From Purpureocillium takamizusanense (lineage: Eukaryota > Ascomycota > Sordariomycetes > Hypocreales > Ophiocordycipitaceae), in the NCBI RefSeq assembly GCF_022605165.1, contig NC_063080.1, positions 248,001-312,000 on the forward strand: a DNA stretch of 64,000 nt, read 5' to 3'. The notes under the pieces are model-generated. The model did no database searches and was not told where the DNA came from. It saw only the letters and a program-made list of their open reading frames with translations. A program made the translations under genes and the position numbers. Below are positions 1 through 64,000 of this stretch, piece after piece; the stretch's first letter is position 1, and the number at the start of each line of letters is the position of its first letter.

Positions 1-2417
1 CCTGCCTGTCTGTCTGTCTGTCTCTCTCCCTGACGCTCCAGCCGCTCGTTGCCGCTCTCACACGTACATGCGAAATACCGTCCTCGACTCCTGCGGCTCA
101 AGTTTTGTGCTGCCTGCCTGCCTGCCCGTCCGCCCGCCCCGCCTGTCGAACGAACTGCAAGTGCTCGCCGCTTGCCGCCCATGCAAGCCAACATCTGGTA
201 TCCATCAATCCGTGGAGAATTCGAGAGCACACCCCATCAGGGATCGATCCAAGAGGCGTAGGCGAAATGCAATGCGGGCGGCGTCCCTCCTTCATTTCCC
301 TTTTGCGCCGACGCGAACGGCGCTACTTGCCGCCGCCGCGGTGGACTGGCTGGAGGAGGAGCGCCCCAAGTTGAGGGATGCGATCGCTGCTCAGTGACGT
401 GCGTGCTCAGGCTCGGCAGATGCCGCCGCTTCGTTGGGTCATGACTGCCTGGCCAGTTCCTTGAGCTGCCTTGTGCTGCTACTCTGTAAGAGCAACTGTC
501 TTGTTGCTGATGTCAATTTTCCGGGCGGAGTGACTGACTGACTGTACGGGATGCGACAACGCGCTCGGGCCGAGCTGTCTGTCTGGTCCGGTCTCAGCCT
601 ACGAAGTACTGATGATAACGTCCAATGTATACATGTTGTCGACCCTCCGGTCGCCATAAGGCACGCAGGCACTGGCGTCGACATGAGCAGCCGAGCCCCG
701 ATCATCCACTTTGCAACCGCTGCCCACCGCCCCCAATGCTGGACTCAGACGCCGCGGCGGCGAGTACTCACCCGGTGCCCAATCCGCCTCCCTCCCTCTC
801 CGTCAACTCCCAACATGAGCACCAGGGCGCTTCGCCATACACGAGGCCAGACGAGACGAGGCGGAGCGGGCCTCTACACCAAAACGCACATGTACTGTAA
901 CTAGTAACGTTAGTAGCCTCATCTAGATCCATCCATCCAGCCATCCACGGGAGTGCGTGCGTGGTAGCTCCTTCAGCGTCAAGTCCCCTTTCTTCCAACG
1001 TAACCGGGCGGTCCCCAAAAGCCCTGCGCTGTGTCCCACACGCCCACAGCTCCTCCTCCCAACATACTTGTGTGTGTTTGAGACTCGTTCCCGCCCTCGA
1101 CGCTTCTTTTTTGTATAACCGCCCGCCATTTCCCCTCGCGCGCGCCCAGGCCCCGTTAGTTTAGCCGCCCGCCCCGTCCCGTCCCCCTCTGCGCCAATAT
1201 CAGCGACCCATTCCGCGCAGACTCGCCTCTCTGGGAACGGCTGTCCGTTTCACTTCCTCTTTTGTCGCCGGGGCGTCTGTTTCATCGCCCGCAACAGCCG
1301 CCGGGAGACAATATAGAATTATACTAAGAGGGGGGGGTGTGGGGTGGGTTTGGGAGGGCGGAAGGAAGCTTGCCATCGACAACAACCATGAGCAGGAGCG
1401 CACCAGGCCAGACCACACCAGATGGGTGAGCAGCAGCAGCTTCGTCGCAGACTGGGAACAGCACCAGCGTCTTTTCCGCATTGAACTGTGTTTCGCTTCT
1501 TGCGTTTGCTTTTGCTTCCCAAAACGTACGCAGACACACACACACGCCAGACCAGACGTTTATCCTCAACCGGGGGACATTGATAGCCGCCCAAGCGCCC
1601 AGCGAACCCACATCACTCGCTCGTCGCTCGCGCGCGCGCGCACGCACGCCTTTCCACAAGAGACCGGAGAGAAAGAAGACAAGACATTGATCCGAGGGGG
1701 GGGGGGGGGCTTGGTGGCACTCACTCTTGCAAACATACTTACCTACTCCCCGTCGACTCTGCTGCCACATCAACTTAAAACACGTCCATGTCCATCTGGG
1801 AACAATCCCCTTCTTCCCGCGGCCCGTCAGGTCTCCTCTCACTCAGCTCCAGTCGTTTTTTTCCTCTTTCATTTCATTTCTTCCGTTCCTCTGAAGCTCC
1901 ACTCTTGTTTTTCCCTTTCTCGTCTCCGTCGCCCGTTTCCTTTTCGTACCTCGTCGCCCGCTCCAACTCGAGGCACCAGACGCCGGGCCTTGGGCCACAT
2001 CTTGACCAACACAAGAGTGTGACCACACACAGAGCTTGCTTAATCCGACCCTTTTTTTACTCACTCTCGCTCCCACTCTCTCTCTCTCTCCCGTATTCGT
2101 GTCTCGTCCTTGGGCGCAACAGCACAGTTACTTGGTCCGGCCCAGAGTCACCAGACCATTGAAGCACCACATATCAGCCCAGTGCCTTAATCGATAATCC
2201 CTCTACTTACTTATCCTCGACGACGACAACGGCGACGACGACTGTTCGACCGCGAGCCGGCCTTCGGTCAAACAAACACGATCCAATACCGGCTGCCCAA
2301 TACTCTCTCCCCTTCCTCTCCCGTCTACCACCAACCCGAATACCAGACAGACCGCTCACCTCCCATTCTCACACACCACTCTCTCTTTCCCCCTCCTCCT
2401 CCTCCTCCGCCATCGAC
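1..2417. other. Intergenic / leader region before the Myb gene
   Basis: No reading frame here resembles a protein. The stretch holds short simple repeats (CTGT near the start, CA and CG runs near 1535-1645, a G run at 1697-1708) and, from about 1850, a strongly pyrimidine-rich strand with CT repeats up to the ATG at 2418. Such CT-rich DNA is typical of promoters and leaders of fungal regulatory genes, so much of 1850-2417 is probably the 5' leader of the Myb gene; this is inference. Confidence 0.5.
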
Positions 2418-3965
2418 ATGCCCAAACACAGCCGCAGCGCCAGCGGGCACCCCTCGCATTACGCCCAGATGGCCTCATCGGGCCTCCCCTCGCCTCTCTA
2501 CGGCCAACAACGCGTCCCCATCCCCGCGAGCTACTACACCATCCCCGGGGCACCACCGCCCTCGTCATCGTCATCCATGTCACAGCAGCAGCTCGCCTCC
2601 CAGCAGCAGCAGCCGCAATCCCAAGCCTCATACGACGCCGCCATCGCCGCCGCCGCCGTCGCCGCATCCTCCTACGCCACCACCGCCGATCCATCTACCG
2701 CCGCCGGCACCACCACCACCACCACCATCACGGCCATCCCGCCGGGCCAGCACCGCCCCAGCTCCGGCGCGTGGTCCCCGCAGGACGACAACCAGCTCGT
2801 GGCGGCGCGCATGCAGGGGCTCAACTGGGGCCAGATCAAGGACACGCACTTCCCGGCCAAGACGGCCAACGCGTGCCGCAAGCGCCACGAGCGCCTCATG
2901 GAGCGCAAGGGCGCCGACGACTGGGACGGCCGCAAGCTGCAGCGCCTGGCCAAGGAGTACATGGGGATGCGCCGCGAGATCTGGAGCGGGCTGGCGGCGC
3001 GCACCGGCGAGAAGTGGAACGTGGTAGAGCAAAAGGTGTGTGTGTGTTCAAGGTGTCTTCTCTTTACCGTCTTTTTTACCTGATGGCTCCATGTCATGTT
3101 GTCCGTCTCATCTGTCATCTCATCCGCTGCAACACTTTGGGGTTGCAGCGCAGTCGTCACTTACACGGGCTACATACACTATGCATATCCCAGTCTCACA
3201 CGTCCCCCCCTTTCGATGCCTCTTAGCACTTCCCCTTGCCCCTTTTACCTTTCCATAGCGGCTACCTAAACCCCTATCCCTATATGCAAAGTCCTTTTCT
3301 TCTACGCCAGAGACACCCAGCTGATAAATACGCACCAGTGCATGTCCAACGGCCTCAAGAACCTCCAGAGCGCTGCCCGCGCCGCCTCGCGCCGCGACCG
3401 CCTCGAGACGGGCGGCGGCGGTGGCTCCGCGCACTCAGTCACAGGGTATGACGACGACAGCGGCATTTCCGGCATCGGCCTGACCCCCGTTGATGAACTA
3501 GACGCCCCCTACGGCAGCCCTGACGCGACGACCGCCACCAGCTCCTCGTCGGCCTCGTCGTACGGCGGCCTGACGCCTTCGCACTATCTCCAGCATGCGC
3601 ACGCACACGCCGCTCAGCAACAGCAACAGCAACATCATCAACAACAACAACAACAACATGCGCACCATCACCAGCATCATCACCAGCATCACCAGCACCA
3701 CCACCAGCACAGACACGCGCAGCACGCGCACCAGCAGTATCAGCAGCACCTCCAGCCCTCCTCGTACGGCGCCGGCGTCTCTGTCTCGACGTATGCGCCC
3801 GCCGCCTACGGGCACGGGTACTCGTCGAGCGTGTCGTCGACGGCGAGCCGCGCGCCGCGCTACGGCACCAGCGAGGGGAGCAGCCCCTACATGGACGCCG
3901 AGCGGCTGTCGGGCGACATGGGCATCGGAGCCGTCATGAACCACCGGTCGGGCGGCCGGGGATAG
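2418..3965 (+). CDS. Myb/SANT-domain DNA-binding protein, two exons
   Basis: Predicted nuclear transcription regulator. Model: exons 2418-3035 and 3339-3965, 414 residues. The intron (303 bases, GTGTGT donor, CAG acceptor) joins in phase 0 so that VVEQK runs into CMSNGLKNLQ; reading through the donor instead ends in a stop within 16 codons. Residues about 118-165 form a Myb/SANT repeat (AWSPQDDNQL, then NWGQIKDTHFPAKTANACR), followed by a second, weaker SANT-like segment with tryptophans (DDWDGRKLQRL, EIWSGLAARTGEKW) that crosses the splice junction. The N-terminus has glutamine and alanine runs, the C-terminus long Q/H runs and S/G/Y-rich disorder, a common layout of fungal Myb factors. The ATG was chosen because it opens the frame after the CT-rich leader. 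DNA targets cannot be inferred. Confidence 0.85.
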
Positions 3966-4967
3966 TACGCTGCGTCTCCTATCCTCCACATGCAATATTC
4001 ACATAAATTCCCTCCCCCTACGCTCCTCCTTGCTTATCATCGATCTCGAACGAAAGCTCTCATGGGCCCGAAAATCCCTTACCTTCATTTTTTTCCCCCT
4101 CCTCTCATCAAATCTGTCACGGACGACATACCCGCCCCGTTTACTTTCAGACGGGCCGTCGTCACTCCTTTGTTGTTGTTGTTGTTGCTGTTGTTGTAGC
4201 GGCATGGGACAGGACTAGAGCGAGAAAAATGTCTGGTCCCCGGCGTTTGTTTGGCAGGAGTTTGCAGGGCGTTTGTTTAGTGTTGTTCATTCGTGATGCG
4301 TACGTACGCGCGGCTTGCTTGGTTTGGAGCACGGGGCGGAGCAGCGGAGCACACGACCCAAATAGCCATGACCTGATGTCCTAGTTCTTTCTTCCTTTGC
4401 CTTTTACTTTTTCTTCTTATGCGTTTGCCGTTTACCATCGAATGTCGTCGCGTTTCTGGAACGGAACGGAACGGATCGGTCTGGTCGCATGATAATGGTA
4501 TACTACGTGGGGGTCCGCGGCCAAATGTCATGTCATGTCATGGGGGGTCCGTCCAGCAGCGCCGGTTGCTTGTTTGTTTGTTTGTTGTGCTTTTTGTATG
4601 ATACAGGATAGACGAGGCGGGGTTGGCTGGCAGGCATAGCGGGGGAAACAAAAGACAAATGAATCGAGGTACATAGGCAGGCAGGAGGAGGAGGCCTGTA
4701 CTGCGCGTATCGCGAGCTCTAGATCTTGTCTGTGTTCTACATTTCGTACATGCCTTCATGCGGTGTAAGTAAAAGTACATGCGACGGGGGTGTCGTCGCT
4801 ACGAGGTGGATGAGCGGACTGTGGGCCAACGTCTATCCCATCTGACGGCGTCGATGCCTGTATCCCATCCAGCGGCATCAATGCCTATATCCCATCCAAC
4901 GGCGCCAATGCCCCCTAACCCCATCTAGCGATATCACTGCCTCAAACCCATGCGACAGCGTCCGACT
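3966..4967. other. 3' intergenic region between convergent Myb and COX10 genes
   Basis: No coding signal. Contains a TTG/CTG run at about 4172-4198 and a short tandem repeat at 4833-4940, described separately. Both flanking genes end into this interval, so it holds their 3' untranslated parts. Confidence 0.6.
4833..4940. repeat. Minisatellite, about four copies of a 27-base unit
   Basis: The unit starts TATCCCATCY and ends near AATGCCTA. Three copies lie end to end from 4833 with a few substitutions, and a fourth, more diverged copy (CCCATCTAGCGATATCACTG) follows, stopping about 28 bases before the COX10 stop codon. It therefore lies in the COX10 3' untranslated region or just beyond it. Confidence 0.8.
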
Positions 4968-6464
4968 CTACCGCTTCGCGGCCACCTTGGCCGCCGTCAT
5001 GCTCGCCATCTCCTCCAGCTCCTCGTCCTCCCACACGCCCTCGTCTTCGTCGCCAAAGGCGCCCCTCCACGCCCTGCTCCACATGCCCTTCTTGTGCAGC
5101 AGCGCGAGGATCATGACGGCCGGCAGGTGCCAGACGCTCGCCCAAAACAGCCCCCGCGCGCTCCCGTTGTGGCCCTCGAACCGCCAGAAGCGCACCGCCT
5201 CGCGCACCAGCCACAGGTTGACGGGCAGGCTCGTCGCGGCAAAGGACCACTCGGTGACGCCCGCGGCGCACAGCCCGAGGCAGATGGGGATGAAGACGAT
5301 GCTGTAGCGCAGGGCGACGCGGGCGTTGCGCCCCGGGTTGGTCCACGCCAGCATGCGCAGCCCCGCCGCCTTGTACTCCTCGCGGATGCCCCAGCTGAGC
5401 GCCATGAAGTGCGGGAACTGCCAGGCGAAGAGCAAGCCGGCCAGGAGCCAGCCGCCAATCGACGAGCCGTCGCCGGCAAAGAGAAGCTCGCGCCACGAGC
5501 CGTCGTTGGTCGCCGCCTCGCCCGCCGCCGCGGCCCAGCCCATGAGCGGCGGGATCCCGCCCACGACGGCGCCGACCCAGGTGTTGAAGGCGGTGACGCC
5601 CTTGAGCGGCGTGTAGATGCCTGCATACAGGACGATATTGGAGAAGCCCAGGAAAGACACCGTGGGGTTGACGCCAAAGTACAGAGCGCCGACGCCCGTC
5701 GCGCCGGCGAGGACGGCGAAGAGGGCGGCGCCGGCGGGCGAGATGAGCCTCCTGACCAGCGGGCGGTTCCGCGTCCGCGACATCTTGGCGTCGGTCGACG
5801 GTTCGTAGAGCATGTTGAGGGCGTTTGCGCTCGCGGAGCACAGCGTGGTGCCGGTGGTGAGGAAGAGCAGCGTCAACGGGCTCAGGCTCGGCGTCTCGGT
5901 CATGGTCGGCATGAGCATCTCGGGTACGGGGTACAGCGCGTACGGCGCCATGGCCGTGAGGACGACGAGGGCCGTCAGGCGGGGCTTGGAGAGGGAGAGC
6001 AGCGTGGAGAGGATGCGGCGGGCTGAGTGGGCGGGCTGCGCGGCGGCGACGTTGGTGAGGGTCGACGAGGCATTGGCGGGTAGGGTGCCGTCGGGGACGT
6101 CTCCGTTGGCGAGCGCCTGCTTGCGCGCCTGCCGACGGCGGTGGGGAGGGAGGTCAGCGAGCGATTGGGGCGTCTGCGACATGGCGGCAGAGGATGGCGG
6201 CGCAGCCGGGGCCGTCGAGGTCGTTCGCGGCCTATGGTTCGCGACGAGGGATTCGAGGCAGGCGGAGCGCTCAAAGATGCGGTTGGAGAGGAAGAAGCCC
6301 GCTTGGGACGATGGCGCCAGGACAGCGGCAGCGGCGGCGGCGGCCCGGGGAGCCCGCGGGGCGGCGGTCGAGGAAAGCCATCGCGGCGAGGGGAGTCGAG
6401 GCGGCGCGAGGGAGCGAAACTCGGCGCGGGCTGCGACTCGAAGTGGTGGTGATGGCCGCATCAT
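4968..6464 (-). CDS. COX10: Protoheme IX farnesyltransferase, mitochondrial (heme o synthase)
   Basis: Converts protoheme to heme o by adding a farnesyl group, the first step of heme a synthesis for cytochrome c oxidase; acts in the mitochondrial inner membrane. Single exon, 498 residues. The first about 90 residues are rich in A, R, P and S without acids, as in a mitochondrial presequence; a second ATG at residue 95 could start a shorter form. The UbiA-type prenyltransferase signature is present: NxxxExxxD at N217, E221 and D225 followed by SRTRNRPLV, and the second loop IYTPLKGVTAFNTWVG at about 284-298; WQFPHFMALSW follows at 348-358. Several hydrophobic spans between 155 and 460 fit the multi-pass family. 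The acidic C-terminal tail (EDEGVWEDEELEEM) is family-typical. It converges with the Myb gene. Confidence 0.95.
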   Translation of the reverse strand: MMRPSPPLRVAARAEFRSLAPPRLPSPRWLSSTAAPRAPRAAAAAAAVLAPSSQAGFFLSNRIFERSACLESLVANHRPRTTSTAPAAPPSSAAMSQTPQSLADLPPHRRRQARKQALANGDVPDGTLPANASSTLTNVAAAQPAHSARRILSTLLSLSKPRLTALVVLTAMAPYALYPVPEMLMPTMTETPSLSPLTLLFLTTGTTLCSASANALNMLYEPSTDAKMSRTRNRPLVRRLISPAGAALFAVLAGATGVGALYFGVNPTVSFLGFSNIVLYAGIYTPLKGVTAFNTWVGAVVGGIPPLMGWAAAAGEAATNDGSWRELLFAGDGSSIGGWLLAGLLFAWQFPHFMALSWGIREEYKAAGLRMLAWTNPGRNARVALRYSIVFIPICLGLCAAGVTEWSFAATSLPVNLWLVREAVRFWRFEGHNGSARGLFWASVWHLPAVMILALLHKKGMWSRAWRGAFGDEDEGVWEDEELEEMASMTAAKVAAKR

Positions 6465-8157
6465 CGCCGGCTGGGCTCAAGCATGGCGTCGCGGCGCTGG
6501 TGCACACGCTGCGTCCGGTGACTTGCAAGGGCGTGGGCGGGTGCGGCTCCGCGGTGATGACGGATGTTGGTTGTGGTGTTGTTGCACAGTAAGTTTTGGT
6601 CATCAGGATCGAGGCGACACGTGGGGCATCATGTGATATACGACTACCCTATACCATGGGGTGTGTGACCTACGAAGGATATAAGGTCCTGTCCTGAAAT
6701 GCGCGATGCAGGATGACTATGCCTGGCCGTATGGGCCTTTGCGAGAGATTGGTTGAAAAACCCATTTCTGCAAAGGCCGTCATTGAGCGTAATGTGTTGG
6801 TATCCGACATTGATTGAGCTTCAACACCAAAAGGAGACGTTGAGGTCCAAGCCGTCGGTCATTACATCAGTTCAGAATATAAAAGACGGGAAAAAAGCCA
6901 AAAAAAACCCCGGGAAGAGAAAACGTTATTGAGAATGGTGTTGGGGGGCTGATCATTAATTGATGCGATCCGGAAGGCGATGATGTAACGACTTGACCAG
7001 ACCCTCGGAGGTACCAGAATGCATGTATCAGGACATGCAGTTGCTATGCCATGATCGGAGCGGAAACATCTCAAAACAGACGAGGGCGTAGCGGTCAGCA
7101 TTAGCTTTCTCATTGGAGACCGGAAATAAATGTAGTCGGGTCCTTGCACATGAGCTTGCGTGATGGTTCTCATTTTACTCATACGTTAGTGGACGTGGTG
7201 ACACCAGACCAGGCGGCACATGCATCCGACTGAAGATGGAGAGGAGACGTGCATGAAGAAGAAACTCGGTGAGTGAATAAGGGAAACTTGGTGTCATCAG
7301 CGAATTGAATTCATCTCCTGATGTGGCTCACGTGCAGTCTCTGATTTCACCTTGCCCTCAGCATAAAAGCTTTCGCAGGAATACATACATGTAAGCCTGG
7401 CCAAGCCGCCTCAAGTCCACCAACTGTCGAAATGCACTTGGTGCGCATCTGGCGTCGGCACTTTTAAATTTGTGGCAACTAAAGAAGTACTAAAATACCA
7501 GCCGTTGATCCCAGCAGGGTTAGCACGTCTTCTCCCCCCCCCTGGTCAGACACCAACCGGCGCCCACTGGACGTGAGCATGCAAGCCACCAGACGCGGCG
7601 ACCGCCAGCACGGAAAAGCTGCCCGCTCCGTCCAACCTCCCAACACGTCTCGCGCGCCGCAACTGCGTGCCGTGGATCAAAGTCGTGATGGCTCATGTTG
7701 GACGCACGGTGGCGCCTCCCTTCCCCAGCAGCACCCGCGCGCCCAACACAATTGAGCGATAATGCGCATGGCCACGCCGTCGGGCCCCCGCATTGAGATG
7801 GCCCGCTGAACTCGGTCTCGTTCCTTGCCTACCTGCCTGGTTGGCTGATTCCAAATGGCCAGCTCGTTCCGTCAGTGCCGACAGATGGCACAAGACATTC
7901 GTAGAGCGGGCGTTCCACAGGTCGTCGTACAGTACAGTATACACTACCTAAGTTAGTACCTTGATCCCGCCACCACGGGATACAGCTGTCCCGCCCGTTC
8001 ACGGACATTGCGGACATTACGGAGCAGACTTATTTTACCCCTCCGGCTTGAAACCTGGACCCTCGAGCGCGTCTTCTTTTCCCACAGTGTGAAGCGCGGA
8101 CCGGAAAGATTGGCAAACACCAGAAAGACAACCCAACCGCCCTGAGACGTCACCACG
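6465..8157. other. Intergenic region between divergent COX10 and esterase genes
   Basis: No supported gene. The 1.7 kb should contain the promoters of both divergent genes. Small open frames exist (for example 6862-7182 on the minus strand) but show no domain, signal peptide or biased composition. Part of it (6650-7500) is less GC-rich than neighbouring coding DNA. Confidence 0.5.
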
Positions 8158-9707
8158 ATGAGTCTGAGAATCTTGGTACGTCGTCCGGCTTCCTCCCTCC
8201 CGCACTGGACCCTGATCCATTCCTGCTGCTGCTGCTGCTGCTGCTGCTAACTGAACATGCTGCTAACCGGACATGCCTCTGTAGCCCGTCATCGCGTTGG
8301 CCGCGCTGGGCGTCTTCGTGTACGACCGCAGCCGCATCGTCAGCTTCATGTGGAACAACTCGCCCGACAAGCTCGCGCGCGTCAACACGTTTGGGAGCCA
8401 CAGCGTCAAGTTTGCGGACCGGATCCGCAGCTGCGAGGACTTTTTGCTGGTCGAGGACCGGGGCGTGGCCATTGTGGCGTGCGATGCCGGGCGGGAGCGG
8501 TGGAACACGGTCATAGTGAGTTTGATATTGACTCGACCTCGAGTTATCAATGACGGATATGTGCGCTTCGTCGCCGTCGATGGACGCCGAACTGACATCC
8601 ATGGAACTCCACCACCAGGGCTTGAACGTGCCGGGCCGCCCCGTGTCCAGCGCCGAGCTCTACCTCTACGACTACAAGGACGCCTCGCTGCCCGACGCCG
8701 AGGCCCTGCAGCGCGTCTCGCTCGTCGGCTTCCCCGGCGGCGATGACGACGGCGCCGACTTCCACACGCTGGGCTTCGCCTACGACGAGCAGACGTCGAC
8801 GCTGTACGTGTCCAACCACGCCAGGGCGGGCTCGCGCATCGAGGTCTTCGCGCTCGACCTGGACGCGCGCACGGCGACGCACCGCGCCACGCTGCGGCAC
8901 CCGCTGCTCCACGGGCCCAACGCCCTCGTGCTGCTCGGCCCGGGCGAGCTGCTCGTCACCAACGACCACCGCTTCCCCGCGCGGGACTACCGGCTGCTGG
9001 CCCAGGTGGAGACGTATCTGGGGACCCCGACGGGCACCGTCGTGCACGTGAAGCTTGATGTCGCGCCTTTGCCCAACAACAAGAACAAGAACAAGGGCAG
9101 CAGCAGCACGTACGAGATTCGCGATGCCCGCGTCCTTGCGCACGTGCCGTTTGCCAACGGCTTGGAGCTGCTCAACCGCAGCACCGTGGCCGTGGCGTCG
9201 ACGAGCCGCGCGGCCGTGTACCTGTTTACCCTCAGCGGCCGTGACGACGACGACGATGAGAAGAAGCAGCAAACTACGAGTAGCAGCAGCAGCAGCAGCA
9301 AGAACAACAAGGACAGTGGCAAGCGAGACAAGCTCAAGATGAAGTACAAGACGCAGATCCGCACCCCCTTCCACCCGGACAACCTCTCGCTAACGGCCGA
9401 CGGGCGGCTGCTCATCGCGGGCCACCCACACACGCCGAGCCTGGAGCGCTTCGCGGCGACGCGGTACGTGTGCAACGACGCGGCGGAGCTGGCCCTCGCG
9501 TCGGACGAGACGAGGCGGTACTGCGCCGACGGCAGCAGCAGCACGACGCCGTCGTGGGCGGCGGAGTGGACCGAGGCGAGGGGCCTGCGCAGCCTGTACG
9601 CGGGCGTCGAGTATCCGTCGAGCGCGACGGCGGCGTGGGACGTGGAGCGCGGGGTCGGCATCGTGGCCGGGCTGTATGCCAAGGGGTTGCTGGTGTGGAG
9701 GGACTGA
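8158..9707 (+). CDS. Paraoxonase/arylesterase-like calcium-dependent hydrolase
   Basis: Six-bladed beta-propeller esterase or lactonase of the PON family, probably membrane-anchored through its N-terminus (VIALAALGVFVY). Model: exons 8158-8175, 8285-8515 and 8619-9707; 445 residues. The first exon codes only six residues (MSLRIL). Joins are in phase 0 with GT donors and TAG/CAG acceptors; intron 1 carries a CTG run and two CTAAC/CTGAAC branch-like sites. Metal-ligand motifs of the family are visible in order: EDFLLVEDRG, HGPNALVL with the NDH of LLVTNDHRF, FANGLELL, and FHPDNLSLTADGRLL, matching the E/D, N, N and D-N calcium ligands of PON1. A low-complexity insert (D/S/K/N-rich, about residues 290-320) sits in one blade. 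Substrate unknown. Confidence 0.85.
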
Positions 9708-10188
9708 TGGGCCGGGGAGTCAATGGCTGGGTTATGTTTGTATGTGGACGGAGAGGGATGGTGGTGAGAGGGATGATGGATGATGGATGATTGCGTTGGA
9801 GGACTTCATTCTGAAAATAAGTATGAAGTAATCGTGGTGGTGGGTGTGGCTAGAGATATGCCATCGTCAAGTGCTTCTCCCCGTGTCTGGTGATGGGGGA
9901 TATTGATGGATGGAGTCGACATGCATACATAATGTGGCGCCGCCGGCACTCAGTGTTGGTGGCCCCGAGAGGGCGAGCTCATTCATGTTGGGGCGAGGGT
10001 GACCCTCCTCGGTGACCAGCGTCTCTCCGCATGGACCCGACTAACGTCCATGAGGACGCTTCCATCATAAGCACAAACCCGGGCATCGTACTGAATCCGT
10101 CAACGCGACTCCACATGCAACATCTGAAGCCTCATTATAACGCACCACCACGCCAAGCAGCACTTGCATTGCGCTGCTGCAGAATCAA
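9708..10188. other. Intergenic, between esterase and transaldolase genes
   Basis: 481 bases of 3' and 5' flanking sequence of two genes on the same strand; GATGGATGATGG repeats near 9770-9790 are the only structure seen. Confidence 0.5.
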
Positions 10189-11893
10189 ATGCCCGCCTCT
10201 CTGCTTGACCTTCTCCGAGGCGCCAGCCAGGTCGACTGCGACACCCTCGACAGTCAAGGTGCCTCCCTCCTCCATTCATTGACGTTCCCATCATGTTCCC
10301 TAGTCTAGCCTCAACTCCATGCGTTGGCTGCACTGCTCAGGGGCTGACCGCACGTCTCGTCGCATCACCGTTCAAGTCGCCCAAGAGCTGGGCCCGTTTG
10401 TCGACTGCACCTCCAACCAGGTAAACGGCGACCTCACCTGCCTCCTCCATGTACCGCTCGTAACATGTACTTGCTCGATGAATACCACCAGCTTGAATCT
10501 CCATGTCTGTTTGGGCCCCGAGCTGACTTTCTGTTCCCACCACAGGCAATCGCCTTCTTCGAACTCTCGCGGCCCGCATCCGGTGGCGATGGCGGCGCGC
10601 AGCTCCATCACGCCGCCTTGATACGGGAAGCCCTCGATGACGCAGGCGGCAAGCTGAAGCACCTGCGAGATGGCCTGCCGCTGGAAGAGTTTGTCGTCGA
10701 AGTTCTTGTAAGACTTTTGTCTCCTCCAGCCCGTGTTCGCAAGCCGACGCAAGTCTGGTCGGACGGCTCGACTACTAGCAAACAGACTGACATGAATGCT
10801 CACCATCATCGAATGCATCCATGTAGATGGTCAAGCTGCAGCTGCGCATCGCGCCCAGCGTGACGGGCTACCTCCACGTCCAGACGAATCCCAAGCTGTC
10901 GTTTTGCACGGCCGGCACGATCAGCAACGCAAAGCGCAAGTCTTCACGTCCACTCTACTGTCTTCATGAGTACATGCACTATCTTTATGAGTAGCGGGGC
11001 ATCCTGGTCTGCTGCAGCACCGGAAAACTGACCGATATTTCGCGTGTCCGTGCAGGCATCGTGGCCATCTTCAACGCCCTCGCTCCGGACTTGATTCCCC
11101 GCCGTCGCGTCTGCATCAAGATCCCCGCCACGTGGGAGGGCCTGCAGGCGTGCCGCGCCCTCGAGGCTGAGGAGGCCGAGGAGGAGGAGCAAGGCATCGC
11201 CACGCTCGCGACCACCATGTTTTGCATGGAGCAGGCCGTCCTGGCCGCCGACGCGGGGTGCACGTACATTGCGCCCTACATCAACGAGCTCAAGGTGCAT
11301 TTCGAAAAGGGGTACGCTCGACTCTCCCCCTTTCTCCCTCCCCCCCTTTCAAGTCTCCCCCAGTCAGACCCGTTCCCTTGGAGCTGTCGAGAGTTTCTTC
11401 TACACTCGCGTGTCCGTGGTCTGACCATGTGTGTGACCTGGACAGGTACGTCGATGCGAACAAGGCCTTTGCCTTTTGCCGCGAGGCGCAGGCATACTAC
11501 GTCGCGCGCGGCCACCGCACGCGCGTGCTCGCCGCGTCGCTGACCTCGGTGGACGAGGTGATGCAGCTGGCGGGCGTGCAGCACGTCACCGTCGCGCCGG
11601 GGCTGCTGCGCGAGCTGGCGGCCCGCGATGCGGCGTCGTCAACCTGGGACGGCGGCAGCAGCAGCAGCAGCAGGCTGGGTGAATACTTTGCGCAAGGACA
11701 ACCAGTGCGAGAGGACATGGAGGCGTCCTGGGAGGGCGTGGGGTACGACGGGTTGGTGAGGGATGAGGGCGCGTGGAGGCTGGCGTTTGCGAGGAGTGGG
11801 TTTGGTGCGAGCGAGGGCAAGATTGTGCAGGCTGTGAATTACTTTTGCGAGTTTCAGGAGGAGCTGGAGGAGCTGGTTAGGGGGCGGTGCTGA
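10189..11893 (+). CDS. Transaldolase-family protein, six exons
   Basis: Transaldolase-type TIM barrel, expected to transfer a dihydroxyacetone unit through a Schiff-base lysine, as in the pentose phosphate pathway; cytosolic. Model: 10189-10258, 10377-10420, 10546-10707, 10827-10935, 11056-11311, 11446-11893; 362 residues, all phases agree. Exon 1 begins MPASLLDLLRGASQVDCDTL, whose DCDTLD matches the DTG/D segment of transaldolase; FVDCTSNQAIAFFEL corresponds to the ATTNP segment; RVCIKIPATWEGLQACR carries the Schiff-base lysine; ATTMFCMEQAVLAA and CTYIAPYINELK follow as in the family. Intron 4 appears to be of the GC-AG class (exon ends AAG-C, donor GCAAGT), restoring KRIVAIFNAL. A serine run near residue 282 is an insert. 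Fungi often carry several such paralogues, so a role outside the core pathway is possible. Converges with the MDR gene. Confidence 0.85.
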
Positions 11894-12115
11894 GAATTGA
11901 AGGGGGTTCGCCGTGGGAACAGAAAGTGATGAAAGTGATGGCGGTTGAATTTCGAAATCGCTTCATCTTGTGCCTGATGGACGATAGCAGGGGAATCCCT
12001 CACTGCCTCGTGACATACAAATGTCCTCTCGCGTGAACATGTCGTGGCATCAATATACACACACAATGCCTCCACTGTGAACAAGTTTCCAACCCCGTCA
12101 ATGATTCAATGCCTA

Positions 12116-13535
12116 CTAAATCCTCGCCTGCTCCGGCTTCTTCACCTCGACAATCATCTTGCCCATGTTGACGCCCCTATACAGGTCCACCAGGGCGCGC
12201 TCCGCGACCTCGAGCCCGCCAGGGACGACGTGCTCGGCCTTTTTGAGGCGGCCGTCGGCGAGCCAGGCGGCGAGCTCGCGGCGGGCGCGCGGGTAGTCGG
12301 CGGCGTGGTCGAAGACGATGAAGCCCTGCATGCGGATGCGCATGGTGATGATCTTGGAGAAGTTGCGCGGCCCCTGCGGGGTGGAGGTGTTGTACTGGCT
12401 GATGAGGCCGCACTCGACGAAGCGGGCGTGCTCTTTGGCCCGGCCGAGGGCCATGTCGAGGATCTTGCCGCCGACTGTGAATGCCAGCCCACCAGATAAG
12501 ACGTCAGTTGCTTTGTTCAACATATAAAATGACCCCTCGTGGGAGTAAGGGGGCTGAGGCTGGGGTGAAGCAGCGTGTCCCATGAGACGAGTTCAAGGGG
12601 GTGAAAGGGAGAGAGGGAGAGAGTATATTCGCACCATTATCAAAGTAGACGTCAATATACGACTTGGTCTCCTCGCGGAACCGCCTCTCAAAGTCCTCAG
12701 CCTTGTAGTTGAGCGCCACGTCGAACCCCAGCTCCTCCTCGAGCCAGCGACACTTGCTGTCCTCGCCGCACACGCCGACGACGCGCGCGCCCGCAATCTT
12801 GGCGATCTGCCCCGCGACGCTTCCCGTGGCGCCCGCCGCGCCCGACACCACGACCAGCTCGCCCGGCCGGGGCGCCGCGATGTTGGCCATGCCGACCCAC
12901 GCGGTCAGGCTCGTCACGCCCAGCGACGAGAGCATGTCGACGGGCGAGGAGAGACCGGGGAAGTGCGACGCGGGCTCAAAGTCGGGCTCGCGCAGGATCG
13001 CGTACTCGGTCCAGCCGGCCGTGGAGGCGGACACGTAGTCCCCCAGGCGGGCCTTGGGGGTGCGCGAGGCGAGGACGCGGCAGGCGGCGAGGCCGCGCAT
13101 CTTTTCGCCAATCTTGACGGGCGGGACGTACGAGCGGGCGTCTATATTTTTCATGAACCGTGTCATACCACTTGACCGTCAGTAAAGGTTCCGTCATTAT
13201 TACACAGATGAGAATGATGCCAAATTTTTTTTTTATTTTTATTTTTTTATTTTTATTTTTTGTTTTTTGATCCCCAAGTATGATGCATCATGGGAGTCAT
13301 TGATGGGACGTATCAAGTCTTAGGCGAGCGAAGCGAGGACAGAAAAAAACGTACCGCTCAGCCAGCCGCGCATGGCCGGGTCCAGCGACAGGTACAGCAC
13401 CTCGACAAGGACTTGTCCGTCCTTTAGGTCCTCGGCCGTAGGCGCCGGCGCCGTGACGTGCTTGAAGGTGCGGCCGGGGATGATGTCGTCGACGGGGCGC
13501 TCGGCCAGCACGACGGAGAGGTTCTGGCGAGCCAT
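12116..13535 (-). CDS. NADPH-dependent medium-chain reductase (alkenal/one oxidoreductase-like)
   Basis: Zinc-less MDR-family enzyme related to leukotriene B4 dehydrogenase and curcumin reductase; reduces activated double bonds with NADPH, soluble. Model: exons 13535-13355, 13141-12635 and 12474-12116; 348 residues. Joining exon 1 (LSLDPAMRGWLS) to DARSYVPPVKIGEKMRG, and YFDN to VGGKILDMAL, gives uninterrupted family sequence. The Rossmann motif SGAAGATGSVAGQIAKIAGA is seen at about residue 160, with the substrate-side MRGW and final GKMIVEVKKPE. The ATG at 13535 is the first in frame. Intron 1 holds an A/T homopolymer tract. Fungal copies often work in detoxification; no specific substrate can be read. 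Confidence 0.85.
13221..13268. repeat. A/T homopolymer tract inside intron 1 of the MDR gene
   Basis: On the plus strand nearly pure T with scattered A, about 48 bases. It lies within the inferred intron and does not touch the splice signals. Confidence 0.8.
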
Positions 13536-14691
13536 GGTCAATGGGCCCTTGTAATTTAGAGCAATTGAATAGGGAAAAAACTGGCAGTGAACGACTTTTG
13601 CTCTTGTGACTGCTTTTCGAATTTATGAGATCAAATGGAGTTGTGGGAGTTCATGCCGAGGTCATGATATGTGAAGTGACATTACTGTCAAGTCCGCCGC
13701 CTCCACAAAAGTCCAGTCCCGCGCGGAGATTCCATCGTTCGCAAGCCCAGCTTCGGCGGGGCCGACGGCGCCCCCCATCGTAGATGCCGAGGCTCGCCGG
13801 GTGCCACTGCCTACCGGGGCAACAAGTCCGATGCGCCATGCTTGCGCCGTGGCATCGATCCGACGTCCACGGTGCTCGCCGGCGTGATGCTGCGTTACAT
13901 GTATCCCGGATGGTAGGACGAATGCCGCTCACGGGGTTAGATGTTGATTGATTGATTGATGTGACGGCGCGCGCAGCGTGTCGCGATCGGTGCCTCGGGA
14001 GTTGATAGAGTGCGTCGACGCAGCTCTGTGGTATGGGGACGCCGGGCTCTACGTGTATGTACCTCGTATAGTTGTGATCCTTTCGGCGGGCTGGAGCATT
14101 GACGGTACGTGTAATGCGCGCGATTGTGTGTTGACGCGAGGTTGACTCGGGGAGCCATGCATGGGTTGATGGTTGACGATGGATGATGGCGGGGCCGTGT
14201 CGGCGTCTGATGCTTTTTACATGTCCTCGTTACGCGCACCGGACATGAATACTGCATAGCAGCATCTAGTCGCCGTTGCAGCCGGGCAACGAAGACGTCA
14301 TGTTGATGATCGGGGTTCGGGGTTGGACGAGCCTCGATTTGATGTCAAGGGAGAAATACGTCATGTTGCGCAGCTGCACGTCGCGCAAGCCATCACGAAC
14401 ACCTGCATCGGAGACATGGCCTCTCAGGTGAGCTGCTGAATTGCACATACCACTGGACATGTAGGAAGAAAAACTTACCTTGAAGCTCTTCGGTCGGACT
14501 TGGACATCTACTGTCGACAGTCGCCACGCATTGCATGGGGACGTCAGCACTTTGACAAGACTGCGATGGGAATGGATCAACCATATGTTTGTACTTAAGT
14601 TACAGGCGGTCTTGCGGCGGGCACCATATGTATTCTGCCTGCTTTCTTCAACGTTGAGACTTAGGACCGTGTAGCACCCACGTACATAAAT
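13536..14691. other. Intergenic region
   Basis: No supported gene in 1.2 kb. It holds the upstream side of the MDR gene and the 3' side of the hydrolase gene. A short ATTGATTGATTG repeat occurs at 13950-13960. Open frames of about 100 codons at 13937-14257 and 14266-14580 show no recognisable feature. Confidence 0.5.
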
Positions 14692-16218
14692 CTATAGCTC
14701 GCCCGGCGTCTTCACAACCATGTTGTCGAGGTCAAACGGCTCTCTCACCCTCTTGGTGCACTTGCCGTTCCCATCCCTCTCCGCCTTCTCCCTCCCCTTC
14801 ACCCCCTGAGCCTCGTCGAAGCGCGCGTTGATCCACGGCACCCACTCGGACAGCGAGGCCGCCACGACGGGCGAGTGCCCCATCCCCGGATACACGCTCA
14901 GGTGCACCTCGTTGCCCGCCTCGCACGCCCGCTCCACCGCCTCGGCCGTCGTCGCCGGCAGCACCGTCGTGTCGTTTGCGCCCTGCACGACGAGCATGGG
15001 TGCCGACGTCCGGGCACCGGCCAGCGCGGGGGCCGTCCGGGCCTGCCACGCGAGGTACACGGGCCAGTCCCTCGCCAGCCTCTCGCGCGACAGGATCTGC
15101 CCCTTGCTCAGGTCCGCGACCATGCCGAGCGTGCCGCCGACGCACATCTGCGCCTCCTCGGCGAGCGCCATGCGGCTCTCCATCTGGTCCGTCAGGATGG
15201 TGCTGCCGTTGTACGACGGCGTGACGCGTCGCACCAGCTCCGGCAGCAGCGGCACGAAGTCCGCGTAGGGGAGGCTGTCGTACCCGCCGAGCAGCATGTC
15301 GACGACGTACGTCGCCGGCGCGATGGCCACGGTCCCGACGTACCCGCTGCTGCTGCTGCTTCCCCTGTTGTCGGCACCGTGGCGGCTGCTCTTCACGTAG
15401 TCGCCCTCGGCGAGCTTCCACACGACGCCGCCGCCTTGCGAGTGCCCGACGCCGAACCACTCCTCGGAGAGCAGCCCCGGGAAGGCCTTGCGCGCGGCGA
15501 CGGTCGAGTAGTACACGTCGGTGGCCTGCACGTCGAAGCTGAGGAACTTGTGCGTCGTGTAGTTGTTGCCGATGCCCGCGTAGTCGGTGCCCACGACGGC
15601 GTAGCCCTGGTCCAGGAGCGCCTGCCAGGCCGTCGGGTCGTAGAGCGTCGGGCTGTTGGACGGCGCGCAGCCGGCGTAGATGCCGCTGGTGCCGTGCGCC
15701 CACGCCGCGAGCCGGAAGCGACCTGCCGCCGTGCTGTTGTTGTTGTTGTTGCTGTTGGTGTTGTTGCTGCCAGGGGGGTTCATGTTCATGCCACCACCAT
15801 CACCACCGGCGGTGCCGCCGTTCCTCGTGAGCTGCTGCTGCACGGGCGCCGCATAAGGAAACGCCACGTACCCTGTCACGGGCACCAGCGACCCGTCATA
15901 GTCGACCGACGAGTACTGGATCCTGTACACCGTCGTACCGGGCTTGACGTCCAGGGAAGACGCGTTGACGGGCGCGAGCTTGAGCAGCTCGCCGCCGGCC
16001 TGCGCCCCGGAGAAGTTGGCCGCCGTCTCGTAAAACCCAAAGTCAAAGTCGGAGCCGAAGAATTCGAGGTCGTGGCCTTGCGTCGTCTTCTCGTACGTCG
16101 CCTGGCACTCGGCGCCGCAGGCGTGCGCGCTGGCCTGGTCGGCGGTGATGTTGAAGTCGCAGGCCCGCCGGGCCGACGCCAGGGAGACGAGGCCCGCGAG
16201 GAGGAGAGAGTTGATCAT
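14692..16218 (-). CDS. Secreted alpha/beta hydrolase (secretory lipase/esterase-like)
   Basis: Extracellular serine hydrolase, single exon, 508 residues. Residues 1-16 (MINSLLLAGLVSLASA) are a signal peptide. The nucleophile elbow GHSQGG is at about 256-261, a candidate acid is the aspartate in VVQGANDTTV near 416, and the histidine lies in YPGMGHSP near 445, in the order expected of the fold. Upstream, AAWAHGTSG supplies an oxyanion-type loop. Several NxT/NxS sites and many cysteines fit secretion. An Asn/Ser/Gly-rich insert (residues about 145-165) is coded by AAC/AGC repeats. The layout resembles fungal secretory lipases; the substrate is not determined. Confidence 0.8.
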   Translation of the reverse strand: MINSLLLAGLVSLASARRACDFNITADQASAHACGAECQATYEKTTQGHDLEFFGSDFDFGFYETAANFSGAQAGGELLKLAPVNASSLDVKPGTTVYRIQYSSVDYDGSLVPVTGYVAFPYAAPVQQQLTRNGGTAGGDGGGMNMNPPGSNNTNSNNNNNSTAAGRFRLAAWAHGTSGIYAGCAPSNSPTLYDPTAWQALLDQGYAVVGTDYAGIGNNYTTHKFLSFDVQATDVYYSTVAARKAFPGLLSEEWFGVGHSQGGGVVWKLAEGDYVKSSRHGADNRGSSSSSGYVGTVAIAPATYVVDMLLGGYDSLPYADFVPLLPELVRRVTPSYNGSTILTDQMESRMALAEEAQMCVGGTLGMVADLSKGQILSRERLARDWPVYLAWQARTAPALAGARTSAPMLVVQGANDTTVLPATTAEAVERACEAGNEVHLSVYPGMGHSPVVAASLSEWVPWINARFDEAQGVKGREKAERDGNGKCTKRVREPFDLDNMVVKTPGEL

Positions 16219-16299
16219 GGTGAGAGGTGCGTGCGATGACTCGGATGCTCAGATGCTGCGATCTGGGCTTGGTGCGGCGGCATCCCGGGGGGGGGGGGG

Positions 16300-16305
16300 T
16301 TTATA
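16300..16305 (-). promoter_or_regulatory. TATA box of the secreted hydrolase gene
   Basis: TATAAA on the minus strand, 82 bases upstream of the ATG at 16218, followed towards the gene by a C homopolymer (G run on the plus strand at 16287-16299). Position and strand fit a core promoter; no transcription start is known. Confidence 0.5.
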
Positions 16306-16849
16306 CGCGCTCGCTGTCTGTTCCACAACCTGATTGTGCGTCTACATGCTGCTATTGATGATGACGCTATATCAGCGGTGGCTCAGTCTGGTTTCGAAAA
16401 CCCTCCGGCCCGGCCACTTCTTGTTTCCCCAATATAACTATCAACTATTGTCTGAGACATGAAGCCCAGTCCCGGAGCGGCACATGCGGAGCACGCACCA
16501 CGAACATCTGCCGCGTGTTAGTTCGCCCTCTACAGTGCACGATATAGACCAAGTGATGCCTCTGATGCAACCCCAGTCGTCGTCGGCATCGAGGCTAATC
16601 GATGAATGACGACATTGGGCGACATGTATGGTCCCTTCCTGCTCCACGCCAGGCGGCAGTGCCAACGGTGTACGCCAAATGTGTTAGTGACGTCCCCCCG
16701 CTCCACGGAGATGGCATGTCTAGCACCGGCGCCCGCGGTCGGCGGCGGTGACGGGGTCAAGGCTCCACATTCAAGGCAACGGAGCGGGCGTGGCTAAGGC
16801 CGGGCAGGAATTGAGCATCCCCGAGGGGCCGAGAGCCCGAGCGGCCGAC

Positions 16850-17415
16850 ATGGAAACATGGACGCACCGGATGTGTCTTTGCGACACGTTGGCGCGTGAA
16901 CATGAAGGCACTGCACTCATGGCGTATACCTCAGCATTAATGTTTTATAGAAGGCTCTCCTACATTGAAAGCAAAGGTAAAGATCCTGCCAATACCAGCG
17001 TAGGTGCGGGTTCTGGAATGATTGAGCTCAAAATTCGAGGAGCTGATATGTCGTCGCGGTTTCATTTCATGTTGTCAGTGTAGTCAACTTTCAAGGCGGT
17101 AAGTTGCAATGGTTGTGTGAGTGTGTTGGAGTGTGTTGTTGCTGGTAAACATGAAGTGGGTGTATGTTGCCATGGGGGAAATCATACATTAAGGTTGCTC
17201 TGCTGCCGTCAGTCCAGAACGTGCGCAGGAGCGTACTGGATCTCTCATTCGCTCTGGCCAAAACCTATTTAATGGCAAAGGTATATCGAGAGCAACTTGT
17301 TAAGGAGACAGGTGATCGCGTTCGGCGGGGCGGAATTGAAAGCGCCATGGCGGCTATTCGTCACTTCATTCGCAACATCACTAGGAACCTGGGATTCAAG
17401 ACTGAAGAGTCATAA
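16850..17415 (+). CDS. Possible small gene or gene remnant, unrecognised
   Basis: Two stretches look protein-like but are not joined convincingly. The first, from the ATG at 16850, begins METWTHRMCLCDTLAREHEG and may leave at a GTAAAG donor at 16977. The second, in an open frame ending at the TAA at 17413-17415, is helix-rich and basic (SFALAKTYLMAKVYREQLVK, then AMAAIRHFIRNITRNLGF). Base composition is less GC-rich than in neighbouring genes. I do not recognise a family, and no single intron joins the two halves cleanly. It may be a real multi-exon gene or a decayed one. Confidence 0.2.
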
Positions 17416-17525
17416 ACGTTACTGGCCCGGAAATCTATAAGAAGAGCGTCATCCCTTTCCAAAATGATGCTGCAGTATTAAGACAGTATTCCTTCTGTAA
17501 CAACCGTTGTGTGCACCTCAATACC

Positions 17526-18116
17526 ATGACCACCGATACTGTCAGTCTCCATTTCAAAGCCCTCACTCAATGCACGCAGTCATCGCCAGATGCGAGCTAG
17601 CTAACATTCACGTCCTGTCAGGGTACGCAACTCCCCACCACCCTCCGGGTGCGCGCCCTCCCCTCGCCCCTCGACCTGTCCAAGCTTGCCGCCATGCCAC
17701 CACCTTCGACCAAGACCATCACGGCCGACGAGGAAAACGCCTTCCCCTGCCGCCGCTGCCTCAAGGACGCCGCCATCGGGGACCAGATGCTCCTCACGCC
17801 GTACGACCCCTTCCTCGGCGACAGTCCGTACCGCCAGCCCGGTCCCATCTTTGTGCACCTCGACCCGGCGGCGTGCAAGGTCTACGAGCCGGACGACGCG
17901 AACGGGAACAGGCTCCCGGAGCAGCTGCGCAAAAGGCTCCTCTCGGTGCGTGCCTTTGGCGCGGACCACTGCTTGGTGGATGCGGACGTGGTGCCGGGGG
18001 AGCAGCTGGCTGGCGTGGCGGAGAGGATGATGGGGGATGGGGCGGTGGAGTACATTCATGTTCATAACGCGAGGCCGGGGTGCTTTGCGGCTCGGATAGA
18101 GCGGGTAGAGGCGTAG
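17526..18116 (+). CDS. DUF1203-like protein
   Basis: Small soluble protein of unknown function, 169 residues. Model: exon 1 17526-17540 (MTTDT), intron 17541-17621 (GTCAGT donor, CTAAC branch site, CAG acceptor), exon 2 17622-18116. The spliced start continues GTQLPTTLRVRALP. The core FPCRRCLKDAAIGDQMLL, then DSPYRQPGPIFVHLDP, matches the order of segments I know from DUF1203 proteins, which occur in bacteria and some fungi. The C-terminal YIHVHNARPGCFAARIERV also fits. The GTCAGT donor is slightly weak; otherwise translation could start at 17694. Sporadic occurrence in fungi suggests old transfer from bacteria, which is unproven here. Confidence 0.6.
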
Positions 18117-19360
18117 AACTAGACCCTTACATAAAGAACACTTAGGTTGATTGTCTTGGACCGAACTACATGTAGCTCTATCTTGCACTTTCGAGGCGTC
18201 CGTTGACGGTAGTGTTAGAGGCAAGAGACCCGCAGACTGTTTGCGTGTCACTTCAATACATGCAGTGTGGAGGCCAATGTAGTTCTGGCCGATTTCATGT
18301 TGTGTTAGTGTCTAATTCAAGGTGAGTGATGTGGCTGCTCATGCCGTTACCATTGAGGTTCACTCCCACGTCATTAATGTAGAAGGGAGGGAAACAGTAG
18401 ATCAGTAATACATGTCAAGTCAGCCAGTTACGGTCTTCTTAATTTCACTCAAACAACAATCATGAAAATTGGAATGCCAATGAGTAACTCACCTCATCGA
18501 GCAGCTAGGACGACGCAGTTTCTACTCGAGCCCTCTAGCGTCGTACAGCTTTCCTCATTCAACACTCTCGGCTCTTCTTGTTTCGAGCTTGCTAGATACG
18601 GGAAACTACTGCGAGCACGAGATAATGTACATCAATAATACAACCGCTACCGCCAGTGAATGCACCGCGCGTTTGACGTATTAGCTCACGTCTCCTTCCA
18701 CCAATGGCCATGACCCTCATCGGCCCCTTCAAGCGTACTAATGACGGCAGAGCAACTATCGGCTCGTCGGGCACGCGACCATCGTCAACGGCGTAGAGTG
18801 AGCGCTCGGTCGTCAATATTCCCGGCGATGCAAGTTCCCGTATGTGCTGCATGTTCGTGCTGTTAGCGCACAGGTTTCGGATCGTCTTTCTGGCCGTCTG
18901 ACCCCCCTCCGGGACATGAGCCGGGCCGCCCCTGGGACTTGACGGGATGCGCGAACCGCCAAAATGCCACCGCGATGGGGCCGAAGCTGATGCGGGATTG
19001 TGTGCGGGGTGCATGCTTAGCCGGGCGGGTATACGCAGATTGTCATGTATGTTTGAGGACAACCTGGTTGTGGATGATGCAGCACGCCGGCCGGTTGATA
19101 GCTTGAGGGCGTGACAGTTGAGGCGCGATAGCACGCACTGTCATCTCCGATGAGCCGCCGATCGTGCCATTCGGTGGAAGAGCGGTATTGAGAGAGGATA
19201 GACAGACCGGAGTGATTTGGGAAGCATGGTGGTCAACGTCAACGTGAATTTATATAACATCAGTTGGATTCCTGGTGTCTGGTCACGCTCAATCGAACCT
19301 CCCGAGCCGCCAGACCTTCTCCAATACAACATCAAATCATTCCAAGAACCCAGTCCTACC
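18117..19360. other. Intergenic region
   Basis: No supported gene. A 180-codon open frame on the minus strand (18592-19134) has no signal peptide, domain or biased composition and is not called. The last about 110 bases contain the TATA element of the following peptide gene. Confidence 0.45.
19251..19257 (+). promoter_or_regulatory. TATA box of the cysteine-rich peptide gene
   Basis: TATATAA, 104 bases upstream of the ATG at 19361, on the coding strand. It is the only TATA-like run nearby and supports the small multi-exon gene as a real transcription unit. Confidence 0.5.
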
Positions 19361-19839
19361 ATGCGCTTTATAGCCGTTGTTGCTGTTCTCTTTGCCGGCC
19401 TGGCTGCCGCGCAGCCCGTCGAGGACGGAGACTCACTGGTATGGTCACTTTGAACATTGATGTCTCGCCAAGCTATCTGATCCTGTACTAACCAACGGCC
19501 TGGTGTGTAGGTTGCCCGAGCCTGCAAGCATGGTACGACAAGCAAATCCTGAGTCCTTTCCGACCGGTCTTCGAGTCTTGTCAATATTTTGACCTGGTTT
19601 CGTTGCGTGTATACTGATGGTCTGACGGTTTGTGACGTATAGAGGCCTGCGCCAATGCGTGCTGTGTGTCGCACGGGGGATGCAACTCCTTGAACTGCGG
19701 TACCTCCTGGGTGAGTCTTGTTTCCCTCTCTTCACATCGATGGCCGTGTCGGGTCCGAGAGTATAAAATAGAATCGATACTGACGGAACTGCAGTGCACC
19801 TCGGCAGGAAAGTGCCACTGCGACTGCCACTACGGCTGA
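19361..19839 (+). CDS. Secreted ten-cysteine peptide, defensin-like
   Basis: Predicted secreted peptide of 70 residues in four exons: 19361-19438, 19511-19532, 19643-19710, 19795-19839. All three introns have good ends (GTATGG/TAG, GTACGA/TAG, GTGAGT/CAG) and consistent phase. Residues 1-17 are a classic signal peptide (MRFIAVVAVLFAGLAAA). Cysteines fall at 31, 36, 40, 41, 47, 52, 57, 63, 65 and 67: ten in 37 residues. The C-x3-C (36-40) followed by GGC and GKCHC recalls the C-x3-C / C-x-C skeleton of CS-alpha-beta defensins, with extra cysteines. Function (antimicrobial peptide or effector) is inference. The 22-base second exon would make gene finders miss it. Confidence 0.65.
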
Positions 19840-19948
19840 GTTCGAGCATTTGATCAGATGGAATCTCGGATAACGTAGTACAAGTACTACCATAGTCGAT
19901 CCTATAGAGTCTGCCGTCTGTATAATCTACCAACAGACTGTCAATTGA

Positions 19949-20597
19949 CTACTCTTGCGCCCTTAATTCGTGCCTGGTGCCCCCGTCTTTCATGTTGTGT
20001 CTCGAGGACGCAGTCTCCCTCCGGGAGCATGGCCCCTCGTGCAGCACCCTGTGCGCAGGCGCCCTCCCACCGCTAAAGGGAATCTGCAGCGCGACAGACG
20101 GCCTGTCCATGGGATACTCGGTGATGTGGCCCTCGCCGGCGACATCGTCTGCGATGATCAGTGCGTCGGCGTCGCCAGCCGTCACCCACAGCTCATCCCC
20201 GCCCCGGGGGAGCGTGATGTGCGCCTGCCCGGAGAGCAGGGCAAAGAACCTAGAAACGGACGTTCAGCATGCGATTGTATTGCAGTAACATCGCGCACGG
20301 CGCAAAAGGTCAAGGTCTCGACGGTGCGTACATGGAGTGCGGGGGGTTGTGGATGCCCTCGCTGGAGCGCGCGGGGAGGACCACGTAGGAGACGTTGGAC
20401 ACGCGTGCGAATTCGGGAATGGCCTGGCCGGTCGTGGGGTACTGCGTAAAGGGCGCGGCCATTTCCCAGCACTGGAAGCCGGCGGAGCCGTCGGCGCGGG
20501 AGACGACGGCGTGGAGTCGGAGGTGCTCGTGCTGTGCGAGGGCGAGGGCGAGGGCGAGGGCGATCCATAGACATGAAGATAGTAGCGCGGGTTTCAT
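19949..20597 (-). CDS. Secreted cupin-like small protein
   Basis: Predicted extracellular protein of 188 residues. Model: exons 20597-20332 and 20249-19949; the intron (GTACGC donor, CTAG acceptor) splits the ATG codon of HSMFFALLSGQAHITLP. The signal peptide MKPALLSSCLWIALALALAL contains a repeated ALA-type stretch coded by a GCCCTC repeat. The body reads like a single-domain cupin: GFQCWEMAAPF, NVSYVVLPARSSEGIHNPPH, ALLSGQAHITLPRGGDELWV, SVALQIPFSG. The glycine turns and GxxHxPPH-type segment fit a beta-barrel, but a full metal-binding set (two HxH/E/H) is not evident. It converges with the cysteine-rich peptide gene, 109 bases between stop codons. Known relatives in ascomycetes are uncharacterised small secreted proteins. 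Confidence 0.7.
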
Positions 20598-22447
20598 GCT
20601 TTTTGTTGTTTGGAAGTCTAGAGTGGATGATAGAGATGCATGTGTCGTGATGCGGTTCGTACATGTGAAAGTTGCATGGGTATGTAGTTGATGTGATGTT
20701 GATGTGGCTGCACCAACCCGTAATTGACGTGGAGCAGACATCAATTGATGTGATGACGTCGCGCAGCGATTTCGGACATGTCTTTTACGCCCTACTGCAG
20801 AACCACTGGCAGCAACTATACGAAAAAGTAAATAGAATCTTAACACTGAAAGTAGAGCACCCAACCGTGATTGGGCGCGATTCATGCCTTACTTCGCAAC
20901 TTGCTAATAAGAGTGCATGCCAACTATGCTGCTTTCTTTCTCAAATCCGGATTAAAATGCGAGCGCAAAGCCAGAGAGAGGGGTCAGGGGCAGATTGATG
21001 CTATTGTTCTAAGCCCACACACATGTGCGCGTTCAGTCTAGACGCACTTCCAGCTTCAATGTTGACTGACACCTTGCGCCCTTTATTTCGCTGAACATGT
21101 GTTTCCATCCATCGCGTCGCCCAGCGCCGGCATTGCATAGACTACATGTCCAATTTCAGTTTCGTGTCGCATCAGGCAGAGGTAGACGGACTGATTGACG
21201 TCAGCGAGCGCTCAATTGAACTGTTTCCAGTCGCCTCGCTCACATCACTGGTTCAGCATCTGCGCTGTTCAACCGGGCCTGAAATGCGACTTACGTATAA
21301 AAACTGAATGCGTAGCTTTCAATCAGCTCAAAAGTGAGAACAAACGGATGCCCTGTCCGCGTGCATTCCTTCTGCACACAACATGAACATGAACCTCTTC
21401 GAGCGTTGAGTCCCTGACCAATCAGGTCTAACAGGCCGTAGCGGGACTGGACTCTTTTCAACATGTTGCCCATATTCTTCATCTCAAAGGGCATCAACTG
21501 CGCACGCGCGGGCTGATTGTGCTGCCGGTGCGGTCTTCATGCCCTCCCCATTGTTGCGTTCAATATTGTTCCAGCCGTTTGCTCGAGCGCGACACAGAGT
21601 AGGTAACTCACCGTCTGTACAAGTGCAGCAAGCCACACAAATCCCATCAAACATCACATCAGTGACTCAACGATCAATGTCCGTTTGCCCCGTGTCATCC
21701 ATTGTCTCCATGCCGCTTCAGTGTTCTGAACTAGATGTATTCATTTTGTAACAATGGGCCACATCAGCCCGTCGGTGAATAAGGTCTATGCCAGACCCAA
21801 ATAGGTGCCTTAGCTGCCAGCGCAGGTGTTGAATAGGAAACCGATGGACCAGAAGCGGGCGCCGCGAGTCTGTTCATGCTCACCGATCAGCCGGCGGACA
21901 TGACCTCGCGGGCCGTTTGCGTGGACCGCCCATTTGCACTTCTCCCCGACTTCACCTCTTCTTCTCCAGTCTCCAGTCTCTTCACGCTGCAGTCGTCAGT
22001 GTTCGTATTTGCACCTCACGAGATACTCATCGCGTTGCTGCGCCTGCATCTTGCCTTGCCTTGCATTGACATTCGAGCACATCACACATATCAAATCATT
22101 ACGGACAGTCTCTTGCCTTGCAACTTCGAAGCAGACTCTAGCCTCGTGGCGTTGAGGATAGCTCTTGCGTTGTCCTGACCCTTTCTTCACTCTGCCGACT
22201 GGAGTTCAGCTTCATGCTCTTTCGTTTCTGATTCCTGACCTGTCCATCTCGACTCGCACGCTCTAGCAGCGGAATCTCAATCACATCAACTACACTCCGT
22301 CGAGATAGAACTGTGACATGGGTTGCAGAGGACACAGCCCCGGTCCAGTCTCTGATCACGAAGTATTCAATTCGTTCTCAGCCCGCCTCCGCTCGCAGAC
22401 TACCTTCCAGGTGTCCAGACGTCAAACTACGCAAAGGAGAGAACACA
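20598..22447. other. Intergenic region
   Basis: 1.85 kb without a supported gene; no open frame above about 110 codons. It carries the upstream sides of the divergent cupin-like and zinc-knuckle genes. No repeat or RNA gene was recognised. Confidence 0.5.
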
Positions 22448-25400
22448 ATGCCGACCATGTGGCCGTTCCAGACGATTCGTCGGTCGCACGACCGCGGCGA
22501 CCCCATGAACATTGATCAAGAGGACACTCGCATGGTTGATGCCGAGCACATGCAGTCACGCGACAACAACATGAACAGCGCGTCAAACAGTACGTATAAT
22601 CCCTCCCAGCCCCTTGTGAATGTTGTCTCCTGGTAGACTCTAGTAACACGTCACCAGGTGTCAACAACACAACAAGAGAACCAAAGCCTCGTCTCCTCGG
22701 TGGCGGCGGCCCCGGCCGCGACAGCCCCCCAGACAGCCTCTTCGACTACGACAGCGAGGTAGAAGCGGCGCTCAACCGCGGCAGCCCTGCCAACTCACAA
22801 CGATCCGAGTCTTCACCCTGCTCGACACGGGCAAAGCTCTGGGCCACGCTTTACGGGTTTCAAGGCTCCGTCCCGTTCCAAGTCGACTCGTCGGCCTCAT
22901 ATCTCTCTGCCGTGCGCCAGCTCCTCTCCATGCCCACGGCCAGGGACACTACCACCACCACCACTACATATATCACCACCGCCAACAAGGGTAATAGCGA
23001 CAATAACAACGACGACGACAGCGCCCCGTACACACTCGTCCATTACCAATCCCGCGAACGCACCCTCACCGAGATCAAGGACGACTTGACGACTGGAAGC
23101 GACGGCGAGGCTGTCCGCCACATTCAGGAGCACTTTGCGTCTGCAAACAACAACAACAATAACAACAATGACGACGACGGCAATACCACAAACAATAACT
23201 CCAACAATGAACAACAACAGCAACAACAACGCACAGCCGAGGACAATGACCATCCCGCGACATGCTGCGTGCTCTTCGTCCGCCTGCAAACAGAAACGGG
23301 TCCCGCGCCGGGACAGTACAAGCCCTCGGCCGCGCAGCTCGGCGTCGACGTCGGTGTCATCAAGTACCTCCCCGCCGGACGACGACCGCCGCACGTCTCG
23401 ACCGCGTATTTCCCCTTTCCCAAGGCCGTTGGAAGACACGAAGATGCCAGCGAGGCGGGCCAGCCGCTGTTCCACGTCAGGGAATGGAACGCGAGGCAGT
23501 ACCTCGAGCACCTGCGCACGGCGGCGGATGTGTTGCTTGGACGGCCCCCTGGTAGGGGGCAAGGAGGAGACGACTTTCACCACGGTATATTGAGGCTATG
23601 TAAAGAACAGACGGACGACGGTGAAGAGGGACATCTTCAAGGATACGCGGCGTCGTCGTCGACGCATGCACTTACCACGCTGCGCCCATCGGACCTGCAG
23701 GACATTCAACCACATCACCTCCTCACCAACGAAGGCCCTCCCGGAGTCGAAATCCAGTACGACCCCCTCGACGACACGCATATACACCTCACCCTACCGG
23801 GCTTCTACCCCTCACCCTCCTCCGGACACACAACCATCCTCGCCGCTCGCACCCTCCGCCCCGTCGCCAACGGGCGCCTCGCCACCCCCCCGGACATCGT
23901 CCACATCCAACGCCTCGTCACCTCGCTCCTCGCCCGCGAAGCCCACGGCGTCACGCACATCCTCCTCCTCTCCGGGCGCGGCACCCTCGGCCCCGTCCCC
24001 GACCGCACCCAGCCCACGGCCCTCATCCCCCTCAGCCAGTCCGCCGTTACGCTCGACTTTTCCACCATGAAAGACCTCCGACAGCTCATCGACAGTAACC
24101 CGCGCTCGCTGCTCATCCACCCGCAGTATAAAGACGACAACCATGGCCGCTCCGACGTCTTGGACACGAGAATGCACGCCGCTTGGGATACGGACGTCGA
24201 CATGGACAAGCGCTGCACGTACCTCCCCTCTCTCGCATCCTCCGTGGTTGCCTTTCGCGCGCAGGTCGCGCGGCTGGTCGAGCAGGCGCCCGGCGCGGGC
24301 CGAGACGCGGACAGGGTTAATGTGTTTGACGCGGGGACGCACGAAGTCACCATCCGCGCGGTGCTGCTGCGCGATATCATCACCCCTGAGATTGAGTTTT
24401 CGACGTTTGTCGTCGGGCCGGACACCACCGACGACGAGTGGTTCGCGATACGCGTGCAGATCCCCACGCGCAACGCGGAGATTAACGTCTGGATGGCCGG
24501 GACGTGGGACTGGACACGGGGTCTCGCGAAGAGTAACGTTTGGGGGCCGCGGTACGGCAGGATTCAGAGATTCCCGCCAAAGACCATCACCACCACCACC
24601 ACCACCACCACCAACAGCAGCAGAAGCAACAGTCGCAGCAGCAGCAGCAAGAACAGCGAAGGCCGAACCCCCTATGGCTACGCCGACTACGTCTTCCAGT
24701 CCGCGCCGCCCGCCCTCGAAGCTCTCGCCAACCCCCTGCCAGAGCCCTCCCAGAGCGCCCGCCTGTCCGCTCCCCCCGCGGCAAATCCCTACACGACGAA
24801 GCCGCCATCGCCAACACCGAGCGTCGTCGCAGCAGCAGAGTGCCCGTTCCCGGGCTGTGGGTTCGTCTACGCCGAGGCCCAGGAAGCCGACCTCGCGGCC
24901 CACGTCGTCGGGGCGCACGCGCGTCGCATGTGCATGTGGTGCGATGAGACGATCCCCGACGCGTGGACCGACGAGCAGAAGGACGAGCACGCGCGCACGC
25001 ACCGCGACCGCTTGCTGGCCGCCCTGGGGGTCCAGAGCGTAGGAAGCCTGACCCAGCAGGGCGACAGCAGCGGAAGCAGCAGCAGAAGCAGCAGCAAGTC
25101 CGTGTCCGTGTCGGTGGCCCTGAACCCGGGCCCAACCTCTTCCTCCTCCTCCTCCTCCACCACCGCCGCCGCCCCCATCGACCTCCCCCTCCCCCTCCCC
25201 CGTCCCGCCGCCGCCACCGGGGCAGAAGAAGAGCTCGACGGCCGCAGCAGCAGCAGCAGCAGCATCACCACCACCACCACGGCGTCGCGCCCCGTGGTGC
25301 CGAACCAGCGGTTCTGCGACCGCTGCGGACGCGACCGCCGGCGCTTCGCCACGCAAGCGGAGCGGACGTACCACGACCGGCACTGCGTCCCGGGGGTGTA

Positions 25401-26024
25401 CCACGGCGCCAGGTGCCGCTTCTGCCGCCGTTGCGGCGACTACCGCTGGGCGTCGCGCGAGGACCGGCGCCTGAGCGGGCGTGCCGCCGGCGATGGTGGT
25501 CGCAGGACGGCGGCGACGACGTGTGGGCACGACGATGACAACGAGGATAACGCAGAGTGTCGCTTTTGCGCGCTCTGCGGCCTCGACGTCGTCGGGGCCC
25601 TGCTGCCTGGCGAGACGACGACGACGACGACGACAAGAGAAGCGGCGGTCGCCGCCCACATCGAGGCGTGCCGCGGGTACGGCGCGCAGCCGGGACGCTT
25701 TTGTCCGCACTGCGGCGTGGCCTTTTGGAAAGGTCACGCCCAGGCGGACTGGCTGTACAACACCAGGCACATTGAGGCCTGTCGCGCCGCCGCCGCCGAC
25801 GAGGAGGACGAGGACGAGAACGAGGACGAAGTCGCTGCCGCCCCTCGGGGCAAGAAACGCCGCCGCCAGCAGCAGCAGCAACAACAACAACAAGAGGCTG
25901 CCGCCGCCGCCGCCGCCGCCGATGATGATGACGACGACGATAGCGACGAGCGGCGCCGGGCCGCCAAGCGTCGTTGCGCGCGCCCCGGGGACGACGACGA
26001 CGACAACCTGCCGGCGCTGGCGCC

Positions 26025-26056
<32 letters not shown>

Positions 26057-26271
26057 AGCAACAGCAGCAGGAAGAAGAAGAGGAGGAGAAGAAGGAGGAG
26101 GAGCAGCAGCAGCAGCAGCCCGTCCGCCGGCGCCGGGCCACCCCCGGCGTCAAGACCCGTACCCAGCCGCCCCGCGCCGCACGAACCCGCGCCGCGTCCA
26201 AGGCGCCCCCCGCCCGCCCGACGACGACGACGGCGACGGCGACGAGGACGATGAGGAAGAGGAAGAGGTGA
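22448..26271 (+). CDS. Large low-complexity protein with zinc-knuckle repeats, unknown function
   Basis: Uncharacterised fungal protein, 1251 residues, in two exons: 22448-22589 and 22658-26271 (GTACGT donor, CAG acceptor, split AGT codon). The N-terminal half has Asn- and Gln-rich runs around a folded-looking part (ARTLRPVANGRLATPPDIVH, VFDAGTHEVTIRAVLLRD). From about residue 776 come cysteine/histidine units: a C2H2-like unit (CPFPGCGFVYAEAQEADLAA, then H..H, then CMWC), and then a repeated RFCxxCG pattern near 932, 960, 1015 and 1060 each followed by a distal H/C (HIEAC twice). The tail is Q/D/E runs and basic clusters (KRRR, RKRKR) fit for nuclear localisation. A role in nucleic-acid or chromatin binding is a guess. 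The ATG at 22448 is chosen; others lie upstream in frame. Confidence 0.65.
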
Positions 26272-26844
26272 AGGGGAGGGGGGCCGGCGGGCTGGACCCG
26301 CTGAGAACGTCCATGTAGAACAGTGTATGAGTTTAATGAAAAAAAAAAAAAAAGAGAGAGAGAGATTGTGTGGACATGGATCGTGTGGGATGCACTTTGA
26401 ACTGCACTTGCGAGACTGTACTGCCGGCGGGGGAGGGGGGCATTGCGTCCTGCCCCCCGTCGTTATGTCGGGTGCCATGTTAGCCCACGATGGCTTCTCC
26501 CGTGCCCATACATGTTTGCGGGGGTAGACGCCAGTGTAGACTCACCTCGTACAGATGCGGACACTCAAGTTTCTACTTGTAGAAACGTCTCGACTGTGCC
26601 CGTTGCGTTTCTCTCTCTGTCATAGCTGGCGGTACGTCAGCTAAAAGACACGGCGCAATCATCGCAGACGCACCCCCACAAGAAACGACTGCTGCTTCGA
26701 CGCGTCAAATTACCCACGGTAGCTCTTCTGACTACTTCGTCCCTGCATGCCGAGGCAGCGGAATTTTACACCGGCCAAAATGTCCATAATCCCGTCTCAA
26801 ACGCCCAGGTAACCCATGTTGTGCCCAGCCGAGCTCCACAACCA
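26272..26844. other. Intergenic region between convergent genes
   Basis: 573 bases between the stop codons of the zinc-knuckle gene and MSH6. An A run with AG repeats (26338-26363) follows the first gene. No gene seen. Confidence 0.6.
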
Positions 26845-29800
26845 TCACAGACACTCAATGGCCTTGAGCAACACGTCGATGCCGCCATTGCCCATGTCCC
26901 CCTTGTCCCCCAGCAGCGAGCCCACGTCGCTCAGCACCCCCAGCGGGATATAGCAGCCCGTCTTCGCCTTTTCCAGGCTCTCCTTGAGCCGGCTCGTGTG
27001 CTCCCAGTCCCGCGCCGCCACCTCCGCCCTTTCAATCACCCGGTTCGTGATGCCGCACATGGCCGCGCAATGCATTCCGAAGCTACCCTCGGCTACGCCG
27101 TCCTCGAGCTTGTACAGAAATGTCACGCGCCGCGCTTCGTCGTCGACATGGATCTGCATCCGCCGCGGCCGTATCTCGGGGTGGTTCTCAAACTCCGTGG
27201 CGAGCGAGTGGTAGTGCGTCGCAAAGAAGCCAACGCAGCCAATGTGTGTTGCGACGTGATGGAGCACCGCCTGCGCCACAGCGACACCGTCGTACGAGCT
27301 CGTCCCGCGTCCCAGCTCGTCCAGAATCACCAGTGACCGCGGCGTCGCCTCCGATAGGATCTTCTTCGTCTCGGACAGCTCAACGAAAAATGTCGACTGC
27401 GCGGCGAAAATGTTGTCGTTGGCGCCCAGCCGCGACATGATCCTGTCCACCGGCGTGAGCGTCGCAGACACAGCTGGCACGAAGCTGCCAATTTGGGCCA
27501 TGATGACGGCGATGCAAGACTGCAAAGGTTAGCAGGGCTCGGCAGACACGTGGGCAAGACTCACCATGCGCAAGACCGTCGACTTGCCGGCGGCGTTGGC
27601 CCCGGTCAGCAGGTTGATTTTGGCTTCGTCCCCGCCAAGCTTGATGTCGTTGGGGATGAAGTCGTCCACCGTGTTGATCATGCATGGATGACGCAGCTCC
27701 TCGAACTTGAGCACGCTCCGCTCCTCGTCCACAAACCTCGGCCGGCAGCTTGGCTGTCCCAGCGACGTCGACGCGCGCGCGAGACTGACCAGGCAGTCGA
27801 GCTGTGACACGATCTTGATCGCCCTCAGCCACGTCTCGTAGTCGACGTCAAACTTTTGGAAGAATCTCGACGCCACCTCGCGGACAAGCTGCGAGTGCGT
27901 CTCCTCCGCCTCCTGCAGCTCCCGCACGAGTCCCGTCAGCTTGGGAAAGTACCAGCGCTTCACGTCTTTGGTCGACGACATCTGCCGCCACGTCGACGGC
28001 ACCTTGACGCTCTTGGGCGTCTCCATCTGGTAAATCTCCTTACCCACGTCCGTGTACTTGAGTGTCTTGCACTTGAGCTCCGCCTTCTTCTCGACCAGCA
28101 AGTCCTGCAACTGCCCCTTGATCTCGTCCATCTTCGTCAGGCTCTCGTCAAAGTCTTCGTCAATGCCGCGTTCGGGGATGAGCACCTTGCCCTCTCGGGC
28201 CTTGCGTCGATCAAACGCCGACTTCCAGTAGCTTAGCGGCTCGTTGAGGTCGGGCATGGACGAGATCAGCCTATCGACGAGACCGTTGCCGCCCTTGTAC
28301 GCGCCGAGGAGGCTCATGGTGTACTCTATCTGCTCAAAGCCCTCCAAAACGCGCACAAAGTCCTCCGGCTTGCAAGCGCCTGCGTGGATCCGGGAGATGA
28401 GGCGCTCTAGGTCGGGCATCTTAACCAGCTGAGACGCAAACTGCTCGCGGTCCGTGGGGTCTGCGTTGAGCATCTCGACCGCGTCTAAGCGCTCGTTGAT
28501 TCTCACAATGTCGCACAAGGGGTGAGCGACCCACTGTCGGAACAGGCGCTTGCCAAAGGGCGTAACACACTTGTTAAGCAGGCTAAAGAGCGTGCCTTCG
28601 GAGCCACCCGTGGCAGTGTTTGCGAAAAGCTCTAGATTCACCAGTGTCTGTCCATCCAGGATGAGGGTGCCGTTCTTCTGGATCGGGCTGTACGCCTCAA
28701 AGTTGCCCTGCGACAGGAGTGGCCCTTCGAGTTTGAGGAACTTGAGGTACGACACCAGCGCCCCCATCGCCGACATGACCAGGTCGTCATCTTTGTGCTG
28801 TTGCAGCACCTCGGGCCATTCGTCAGAGCCATCTTCCCTGGCAAAGTAGTTACCGCAGTTCAGTTCCCGGCGTGAGACCTCCGCATCCCAGAATTCGGTG
28901 CCCGGCTTGAGGTGCGTCCAAATGGTCGTCGGGCTGGTGCTGTTTTTGAGGATGCGGAGCGCCTTGGTAGATAGCCGCGACTTCTCGAGGACCAGCTCGC
29001 GCGGCCCCGTCTGCGCAATCAATGTTTCGAACTTGGTCAGATCGACATCGTCCACGAAGCCAGACACGTAGAAGCGGCCAGTGGCTGTGTCAGCGAAGAC
29101 GACGCCGAACGCGGGGCGATCGTCGACCACGCCCTCCTTGATGGCGACGCAGTACGCAGCCATGTCGTCCTGGAGCATACCGCCGTCAACCAGCGTTCCT
29201 CCCGTGAGGACGCAAGCGAGCTGACGCGAAATGACCTTGTCTGCCTTCTTGTTCTTGTCTTGGCGCTCGCGCATTTCCTTGCCTAGGTTGGTTTCCATCT
29301 GGTCAACGCGGGCGACTTTGTACTGCTTGGCGATGAACTGGTTCACCCAATGGTCCAGCGAGCTCTCCGGCACGCCCACCATGCGCATGTTGACCCTGTC
29401 AGTCATTTTGAAGTCAAACTCCTGGTGGCCGATGGTGGCATCATTCTCGTAGAGCTCGTAAAACTTGCCCTTTTTGAAGAAGACAATCGTGTCCCAGAGG
29501 TTCTGCTTGATCTCCCAGTACTGCTTTTCAAACGGCGAGAATTTGGACCAGGCCATTGGGGGTATGTAAATAGTCCTCGGGTCGTACTCAGGATCCCCGG
29601 GAGCTCGCTTTTCCTTGTCTTTGATGTTGGCCAGCCACGGGTACCGGTCCTCGGGCTCCCTGGTGTGCGCCTTTTCCTTGACTTTGGGATCGCGAGCGGC
29701 CCGCTCGGCAGGCGTAGACACCGGACGCTTGTCCTTGGAGGTCGGATCGTAGTTCCACTGGGCAGCAGTTGAGACTGGTGAGTCGTCCATCATTTCATCG

Positions 29801-30622
29801 TCGAGTACGGGAGAGTCGGCTCGCCTCGTCGGAGGGGAAACATTGGAGCGTTTCCTGGAAATGGCGGGTTTTGCGACCCTCTTTCTCTTCTTCGATCGGG
29901 GCGTATCCTCGTCCGACTCGTCCGAAACGACAAAATCGGCAATGTCGTCTGTTCTGTTAGAACCAGACTGGGTTGGCTGTGGAAGAATTCTCACCATCGT
30001 CATCGTCTTGAGCCTCGGCGTCGCTACCACCGAATTCATCCTCATCTCGGATGACTGGGCGCGCTTTTGTACGGCGTCGGGGCTGCGAGGCACCATAGCT
30101 GAATGGCTCGTCATCATCGTCCGAAGACTCGGCGTAATTGACGACCTTTCTGGCGGCCTGCTTCCATGTTAGGCAAATTTGGTGCTTCCTCAAAACGTGA
30201 CGCACCTTTCGAGAGGGGCTTTTTTCGTCAAGGCCCTTTGGTGTAGACAGGTGGCTTGCCCGTAGACCCGAAGTCATGGTTGTAGGTGACGACCGGAGAG
30301 TCGCAGGTCGAGATTCGGAATTGATAGTGTCGTTCTCTTGCGAGCTCGGAGGCTCTAGGGCGTCGCTGCTGGGAACGGGAGTGACGAGCTTCGCAGATGC
30401 TTTTGGCTTGGGAAGAGTGTTGGCCTTGGTCTCCTGCAGACACGAGGGCTGGGGACCTGAAGAGACCTTGTCGGAAGAGGATGCCGCGGTGGGCGTGCTC
30501 GCCGCCGGTGAGGACTTTTGAAAGAACGAGACAATCGATCGCTGCTTGGATGCGGGTGTAGCCTTGGGGGCAGCCCTAGCGGGCGTCCGAGCGGCATTGC
30601 CGGTGGCCTTTTCGCCCGCCAT
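26845..30622 (-). CDS. MSH6: DNA mismatch repair protein MSH6
   Basis: Subunit of the nuclear MutS-alpha heterodimer (with MSH2) that recognises base mismatches and small loops. Four exons: 30622-30206, 30157-29995, 29948-27565, 27519-26845; 1212 residues, the usual length. Residues 27-34 (QRSIVSFF) are a PCNA-binding PIP box. A disordered acidic/basic region follows, then the mismatch-binding domain with the Phe-x-Glu motif in GKFYELYENDA near 353. Connector, lever and clamp regions continue, and the ATPase has Walker A TGANAAGKSTVLRM (976-988 region), then IMSRLGANDNIFAAQSTF, VILDELGRGTSSYDG and FATHYH. Intron 2 acceptor was set by phase at the second of two close AG dinucleotides. The ANAAGKST form of Walker A is to my knowledge normal in ascomycete MSH6. 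Confidence 0.95.
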
Positions 30623-31254
30623 GCTATGTGATTCAGCGTCGAGGGAGATGAGAGAAGGCCGCGTGCAGTGTTTCAATCTGATAGGCAAACGGTGGCCGTT
30701 GCCTGAGCGTGGGAAGGCTCGTGTGCAGAGCCAAATTAGCTACGCCGGGATTGGGGAAAGAAGCACTCAAAGTAAACAAACGCTCAATTGAGTTGAAGCA
30801 GACGCTGAGCTGCGAATGTGATGGCGCTGGAGTGGAGGATGCTGAGGGGAGAGGAGAGAAATGCAGACGGGATGGGATGAGAGACCCGCGTCGCGTTCAC
30901 GGAGTCGCGTCACACCCAATTCGTCGATCCCTGGTCGCTCCTTCCGCTGCGCGTAAAGTGTCGGCGCTCCACACCCCGCGGGCTCGCGCACTGTCCACAA
31001 GGCACTGTGGACGCGCACTGTGTCTTGCACCGTTCTTCGAAGACTTCACTGCCGTTCGTTCGTCTGTACTCTTTCTTTGTCGATGTGACTCTCTTCGCCA
31101 TACTTGCTCTGAGGAATTAGATATATTCCACGAAGAAGGGGGCTATTACGAGCCTTTTGCTGCGCCCAGACAAAAGTGGGCTTGCTCCTCTTAACTCTCA
31201 AGCCCTGATGATACGCTCAACCACGCATCAGCACGACGACATTGCGGCCCGACT
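30623..31254. other. Intergenic region upstream of MSH6
   Basis: Promoter side of MSH6 and 3' side of the FAD monooxygenase gene; both are transcribed leftwards. No coding signal. Confidence 0.5.
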
Positions 31255-32589
31255 CTACCGCCTCTTGAACATTTCGAGCATCCAGCGCACACAACTACCG
31301 ACCCACAGCATGTAAGAAAACAACGAGTACCGCCATCCCGTATTTTTTCGCGCTCGCATGCTCCTTCTTGAGGCCTCGATAATCTTCCTTGCCCGCGGCT
31401 CGCTCAGCTCGTCGTATGCGGCCACGGCTTCGGACAACGAACCCCCAAGACAGAGCTGCGCGGCCAGGTCCCAAGCATCGCATAGCGCGAGGTTGGCGCC
31501 AGAGCCGGCAAAAGGGCTGAGCGCGTGGTTGCTGTCTCCGATGAAGATGACGGGCAGGTCCTCGATCGCATCTTGATCATGCCTGAACGGCATCTTGTCA
31601 TGAGCGCTGATGTACATGACCGTGTCGGGATCGGTCTGCGAAACGATTGTCTGAAAGGGCTCTTTTAATTCTGAGCTCAGCTGGCCGCCACGAGATATGA
31701 CGGCCTGGACGTCCTGATACGAGGTGCGGTCGAGCTGGGGCAGAGGTTCTCGTTCATGATTGCCCACCGCCCACATGACAGTGTGTTCGTCGACAGGGGA
31801 AACGAAGCCCACGACGCCATCGCCGCCCACCACGAAACCCCAGTCCTTGTTGATGGGCGCGGGGAGGCCTTCCTTCATCTCCGAGAGCCCCCCTCTGAGC
31901 GTCGCTCCTGTGTATTCGAGCCTGTCTTCCGGACGGAGACACGCCCGAAGCTTGCTGCTGGCTCCGTCTGCCGCCACGAGCAAGTCACATTCTTGGCTCA
32001 AGATGTGCGACGTCTCCCCTTGTCCTCGTCGAACCTGGACACTCAGTCGCCCACTTTCCAGCCGCGTCACGCTCAGGCATTGCGAATCCCACTCGACGTC
32101 GCTATGCTCCCATGCCTCGATCGCGTTGCAGAGCACACGCCGCAGGTTCTTGCGAGTTATGCGAACGCTCGCGGTGGGCAGGTCGTACAGTGGCTGTCTG
32201 GCCGCCCGCACCTTTTCGCTCCAGTCCGGGCCCCAGATCTTGAAACACCCAGAGCCGCCGACACCGGAGACGGATCTGGCAAAGACCTGGTCAAGGAGGC
32301 CCAGCTTCATGAGGGCCACGAGACCGCCGGCCTCTGTGTGTCCAGAAATGGATAGGCTGTAATTTTCGGACTCACGGCGCAGCCCCTCATCCGCGGGATC
32401 GCGGTCGAAGACGACAACTGTTGGGGTCTTCCATGCTGGGTCCCAGAGTTTGTGCAAGCCCGCGACAAAGGCGGCGCCGGCGACGCCCGAGCCCGCCACG
32501 AAAATGGTCTTGCCTTCGAGGAAGTGATGTGTCCTGTTCGAAGCGCCCATGGTGAGGAAGTTACCGGTCGTCTGCACATGACGCAACAT
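31255..32589 (-). CDS. FAD-dependent monooxygenase (PHBH-like group)
   Basis: Flavoprotein hydroxylase of the FAD_binding_3 type, 444 residues, single exon. The dinucleotide-binding motif TIFVAGSGVAGAAFVAGL begins at about residue 28 (G33, G35, G38), a mid-protein DG motif is seen as CDLLVAADGASSKLRACL, and the second FAD motif FIGDSNHALSPFAGSGANLA lies near 350. These three motifs in this order are diagnostic. The C-terminal WRYSLFSYMLWVGSCVRWML is hydrophobic and may be a membrane anchor. Translation could also start at the methionine at residue 14. Such enzymes oxidise aromatic or polyketide-type substrates; no biosynthetic cluster accompanies it here, so the substrate is unknown. Confidence 0.85.
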   Translation of the reverse strand: MLRHVQTTGNFLTMGASNRTHHFLEGKTIFVAGSGVAGAAFVAGLHKLWDPAWKTPTVVVFDRDPADEGLRRESENYSLSISGHTEAGGLVALMKLGLLDQVFARSVSGVGGSGCFKIWGPDWSEKVRAARQPLYDLPTASVRITRKNLRRVLCNAIEAWEHSDVEWDSQCLSVTRLESGRLSVQVRRGQGETSHILSQECDLLVAADGASSKLRACLRPEDRLEYTGATLRGGLSEMKEGLPAPINKDWGFVVGGDGVVGFVSPVDEHTVMWAVGNHEREPLPQLDRTSYQDVQAVISRGGQLSSELKEPFQTIVSQTDPDTVMYISAHDKMPFRHDQDAIEDLPVIFIGDSNHALSPFAGSGANLALCDAWDLAAQLCLGGSLSEAVAAYDELSEPRARKIIEASRRSMRARKNTGWRYSLFSYMLWVGSCVRWMLEMFKRR

Positions 32590-33517
32590 GGGAGAACAAG
32601 GGGCCCCTTATGAGAGATCCGGCATGACTGAAGGGTTGATCAGCTGCTTGCACCTTGACACTGTCTTATTCGGCTTGCTGCGTTCTGCCCGCTTCTAGTG
32701 ATACGTGCAGTCTCTCTGTCGCTGGACAATTGTACGGTGACCTCGATTCGGACATACGACACCCGATTCCCCAGTTTCCCATTCATAGTGCCAAGGCTAA
32801 TCATTCTATACTCGGCATCGTGCGATGAAGTGACAGCGGCGTTCTCTACGCGTCTGTGGGGGCTCGGGAGTTGGCGGCTTTTGCGCCTTGTGGAGGCGAA
32901 GGCTGCATACACGAATTTCCGTTTGGGACATCCTCACTGGCTCGGAACGGTTCTCGCGTATCGAGCGTGGTGCGGGTACAGCTATAAATTAGCATCGTCG
33001 CCATCGGAGGCTCGCATACAGATTCCTATCATTGTGATGCGACGCTGCGTGAGAACCAATGGCAGCTGCGTTGGTCCCGACCTGCCGGGTATTGGTCGAG
33101 CCAGCCGGCACTGCGTCCGGCGCGGCTCACATAATAAACCCCGACGATCATGACCCTTCTCATATTTGAGGTTGAGGAGCGTGACAGGCTAATGTGACTG
33201 CTTGTTGGCACCCGAGACACCGCATCGAGGCACAGGAAACCACCTTTCCTCTTTGCCACGAGCGACTGGACAGAGAGGGAAGGCGTGTCACTGGGTCGCC
33301 TTTTGTACAACAGCCCATGGCCCTCAGCCGCCAAGCGCTGCTCGTCCCTTTCCAGGCATCACTTCCGTGCTCTTCTTGCGAGTGCCTCAACCACGATTCA
33401 TACTGCTGGCAGCTCGGACTCGCGAGTGCGCTGGTGGTGCAAGCCGTGGATCCGTCAAATGTGATCCCATGTCTCCGCTTTCCCGCCCACGATGCGTGCA
33501 TAACGGCTGTCAATGGT
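32590..33517. other. Intergenic region
   Basis: No supported gene. An open frame continues on the minus strand just past the stop of the next gene (33160-33612), and an extra 3' intron could in principle add it to that gene, but it lacks any feature and is not called. Confidence 0.45.
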
Positions 33518-35368
33518 TCACATACCTCCCGGCCTGGTAGCAATGATCCCAAGGACAAGGGCGCCTGTCGCCATCCACCAACTCGCAACTCCAAACGCCC
33601 CCTGAATATCATGATTCAACATTCCCCACAGAACACCAAACAGCACGCTCGGTGGGAAAAAGGCAATGCCCAGAATTCCCCAGATCTTTGTCCAGTTCCA
33701 GTCCTCCTTGAAATAAATCCCCCATGCCTCCTGCGGCGCCAATTCTCCTGGCACGAGGTCATCACACGTTCTCTTTGGGAGCTGTTCCAAGACCAACTTG
33801 GAGTCTAGCGAAATCTCGCCAGGATTTGTGAACAAGTCCATCATTAACTGTGGCCCAATGGGTGGCGACAGTATGGGTGGCACTGGACTGCATTCGTACT
33901 CTGATCCCCAGGGCCGTACGAGGTAAGTCGGGGGCAGGCAGCGACACTTGGTCCCGGGTTGACAAATCTCGTAGTGGCAGCGCATGTCGATGTGTCGGGG
34001 ACCTCCGTATGCGAACTAATTGTCCCGCTGTCAACGACAAGACTCCCGCAGAGCGACCGCACGCACATGCGCAGTCCCCTCACCTTCATGAAATGGATGC
34101 TGTGAAGCGCCCTCAACGATAGAAAAAGCTTCACCCTTCCTCTATGTTGGTAATAGCGATCTCTCAATGTGTGGAACAGGTGCCGGTCGTCTGTGATATC
34201 GGTCACCAGCTCCTTGTGAAGGTCGACGGCATGTAGGTTTCGCACAAAACAAGATAGTAGAAGAAGGGTTTCCTTTGTCGGTTGTCCACCCGACTCGAGG
34301 TCTTCTATGAATCGAGTGCTTCGGCTCATGCCAGGCCTGATCCTCTGAACTTTGCCCGTAAAGTCTTCATTGACAAGAGCAGGTGCCGGCATTGATCCAC
34401 TGCCAGAGGATTCAGACTGTGGAGAACGAGCCGAAACATGGGGTGCGTCGTTATCGGAAGCGTCCTCCGGGCGGTATGCCGAGCAGTTGAGAAACGCCTG
34501 ACGATGCTCAAAAGCCCCTGGAGTACGTTCAACGTAGTCATCGTACAACATCTTGCCGCGACGCTAGGGCGAATCTATTAGTAGCAGCATAAAGCCGATG
34601 CAAAACGTGGTGCATATGGCACTCACGTTCTTCCATCTCATCCGTCGATGCCCCGGTGGGATATCGGGCTCCCTTAGCCTGGTCTCCGTCAGGAGCTTCA
34701 GGATCGCCTGGCGGCTAATCGCAACAGCTTCGCTGGCAAGGAATTTGAGAACGGATGCAAATTCGAACAGGGCTTTGGCCACTTTGGCCACTTTGGCCAC
34801 GCGGCCGTTGGGACGCGGGATGCCGTGCTGGGACGCGAAGAGCCGCCTGAGCCTCCCCGACTTATCATCCTCGAGATCGAAATCCGTTTGGCCAGTATCA
34901 CTGCCTTCGCCTTTTGTTCCGACATCTTCACGCCAATCATCGGAAAGCCATGACTCGCAATCGTCACACTTCACGCATTGGCATTCCAGGAAGAACTTCA
35001 AGGCATTAATCAGGGCCGTCAGCAGGTAGACTGGTGCCGAACAAGCAAATAACACATGCAAGTCCAAGCAAAAACAGGGCTACTACTGACCTCAAAAGCT
35101 TTCCTTGGCACTCCCGGCAAGTGCATACAGTATCTGGCGAGGCGGTACGGCTCATACACCTATCCTTGGGCGAAGACGCCGGGTGTTTAGACGCGGGCGT
35201 CGTGGTGCCCGACGCCGGCAGCGACACGGGTTCATTCTCCGGAGTCGGGGCGGTGCGGACGACTCGTGGGAGCTCCGTTGCCCTACCGTCGGGCTGCAGA
35301 GACCGCCCGCGAGGTTCGACGGCTGTTGTCGTAGCAGAACGGTCCCAGAGGTCGCGACGGGATGGCAT
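33518..35368 (-). CDS. Conserved fungal protein with cysteine clusters and two C-terminal membrane segments
   Basis: Function unknown. Model: exons 35368-35087, 34995-34627, 34563-34084 and 34015-33518; 542 residues. Joins give CTCRECQGKLLRS + FFLECQCVKCDDC, RMRWKN + RRGKMLYDDYVERT, and SIHFMK + FAYGGPRHIDMRCHYEIC, all phase 0. The last segment, with RPWGSEYECSPVPPILSPP, AWGIYFKEDWNWTKIWGI and DIQGAFGVASWWM, belongs to a sequence type I remember as common in Hypocreales proteins without assigned function. Two hydrophobic helices (about 485-500 and 513-535) flank a short loop, so the C-terminus is probably in a membrane with the bulk in the cytosol. Exon 2 contains an AKVAKVAK repeat from a 9-base direct repeat. 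The first intron (GTAGTA donor, AAG acceptor) is the least certain. Same orientation as the SLIP-GC-like gene upstream. Confidence 0.6.
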
Positions 35369-36164
35369 TCTGGTCTCGTCTTTTCCGGCGGGCGGGGTTG
35401 GAGCAGGCACAGAAACGGCCTCTCTCTGTCTGTGGTGCCTGGGAGCTCGCAGCTAGGATGAGCTAGAGAGGCGCAACAACACCAGGGGCCAAGTGAGTTA
35501 GTCTTTACGAAACTGTCGAGGCGTGCTCAAGTTGTACCTTGTGGTTATTGCTGTCGTCGTTGTCGTTGTTTTTGTCGTCGAGGAAAAGGAAGGTGTCTAT
35601 CCCAAGGCCACTCCGTAGCCTTGCGGCAACCCTTGTGGCGAGGCTCTGCTGCACCTACTTGCAATCCTTTGCTGGATCATACAATCACACAAGTACTTCG
35701 TAGCCCGAAACGAATAGGCCCGTATCGAGTGTGGGTATATAGAGAGAACAGAGAGGGGGTGTCCGTCGCGGGGCACGAACTAACTTAGTTACTCCGAATG
35801 GCATCAGATGGGCGGTTGAGCGACGCGCTGGATGACGGGAAGGAAGACGGAGGCAGAGTAAAGGGGCGAGTGGGGTATTGAGACAAGGCAGCTTTACTTT
35901 GGGGGCGGCAAGAAGAAGGGTTCGAATAGTTGGTCGTCGAAGAGCTGGGGGTCTGACCAGCAATCTCTCATCAGGGGCTCTGCTGAAGAGGAACGGTGAG
36001 AACTGCACGCATGTTGGTTACACCACATCTATGTGAGAATCGATAGTCGTGATGACAAGCAGCTAATAAATGCACCGCGGGCGAATGAGAAAACCTTAAT
36101 ATTGCTTAGTATCTACGCTGTCATCAGACAGTCCCATTCATGCCGCCGCGTCTGTCTGCTGTGC
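35369..36164. other. Intergenic region
   Basis: 796 bases between two leftward genes. A short GTTGTCGTTG repeat lies near 35550-35580, and a palindromic AACTAACTTAGTTA at 35780-35793. No gene. Confidence 0.5.
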
Positions 36165-39100
36165 TCACGACAAAACCCTCAGAGTCCCCCGATGCGCAGC
36201 CTGGGCCCGCGTCAAAGCCTCATCGACTCGATCTCGAAACGCCGCATCCCCGTCCCCCTCGACCTCGGCGTCGTACTGACGCACAATATCTAGCGTTTCT
36301 TGGATCCGCGTAATGCGGGATTCGATGATAGACGTCATGTTTTCTTGCATCTCGTCGGCAAGCTCGCGGAAGTCTCGCCGCCACTGGCTCATCGTCTCCG
36401 TAAAGAGCCTCTCCTGGGCCAGCCGTCGCCGTATGATGGCCTTTCGGCGAGAGTCACTTCCTCGTCCTAAACAAGTCCACCCATCAGCAAAAAAGCGCAT
36501 GCGGACCAAAGAACACGTGCCGCCGATATGTGGGATATGGGAAGCAGCAAGCATCGTGTCTTTTTTTGGGTTCTGTGCTTACCGCCCTCAAAGTTACATT
36601 CTCGATAAGAGCCTTCCATGGCTCTTCCGATGAAAGATGTCCTGATGCCAGACAAGGCATCTGTTTGCAGCGAGCTAGGGCCATGTAGCGGGTTAATATG
36701 TACCGACGTAGGACCCCTTGGGTAGTTCAATGCATGCCACGTACCTCAGCTTTTCCTCCAGGTCCATGTAGGCCTCCTCAACGCTGCTCATCGCCATGTC
36801 CAGATGATTCTCAAGCGCCTGAATAAACGGGAGCACTACGTCCCCGATAGCATCAGATTGTACCTCTGGCGCGTTTGGTCAGCTGGTTTGCATGCAACAG
36901 CGAAGATACGTAGCAGCCCGTGCTCCGACAAAGCCGTCCCAACTGCACCGAAACCAAGAACCCATCCTCCCAAAGCATCGAAATAGTGAAGTTGAAGAAT
37001 TTGAACATACCCAAGTGCGAGATGATCCTATCAAGCAGCTGCTCGATGAGACGGACAACAGCCCCATGCTGGGCCCTCACCGTTCTGCGCACAGCGTCCC
37101 AGGGCTCGCTGACACATTGAACCATGCCGGCGATGATTTCTTCGTTCCAGTTGCATCGCCCTGCGGCCTCGGTACGGTGTATGCCATAGTTTCGGCAGAA
37201 AGCGGAGTAAGTTGCTATAAAGGGTGACAATCAGCCGTCGCTCTTCGTATGTACTACGCCTCATAGTGGTGAGGCAATGTATTTGCCTACGGTGGTACCA
37301 CTGCCGAGTTTCAGTAAACCACATTACCTGGGGCGTGACATGACCAACGATCCAATGCTTACCTGCTCCCACTTCAATCCGGCGTTCTGAGCTGCCCGGC
37401 TCCAATGCAGCGTATTGCGCGCTTGATACACGCAAGGTTAGTTCAACCCGGGCCCTCGTGTATAAATATCCGTCTCCAACGTACGGGTATAAAGCTCCTC
37501 GTCAAAGCATCGCTTCGCAGCCCTTCCCACAGTTTGGGCGGCGGACCTGCGTGACATCAGATCCTACGACAGTCTGTTAGTACGCAACGCAGTGAGGCAG
37601 CCATGCACACAAACCTACTCCTGTCAACCAACCTTCAATCGTGTCCAGAGCGTCGCGAAGCTCATGTCCCATCTCTGAACCAGCGTTTTCGGCCGTCGAT
37701 TGAACCCACAGCTGAATCTCAGCAAGGAGCGCCGGCACCTTGTGCTTCATGTAGTGCGTCGCGGCAGCATGCTGGCTCGTGGACACGATGGCAATGCAAT
37801 GACGCCGCACAGCCATAATGCTACTAAGGTGAAGGTAAGGCAGAGCATCGTTGCTCGGCTTGTCGCGGCTGTCCCAGTAGAGTTTGTTGCTGACGCAGAA
37901 GACTGCGACTTCGCCGGTAGGCGCGGAGGAGAGATACACGTCAATCAACGCTTGTGTGACATCTTTGTTGCGGACGTCGATGATGTACTTTTTCAGCCTG
38001 AACAATGACAGTTGTGTCAGCGACTGAGCGTGGAAGATTCGCCATGGAGGCAATCAGGAACAAGCTAGCACTGACTCAAACTCGGCTTCCTCCCTGCGTT
38101 TCCTGCAATGTAAAGTTAGACTACGTGAGTGCAAGTTAGGCCAGAAATTCGTTCAAGGGCAATACTAACGCGGCTTGGAACTTTTCGCGGCTCAATTGGT
38201 TGAGCTCGTCCTGCTCATCGATCGAGAGAGTAGGCGCGGACGCTAATTCTTCAATATCCTCGTCTATGCGACTGCAATCTCTAGTCTCGATATCGAGATT
38301 TGTCATCCGGCGTCGGATTGCCTGCGCTCGTTCGCCCCTATAGTCTCGAACCGCTTCTGTCGGCTCAATGACCTGCCCGTCCACTCCAAATTAGCCATAC
38401 CCTAGGGTATTTAGTACAGAGTTGAAGAGGTACACACGTCCGATTTGGTGCAGATAATGCCGACTCGAGAGAGACCAGCGGGCCGGGCAAGGTCAAAGAC
38501 ATCTCGGACTCCTTGGTCAGTAGTAGCCCTGTCAATGTTGCACGTGACAAATATCTCATTGCATTGGCGAAGGAATCGCTCCGTGACATTTCTGCGAGCT
38601 GCGTTTGTATCGCGGAGTCCTGGACAGATATGTAAATGAGGATTGTGTTTTGGCGAGACTACAAATATAGCCCTGCATGGTTCGTACCTGGTAGGTCGAC
38701 CAAAACGAGGCCTTTACTTAGTATGTGGGCATTGAGAAAGACCCTGCGGGTAGTTTGTTAGTGTCGTAAATCTTAGGAGCTTGGTTCAATCTCGGAGAGC
38801 TTACTTGATACTACGGATGCATGGCCAGATGGAGGGTTCGTTGGAAGATGGCCGCTCTGACGAAAGGCTTGCTAGCAGAGCCGAGCAACTCTCCACTGTA
38901 AGCCCGGGTCTAGGGGCCGTTGGCTCTGACCGGAGCAGAGTTACTGTCCAACTCTTCAAGTTATTGAGAACGCTAGTCTCCAGGTCGCTGAGTAGAAAAG
39001 TCTCATCTTGGAGACGTCCACGGAATAAAGCCCGAAAGGTATCCAACGCCAATTGTGCATCGGCCTGAAGCTGGTCTCTCGCCTCGGGATCCGTGTTGCT

Positions 39101-40125
39101 CATTTCGCCGCTGTCTATGGCTTGTTGTAAAAAATGGAATTGTCGGTAGGCATGAAGCATGTTGCTCAGCTGTTCCGTGAGCTCGTCCACGCTGAACAAG
39201 TCCACTTGGACAGTGAGGGTTGGAGACTGGTGATACCGGTATTCCGTCGCCACGCAGGTGCAAGCCGCACCCGAGGTACTCTGTAGTGCTGGTCAGACCT
39301 TTGGCTCTACTGGCGTGTTTTGGGATAAAGAGTTGTTGCTCGTACCGCTCGCGCGAGGTCTTTAAAGTCAAGCAGCGAGTTGAGCAGACTGCTTTTGCCT
39401 GTTGTAGAAGTAGCGTGATGAGTATTTCTGCCTTTGACACGTGGGAGTATAAGCTCACCGGCGCCAGTGCCTCCCACAAATGCTACTGTCCTCGTAGAAG
39501 GACAATTAAAGGAGGCCAAGTCTTGCGCCTCATTGCGCAAGCGATGCATTATAGAACCAGTGTCATTATGCAGGGAACCGCTTTCCAATGCCACCACGAT
39601 GTCGGCCATGAGCCCTTTCGTATTGCGAAATGCATCCTGAAAGCCTGTCTCGTTGAAGGCGTCTTGCGGTGGCTCCTCGTCTGTTACTTGGTGGCGGACC
39701 GCCAGAGGGCGGGAGCTCGAGCGTCGTCCGCGAGAGCTCCGGCGCGATGTGCGGTCCCCGCTTCCGTTGGTAGGCGCTTCAACTTGCAACGGAGGCCTCG
39801 TGCTCGACTGCTCCGCCGTGATGTTGTTAATAGCGGCAGTGACACTGTTCATATCCAGTTGATCCGGGCTAGATAGGTGCACCTGTTGCATGTCTCGACT
39901 CAACTGTTCAGCCGGCGAAGGCCGCCTATCTTGGCCAACATGGTCGTACTCGTCCTCAGAGTCCGATGTACTCGGAGTGGAAGGCACACTCGGGGACGGA
40001 GCCGAGGTCACAGTAACTCGAGGTGCTGCAGAGTCGCCCCGACGGGCTTCAAACGCAATCGGGGGTTCGGTCAACATGTCCGCCGAGGAGGGACCTTCCA
40101 CAGAGGGTAGCGGTACGTCGGCCAT
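36165..40125 (-). CDS. SLIP-GC-like large P-loop GTPase, 16 exons
   Basis: Dynamin-type GTPase resembling nuclear GTPase SLIP-GC. Model, 980 residues: 40125-39459, 39398-39346, 39280-38805, 38743-38688, 38619-38438, 38372-38170, 38102-38076, 37997-37619, 37563-37485, 37421-37363, 37300-37291, 37214-37011, 36942-36910, 36865-36745, 36674-36583, 36466-36165. The P-loop GGTGAGKSSLLNSLLD is split by intron 1; then GAACTCVATEY (switch region), VLVDLPGLRDTNAARRNVTE (G3, near 412-420) and ICTKSD (G4, ending at D478). The C-terminal half is helical (DVVLPFIQALENHLDMAMSS, WRRDFRELADEMQENMTSII). The first 200 residues are disordered and S/P/R-rich. Exon 11 is only 10 bases. In vertebrates SLIP-GC acts in germinal-centre B cells; the fungal role is unknown. 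Exons 7, 9-13 are the least certain. Confidence 0.75.
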
Positions 40126-40969
40126 GGTTCGGGAGAGTTATCGTGCAAGTAACCTACTGCTCGGGGAATATTCAACTCCAAGCCCGAGGGTGAGGGTGGG
40201 CGTATTCTAGGTATTGGCCTTGATGAATATCTGACCTTGGACGTAGGCACGCCGTCTGAGCCTCAGCCGTGCCCAGGGCCAACCGAAAGAGTTCGTTGGC
40301 CATGCTCTCCCAGAGTATGCCTCGCCTGTGGGGGCGCGTGCGTACGAGCGACTCCTCTGAGCCGAACGCTGTCCGGACGAAAAGGAACTCAACGTGGGTC
40401 ACAGGCTACGGCGTCTAGGAGCGGGCCGGTCCAATCCGGTGTCAGGAATGCAGGTCTATTTGGGGGGACCTGCGGCATGCCCGACGGGCTGGAGTGGCTC
40501 CAACAGGGCAGCCCTGGCAGGTGGGATTGCGTCCGCTTTTTTTCTGCATCCTTTCGGGGGCGGTACATCGTTCCTAATATTATCCCTGTGTCCTGGGGTG
40601 CATATGGCGGCGGCCTCCTGGAGGCAGCCACTTTCGTATCTGTTCCTGCGAAGTATTGCACCAACACAACTGGCTGAGACTGGCCGAGGCCTGATTAGCA
40701 AAGCAGCATACCTTGGTAACTGCTTGCATGTAAGCGCTGTTGACGATGATCCATCTTATCTCCATGCCAGGTCAGGGCTCTAGACAGGGGTCTCGCCCGC
40801 GCCGAGCCGCCCCTGCGGGGACTCCATGTCGATCAGACGCCGACAACCTTGGCCGACCCCGCTCTCACAAGCGCCTCAAGGGCCTTCGCAGGCGGTGGCG
40901 GCCGGGTCAAGTGACAAGTGACGAGATTCGCCATCACAAGTCACATCGCCTCACCTCACCTCATGGCGC
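40126..40969. other. Intergenic region between divergent genes
   Basis: Upstream side of both the SLIP-GC-like GTPase (minus) and the ankyrin gene (plus). No coding signal; a short upstream frame (MAHVAPTQ, start 40963) overlaps the ankyrin start out of phase. Confidence 0.5.
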
Positions 40970-42097
40970 ATGTTGCCCCGACGCAGAGTGACTTGTTGCT
41001 TCCGCCCACCGAGCGTCACAGCGAATAGTCGCAAGCCAGATGCGCGTCGCCGACATGCCATGGGCGGCGAGCAACAAACGTTGCCCCTGCCCCCGCTCGA
41101 CGCGGCGTGGGATCCCACGCTACCGACTAACGACGACGACGAGTACTGTTGGACGCCGCTGCAGCTCGCGGCGCGAGGCGGCGACCTCGACACGATGCGC
41201 AAGATCCTCCACGCCCACCCTTGTGCTGCCGTAAATGATTCCCCGCGTGGCTACTACGGCCAGACGGCGCTCCAAGCGGCGTGCATGCAAGGGCATGACG
41301 AGGCGGTGCGGCTGTTGGTCGCTGCCGGGGCGGATGTCCACGCCATGGGCGGGAACAACATGCAGCGCAACGCGCTTCAGATTGCCTGCGGTCAGGGAAA
41401 CGAAAGGGTCGTGGACGTTCTCCTCGATGCGGGCGCTAGGGTGGAAGAGCGGCGGTCCTCGTCGCCTCGTGCGGACGGGGGCGTCGTGTCACAACGAGGC
41501 CGTCCATCAGACACCCCGACTTGCTCCACAGCCATCGTGGCAAGGTATAACGGACGCACGGCCCTGCAAGCCGCCTCGGAGCGCGGCCACGAGCGCATCG
41601 TCCGCAGACTCCTGCACCTCGGCGCCGACGTCAACGCCCCCGCATCGCCCACAGCGGGCCTCACCGCGCTGCAGGCCGCGGCCAGCAACGGCTTCACCCC
41701 CATCGTGCGGCTCCTCCTGCGCCACGGCGCGGACGCCAACGCCGCGCCCGCCCGGACAAAGGGCCACACGGCCCTGCAGGGGGCGTGCCTGCGCGGGCAC
41801 CTCGACGTCGTGGACGTGCTGCTCAACGAGGCGGGCGCCGACGTGGACGCGTGGGGCGGCGCGTGGGGCGGTGCCGACGAAGGGGGCACGGCTTTACATG
41901 CGGCAGCGGAGAAGGGCCATGTGGACGTCGTGAGGAGGCTGCTGCGCGCGGGGGCGGATGTGAATGCTTGCGGTGCGAGGAGAAGGCAGACGGCGGTGCA
42001 GAGCGCGGCGGCGGGGGGCCATGAGGAGGTGGTGCGGGTGTTGAGAGAATGGGGGGCGCGAGGGGGGACGGGAGGGGGACGGTTTCTGTTTTCGTAG
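40970..42097 (+). CDS. Ankyrin-repeat protein
   Basis: Protein-protein interaction protein made of ankyrin repeats, single exon, up to 375 residues. At least seven repeats are visible, each with a TALQxA or TPLQLA turn and a following AGADV: WTPLQLAARGGDLDTMRKIL, QTALQAACMQGHDEAVRLLV, NALQIACGQGNERVVDVLL, RTALQAASERGHERIVRRLL, TALQAAASNGFTPIVRLLL, HTALQGACLRGHLDVVDVLL, TALHAAAEKGHVDVVRRLL and a last partial one. The repeats are very alike, as in recent internal duplication. No other domain is present, so it is either a stand-alone ankyrin protein or the remaining part of a larger NLR-type protein. The start may be 41060 (better Kozak context, CCATGG) rather than 40970. Confidence 0.8.
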   Translation: MLPRRRVTCCFRPPSVTANSRKPDARRRHAMGGEQQTLPLPPLDAAWDPTLPTNDDDEYCWTPLQLAARGGDLDTMRKILHAHPCAAVNDSPRGYYGQTALQAACMQGHDEAVRLLVAAGADVHAMGGNNMQRNALQIACGQGNERVVDVLLDAGARVEERRSSSPRADGGVVSQRGRPSDTPTCSTAIVARYNGRTALQAASERGHERIVRRLLHLGADVNAPASPTAGLTALQAAASNGFTPIVRLLLRHGADANAAPARTKGHTALQGACLRGHLDVVDVLLNEAGADVDAWGGAWGGADEGGTALHAAAEKGHVDVVRRLLRAGADVNACGARRRQTAVQSAAAGGHEEVVRVLREWGARGGTGGGRFLFS

Positions 42098-42985
42098 ACT
42101 GGGAAAGCGTGTCGTGGCGGCCTGGAGGGTTTGGAGCGGCATGCAAGGTGAAGATGGTAAAGACGAGTCGTATGTTGGGTGCACGTAGAGGATAACGACC
42201 AGGCTGGGCTGCGTGGCACAAACAATCCACTATATCCCATGGTAGCAGACGTGGATGGCGATGTAATTTACGCCTTAAAGCTCTTTATATGCTACAGAGC
42301 TTATAGGATATGAACAGCAGAGCCATCTCGGGCACTCTACCCGAATATATATTATACTAACCATACCGAGTCTTGATCTAACTAAGTCATTATATAGATG
42401 AGATACACTTAATATAATAAGAGCGAGAATATAATATAAAGATCTTATAAGAGAGAACTCCTTAACGCTAAAAGTATATAATACACTATAATGTATATAG
42501 AGTTAGACGTAATACGTAATAATTATATATCAGACGCGGGGGTTCTACCGATAAAAATTTGCGCGGACCTTGACCTGATGCTCGACTCAATTAGAAATCG
42601 GATGGATGCTAGCGGGGCTATTGCGGGTTATGCAAGATACTGGAAAGAGAAATCGCTAGAGAACGTACGTGCCGTGCCAGAGGGTGTCACAACACGTCCG
42701 GGGTAGTTTATTAGCCCCCAATACGCGGTTTCAGCTCTTCGATGCAATATTTTTGCTGCCTAACCAGCCCAATTCTGCGAGCTAACTGCAGCCCCCAGGT
42801 AAACTTGACACTTTATATGATTTGGTCTTCGCCCCGTCCCTGGAAAGTTTTCTTCCCTACATTATCTGTTGAGATAAAACGACAACCCACTCTTTTCAGG
42901 TGATATACTTCGTGCACACATCGACATCAGTCCTGTCGCCGTCTAGCATCGCGCCACAACGAGGACCCTTTCATAGGCGAACAAC
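42098..42985. other. Intergenic, contains AT-rich island
   Basis: No supported gene. The first 130 bases after the ankyrin gene are normal in composition; 42240-42540 is very AT-rich (separate entry); the remainder leads to the kinase gene. Confidence 0.6.
42240..42540. repeat. AT-rich island, possible RIP-decayed repeat remnant
   Basis: About 300 bases dense in TA steps (TATAT, ATAATATA, TTATATAGAT), in sharp contrast to the GC-rich surroundings. Repeat-induced point mutation in ascomycetes turns CA into TA in duplicated DNA and leaves such islands. No terminal repeats or transposase frame remain, so the origin is inference. Confidence 0.5.
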
Positions 42986-45955
42986 ATGATGTCGTCTGCC
43001 TTGGGCCTGAGGCGGCGTTGCGCCACGTCAACTGTTCAAAAGAAGTATGACAAGCGCCTTAACAGTAGCTTAGATTCCTTTCCTCAGGTGAATGCGAAAT
43101 ACCCTCATCCCCTTTACGTTAGATTTGAGGTCTTCGAGAGAATTTTGTTGGAGCCAACGCTTCGTGGCTTAGCCATGGCCGAATTTGACCTACGAGAGCG
43201 AGAGCTGAACAGATTCGCATGTGTCATCTTCTTTCGATGGTCATGGGCTTCTGATGTACTCCGAGGCCTTCTTGCCGAACTTGAAGAGAGAGCGATTCGG
43301 GATATCCACGGCGGGTCCCATCAGGTGGCCTTCGACACGGCCATGGCCCAACTCAGGCTGCGGCAGGATGACATCGTATTCGGTGATCGGAGATGGAATC
43401 GAGTCTCCAAGTTCGTCGATGACAATGCATCCTTCATAAACGCTCTTCAGAAGCCCAATTTCGACCTAGACTCCATTATTGTGGCCCCTCACCCGGCCGA
43501 TTTCTTAATTTGGAAGAAGATTGCTTGCCTTTTTGTGGAGAGACACGACACGATATCGCGGATTCCGGGCTTTTTTGCGGTAGAAAGGCTTGCTCGATCT
43601 GATAACGAAACTGAAATACCGCTTTCTGCCGAGTACTGGGAAGACAAGGGCGCTGAATTCGACCAACCCGCACCATTCGCTGATCCCACGATCGAACTGA
43701 ACCAGAAGCCAACGGACGCCATCAGCTATCTTCTCGACATTCCAGGCACCACCACTCGTTTGCTTGATGCAGCCGACACATGGCATGTGTGGGTCTTCTG
43801 TCGACAAATGCGACTTCAGACGAAGAACTCGCGCTGCCAGCAAGAATTTGAGATGCTTGAATCATCCAACTCCTTTGCAGATGAATGGCAAGTGTTAGAG
43901 TGTCAAAGCATCCACAAGAAGCAAAAGACATTTCTTTCTCGAAGAAAATTCACCAAACTGATATTACCAGTAAGCTTGAAAATTGGAGTAAAGGCTTCCT
44001 TCCGCATTCTAATTTGTTCAAGAGTATCCCTGGCATATATAGCACCGCAGATGATGAATATGTAAGTATAGAATTCGTTGGATCTCATTTGCATCTGATA
44101 CTACTATACACACTAGAAGAACAGCTAAATACTGATTCAGATCCCATATTTTAGTTCTTCTGGTTTCACCAAGAAGCGGTGCATTTTTCACAACTGACGC
44201 CGCCATGTCTTACCGTCGAATTTGTGCCTTGGAATGAACTCAGAGATGTAACAGACATTTCAAGCACAGATGGCCTCGATGATTTGTCTTTTCATCAGGA
44301 TCTGCGTGGTGGGCAATGGAAAACACGGGATACTTCGGCGGATCACGCAACAAAAATGGCGCAGAGTCTGTATCTGACAGAAGACTTGTTCACGCCGCAT
44401 GTTTTTGAAAGCTATCAATACCCTGGGATTCTCCATCATGGCTCAACTCTATTCCGCTGCAGCGAATTGAGTTCTACCGACTTCTGCGCAACTTTGCGCA
44501 CGTTCTGGGCCGTATGGGTAAGCCTTTAAAAAAATGAGATCCATATGAAAACGCGGAGGCCAGTCCTGCTTAAAAAAAAAATAACCTTCCACAGAACGAT
44601 TGCGCAATTACATACAATCGCCAGGAAGGCACTTTCTACCTGCTGGAAACAGCGCCAGGGATAAAGAGGCGTTCGCTAGCAACGACTTACAGCGAAGACG
44701 CTGCCCTGCAATTTTATGAATCGAAATGGCGTGATCACTTATCTTTAAAGGAGCAGAGGGACAACCTGAGACGCCTTTTAGGCCAAGAATATGACCCAGT
44801 CTACGAGGATTTCCTCAAATATGTCCCGCCTTCAAGGCTTCAGCTGGACTCGGCGGAGAGAGTGGGAGAGGGGTCATTTGGATTCGTTTACAAGACAGCT
44901 TGGGAGTATAACCATGGTCAAGCCACGGAAGGTGACGTGAAGACTAAGTTTGTGGCCCTGAAGCTGATCAAAGATGCGGATGATATGGACCCTCTGCGGC
45001 CGACGGGGATTAAATTCTTCAAGGAAGTAAATCCCACCACTCTCTTATCAACTTGGAAGAGGGTACTCACACATTAACTTGTTAGCTTGCAGTGACCTAC
45101 AAAGCCTTGGTAGGGCAAACTGTGGATCTGGTAAGGCTGATTGGCTTTACCATGGTCTCCCCCAATGATTTCAAGGGCAAACGCGTCAGTAGTAGGACAT
45201 CAGGACCCGAAGAGGCACCTGCTTTCGTTTTCGAATATGCGTCCGAGGGTTCAATCCTTGCACACTTGGACCGTGTGCTTCAGCCCAACGCTCTCATGGA
45301 GAATTGGAAGATTATTCACCGGGCCATTCTTTCTATTGCCCGGGCATTAAGCTCCATACACGACAGAAACGTCATCCATGGGTACGTATACAAGCAGTGA
45401 CTTGCAGCGCACAACCACTGATGAGCATGAAACAGTGATTTGCACGCCAACAACATCTTGGTCGAGCGCTCAACCTTTGAGTCTGGGGAAGTCGAATTCG
45501 ACTTCTTGCTTTCGGACTTGGGGGAAGCCAAATTTCAGCGCAGCTCACTAACCCACACGACCTCAGGCGAGCTTGTCGGTATCCATACCTCGGAACAAGC
45601 CATAATGGAGGCCGGCAAAGCAAAAGACATGTATGATTGGGGTCGGCTGGCAGCCATCGTTATACGGACGTATCAAGACCTGCTCGCCGGTCCCCACGGG
45701 GCTATCAGGTGCCCGTTTAGTATCCTTTCGGCAATCCACGCTTGCTTAGCACCGGAAGCAAAGTATAGGCTCAACGCTGGAGGTGTGGTTATGATCCTCG
45801 AGCCGTTGTCAGTCGCTTTTGTGGATTGTAATCCGGAAGAGGTGACGTGGAGTGATGAGGATGCGGATCTCAGCGAGGCAATAGACCGTGCTGACACCTC
45901 GGCCCATTCAACGGAGAGCATGATGGCTCGGATTCTTTCTTCTTCTACTTTGTAG
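42986..45955 (+). CDS. Non-RD protein kinase with large N-terminal domain
   Basis: Predicted cytosolic protein kinase, 877 residues. Model: 42986-43969, 44023-44061, 44155-44517, 44595-45026, 45086-45381, 45436-45955; all phases agree. Residues 1 to about 545 form a long region I do not recognise (PHPLYVRFEVFERILLEPTL, FFWFHQEAVHFSQLTPPC). The kinase domain follows: glycine loop VGEGSFGFVY 552-561, VALK with K585, helix C glutamate in FFKELAVTYKAL, catalytic loop IHGDLHANNIL (H704, D706, N711) and LSDLGEAKF with D732. The residue before the catalytic Asp is Gly, so it is a non-RD kinase, and DFG is DLG; all catalytic residues are kept. A 53-base intron (GTAAGC, branch TCTAAT, AAG) explains an apparent frame change near 43970. 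It is convergent with the pseudokinase gene. Confidence 0.75.
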
Positions 45956-46306
45956 CTATCAATCTTTTCGGACTGCAAGAGAAACAAATGCCCAGAAATG
46001 ACTTCTTGAAATCCATCTCACACTAAAACCGATTGTGAGTATTGAGGCGTGGTTTGTGCTGACCCAAAGCAACGTTCAGCCAGCATCAATACATGTACAA
46101 TGAGGAATACGGTAACATTGGTACACCAAAATTCGGGGTTCGTGTTAAACAGTAATTCATGTTCCTGTGAATATTCCAAAGACTAAAGTGAGTACTGTAT
46201 TTTCGATATGCCAATCGACCCGCCGCAGCAACAAAACCCACCACAGGAGTACAATTCTAGTCAAGTCATCGTGGCGCGACTACAGGAGATAACGGCCTCT
46301 TGGTTG
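45956..46306. other. Short gap between convergent kinase and pseudokinase genes
   Basis: 351 bases between the two stop codons, holding both 3' ends. No further gene. Overlapping 3' transcripts are possible at this spacing. Confidence 0.6.
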
Positions 46307-48426
46307 TCAACCACTTTCCCTTTCCCTTCTCGCTGCTTCCCCTAGCTTGAGGTAGTATTGCGCCATTATCGTATGCGCACGTACAAGCTCAGCCAGTGCA
46401 TTCACCTCCCCCCCTTCATGTGCTGCTTGAAAGTGCGCGATGGATGCTAAGATTTGTCGGACTTGATTGAAGAGGGTATTGTGAGTTCCCGTGTATATCA
46501 GCAAAATAGGCTTCGGTTGGAACAAGACTCACGCTTTGGGTCTGCTGTCGACGCGACAGTTGTATCACCTTCGACAGTGCAGTGTAAGTACACAAGTCCG
46601 ACTGCCATGGAGATGTGAGGGTCCCCATCCCTCCCCGCCTCATCAATCAGAGGTTGCAGAACAGAATACGCGTATGTTTTCCTGTCCATTCTAGAACGCC
46701 ATGAGTCCTTTTTCGAGGCCGTTTTGCCGCGTCCAGATGTCTTTGCCGCTTGTTCGCGAGCCTCGCTTTCCGCCTTGTGTATTTCAACCTCCCTGGTGAT
46801 TTCGTTGGCGCGTTTTCGCAGTGTCTCGGACTCTCTCGCTCTAGTGCCGTCTTCAACATCTCTAAGCCCCGACTTTACCGCGTGTAAAAGTTCAAAAAAG
46901 GTTTGGGCAACATGAGAGGCCGTCTTCGTTCGTTCCAGCGGGTTTTCTTCACAACACTCCTTTATGACCATCCAAATGGCACTTGCCACGCTGTGGTGAG
47001 AGCCTTGCGCAGAGAAAACCCCTGATCGTAGAAGGCCATCCCCTGGCTTTACTAAGCTGCCGGCGACTGACGCTGGTTCCATGTCGAAGAATAGCACGGC
47101 AAGGACGACTCCGAGTCTGATTCACTCCCGTGGTCAGCCAGTATGCTTATCAAACTTTGACCAGAACTCACGTCCATATATCCGACCGCAACGAGTGCAT
47201 CGCGACTCCATCACGTGTCGAAATTTTGATCTCTGGGGCCTCAAACCGCGGATCTTGTTGATCTCGCGAGGTGACCTCCCAAATCTGTCTGCAGTTAGTG
47301 AAGCTGAAATGCCATAAGCCTTCAAGCAAGCCAGAGAACCATACCGCTCTGGCCTTCCCCAGATTGGTGATTTTGGGTCGCAAAACATTGTTGGACCCTC
47401 CTGACTCCTGAATACAGATGTTGGTATCGCACAGAATTTTGATGACTATGTGAGCAGCATGAAGGGCGGAGACGGTTGCCGCCAATTCGTATGCAATACT
47501 TAGCCTCTCGGGCAGAGTTACCTTTGCCCACAACATCTTATTGGATCTTCTTTTGGCAAGCGTTGAGTCCGCCCGGAGGCTTTCCATCAGGGCGTATTTG
47601 ACCCCTTCGAACTCAGTGATGGCCAGGAATTTCTGGACCAACGCCACGTTGCCAATCAACCTGTAAACTTTGACTATCTGACCAAGTTGATCGGCAGGAG
47701 CGCGTTGAATACGCTCGAACGTTGCGGGTTTATCGTAATAGGTTCCGAGGAGAGGTCGTCCCTCAGCAGTGCTGGATGTAATTGTGACAGAGCTATGCGG
47801 CAGTGGAATAAATTCTGGCACACCCTGCTCCACAAGGCGTTTGTGTAGAATTGTAATTTCTCCTCTCAATTCCGAGATCTGATGGAGAAATTGCACTCGG
47901 TGCTCCCTAGCCTCCTCGGCGGTTACGTTCAGATTTGCATCGATTAATGGGAGACGCGAGGTAGAGCCATGAATGGTCATCTACAATGTCGTAAGCAGCG
48001 TTTTATATCGAAGAAGAGGACCAAAACGAGGCGTAAAGGGAGGGCATTTACCAGAATTTCCGCGGTAAAAGATCGTTGGATGCGATCTAGACGTGCTTTC
48101 AAGTCTTGGAACCGAGCTTGACTGATTCTTTCCCAACCGACGTGATAGATGTTCCCAGACTTGCATTCTTCAAAGAAACGCGTAACCTCTTGGAGGCATT
48201 GATGGAAAGCAGAGGCGGACTTGACCTGTTGGAGTGTGTTTCGAGACTCTTCGTACGTTTTCGACAGCGCAATGCAAATATTCGCAAGCTCGTGGCATTC
48301 TTTTGGAAAATGACAAACGCCCTGGACCCCGGAGATCAAGTTTTTGACAATCGATGCTATGGCTGAAGCGTTGGGCAAAATCGCCGCTTCCAACTGAAGC
48401 CAGTCAACAGAGGTAGAAAGCGACAT
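46307..48426 (-). CDS. MLKL-like protein: helical bundle, coiled-coil brace, pseudokinase
   Basis: Predicted cell-death executor or scaffold, 620 residues. Model: 48426-48052, 47980-47345, 47284-47172, 47116-46533, 46461-46307; all phases agree. Residues 1-125 are helical with the spacing of an MLKL/HeLo-like four-helix bundle (CHELANICIALSKTYEESRN, FHQCLQEVTRFFEECKSG, FQDLKARLDRIQRSF). Residues 146-176 are a coiled coil (FLHQISELRGEITILHKRL) like the MLKL brace. The pseudokinase has LPERLSIAYELAATVSALH; where HRDxxxxN is expected it has IKILCDTN (305-312), and DFG is replaced by NLG (N331). APEIK and SDIWTLGVVL (activation segment end and helix F) remain. The catalytic Asp and the metal-binding Asp are both lost, so it should be inactive. 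The C-terminal 180 residues are helical. The MLKL assignment is inference from layout. Confidence 0.7.
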
Positions 48427-50293
48427 GGCGAGGCAAAGCCGTGACGAGTGATGTTTTCTTTCATTCAGCCTGGACTACGACGAAATCGAGTATTCGAACT
48501 GAAGCAATCGATGGGTCCTCTGGCCAATTCGAGAAGCACAGTGAGGCTGCCGCGATGAAGCGCGCTAGTTCGGAAAACGCTCACGCTGCAGGAAGCCAGA
48601 GGCGACAGGCTTCTTTTTTTTTTTTCCTGCAAGCCCTCGTTCTTCGGAACGGGGACGTCGGCGGCGGACGGGGGAGACCAGATGCTCGGGTTGGCGCGAC
48701 CGGCTCATTAACATGGTGGCCGAGGCGTGCCTGCGGGGAGGAGGAGGAGGACAGTCGACACATGGCAGAGGCAGAGGAGGCCTGCAAGGCAACGAGGCAG
48801 TCTGGCGACCTGCAGGACATTCCGGGCGACATGATCAAGGTCATGGATGCCGGGCGATGCCATCCGGACTGTATGGGGGCCAGGAGACCAGCGCTCTTGC
48901 GACTCGGGCCATGAGGACGGGCAAACGTGGTCTTGCGAGTGGGCGGCATCAGGCTGGCCAGACCACTGCAGCGCCTCAGCCCCGGTCTCACGTACTCTAC
49001 CATAGTTGTAGTACCTGTAGTTAGGTACCTAGTAACGTACTACCTAAGGTACCTAGGTAAGGTTTATGTAACTGTAGTAGGCTAGGTGCTACCTGTAAGT
49101 TGGTTGCATCCATGCTGTGGCTACAGCTGCATGACCGGCCCGCCGTGGCACAAACCACCTGAGGATTTTCTGGGGACTGGAGGGCCTGCAGCGACAGCGA
49201 CCTTCCACACGCCCACCAACCGACCGATGCAGTGCACGGGCAGCCCAACGCCCCAACTCCCGTCATCTTTCGTCACGCCGCCATAGTCGTCCTGAAGCCC
49301 GCCCCTCGAGCGCGACGACTGGTCGTGGGCGGCCAGCACCTCGGGGCTCTCATCTAGTCCCAAGCATGCAACGTTCAAATTTGGGCCTCCCGCATTCTGT
49401 GCTGGTCTCCCTCTTGTGCGGTCTTCATGGTTGGGGGGGGGGGGCGGGTCGCCTGATGATGCACGCTGGGCCCCCCTGCCGACCGGCGCAATTGAGACCG
49501 GGCTGCCTTCTGCTGGAGGCTGGGCTGCAGTCGCAATTGCAGCCAATCTGGGCCGCCCCCAGGCTGCTGCAGGAAGCAAGGCGGCCTGCGGGCGGCGCGT
49601 GGTCGGAACCCCATCGCGGGCTGTTGGGCGACGGCCGCGATGCGCCACCGGGCTGCCTACTACCTAGATAACCAATAAGGCTTCTTACGGGGACGTGGGC
49701 CGGAGCAATAAACACCATGGAAATCAGTGGCAGGCGTGGATCGCGGTAGACTTTTCGCCTCCAAACCGTCTCCACACGCGTCGCGCTGCAATACAGCCGC
49801 ATGCCGCCCCCACTGTTCAGGGTGGGATGGCGACGCGCGACACACAGCCGCAGCAGCTCACGAAATCACGAGCAAGACGCACATTGCAAACAACGCTTGG
49901 TTATGGATGTTTGAGCCATGGTACAAGTAGGCGTCCGCCGCGAGGCTCAGCCCTGCCCAGATCCTCCCCCGGCGAAAGAATCCAACAATGCCTAACGCCT
50001 CTCTATACCGCCGTCTAAGCCAAAAAGTCTTTATCCAAAGGGGTATAAGAATGCTGCATCCCATGTCCCCCATGCCCACCCATGCCCTCCCCCCTTTCCA
50101 TGCGCCCGCAAAAATAGTCCCGAAACGCCACCTCCCATCCGTATATACAACAGTCAAACACCATACTCATCTGCACACAAAGTCAGCACAATGCTCATCG
50201 TCCATGGTCAGCGGCAATCACCACGTACCAAACATCGACCTCTGCACGAGCCCCCTCCAACACACGCACCCTTGCCGCCATGATGATGGCCTC
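48427..50293. other. Intergenic region
   Basis: 1.9 kb with no supported gene. Contains a T run at 48616-48625, a palindromic cluster at 49010-49110 and a G run at 49434-49443. A 175-codon minus-strand frame (49121-49648) has random composition and is not called. Confidence 0.45.
49010..49110. repeat. Cluster of GGTACCTA-type inverted repeats
   Basis: TAGGTACCTA, CTACCTAAGGTACCTAGGTA and related palindromic words follow each other over about 100 bases. Similar words occur singly near 7945 (ACTACCTAAGTTAGTACC) and 60230 (AGTACCTAAGTTGG). They could fold as hairpins in single strands. Confidence 0.55.
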
Positions 50294-51292
50294 TCACGAG
50301 GACTTGGGCGGAACACCAGGCGAGCCCTCGTCCTTGTCAAAGTCAAAGACAAAGTCGGGGAGCTTGCCCTTGATGCCCGAGACGGAGCGCTCGAGGTTCC
50401 AGGCAAACTGGTCGTCGCGGATGGCCATGGTGGCCTCGCCAAAGTCGTACGAGGTGAGGTTGTCGCGCAGCTCCTCGTCGGGGAAGCCATTCCAGGAGAC
50501 GAGGTCGCTGCGCCACCAGACGCCCTTGTGGTTCTCGGGGGGCTCGTCGGTGGCGCCCTTGCTCCAGCGCATGTAGTGGGTGCCGATGAGGCCGTCCTTG
50601 TTGTAGACGACCTTGACGTGCGAGGTCCCGTCGAGGGGGATGTCCTGCCACAGGCGGGCGTCCCAGCCGCCGTGCTGGCTGACGGCGCCGAAGCGCGGCT
50701 TGCCGTCTTTCGTCCAGACGACGACGTGCTCCCAGTCGTACTGGTGGCCGATGCAGATGCGGTCGCCAATGTCCTTTTCGAAGAAGTAGTCGTACAGGTA
50801 GGCGCACCACCCATTGTTGCACCGCTGCCGCGAGTACACGTTGGAGTGGTCGAGGTCGTACTCGTCGCGGCAGCCGTCGATGTCGTGCTCGTGGCGCGAC
50901 CGGCCCTGGTCGATGTGCCCGCGCGGGCCGATGGCCGGCACGTTGTAGCACGAGTCCGTGTCGAAGTCCATGGCCGGCTGCCACTTCTTGTCGAGGGCGG
51001 TGGCGCGCGCGGGGAGGGGGTCAGGAGGGTTCTCGTCGAAGCCGTGGTCGTCGCAGAGACCCTGCGCGGCCTGCGTCGAGGAGATGCGGAAGACGCCCCC
51101 CTGGAAGGTGGTGTAGTTGTAGGTGTTGTCGTCGAGGACGGGACGCGGCGCGGTGTTGTTGTTGTTGTTGTTGTTGTTGTTGGTGGCGTTGGCGTTGCGC
51201 GGGTAGATGGACGGCGTGTAAGTGCCGTACGCGCAAGAGGCCAGAGAGAGGGAGCTGGCCAACGCGCCCTTGATGGAAAGTGACCGAACCAT
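50294..51292 (-). CDS. Secreted NPP1/NLP-family necrosis-inducing-like protein
   Basis: Extracellular protein of the Nep1-like family, many of which permeabilise plant plasma membranes; others are non-cytolytic. Single exon, 332 residues. Residues 1 to about 22 form a signal peptide (SLSLASCAYG end). An Asn run at about 37-46 is coded by an AAC repeat. The NLP fold markers follow: a cysteine pair region (DTDSCYNVPAI, CRDEYD, RQRCNNGWCAYLYDYFFEKD), and the heptapeptide site, here GHQYDWEHVVVW near 181-192. The family consensus is GHRHDWE, so the central His is Tyr and the Arg is Gln while Asp and Glu are kept. SHVKVVYNKDGLIGTHYMR and the closing FGEATMAIRDDQFAWNLERS fit the family. Whether it is toxic cannot be told; the changed heptapeptide argues for caution. 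A TATA-like run (51634-51644, minus) suggests a leader of about 300 bases. Confidence 0.9.
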   Translation of the reverse strand: MVRSLSIKGALASSLSLASCAYGTYTPSIYPRNANATNNNNNNNNNTAPRPVLDDNTYNYTTFQGGVFRISSTQAAQGLCDDHGFDENPPDPLPARATALDKKWQPAMDFDTDSCYNVPAIGPRGHIDQGRSRHEHDIDGCRDEYDLDHSNVYSRQRCNNGWCAYLYDYFFEKDIGDRICIGHQYDWEHVVVWTKDGKPRFGAVSQHGGWDARLWQDIPLDGTSHVKVVYNKDGLIGTHYMRWSKGATDEPPENHKGVWWRSDLVSWNGFPDEELRDNLTSYDFGEATMAIRDDQFAWNLERSVSGIKGKLPDFVFDFDKDEGSPGVPPKSS

Positions 51293-53969
51293 GGCGACGA
51301 CTTGTTGTGTCTGTGAAAACGACAGGTGTTTGGTGGTCAAGAATTGTACAGTAAAGACTGTCTGAAGGCAGTGAAGGATGAGGAGGAGGAATGGGCCGGT
51401 AGTAGTGAGTAGTACCTGGGCCGTCAAGATTGGTTCCAGTGGAAGAAGCGAGCAGTGCAAGTGACTGGAGGCGAGTAGTCTCAGAAGAAGCTTGACTTGA
51501 GTCTGGAGAGTGACTGGCAGTAGAGCGTGACGTGAAGTTGGTCGCAGCTGGAACTCTGGAGAGTGAAAGTAGTCTGAATGTGAAGATGAATGGGGGAAAA
51601 GCAAGTCCAGGAATCTGGGGGGATCGGCCGGTCTTTTATATTAGAAAACAGCCAGGCTGCTGATCTGGTAGAGTTCAAAACACTTATTGGCGAGCCAACT
51701 ATGATGCCGAGAGAAAAGTGTAATGGCGAGCCATGACACGCGCCCTGCGACGCGTGCGAGGTGGTGGTTCTCGTGACGGGGGGCCCGCGATATTGGCGCG
51801 GTAGTAGGAAGTCAACCTGCGCCGCGCGAGGGACGGACGCCAATTATATATAAAGAAAAAAGGGACGGACGGACAAGTGCGGGCGTCGGCGCCGAACCCA
51901 AATTTCTAAGACACAGACGGGGAAGGGGGAGAGTTACAGTGGACAGATAGGGGCGGCGCGCGCATGGTTTGCGCCGCCTCGTCGGGGATCGCCAACAAGG
52001 GCGCGAACGCGGAGCGAGCGAGCGAGCAGCGTCATCGTTTTGATATGGAAAAAGTTAAGGGTCCGCCCATCGCGCGCTTGTGGAAATACTGACCACAAGA
52101 CTTCGCCCGGATTTTGCACAGCGGGCGGCAGCGTGGCAGTCAAGCGGCGCAGGAAAAAGGGGGGGAGGGAGGGCATCACAATTACATTGTCGGTGGAGGG
52201 AGGAGCGAAAGGTCCCGCGCGCACATGAAGATGAATGAATGTAGTATGGTCCAGTAAACGTGCCGACTCTCCACGCAACGCTGGATACCCCGATGGTGAA
52301 TACTACGGTGGGTTTAGCAGCATATGGACGGGCCCTGTGATCGGGGCCACACGCACGCAGCCGAGGCAGGTGGTCGACCACCCATGTCTTGGCCAGGGGC
52401 ACACGCACATTCTCCGCTCGCACGCACGCAAGCACGCATGGCACGATCAGGCACACACCACACACACACACACACGTAGGGCAGATTGGCGAGGCGTGGG
52501 GGGTACCGAACCAATAGCCTCGCTGGGATCGGATGGGCATCTGCCGCCCACCGCCGAGATGAGATGGAGCGGGAGGGGCCGGCGCTGCAAAAATGGAAGG
52601 GACCTCGTTGACGATCGACCCTTGGCACCCCGCGACTGGACTGGACTGGTCGGGTGTGGCGTCGACAATAATAGATGGGACGTCGATTTATCTGCGAATG
52701 AAAAAAAAGGGGGTCCCGTTCTCGTCCATGTCATATATCAGGAGCGGCGAATCAGAAAAATGGCCTCGCCCGTAGACTTTGTCGCTCGAATAAAGTCCAC
52801 CCCGGATCGATTTTATGATTGGGCGGACGGCGCTCTTTTTCTCCTTCTTTGGGTTGCGACCGTCTGCCCGCTAGTCGTAGGGAAGCGCAGATTAAAAGTC
52901 GTCGTCGTCGTCGTCATCGTCGTCATCGTCGTCATCGAGTTTGCGCCGTATAAGTCGTGGTCGAAAATGACATTGTGGCGTCGACGCCCACTGGGTTTCA
53001 TTAAGCTTCCGGGGCGCATGCCGGCATGTAGGCGGCCCCCCGGTTTTACCCCAGACAAGGGGGGGCACAATGCCGGCAGGGGATTTTTTAAGCTGAGAGG
53101 TGGGTGTTTGGAAACTTTATTCGGTGCGCGGTACGCGACGTGTGCGGGATTCTTGGCAGTTACGCACGTACGTCGTCTGTCCATGCGCGTGGTGCGAGGT
53201 CCGCTTGACACATAAACGCCGGGCTCTTTCGTATTTTGTGTGCTCCCATTACGTGAAAAATGCCAAAGTCCCCTCGACAGATAGATCATGCATGGTGTGG
53301 GTCGTAGTCATGTTCTGTGCCTCGAGTCGGGCGCCCGCACGTACATGCATGCACGCTCCATCCGGAATTGGCGGCACTTGCACCTGCCCCCCCCCCCTTC
53401 GCTCAAGTGCTCCCGTCCGCCATGCGTGTAGGTTGTTGTTCTGTCATGTTGTCGTTCTTTTTTTTCCCGGGGTTTTTCTTTGCAACTAGCTCATCTTGTT
53501 GGGTACGGACCGGGCACCTTCTTGTCAAGGAAAACCCCCAAAAGAATAAAATGACGAAACATCCAGAGCGACTTTCCAAAGTCGTCAGAACCGCCCGGCG
53601 GCGGTGCAGGCAAAAAGAGCGCGCCATCCGACGGACCGGCCGCCATGAAGTGCTGCTGCCCCGGGCGCAACATTTGAACATTGCGTGGAAACAAAGACGT
53701 AAGCCATGGCCAGATGACTGTTTTTTGTTCGTCATCGTTCTTGGACCGTCGACCCAGTCAGTACCTGAGACGAATCGAGGCGCCAAGTACTATATAAATA
53801 CCTTGCGTCTTCCGTCTTTTTCTTGCTTCTCAAACTCGTCTATCCCCTCCTTGCCGCGGCAGCTTGAGCATTCGAAAAAAAAGACCAAAAGCGACAAGGA
53901 AAAAGAAGAAGAATAGAAGGAGGGGACGAGTCACCAGCCATACAAGCCCCAGTATAACAGCCCAGCACA
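51293..53969. other. Long intergenic region
   Basis: 2.7 kb without a supported gene. It holds the NLP leader and promoter (to about 51700), a CA run at 52452-52477, a GTC/ATC run at 52897-52938, C and T runs near 53390 and 53458, and the promoter of the next gene. Open frames here are made by simple repeats or random composition. Confidence 0.45.
53791..53800 (+). promoter_or_regulatory. TATA box of the first small secreted gene
   Basis: TATATAAATA, 170 bases upstream of the ATG at 53970 and on its coding strand. Strong match; the distance implies a leader of roughly 130-140 bases. Confidence 0.55.
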
Positions 53970-54693
53970 ATGCAGTCGTCGTCTCGCGCCCTCGTCGTCG
54001 TCGCCTTGATTGGCGGTGCCACCGCCGTCGGCTGGTCGGCAATCAACAGCAACAGCAACAGCAACTGCGGCGAGGCGACCGAGATTGCTGCGTCAAGCAA
54101 CCGGACTTGATTTCGGGCAACAGGCCTATTACCCTTGAGCCCCCGACTTGGACCAAAAGGCCTCCTATTCCCCTTGAGCCCTTGAAGGAAGATGTTGACC
54201 CTGGGAGACTAAAGGATATCACGGAAGACAAGTACTACGATGGAAGTGCTGGTCGAGGTGTAAGTGGAATCCCCCCCCCTTTTTCTTTTACCACCAGCAC
54301 TCTCGACGTCCCATTCCAGTCAAATGGCGACGGGGGGAGATAATGTCATCATGTCCGCTTCTCACACTCCAGGTTGATGCGCCTCCGCCCATACATAGCG
54401 ATGCAGATTCGACACACAGAGCTGCTATGGCGTGATGGAGACCGACCTCGGCGACGTCGTGTTATGGCACAGGCCGGTGCCTACGCAGTGCAGCCACCGG
54501 AAGCAGGTAAGAACATTATTACCCGTGTCGGGCAGCAGCGCTCGCTGCCAAGTCACAACCCCCCCCTCCCAAAACCATTTCTTTCTTTTCCCCCGGTCCC
54601 TTCCCATGCCACCAGACCCTGCCGCAGCTTCTGCTGATGAAAGAGTTTCCCCGATTAGTGCCCCATGACAGGCTACCCTTGCCGCTTGACTAA
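53970..54693 (+). CDS. Small secreted protein, first of a tandem pair
   Basis: Predicted extracellular protein of 128 residues, unknown function. Model: 53970-54034, 54124-54259, 54399-54506, 54616-54693. The signal peptide is SSSRALVVVALIGGATAVG. Exon 2 codes PITLEPPTWTKRPP and ends DKYYDGSAGRG; exon 3 codes RCRFDTQSCYGVMETDLGDV and then VLWHRPVPTQCSHRKQ. Exon 3 aligns with exon 2 of the gene at 55247 (KCREDSNTC ... GLGDLVMWQRAMPETCHPKS), including three cysteines and intron phase. The weak point is intron 1 (GTCGGC donor): without it an AAC/AGC repeat leads to a stop after 46 codons, so the gene could instead be broken by repeat slippage there. The last exon lacks the cysteines of its paralogue; a different 3' acceptor is possible. 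Confidence 0.5.
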
Positions 54694-55246
54694 AGACTTC
54701 AAGACGGTTTATTACCGGTTGTAACAACATTCATGGGCATGATGTCGCTTCCGACGTTGGGGAAGGGGGGAGTTGTGGTGCGACATGGAGCTGGGTCTGC
54801 TTGGATTTTTTTGGGGGGTTTTTTTTTCAAAAAAAGGGGCGTTTTGGGGCTATCAGCTTAATGGGATACTTATATTACGTGAATTTAAAAGGGGAGGGGA
54901 AAGATATTACGAAAGATAAAGAGCGAGTCTAAAACGAAGACGTGCACGGAAAGAACGTGCCCTATCTAGCGTGTCGCCATGCTGCCCAAGGCGTAGCATT
55001 GTGAAACTCGTTAGACGTTGACGAAGTGTCTTTTTCTTCTTGTTTTTGGTTATCGCCTTGACCATTGACTAATGCCTACTGATCATTAGACACATACATA
55101 AATGCCAATGCCGTCCACCACCCCCTTGTCGGATCAACGCTCCCCTCCCCCGACCTCCCCCCCCCCCCGCCCACCCCGCTCTTTACGAGTATTTCAAGTC
55201 CATTCGAAAAGTCACGCAAAAAGACACCTCCCCCTCTGCCCCCGGC
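54694..55246. other. Gap between the tandem secreted genes
   Basis: 553 bases; contains homopolymer blocks of T, G and A at 54806-54845 (T7-G6-T9-C-A7 order), which could form a hairpin, and C runs shortly before the next ATG. No gene. Confidence 0.5.
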
Positions 55247-55885
55247 ATGAATCCTCGAGCTCTCGTCGCCGCCGCCTTGCTTTTCGTCGCCGACGCCATG
55301 GCGGCGACCGTCAGCACCGCGCCCAGCGCCCCGACTGAGACCGCGGACAGGAAATGGAGACTCCCTCCCATTTCGGGACTCCAGAGTCCCGACCCCTGCG
55401 ATATACTGACGGAGGGCTACGACATGCGGTATCTTGGCGCCGGCGTATGTGGACCGACTCTATTCTATTCAATCGTGGGTGGTGGTCACAATATTCCACC
55501 CTCCCCCCCCCCTCCCCCCACCCCCCCCTCTTCCTCTCTTCCATTTCGCTCACACGGCAGACGCCGCCGCAGAAATGCAGGGAGGACTCCAACACCTGCC
55601 ACTTCGTCTTCAAGGATGTCAACGATGGCCTCGGGGACCTGGTCATGTGGCAGCGGGCTATGCCGGAGACATGTCACCCAAAGTCTCCGGTAAGAACAAC
55701 CAAAAGCGGGAGTGGCTGAATGCTCTAGGGCGTGGCTGCTGCTTATAATGCCTCCTAGACTCTACTTCGTATATATTTCCCAAAGGTCCGCTCTGCTAAC
55801 GTAGCGTTTTACTGCAACGTAGTGCACGAAGACGGGCAACTTTTGCTACTGGTGCAAACGGAGTCGTGTCCCCTTGTGTGCATAG
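55247..55885 (+). CDS. Small secreted cysteine-containing protein, second of a tandem pair
   Basis: Predicted extracellular protein of 129 residues, unknown function. Model: 55247-55444, 55561-55689, 55823-55885, all joins phase 0 (GTATGT/CAG and GTAAGA/TAG). Signal peptide MNPRALVAAALLFVADAMA. The mature part reads DPCDILTEGYDMRYLGAG, then TPPQKCREDSNTCHFVFKD, GLGDLVMWQRAMPETC and a last exon CTKTGNFCYWCKRSRVPLCA; eight cysteines in all, an even number consistent with disulfides. Similar to the product of the gene at 53970 over the middle exon and in exon order, so the two arose by tandem duplication and then diverged. The gene is compact, typical of effector-like proteins; no known effector family is recognised. 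Confidence 0.65.
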
Positions 55886-56657
55886 GAATAGATGCAGATA
55901 CGTGGGCAAATCGTGTTCATCTACACTTTTGACCCGCGGGGGAGGGCGGTTGCACAGGGTCGGTTGGCATCATGTTGTTGTTGAGAGGGGGAAGGGACAC
56001 ATTGGGTCGGAACGGGACGACGTGCGCGTTGGACGAGACGCGGCGTCGTGAGCAGCGGCTATGTATACGGACATGTTCTTATATCTAGATTTGTTGCAAT
56101 ACCTATCGTTTGGCCGCATCGTGCAGCGAGTCTTGCTCGTCCAAAAAGCGAATTTCGGTCTGGCAACAATGTCCTGTATGACCGACCTGATATCAAGTTT
56201 TGTATCAAGCCTTTTGATGTCGGGTCGCATCGCAGGTCATGTACGTGTATGTAATTGGTGGGCTTCCGTGTTATTAGATGGAAACGAAACACTGCCCTCT
56301 CTGCCTCTGGTCCGCTAATAAAGTCGTTTGTCGTCTTTGGTGAGGCTGCAGTGATGGCCGTCAGCCAATCGGACAAGGCCAATTACGACAGGAGGTACCG
56401 CGCGGTACTCCGCAGTAATCCGCACCGCCCGACACCGTGCATATTTCTTACCAACCCCACATTTGCACAGGGCGGCGACCCCTCTACAAAATTCAACGCC
56501 CATCATTCATGGCTCGACTTTTCTATCCAACGCCCACTCACATGCATCCCGCCGCTCTTCAATAACGACAACGACAGCGCACGCGCAACATCGCGCATCA
56601 CTATCCCCGTGAGCCGCTGTCTCGACTCAGGCCTCTTCGCAGGCTCCAGCGCCGACC
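55886..56657. other. Intergenic region
   Basis: No supported gene in 772 bases; contains the promoter of DPH2. Confidence 0.5.
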
Positions 56658-58313
56658 ATGGCGGACCTTGCGGCGCCGCCCGTGCTGTCCACGCCCGACG
56701 ACCACATCCTTGACGTCCCCGCCGCCGACGCCGTCCTGACCTCGACCCTCTCCGACGACGCCCTCCGCTCGACCTACGAGATTGATCGTACGGCCGGCGA
56801 GATTGTGCGGGGAGCATGGAGGACCATCGCCCTGCAGTTCCCCGACCACATGCTCGTCGATGCGCCGCGCGTGGTGGAGCTTCTCGGCCGGGAGCTCGCC
56901 GCGCGGCAGACGCAGCCCGACTCCAACTCGTCAGACAGCACGCCGTCCGCGCCGAGGATACACATCCTTGCCGACACGAGCTATAGCGCGTGCTGCGTCG
57001 ACGAGGTGGCTGCCGAGCACGCCGATGCCCAGGTCGTGGTGCACTACGGCCGCACGTGCCTCAGCCCGACGAGCCGCCTGCCCGTCGTCTACGTCTACAC
57101 TTCGCATCCGTTGGACCACGCCGTCGCGCTGGACCGGTTTGCCGCCGAGTTTCCCGACCCGGCGGCAGAGGTGGTCGTCATGGCGGACCTGACGTACCAG
57201 GACCACGTCGAGGGCCTAGTGAGCGAGCTGCGCGGGCGCGGCTACGTCAACGTCTGCGCGACCGAGGTGGTGCGCGATCCTGCCGCCGTGATCCCCAACC
57301 GAAGGATACGTGAGCCCGCGCTCGACGACGATTCAATACGGCGGCACGCGCTCTTCCACATCTCGGACCCTCCCGCGGCGCTGCTCCTCGCCCTGCAGTC
57401 TCGCTTCGCGTCGTTGCACGTGCTCTCGACGTCGGCGTCGACGTCGCCCTCGGTCGACAACCCGACGCTGCGCACCATGGGCCTGCTGCGGCGGCGGTTC
57501 GCGCGCGTGCTGTCGCTGGCGTCGGCGGGCGTCGTGGGGATTCTCGTCAACACGCTCTCCGTGGCCAACTATCTGGCGTCGGTGGACCTCTTGCGCGCCA
57601 AGATTGCGCGCGCGGGCAAGAAGAGCTACACGGTGGTGGTGGGCAAGCTGAACCCGGCGAAGCTGGCCAACTTTGCCGAGATCGAGGGCTGGGTCGTCAT
57701 CGGGTGCTGGGAGAGCGGGCTCGTCGAGGAGGACGCTGGGTACTGGCGGCCTGTGGTGACGCCGTTTGAGATGGAGGTGGCGCTGATGAGCGAGGAGGAG
57801 CGGACATGGGGCGGCGAGTGGTGGGCAGGCATCGAGAAGCTGCGGGCGGAGGACGCTGCCAGCGAGGTCGAAGCAGAAGTGCGGACAGGGGCGGCAGATG
57901 TCCAGGCTCGGGATGGCCAATCAGCAGACAATGGAGATGCCGAGGACGACATCGACGGCGACGAGTCGCTGCCGCCGCAGTTTGACCTGCGGACGGGCAA
58001 GCTCGTCAGCCACAGCCGGCCGATGCAGCTGACGGTGCGGAGCGCGAGCGGGACGGCGACAGGCAAGGGAGAGGCGGAGAAGGGTGATGGCGCAACACCA
58101 AAGACAGGGTCGGCGCTCGCGCGGCGGGCGGCCGGGGAGCTGGCGAGCATCAACGGGGTGGCCAGCCCGGGGGCCGAGTACCTGCGGTCGCAGCGGACGT
58201 GGCAGGGGCTCGGCAGCGACTTTGGGGCGGGCGAGGCGAGCACGGCGGTGGAGGAGGGGCGGAGAGGGCTGGCGAGGGGTTACACGGTGGGCGAGGCGGA
58301 AGCGCGGCGGTGA
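56658..58313 (+). CDS. DPH2: Diphthamide biosynthesis protein 2
   Basis: Partner of DPH1 in the radical iron-sulfur complex that starts diphthamide synthesis by moving the 3-amino-3-carboxypropyl group from S-adenosylmethionine to a histidine of elongation factor 2; cytosolic. Single exon, 551 residues. Features in order: YEIDRTAGEIVRGAWRTIAL with QFPDHMLVDA, ILADTSYSACCVDEVAAEH, VVHYGRTCLSPTSRLPVVYV (conserved Cys), the middle domain with GILVNTLSVANYL, then TVVVGKLNPAKLANFAEIEG with VVIGCWESGL (third-domain Cys), and PVVTPFEMEVAL. The C-terminal tail (LASINGVASPGAEYLRSQRT with WQGLGSDF) is a known end motif of DPH2. The acidic and Gly/Ala-rich linker around 420-500 is variable. Length and motif order are normal. 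Confidence 0.93.
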   Translation: MADLAAPPVLSTPDDHILDVPAADAVLTSTLSDDALRSTYEIDRTAGEIVRGAWRTIALQFPDHMLVDAPRVVELLGRELAARQTQPDSNSSDSTPSAPRIHILADTSYSACCVDEVAAEHADAQVVVHYGRTCLSPTSRLPVVYVYTSHPLDHAVALDRFAAEFPDPAAEVVVMADLTYQDHVEGLVSELRGRGYVNVCATEVVRDPAAVIPNRRIREPALDDDSIRRHALFHISDPPAALLLALQSRFASLHVLSTSASTSPSVDNPTLRTMGLLRRRFARVLSLASAGVVGILVNTLSVANYLASVDLLRAKIARAGKKSYTVVVGKLNPAKLANFAEIEGWVVIGCWESGLVEEDAGYWRPVVTPFEMEVALMSEEERTWGGEWWAGIEKLRAEDAASEVEAEVRTGAADVQARDGQSADNGDAEDDIDGDESLPPQFDLRTGKLVSHSRPMQLTVRSASGTATGKGEAEKGDGATPKTGSALARRAAGELASINGVASPGAEYLRSQRTWQGLGSDFGAGEASTAVEEGRRGLARGYTVGEAEARR

Positions 58314-58754
58314 GGGCGTTTACTATCTGCAGCCGTTCATTATCTGTGAGCGTAGATGGCATTCGCAACGGGAACCGAAGGTGATGATGTTATGAAGGGA
58401 ACTCATGATGGACGGCGTGAACGGATTGATGGTCATGACGTTGCGGTCCCATTTTGGATCTATCTACCTATGCGCGCACAATAAGAGGGTGCGCTTCTTT
58501 TGCGCCCCGTGGTCATGACGGGCGCAGAAACGGGCAAGCAAAGGACCAAACAAGGCCAGCAGGGCAAGCAAGCAAAAGCCAATGAATGGAAAAATCGACG
58601 AGGTATATGTCCCATGCGGCAGCGCCATTCGTCGGTCCGTCCCTATATTCTACCGAGTGTCGCGAATTCCAGTCCCCCCAATATCCCATCCACGTCGCAG
58701 TCATTATCCGTTTCTCCACGATGTCATCGTCATCCGTCTCATCCCACTGTCTGT
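58314..58754. other. Gap between convergent DPH2 and MARVEL genes
   Basis: 441 bases holding two 3' ends; no gene seen. Confidence 0.6.
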
Positions 58755-59498
58755 CTATACGTAGACCCTCCGCGAGTGGCTGTGGCTGCGCCGCGAACCG
58801 CCGGAGCGGCTGCGGCTATGATGTCGATGGCTCCCGCCATGGTGATGCCTGCTGCTGCCCCCGTGGTGATAATGCGTATGCCTCGTCCTCACCACCCTCT
58901 CATCCCCATAATACGCACTCAGGCTATCCCCATGGCTAAACGCCGCCACGGCCGTCGTGAAGAAGAAGATGATGTTCATGATGGCGAAGGCCCAGCTCGC
59001 CTTGAGCATGGCGCAGGGCTTGTTGGGCTGCCAGTCGACGACGTAGGGCACGGCGACGTGGGCGGTCCAGCGGCGCGAGGCGGAGGGGTCGTCGGAGCAG
59101 TCGGCGTCGGCGATGCCGCGCAGGAGGTAGACGCCGGCGATGAGGGTGCCGAAGATGCCGAGGTCGACGAGGGAGACGAGGCGGGCGTTTGCGCTGGAGC
59201 GGTGGTAGGAGAAGAGGGTGAAGACGGCCCAGGCGAGGGCGAGGACGGACGTGATGAAGAGGATGAGGATGGCGTCGGGGGTGAGGGCGTTGTGCGTGAC
59301 GAAGATGTTGATGAACCAGGCGAGCATGCCCATCATGGGGATCTGCGTCAAGTCAGTCAGTGGGGGGATTCGGATTGTGCGCTTGGTGGTGAAGCACGGA
59401 GTCGGTCGGTCGCAGAGTACCTAGAGAGGGACGAGGGAACGTACCAGCGTCACAATCTGCGAGATGCGCGTGCACACAAACACGAGTGCGAAGAACAT
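58755..59498 (-). CDS. MARVEL-domain four-span membrane protein
   Basis: Predicted membrane protein of the MARVEL type, 213 residues. Exons 59498-59445 and 59342-58755 (GTACGT donor, CAG acceptor, phase 0), joining MFFALVFVCTRISQIVTL to IPMMGMLAWFINIFV. Four hydrophobic spans: about 1-35, 42-66 (AILILFITSVLALAWAVFTL), 75-98 (LVSLVDLGIFGTLIAGVYLL) and 137-160 (ASWAFAIMNIIFFFTTAVAA). The loop between spans 3 and 4 has a cysteine pair (DADCSDD, PNKPC). The C-terminal tail is rich in His, Ser, Arg and Gly (HHGGSSRHHHGGSHRHH), a possible metal-binding or disordered region. Fungal members are linked to membrane compartments and vesicle traffic; the specific role is unknown. Confidence 0.8.
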
Positions 59499-62178
59499 GG
59501 CGGCGGGCCTCGTCGCGGACCCAGAGTCCGACTTCCCTTGCGTTCCTTCTTCTCTTTTGCGCTTGGATCGGGTCGTTGAAGCCAACAGCCGCTATTCACG
59601 GGTGCGCCGCGGGGGGCGAGGATGCGCCTTCAGCCCGTTGGGATTATTAGGCGCAGGCGGCGCAGGCGGCGCTGACGTCGGCGCGGCGGAACCTAAGCTC
59701 GCGGCTTGGTACTGGCTAGGACCCCGGCAGAGACAATGCGATTGTCTGTCCGTCTGTCGTCGCGTGGTGGTAGTAGTGCGTGCGTGGTAGCAAAGTCAAA
59801 AAAAATGCGGGAGGATGGAATGAAGGCGTGTCCGGTCGCAACGGGGCGCTGATCCGGTGTGATGTGGGTGCGGAGGAGGAATGAGAGGATGGGTGTGGGT
59901 GATGGGAAAGGGCAAAGAGGTGTAAAGAGAGAGAATGTGTGTGTGTGTGAGTGTTGCATGCACGCGCGCGCGCGAGGCTGGGCGGCGGATGTTTAAATAT
60001 ACAAAGCACTCGTATCGTATTTGCGTGCACCCGCACCCACCGCGCAAGATGGGGGGATCGAGCGAGGCAGATAGACGGCCGATGGCTCCTGCGAGGTGAG
60101 GTGGCTGGGAACGTTTTTTTGTTTGTTTAGAGAGGGGGCGGGCGGGCCAGGCGGGCGGGCGGGTGTGCATGAATCTGGGCCGAATGAGTTTCCACTTGGC
60201 TTAGTAGTTGCCCGTACCTTTTATTACCCAGTACCTAAGTTGGTTGGATGGATCTTGCTACCTCGTACTGTAGGGAGACAGGGATGTTGGCTGTCGGTCG
60301 GGTTCTGAGCAGCTGTCTGCTCTCTCTCGAGTCGCTTCGCTCTTGGTGCCCGGGTTGGGTAGGTGACTGACTGCAAGGGCCTGCCTTGCGTGTAGTGGTG
60401 GTTTCGCAGCGAAATATCAGGGGGTTGGTTTAGTACTAACACGCAGCTGGATGGCTGACAAGTTCCTTGGTAGGAACCAGGCTGGAAGAGCCTACCTCAA
60501 TGGAAGGTACCTGAGCCCAGGGCACTAACTGACCAAGGCAGTGGACTTGATGAAAGCCAAGCCTGCCAGAGCAACCAGGCACGGGCGTCCACCCTTCCGC
60601 ACAGCGCAGTATAGGGCACCTGCATCTGCTGCTGGGCGGGCACTGGGCCATGGAACCCAATGGCGCGGGTTCCCGAACGGCATGTGGCCAGCGGGTGGCT
60701 GGAAGAGCAGCAGCAGCACCACGACCGCCACCACCATCCACCATCATCAACCCATCAGTCCAAGTCCAAGGCGCATGCACGCACGCACGCATGCATGCAA
60801 ACGCCCCTCGCTTGCCGTTGCCCTACCTGCCCCGGGCTTGCTTCGCTACTCAATGAGCGAGCCCCTCGCCTCTCGCCTGCCGTTTTGTTTCGTCTTGCCT
60901 AAGTTGTCTTGTCTTACCCGGCACACCCACCCACGCCGGCCCGACGACACGGACGAACGGCCATGCGCATATCGTCGTCGCATATCGTCGTGCCCCCTAG
61001 GGAAGAACCAGTGGCGCAGGCGCGGGATTCCACAGCAGGCGCATCCGACCGGCCCCTTGCATGTCACTGCTTCACACAGACGGACCTGTGTGTGCCACCT
61101 TGCAAGTCGTGAGCGTGGACGACGATAGTGGCTAGAGGCCAGCGGAGGTGCGGTGCGTGCATCCCTCCCTCCTGGACGGGATGGCGCGATGCTCGAGGTG
61201 CGGCCCGGGAGGGTTGGCGGGGCTGGCAGTGGCACTAATTGGAGGGGCTGGGGGTTGGTAAGTTGTTGGCAGCGAGTGGATGGGGGATGGATGACGTCGC
61301 CTGCGCTGTGCTGATTGTACTGGCATGAACCGCCCAACAGTCGCCGCCCGCTCGCCCGCCCGCTGCAAACCCAGTCTGGGACTCTGCCCTCCAAAGGTGC
61401 CCAAGTCCCACTGGCCTCCTCCGTGCCCGCCTGCCCAGTACCTCCCGGCCGGAACAAGGAGTCGTATCAGCAGCAGCAGCAGCAGCAGCCCGCCTGGCAG
61501 TAAACGTCCTTGCATACTGTACTCCGTACCAGGGCACTCCGTACATATGCATGTATGCGCCATCGGTGCGCCCACGCCAGAAACAAACGCCGCTCTCCCC
61601 CAAGCTCCACCCCGCCCACGAGCGACTCTTCGCGACGGACATTTTATTTCACGCAAGCAAGATGAGATGCGCCGCCGCCGCCGCCGCCGCCATGCAAACA
61701 CCCGACCGGCCGTCGCCGGGGGTAACGCGACCACCCCTGTCGGAGGCGTGGCTGGTGCTGCGATGACAGGATCCACCGGGCAATAAATACCTGGAAAACC
61801 AGGCTTGAGAGCGGTGGTGGGGCTAGGCTGGAGGGGATCCACTGAAAAAAGTGCCCGAGCCCGAGCCTGAGCCCGAGTGTCCCGGGTTCCGCTGCCGCTC
61901 CGGTGTCTCATGGATCCACCTCCTCACCGTTCCGGCCCGGATGCATCGGCGCCCCACTCCATGTCCCCTACCTCTGTCGAAGAGGTACGAAGTACAGCAG
62001 GACATCTATATTGGACGTTCAGCCCCGTATACCTGGATTGTCGCACCGCATTGCTCTCCACTCACTCATTGTCCATCCGGACGAATGCTCCATGTATAAA
62101 TTACAGCCATTGGCAGACTGGTCCTTCGCTCATGTCGGCTACAACTTTCCCCAGCTGCATCCATCAGACTGAGGCATC
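59499..62178. other. Long intergenic region
   Basis: 2.7 kb without a supported gene. Contains GT and GC repeats at 59936-59975, CAG repeats near 60700 and 61470 and an Ala-type GCC run at 61671-61691. Minus-strand frames up to 259 codons (61132-61911) are proline/arginine/serine mixtures without domains, as expected from GC-rich noncoding DNA. Confidence 0.45.
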
Positions 62179-64000
62179 CTAAATACCAACGTGCACAATA
62201 ACGGCCTCACTGGCACCAACCTCGACATTCGCCCTGCCTCCAACCACCCGCACAGTCGTAAACTCCTCCACGCCCGGCACCCTCGCGCCCACCCCGTCGT
62301 TCTCGTACGTCCACGTCCGCCCCGCCCACGACACCGTCCCGTTGAGGCTGCTCGCGCCCTCCGCAGACGTCAGCGTCTGCACCCGAACGGACCGCACGCC
62401 ACGCGGCACCGGCACCGCGAACGTGCGTGACGGCCTTTGCGGGCCGGCGCCCTGCTGCCACACCTCGTAGTTGATGATGGCCACGCGCTGCAGCCGGTCG
62501 TGCTCGTACCCGGCGTACGCGGCGACGAGGCCGTCCTCTTCGGCCCCGACCGGCACCTCGCTGACGCGAAACGCCTTGCTCCGGCCGATGAAGTCGCCCA
62601 CGAACAGGTGCCCGTAGTACGGGGCGCGGACCTCGGGCTGCAGGCCGGCAAACGCAATGGGGTGCCAGGCGACGTAGCCAAAGACTTGGCCGAGCTGCAT
62701 GTTGACCCGCGTCACGTTCTGATGACGTCTGTTACTCGTCTGGTGGCTGACTGACTGTGGATGAAGGAGGGAGCTTGGGACCAGAGTACTGGACGCAACA
62801 GGCTGGGGCGTTGATGCTTACCAAAGACATTGCGTACAGCAGGTAATCGGCTGTCCAGAGCGCGGACCCAAAGATGCCTTCGGACTGGTCGACGGAGCTC
62901 TGCGTGTCCGTGTACCGCCCGGACTCACCGAGGACGACCTGCACGTCGGGGTATTTCTCGTGCATGTACTCGATGTCGGGGAGGTAGTCGTTTAATCCGT
63001 CCTTGACAAAGGTGTGGTTCATAAGAGTCGCTATACAAGTTAGTTCAGTTCGCCACAGTATCCGACATCAAATCCAGAACGCTGTTCAGGGGTACCAACA
63101 CTGCAGCCCCGTCGTGGTGTTTGTGTACTCGTAGCTGTGCGACGTCAGTATCGAGGTATAAAGAGCAAAGCGCTTCGTCGCAGGTATATGCACTCACTGG
63201 TGGAGAGATACGGATTTGACCAAGTTGTTGCCGTCTGTGATGCCAGCTTCGAAGACGGATCGCCTTCGTTCATCGACCGCAACGTTAGCTCTCCTTTCAC
63301 TCACTCCAAGGGAAATCCTCCTTCCTTTCTTTCACCCCTATATGTACGCGCGAAACGGCGCCGCATGCGCCGACGACAGCGTCAACGTCTGGAACAACGA
63401 CCGCCCCCCCGCGGGCAACCCCAGCACGCCGACGAGCCAGTCCGCGTACGCGCGCCAGTCGGCCACGAACTCGACGGGCCCGTACCCCGCGGGTCGCGCG
63501 CCCTGCCTGGCGTACAGGTCGACCTCGTTGCCGATCTCGAGGGGCTCGAGGTTGGCGAGCCCGATGCCGTCGACGGCCGCGCGCGCCTCCAGCTGCGAGC
63601 CCGTCTTGTTGCTCCGCGCGAACGGCACGTCGTACACCCAGCGCGTGCGGGGGCCCCAGTTGCGGAAGCCCTCGTAGAAGACGGGCCCGAAGACGAACTT
63701 TTGCCCGATGCCGGCGCCGACCTGCGGGGGGGTGACGGGCTGTGCCTGCGCGGGGTTGAAGTTGGAGTTGTCCCTGTCGAGAAATTGCTGTCAGTGTGCC
63801 GTACATGAGTACGCGTTGATGGGATTGATGGGGGGGTAAAAGTAGTGAGTTGTTGAAGACGGACGTGTTGGTGCCGCCGACGCGGACGACTAGAGGGCCG
63901 CCGGTGCGCTCCTCGACGGCGCGGATCAGGTTGCGCGAAAAGGTGTTTGGATGAGACGCGTTGCCTGTGTTGTTACTCCATTTCAGCTATTGGACTGGAC
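62179..64000 (-). CDS. Glycoside hydrolase family 79 protein, 5' end outside the window
   Basis: Secreted-type beta-glucuronidase or related exo-glycosidase, partial. Exons in the window: 63964-63865, 63773-63348, 63263-63198, 63134-63100, 63030-62822, 62718-62179; 63965-64000 is intron. The N-terminal part continues beyond 64000. The TIM barrel holds LVVRVGGTNT, and the two acids: acid/base Glu in LEPLEIGNEVDLY and nucleophile Glu in VQVVLGESGRY. QSTLMNHTFVKDGLN and FGSALWTADYLLYAMSL NVTRV are family-typical. The C-terminal beta domain (from about YYGHLFVGDFIG to SEAVIVHVGI) is the GH79 C-terminal domain. The intron at 63099-63031 uses a GTTGGT donor; this choice alone restores the conserved LQSTLMNH. 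Likely role: trimming glucuronic acid from plant or fungal glycans. Confidence 0.85.

Follow-up and report, generated by a model that had tools for sequence, protein, structure and literature searches.

Animals, plants, and fungi all possess bundle-type death domains, and kinase control has been worked out for animal MLKL; plant MLKLs also join a bundle to a kinase-like domain. Among fungi, two-gene death modules that pair a presumed sensor with a bundle-type executioner, such as NWD2/HET-S, have been described (PMC9815663, PMC7885112), and a 2025 review mentions an MLKL-like architecture in which HELL occurs with a kinase or pseudokinase (PMC12881547). In our literature search, we came across no account of an active kinase gene linked to that of a fungal MLKL-like protein. 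Here, we analyzed a 64,000-nucleotide window of the Purpureocillium takamizusanense genome (NC_063080.1, positions 248,001-312,000), which carries a convergent pair of genes encoding a kinase and a pseudokinase. As judged from sequences and modeled folds, the pair may hint at necroptosis-like death by phosphorylation in some fungi. The original prediction, in which the pair was read as a possible necroptosis-type module, is partly supported.

The gene models of the pair were built by hand from GT-AG introns, and the rebuilt spliced models reproduce the tail-to-tail arrangement and the stop-to-stop distance that had been proposed (Table 1). Both products exceed the Pfam PF00069 cut-off of 31.7 bits (40.4 for the plus-strand protein and 34.6 for the minus-strand protein). 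In addition, the minus-strand model is supported by a 626-aa protein of Monosporascus sp. CRB-8-3 (DL769_008968, here P0001) that aligns over 100% of the length with 46% identity.

Table 1 Positions of the gene pair and its domains within the window
Feature	Position	Strand	Basis
Kinase gene, 6 exons, 871 aa	42986-43899, 43971-44061, 44155-44517, 44595-45026, 45086-45381, 45436-45955	+	Spliced model; homologue DL769_008969
Residues 1-305 (kinase exon 1), orphan N terminus	42986..43899	+	48% identical to Monosporascus; without Pfam match
TKL-like protein kinase domain, ~residues 541-830	44847..45829	+	Pfam, PDB profile search, motifs
Spacer, stop codon to stop codon, 351 bases	45956..46306	.	Gene models
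Pseudokinase gene, 5 exons, 620 aa	48426-48052, 47980-47345, 47284-47172, 47116-46533, 46461-46307	-	Spliced model; homologue DL769_008968
Pseudokinase-gene exon 1, predicted N-terminal helical bundle, residues 1-125	48052..48426	-	Homologue AlphaFold model; 58% identical to Monosporascus
Linker at ~residues 143-178, predicted to be helical (coiled coil or brace-like)	47822..47929	-	Low-confidence homologue model
Pseudokinase domain, ~residues 190-450	46891..47788	-	Pfam PF00069 1.7e-8; motifs; HeLo-linked pseudokinase profile match
Codons of Thr342-Ser343, activation segment	47267..47272	-	Identical in Monosporascus
C-terminal helical, TPR-like region, ~170 residues	46310..46890	-	Homologue model; 31% identical to Monosporascus

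The plus-strand protein has its own homologue in Monosporascus sp. CRB-8-3 (DL769_008969, here P0002; E 1.3e-195), and about half of the residues are identical between the two species along both proteins. These homologues were the sole matches in protein searches that each scored the 8000 candidates with the most words in common with the query; since scoring was confined to those candidates, the family may have further members. Four further kinase-domain proteins from a two-row profile search (E 0.4-0.9) were taken as chance matches. Because the two locus tags are consecutive and their contigs are equally long (42420), we infer that the homologues are neighbors in Monosporascus. Adjacency in related species, which the original prediction named as a check, is thus indicated by the tags of one other genome. 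Within P. takamizusanense itself, the search for paralogues of the pair found none, with one weak kinase match at C1:4425287; the alignment for the minus-strand protein covered three of the five minus-strand exons, and the kinase alignment was built from four of the six plus-strand exons, one of them trimmed.

The kinase domain of the plus-strand protein matches PF07714 (5.1e-11) and PF00069 (3e-10) and displays a Gly-rich loop (GEGSFGFV) as well as the motifs VALK, HGDLHANN, and SDLG. Motif inspection (HGDLHANN, DLG) agrees with the earlier claim that this kinase keeps its catalytic residues, with HGD and DLG. The catalytic Lys, Asp, and Asn are retained in the kinases of both species, as is, by eye, the helix-C Glu, and the plus-strand kinase is probably active. 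A clear APE is absent and the activation segment is shortened, the stretch from DLG to the Y-x-W-G motif being a net 10 residues shorter than in the Monosporascus kinase (a gap of 14 residues less an insertion of 4). In the PDB profile search, RIPK1 chains came first (8e-5), nearly tied with one EGFR chain (8.2e-5) and B-Raf (1.6e-4); on balance, the sequence points to a TKL-like kinase, and a RIPK identity is not supported. A RHIM-bearing RIPK homologue was rejected, as the [VI]Q[VILC]G core is absent from both proteins and their homologues. For the approximately 540 residues preceding the kinase domain, Pfam gave no family up to E 1, and at the same threshold the whole protein matched kinase-type families alone, with no NLR or protease sensor.

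In the minus-strand protein, a pseudokinase follows a predicted helical domain at the N terminus and a linker also predicted to be helical, and is itself followed by a stretch modeled as helical in the homologue. In the AlphaFold model of its Monosporascus homologue, the bundle helices span residues 5-15, 19-33, 40-63, 70-89, and 97-125, and eight of the ten ten-residue blocks between residues 21 and 120 have pLDDT values of 73-81, the remaining two having 64 and 59. The predicted fold of the homologue is an N-terminal helical bundle of about 120 residues, as had been anticipated. Among its structural matches in the PDB are the executioner domain of MLKL and RPW8/CC domains from plants (7l7v, NRC2, NRC3, and Rx), and residues 1-121 of MLKL superpose on residues 16-128 of the model (111 residues aligned) with a middling structural Z. 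Three of the 11 N-terminal structural rows (6w2v, 9y6s, and 8up1) are of other than the MLKL/CC kind. HET-s HeLo structures are not among the structural rows listed, which is no argument against the bundle reading. In the homologue's linker region, helices are predicted at 144-155 and 160-190 with low confidence, and the models of the P0001 pseudokinase part (pLDDT ~30) and of the whole of P0002 (mean 35) were too poor for use.

Membership of the bundle in MLKL, HeLo, or HELL was not found by sequence. Pfam returned no MLKL-type family match up to E 1, and when the bundle profile was searched against the PDB up to E 10, none of the three matches was an MLKL chain. Similarly, neither HeLo (PF14479) nor HELL (PF17111) matched the full window protein or exon 1 alone (to E 1) or the Monosporascus homologue (to E 10), genome searches with the HeLo and HELL profiles did not list the window gene, and an hhalign comparison of the bundle with three HeLo-pseudokinases gave prob 0.7.

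The pseudokinase domain has indeed lost both catalytic aspartates, VIKILCDTN replacing HRD and NLG replacing DFG, and both are likewise missing in the Monosporascus homologue. The Gly-rich loop and the beta-3 Lys are not recognizable by eye, while the catalytic-loop Asn, APE, and an SDIW motif are retained, and Thr342 and Ser343 are candidate phosphoacceptors. In a profile-profile comparison, the domain matched HeLo-linked pseudokinases with prob 94.6. DUF7580 (PF24476), a family for which our literature search found no papers, scored 24.4 bits in the Monosporascus homologue, below the curated cut-off of 27, and had no match in the window protein up to E 1. Regarding the MLKL-like domain order, the succession of predicted bundle, predicted helical linker, and dead kinase holds, whereas the pseudokinase does not form the end of the protein, as about 170 residues lie beyond it.

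All four Pfam-HeLo genes found in the P. takamizusanense genome are HeLo-pseudokinase fusions, and a kinase gene adjoins two of them, the neighboring kinases carrying ankyrin/WW (C2) and Hsp70 (C4). The alignment of these fusions has three rows, the C1 HeLo gene being split over pieces and omitted. An estimate of how often kinases would lie so close by chance used a 6-kb limit picked after the distances were seen and a null of uniform positions, and its kinase lists were incomplete (123 of 207 first-look candidates scored) and missed the window's own kinase. Its figures for 3/5 and 3/10, in which the C5 protease gene and the window pair are counted, are not taken as evidence. A local kinase search (eight seed sequences, E 1e-4, ~10 kb or less per side) found the C2, C4, and C5 kinases alone, all of them among the seeds.

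The leading mechanism, to which we give slightly less than even credence, is a kinase-triggered two-gene module of regulated cell death. The plus-strand protein would act as an upstream sensor-kinase whose large N-terminal region detects a trigger, and the minus-strand protein would be the executioner, in which the pseudokinase and helical linker form a latch that restrains the bundle and relays the signal. Phosphorylation of the pseudokinase by the plus-strand kinase, with Thr342/Ser343 in the activation segment as the most plausible sites, would expose the bundle and lead to oligomerization, and the released bundle would permeabilize a membrane.

The minus-strand protein could also be a bundle executioner that is not triggered by phosphorylation, its partner kinase binding and restraining it as a heterodimer or serving as a guarded antidote; killing would then be freed when the kinase is lost or altered, as in allorecognition or a poison-antidote pair. 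Convergent linkage and co-occurrence would suit any two-component pair, and the kinase, with its shortened activation segment, suits a role less reliant on catalysis. Moreover, the pair is unlike its neighbors in composition (GC3 0.53-0.55 versus 0.72-0.93 in seven other ORFs of the window), which would suit a unit that is accessory or was acquired. However, both species retain the catalytic Lys, Asp, and Asn and, by eye, the helix-C Glu, which counts against pure binding since selection would not require them for it. We consider this alternative unlikely. A little less probable again is that both are ordinary signaling or scaffold proteins held together by shared regional ancestry, the bundle being an adaptor rather than a membrane killer. 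The bundle's lack of a sequence match to HeLo, HELL, or MLKL and its middling structural Z would fit an adaptor. So would the fact that no N-terminal helix is strongly hydrophobic (in 19-residue windows stepped by 3 residues, the best Kyte-Doolittle mean is 1.27), but the structural matches taken together (to MLKL, RPW8, NRC, and Rx), the profile link to HeLo-fused pseudokinases, and the deviating composition of the pair argue against it.

It is improbable that the genes are decaying or mis-modeled, with a kinase degenerating in this strain and a pair now functionless. While the shortened activation segment and an adjoining AT-rich stretch with RIP-like dinucleotide indices could be taken as signs of decay, the exons are long and open, the introns are GT-AG, no stop interrupts the frames, and identity to Monosporascus extends along both proteins. 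The AT-rich stretch at 42230-42600 was rejected as a repeated element, as it occurs at one place in the genome.

Extended beyond this locus, the kinase-triggered mechanism would mean that fungi have phosphorylation-triggered necroptosis in recurrent two-gene units, where a sensor-joined active kinase phosphorylates a neighboring bundle-pseudokinase executioner, the sensor parts being the orphan N terminus in the window, ankyrin/WW on C2, and Hsp70 on C4; we regard this generalization as doubtful. If true, RIPK3-MLKL-like logic would be encoded in pairs of genes that need neither NLRs nor amyloids. With a kinase gene kept beside a bundle-pseudokinase gene, the age of kinase-controlled necroptosis becomes testable with two genes, and the four HeLo-pseudokinase genes of the same genome, two of them beside kinase genes, are ready comparisons.

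Comparing the pair with MLKL/RIPK3 of animal necroptosis, the same order of predicted bundle, predicted helical linker, and pseudokinase is present together with a possible TKL-like kinase partner. However, the window bundle has no sequence match to MLKL, an extra C-terminal helical region follows the pseudokinase, the kinase combines a long N terminus without a known domain with the lack of a RHIM-like core, and the window genes are linked. With plant MLKLs and RPW8/CC helper NLRs, the pair shares the predicted bundle fold (matches to 7l7v, NRC2, NRC3, and Rx), although the PDB search revealed no sequence similarity of the window bundle to them and Pfam places no NLR domain in either window protein. 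NWD2/HET-S and related fungal two-gene death modules likewise link a presumed sensor to a bundle-type executioner, whereas the window partner is a kinase rather than an NLR and no RHIM-type core, the amyloid motif checked, is present. While the window protein has no Pfam HeLo/HELL match and a sub-threshold DUF7580 appears in its homologue only, it shares with the fungal HeLo-pseudokinase (DUF7580-type) proteins a death-type bundle followed by a pseudokinase, and the pseudokinase profiles match.

The window is fungal sequence with short GT-AG introns, located at C13:248001-312000 of a genome of 35.57 Mb in 14 contigs, and gene models assembled by hand reveal a convergent pair, a kinase gene and a pseudokinase gene, with 351 bases separating their stops. 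In the plus protein, the kinase domain (Pfam PF07714, 5.1e-11; PF00069, 3e-10) follows about 540 residues for which no Pfam match was found. The minus protein comprises a 125-residue first exon encoding a predicted MLKL-like helical bundle, a helical linker, a kinase-like domain (Pfam PF00069, 1.7e-8), and about 170 more residues.

Features of the pair, its surroundings, and related loci in the same genome (window positions unless a contig is prefixed)
Feature	Coordinates	Strand	Remarks
Kinase gene	42986-45955	+	6 exons, 871 aa, hand-built model
Pseudokinase gene	48426-46307	-	5 exons, 620 aa, hand-built model
Lower-GC island	42200-48550		Low GC3; contains the pair
AT-rich stretch	42230-42600		RIP-like dinucleotide indices; matches one place only in genome
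Ankyrin-repeat protein	40970-42097	+	Upstream of kinase gene
Probable large P-loop GTPase gene	36180-40125	-	GGTGAG...GKSSLLNSLL motif interrupted by apparent intron; first exon gives no match in Pfam; likeness to dynamin judged by eye only
NPP1 (necrosis-inducing) family gene	50297-51292	-	PF05630, 2e-50
C2 locus	C2:4896001-4906000
C2 kinase match	C2:4897188-4897691	+	No N-lobe recognized
C2 HeLo match	C2:4902963-4903634	-	HeLo profile
C4 locus	C4:902001-912000
C5 locus	C5:1953001-1963000

The plus protein retains the motifs GEGSFGFV, VALK, HGDLHANN, and SDLG. In the minus protein, the motifs VIKILCDTN and TNLGK indicate that both catalytic aspartates are missing, while the catalytic-loop Asn, APE, and SDIW are retained. 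The original prediction had placed a kinase with catalytic residues (HGD, DLG) beside a partner without both aspartates, and its coordinates, description of the pair, and motif assignments are all confirmed by the rebuilt models. In a profile search of the plus kinase against the PDB, RIPK1 chains ranked top (8e-5), level with a single EGFR chain (8.2e-5) and closely followed by B-Raf (1.6e-4); we read the kinase on this basis as TKL-like and claim no orthology.

Each protein had a sole homologue among the sequences found, both in Monosporascus sp. CRB-8-3. For the minus protein it is DL769_008968 (626 aa), which is 46% identical and covers 100% of the query. For the plus protein it is DL769_008969 (727 aa); the best local alignment spans 47% of the query at 49% identity, and identity in the full alignment is 50%. 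As the two locus tags are consecutive and each is listed on a contig of 42420 bases, we infer that these genes adjoin each other. The proposed RIPK3-MLKL-like module is supported in part, with the neighbouring homologues in its favor. Identity to DL769_008968 is 72/124 aligned residues in the bundle, 26/55 in the linker, 145/265 in the pseudokinase, and 50/161 in the C terminus; for DL769_008969 it is 144/298 in the N terminus and 135/260 in the kinase. DL769_008968 lacks the same two aspartates, and DL769_008969 retains its catalytic aspartates. A reservation about the window kinase as an active enzyme is that, between DLG and Y-x-W-G, it is a net 10 residues shorter than DL769_008969 and shows no clear APE. 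DL769_008969 for its part lacks residues ~305-455 of the window model and part of the N-lobe, which we take as an annotation difference.

Profile searches of the source genome found HeLo in at least four genes (C1:4825k, C2:4903k, C4:910k, and C7:74k) and DUF7580 in at least eight places; the DUF7580 match of DL769_008968 is subthreshold (24.4 bits versus a cut-off of 27). All four HeLo genes found carry a kinase-like domain in which, by eye, HRD is replaced by HKG/HKS and the DFG Asp is displaced. In profile comparisons, the window pseudokinase matched three of these (probability 94.6, E 7.1e-8) and its neighbour kinase hardly at all (probability 1.9, E 0.025), and it thus groups with the fungal HeLo-linked pseudokinases. 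The window bundle has either diverged past sequence detection or has another origin.

The GC3 of the pair is 0.53-0.55, versus 0.72-0.93 in seven other window ORFs, and the island has edges near 42.2 and 48.5 kb. Together with the finding of no paralogues of the pair in the source genome, this suggests an accessory or acquired unit. The window also holds genes for a MutS-type protein and a diphthamide-synthesis protein.

We infer every functional step of the favored reading, a sensor kinase paired with an executioner. The plus kinase would phosphorylate the pseudokinase, with Thr342-Ser343 as candidate sites; in the alignment these lie inside the activation segment and are identical in the window and Monosporascus proteins. 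Phosphorylation would release the bundle, which may then permeabilize the membrane. The main rivals are that the kinase restrains its partner in an antidote-like manner, or that both are ordinary signaling proteins held together by ancestry. Earlier work describes MLKL-family homologues with Sel1 repeats in Glomeromycotina (PMC8778642) and protein kinase among the N-terminal domain classes of fungal NLRs (PMC4986451). Pairing of an active kinase gene with a bundle-pseudokinase gene was not found described in the literature searched or in the passages covered, which come from these two papers, PMC12881547 (including section 18), PMC10197012, PMC9815663, and PMC7885112. The bundle-pseudokinase kind is already known, and the linked kinase is the novel and testable element.

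A kinase gene also adjoins two of the four HeLo-pseudokinase genes found in the source genome. The C2 neighbour, convergent with the HeLo-pseudokinase gene, is a series of open frames that probably form a single gene and encode an HGD kinase, ankyrin repeats, and a WW domain. At C4, an Hsp70-kinase fusion gene (HRD, DFG) stands head to head with the HeLo-pseudokinase gene of that locus. No kinase was found within 10 kb of the C7 and C1 genes in incomplete kinase lists, and a limited local search added none. About 4% of random points have a listed kinase no more than 6 kb away, which gives a binomial value of 0.009 for two of four, with the 6-kb limit set after seeing the distances. At C5, another DUF7580 gene joins its pseudokinase to a subtilase (S8 protease), and a kinase-like open frame lies nearby; this frame has a degenerate HCN motif and adjoins a TPR-bearing frame. 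The C5 locus resembles protease-controlled death modules.
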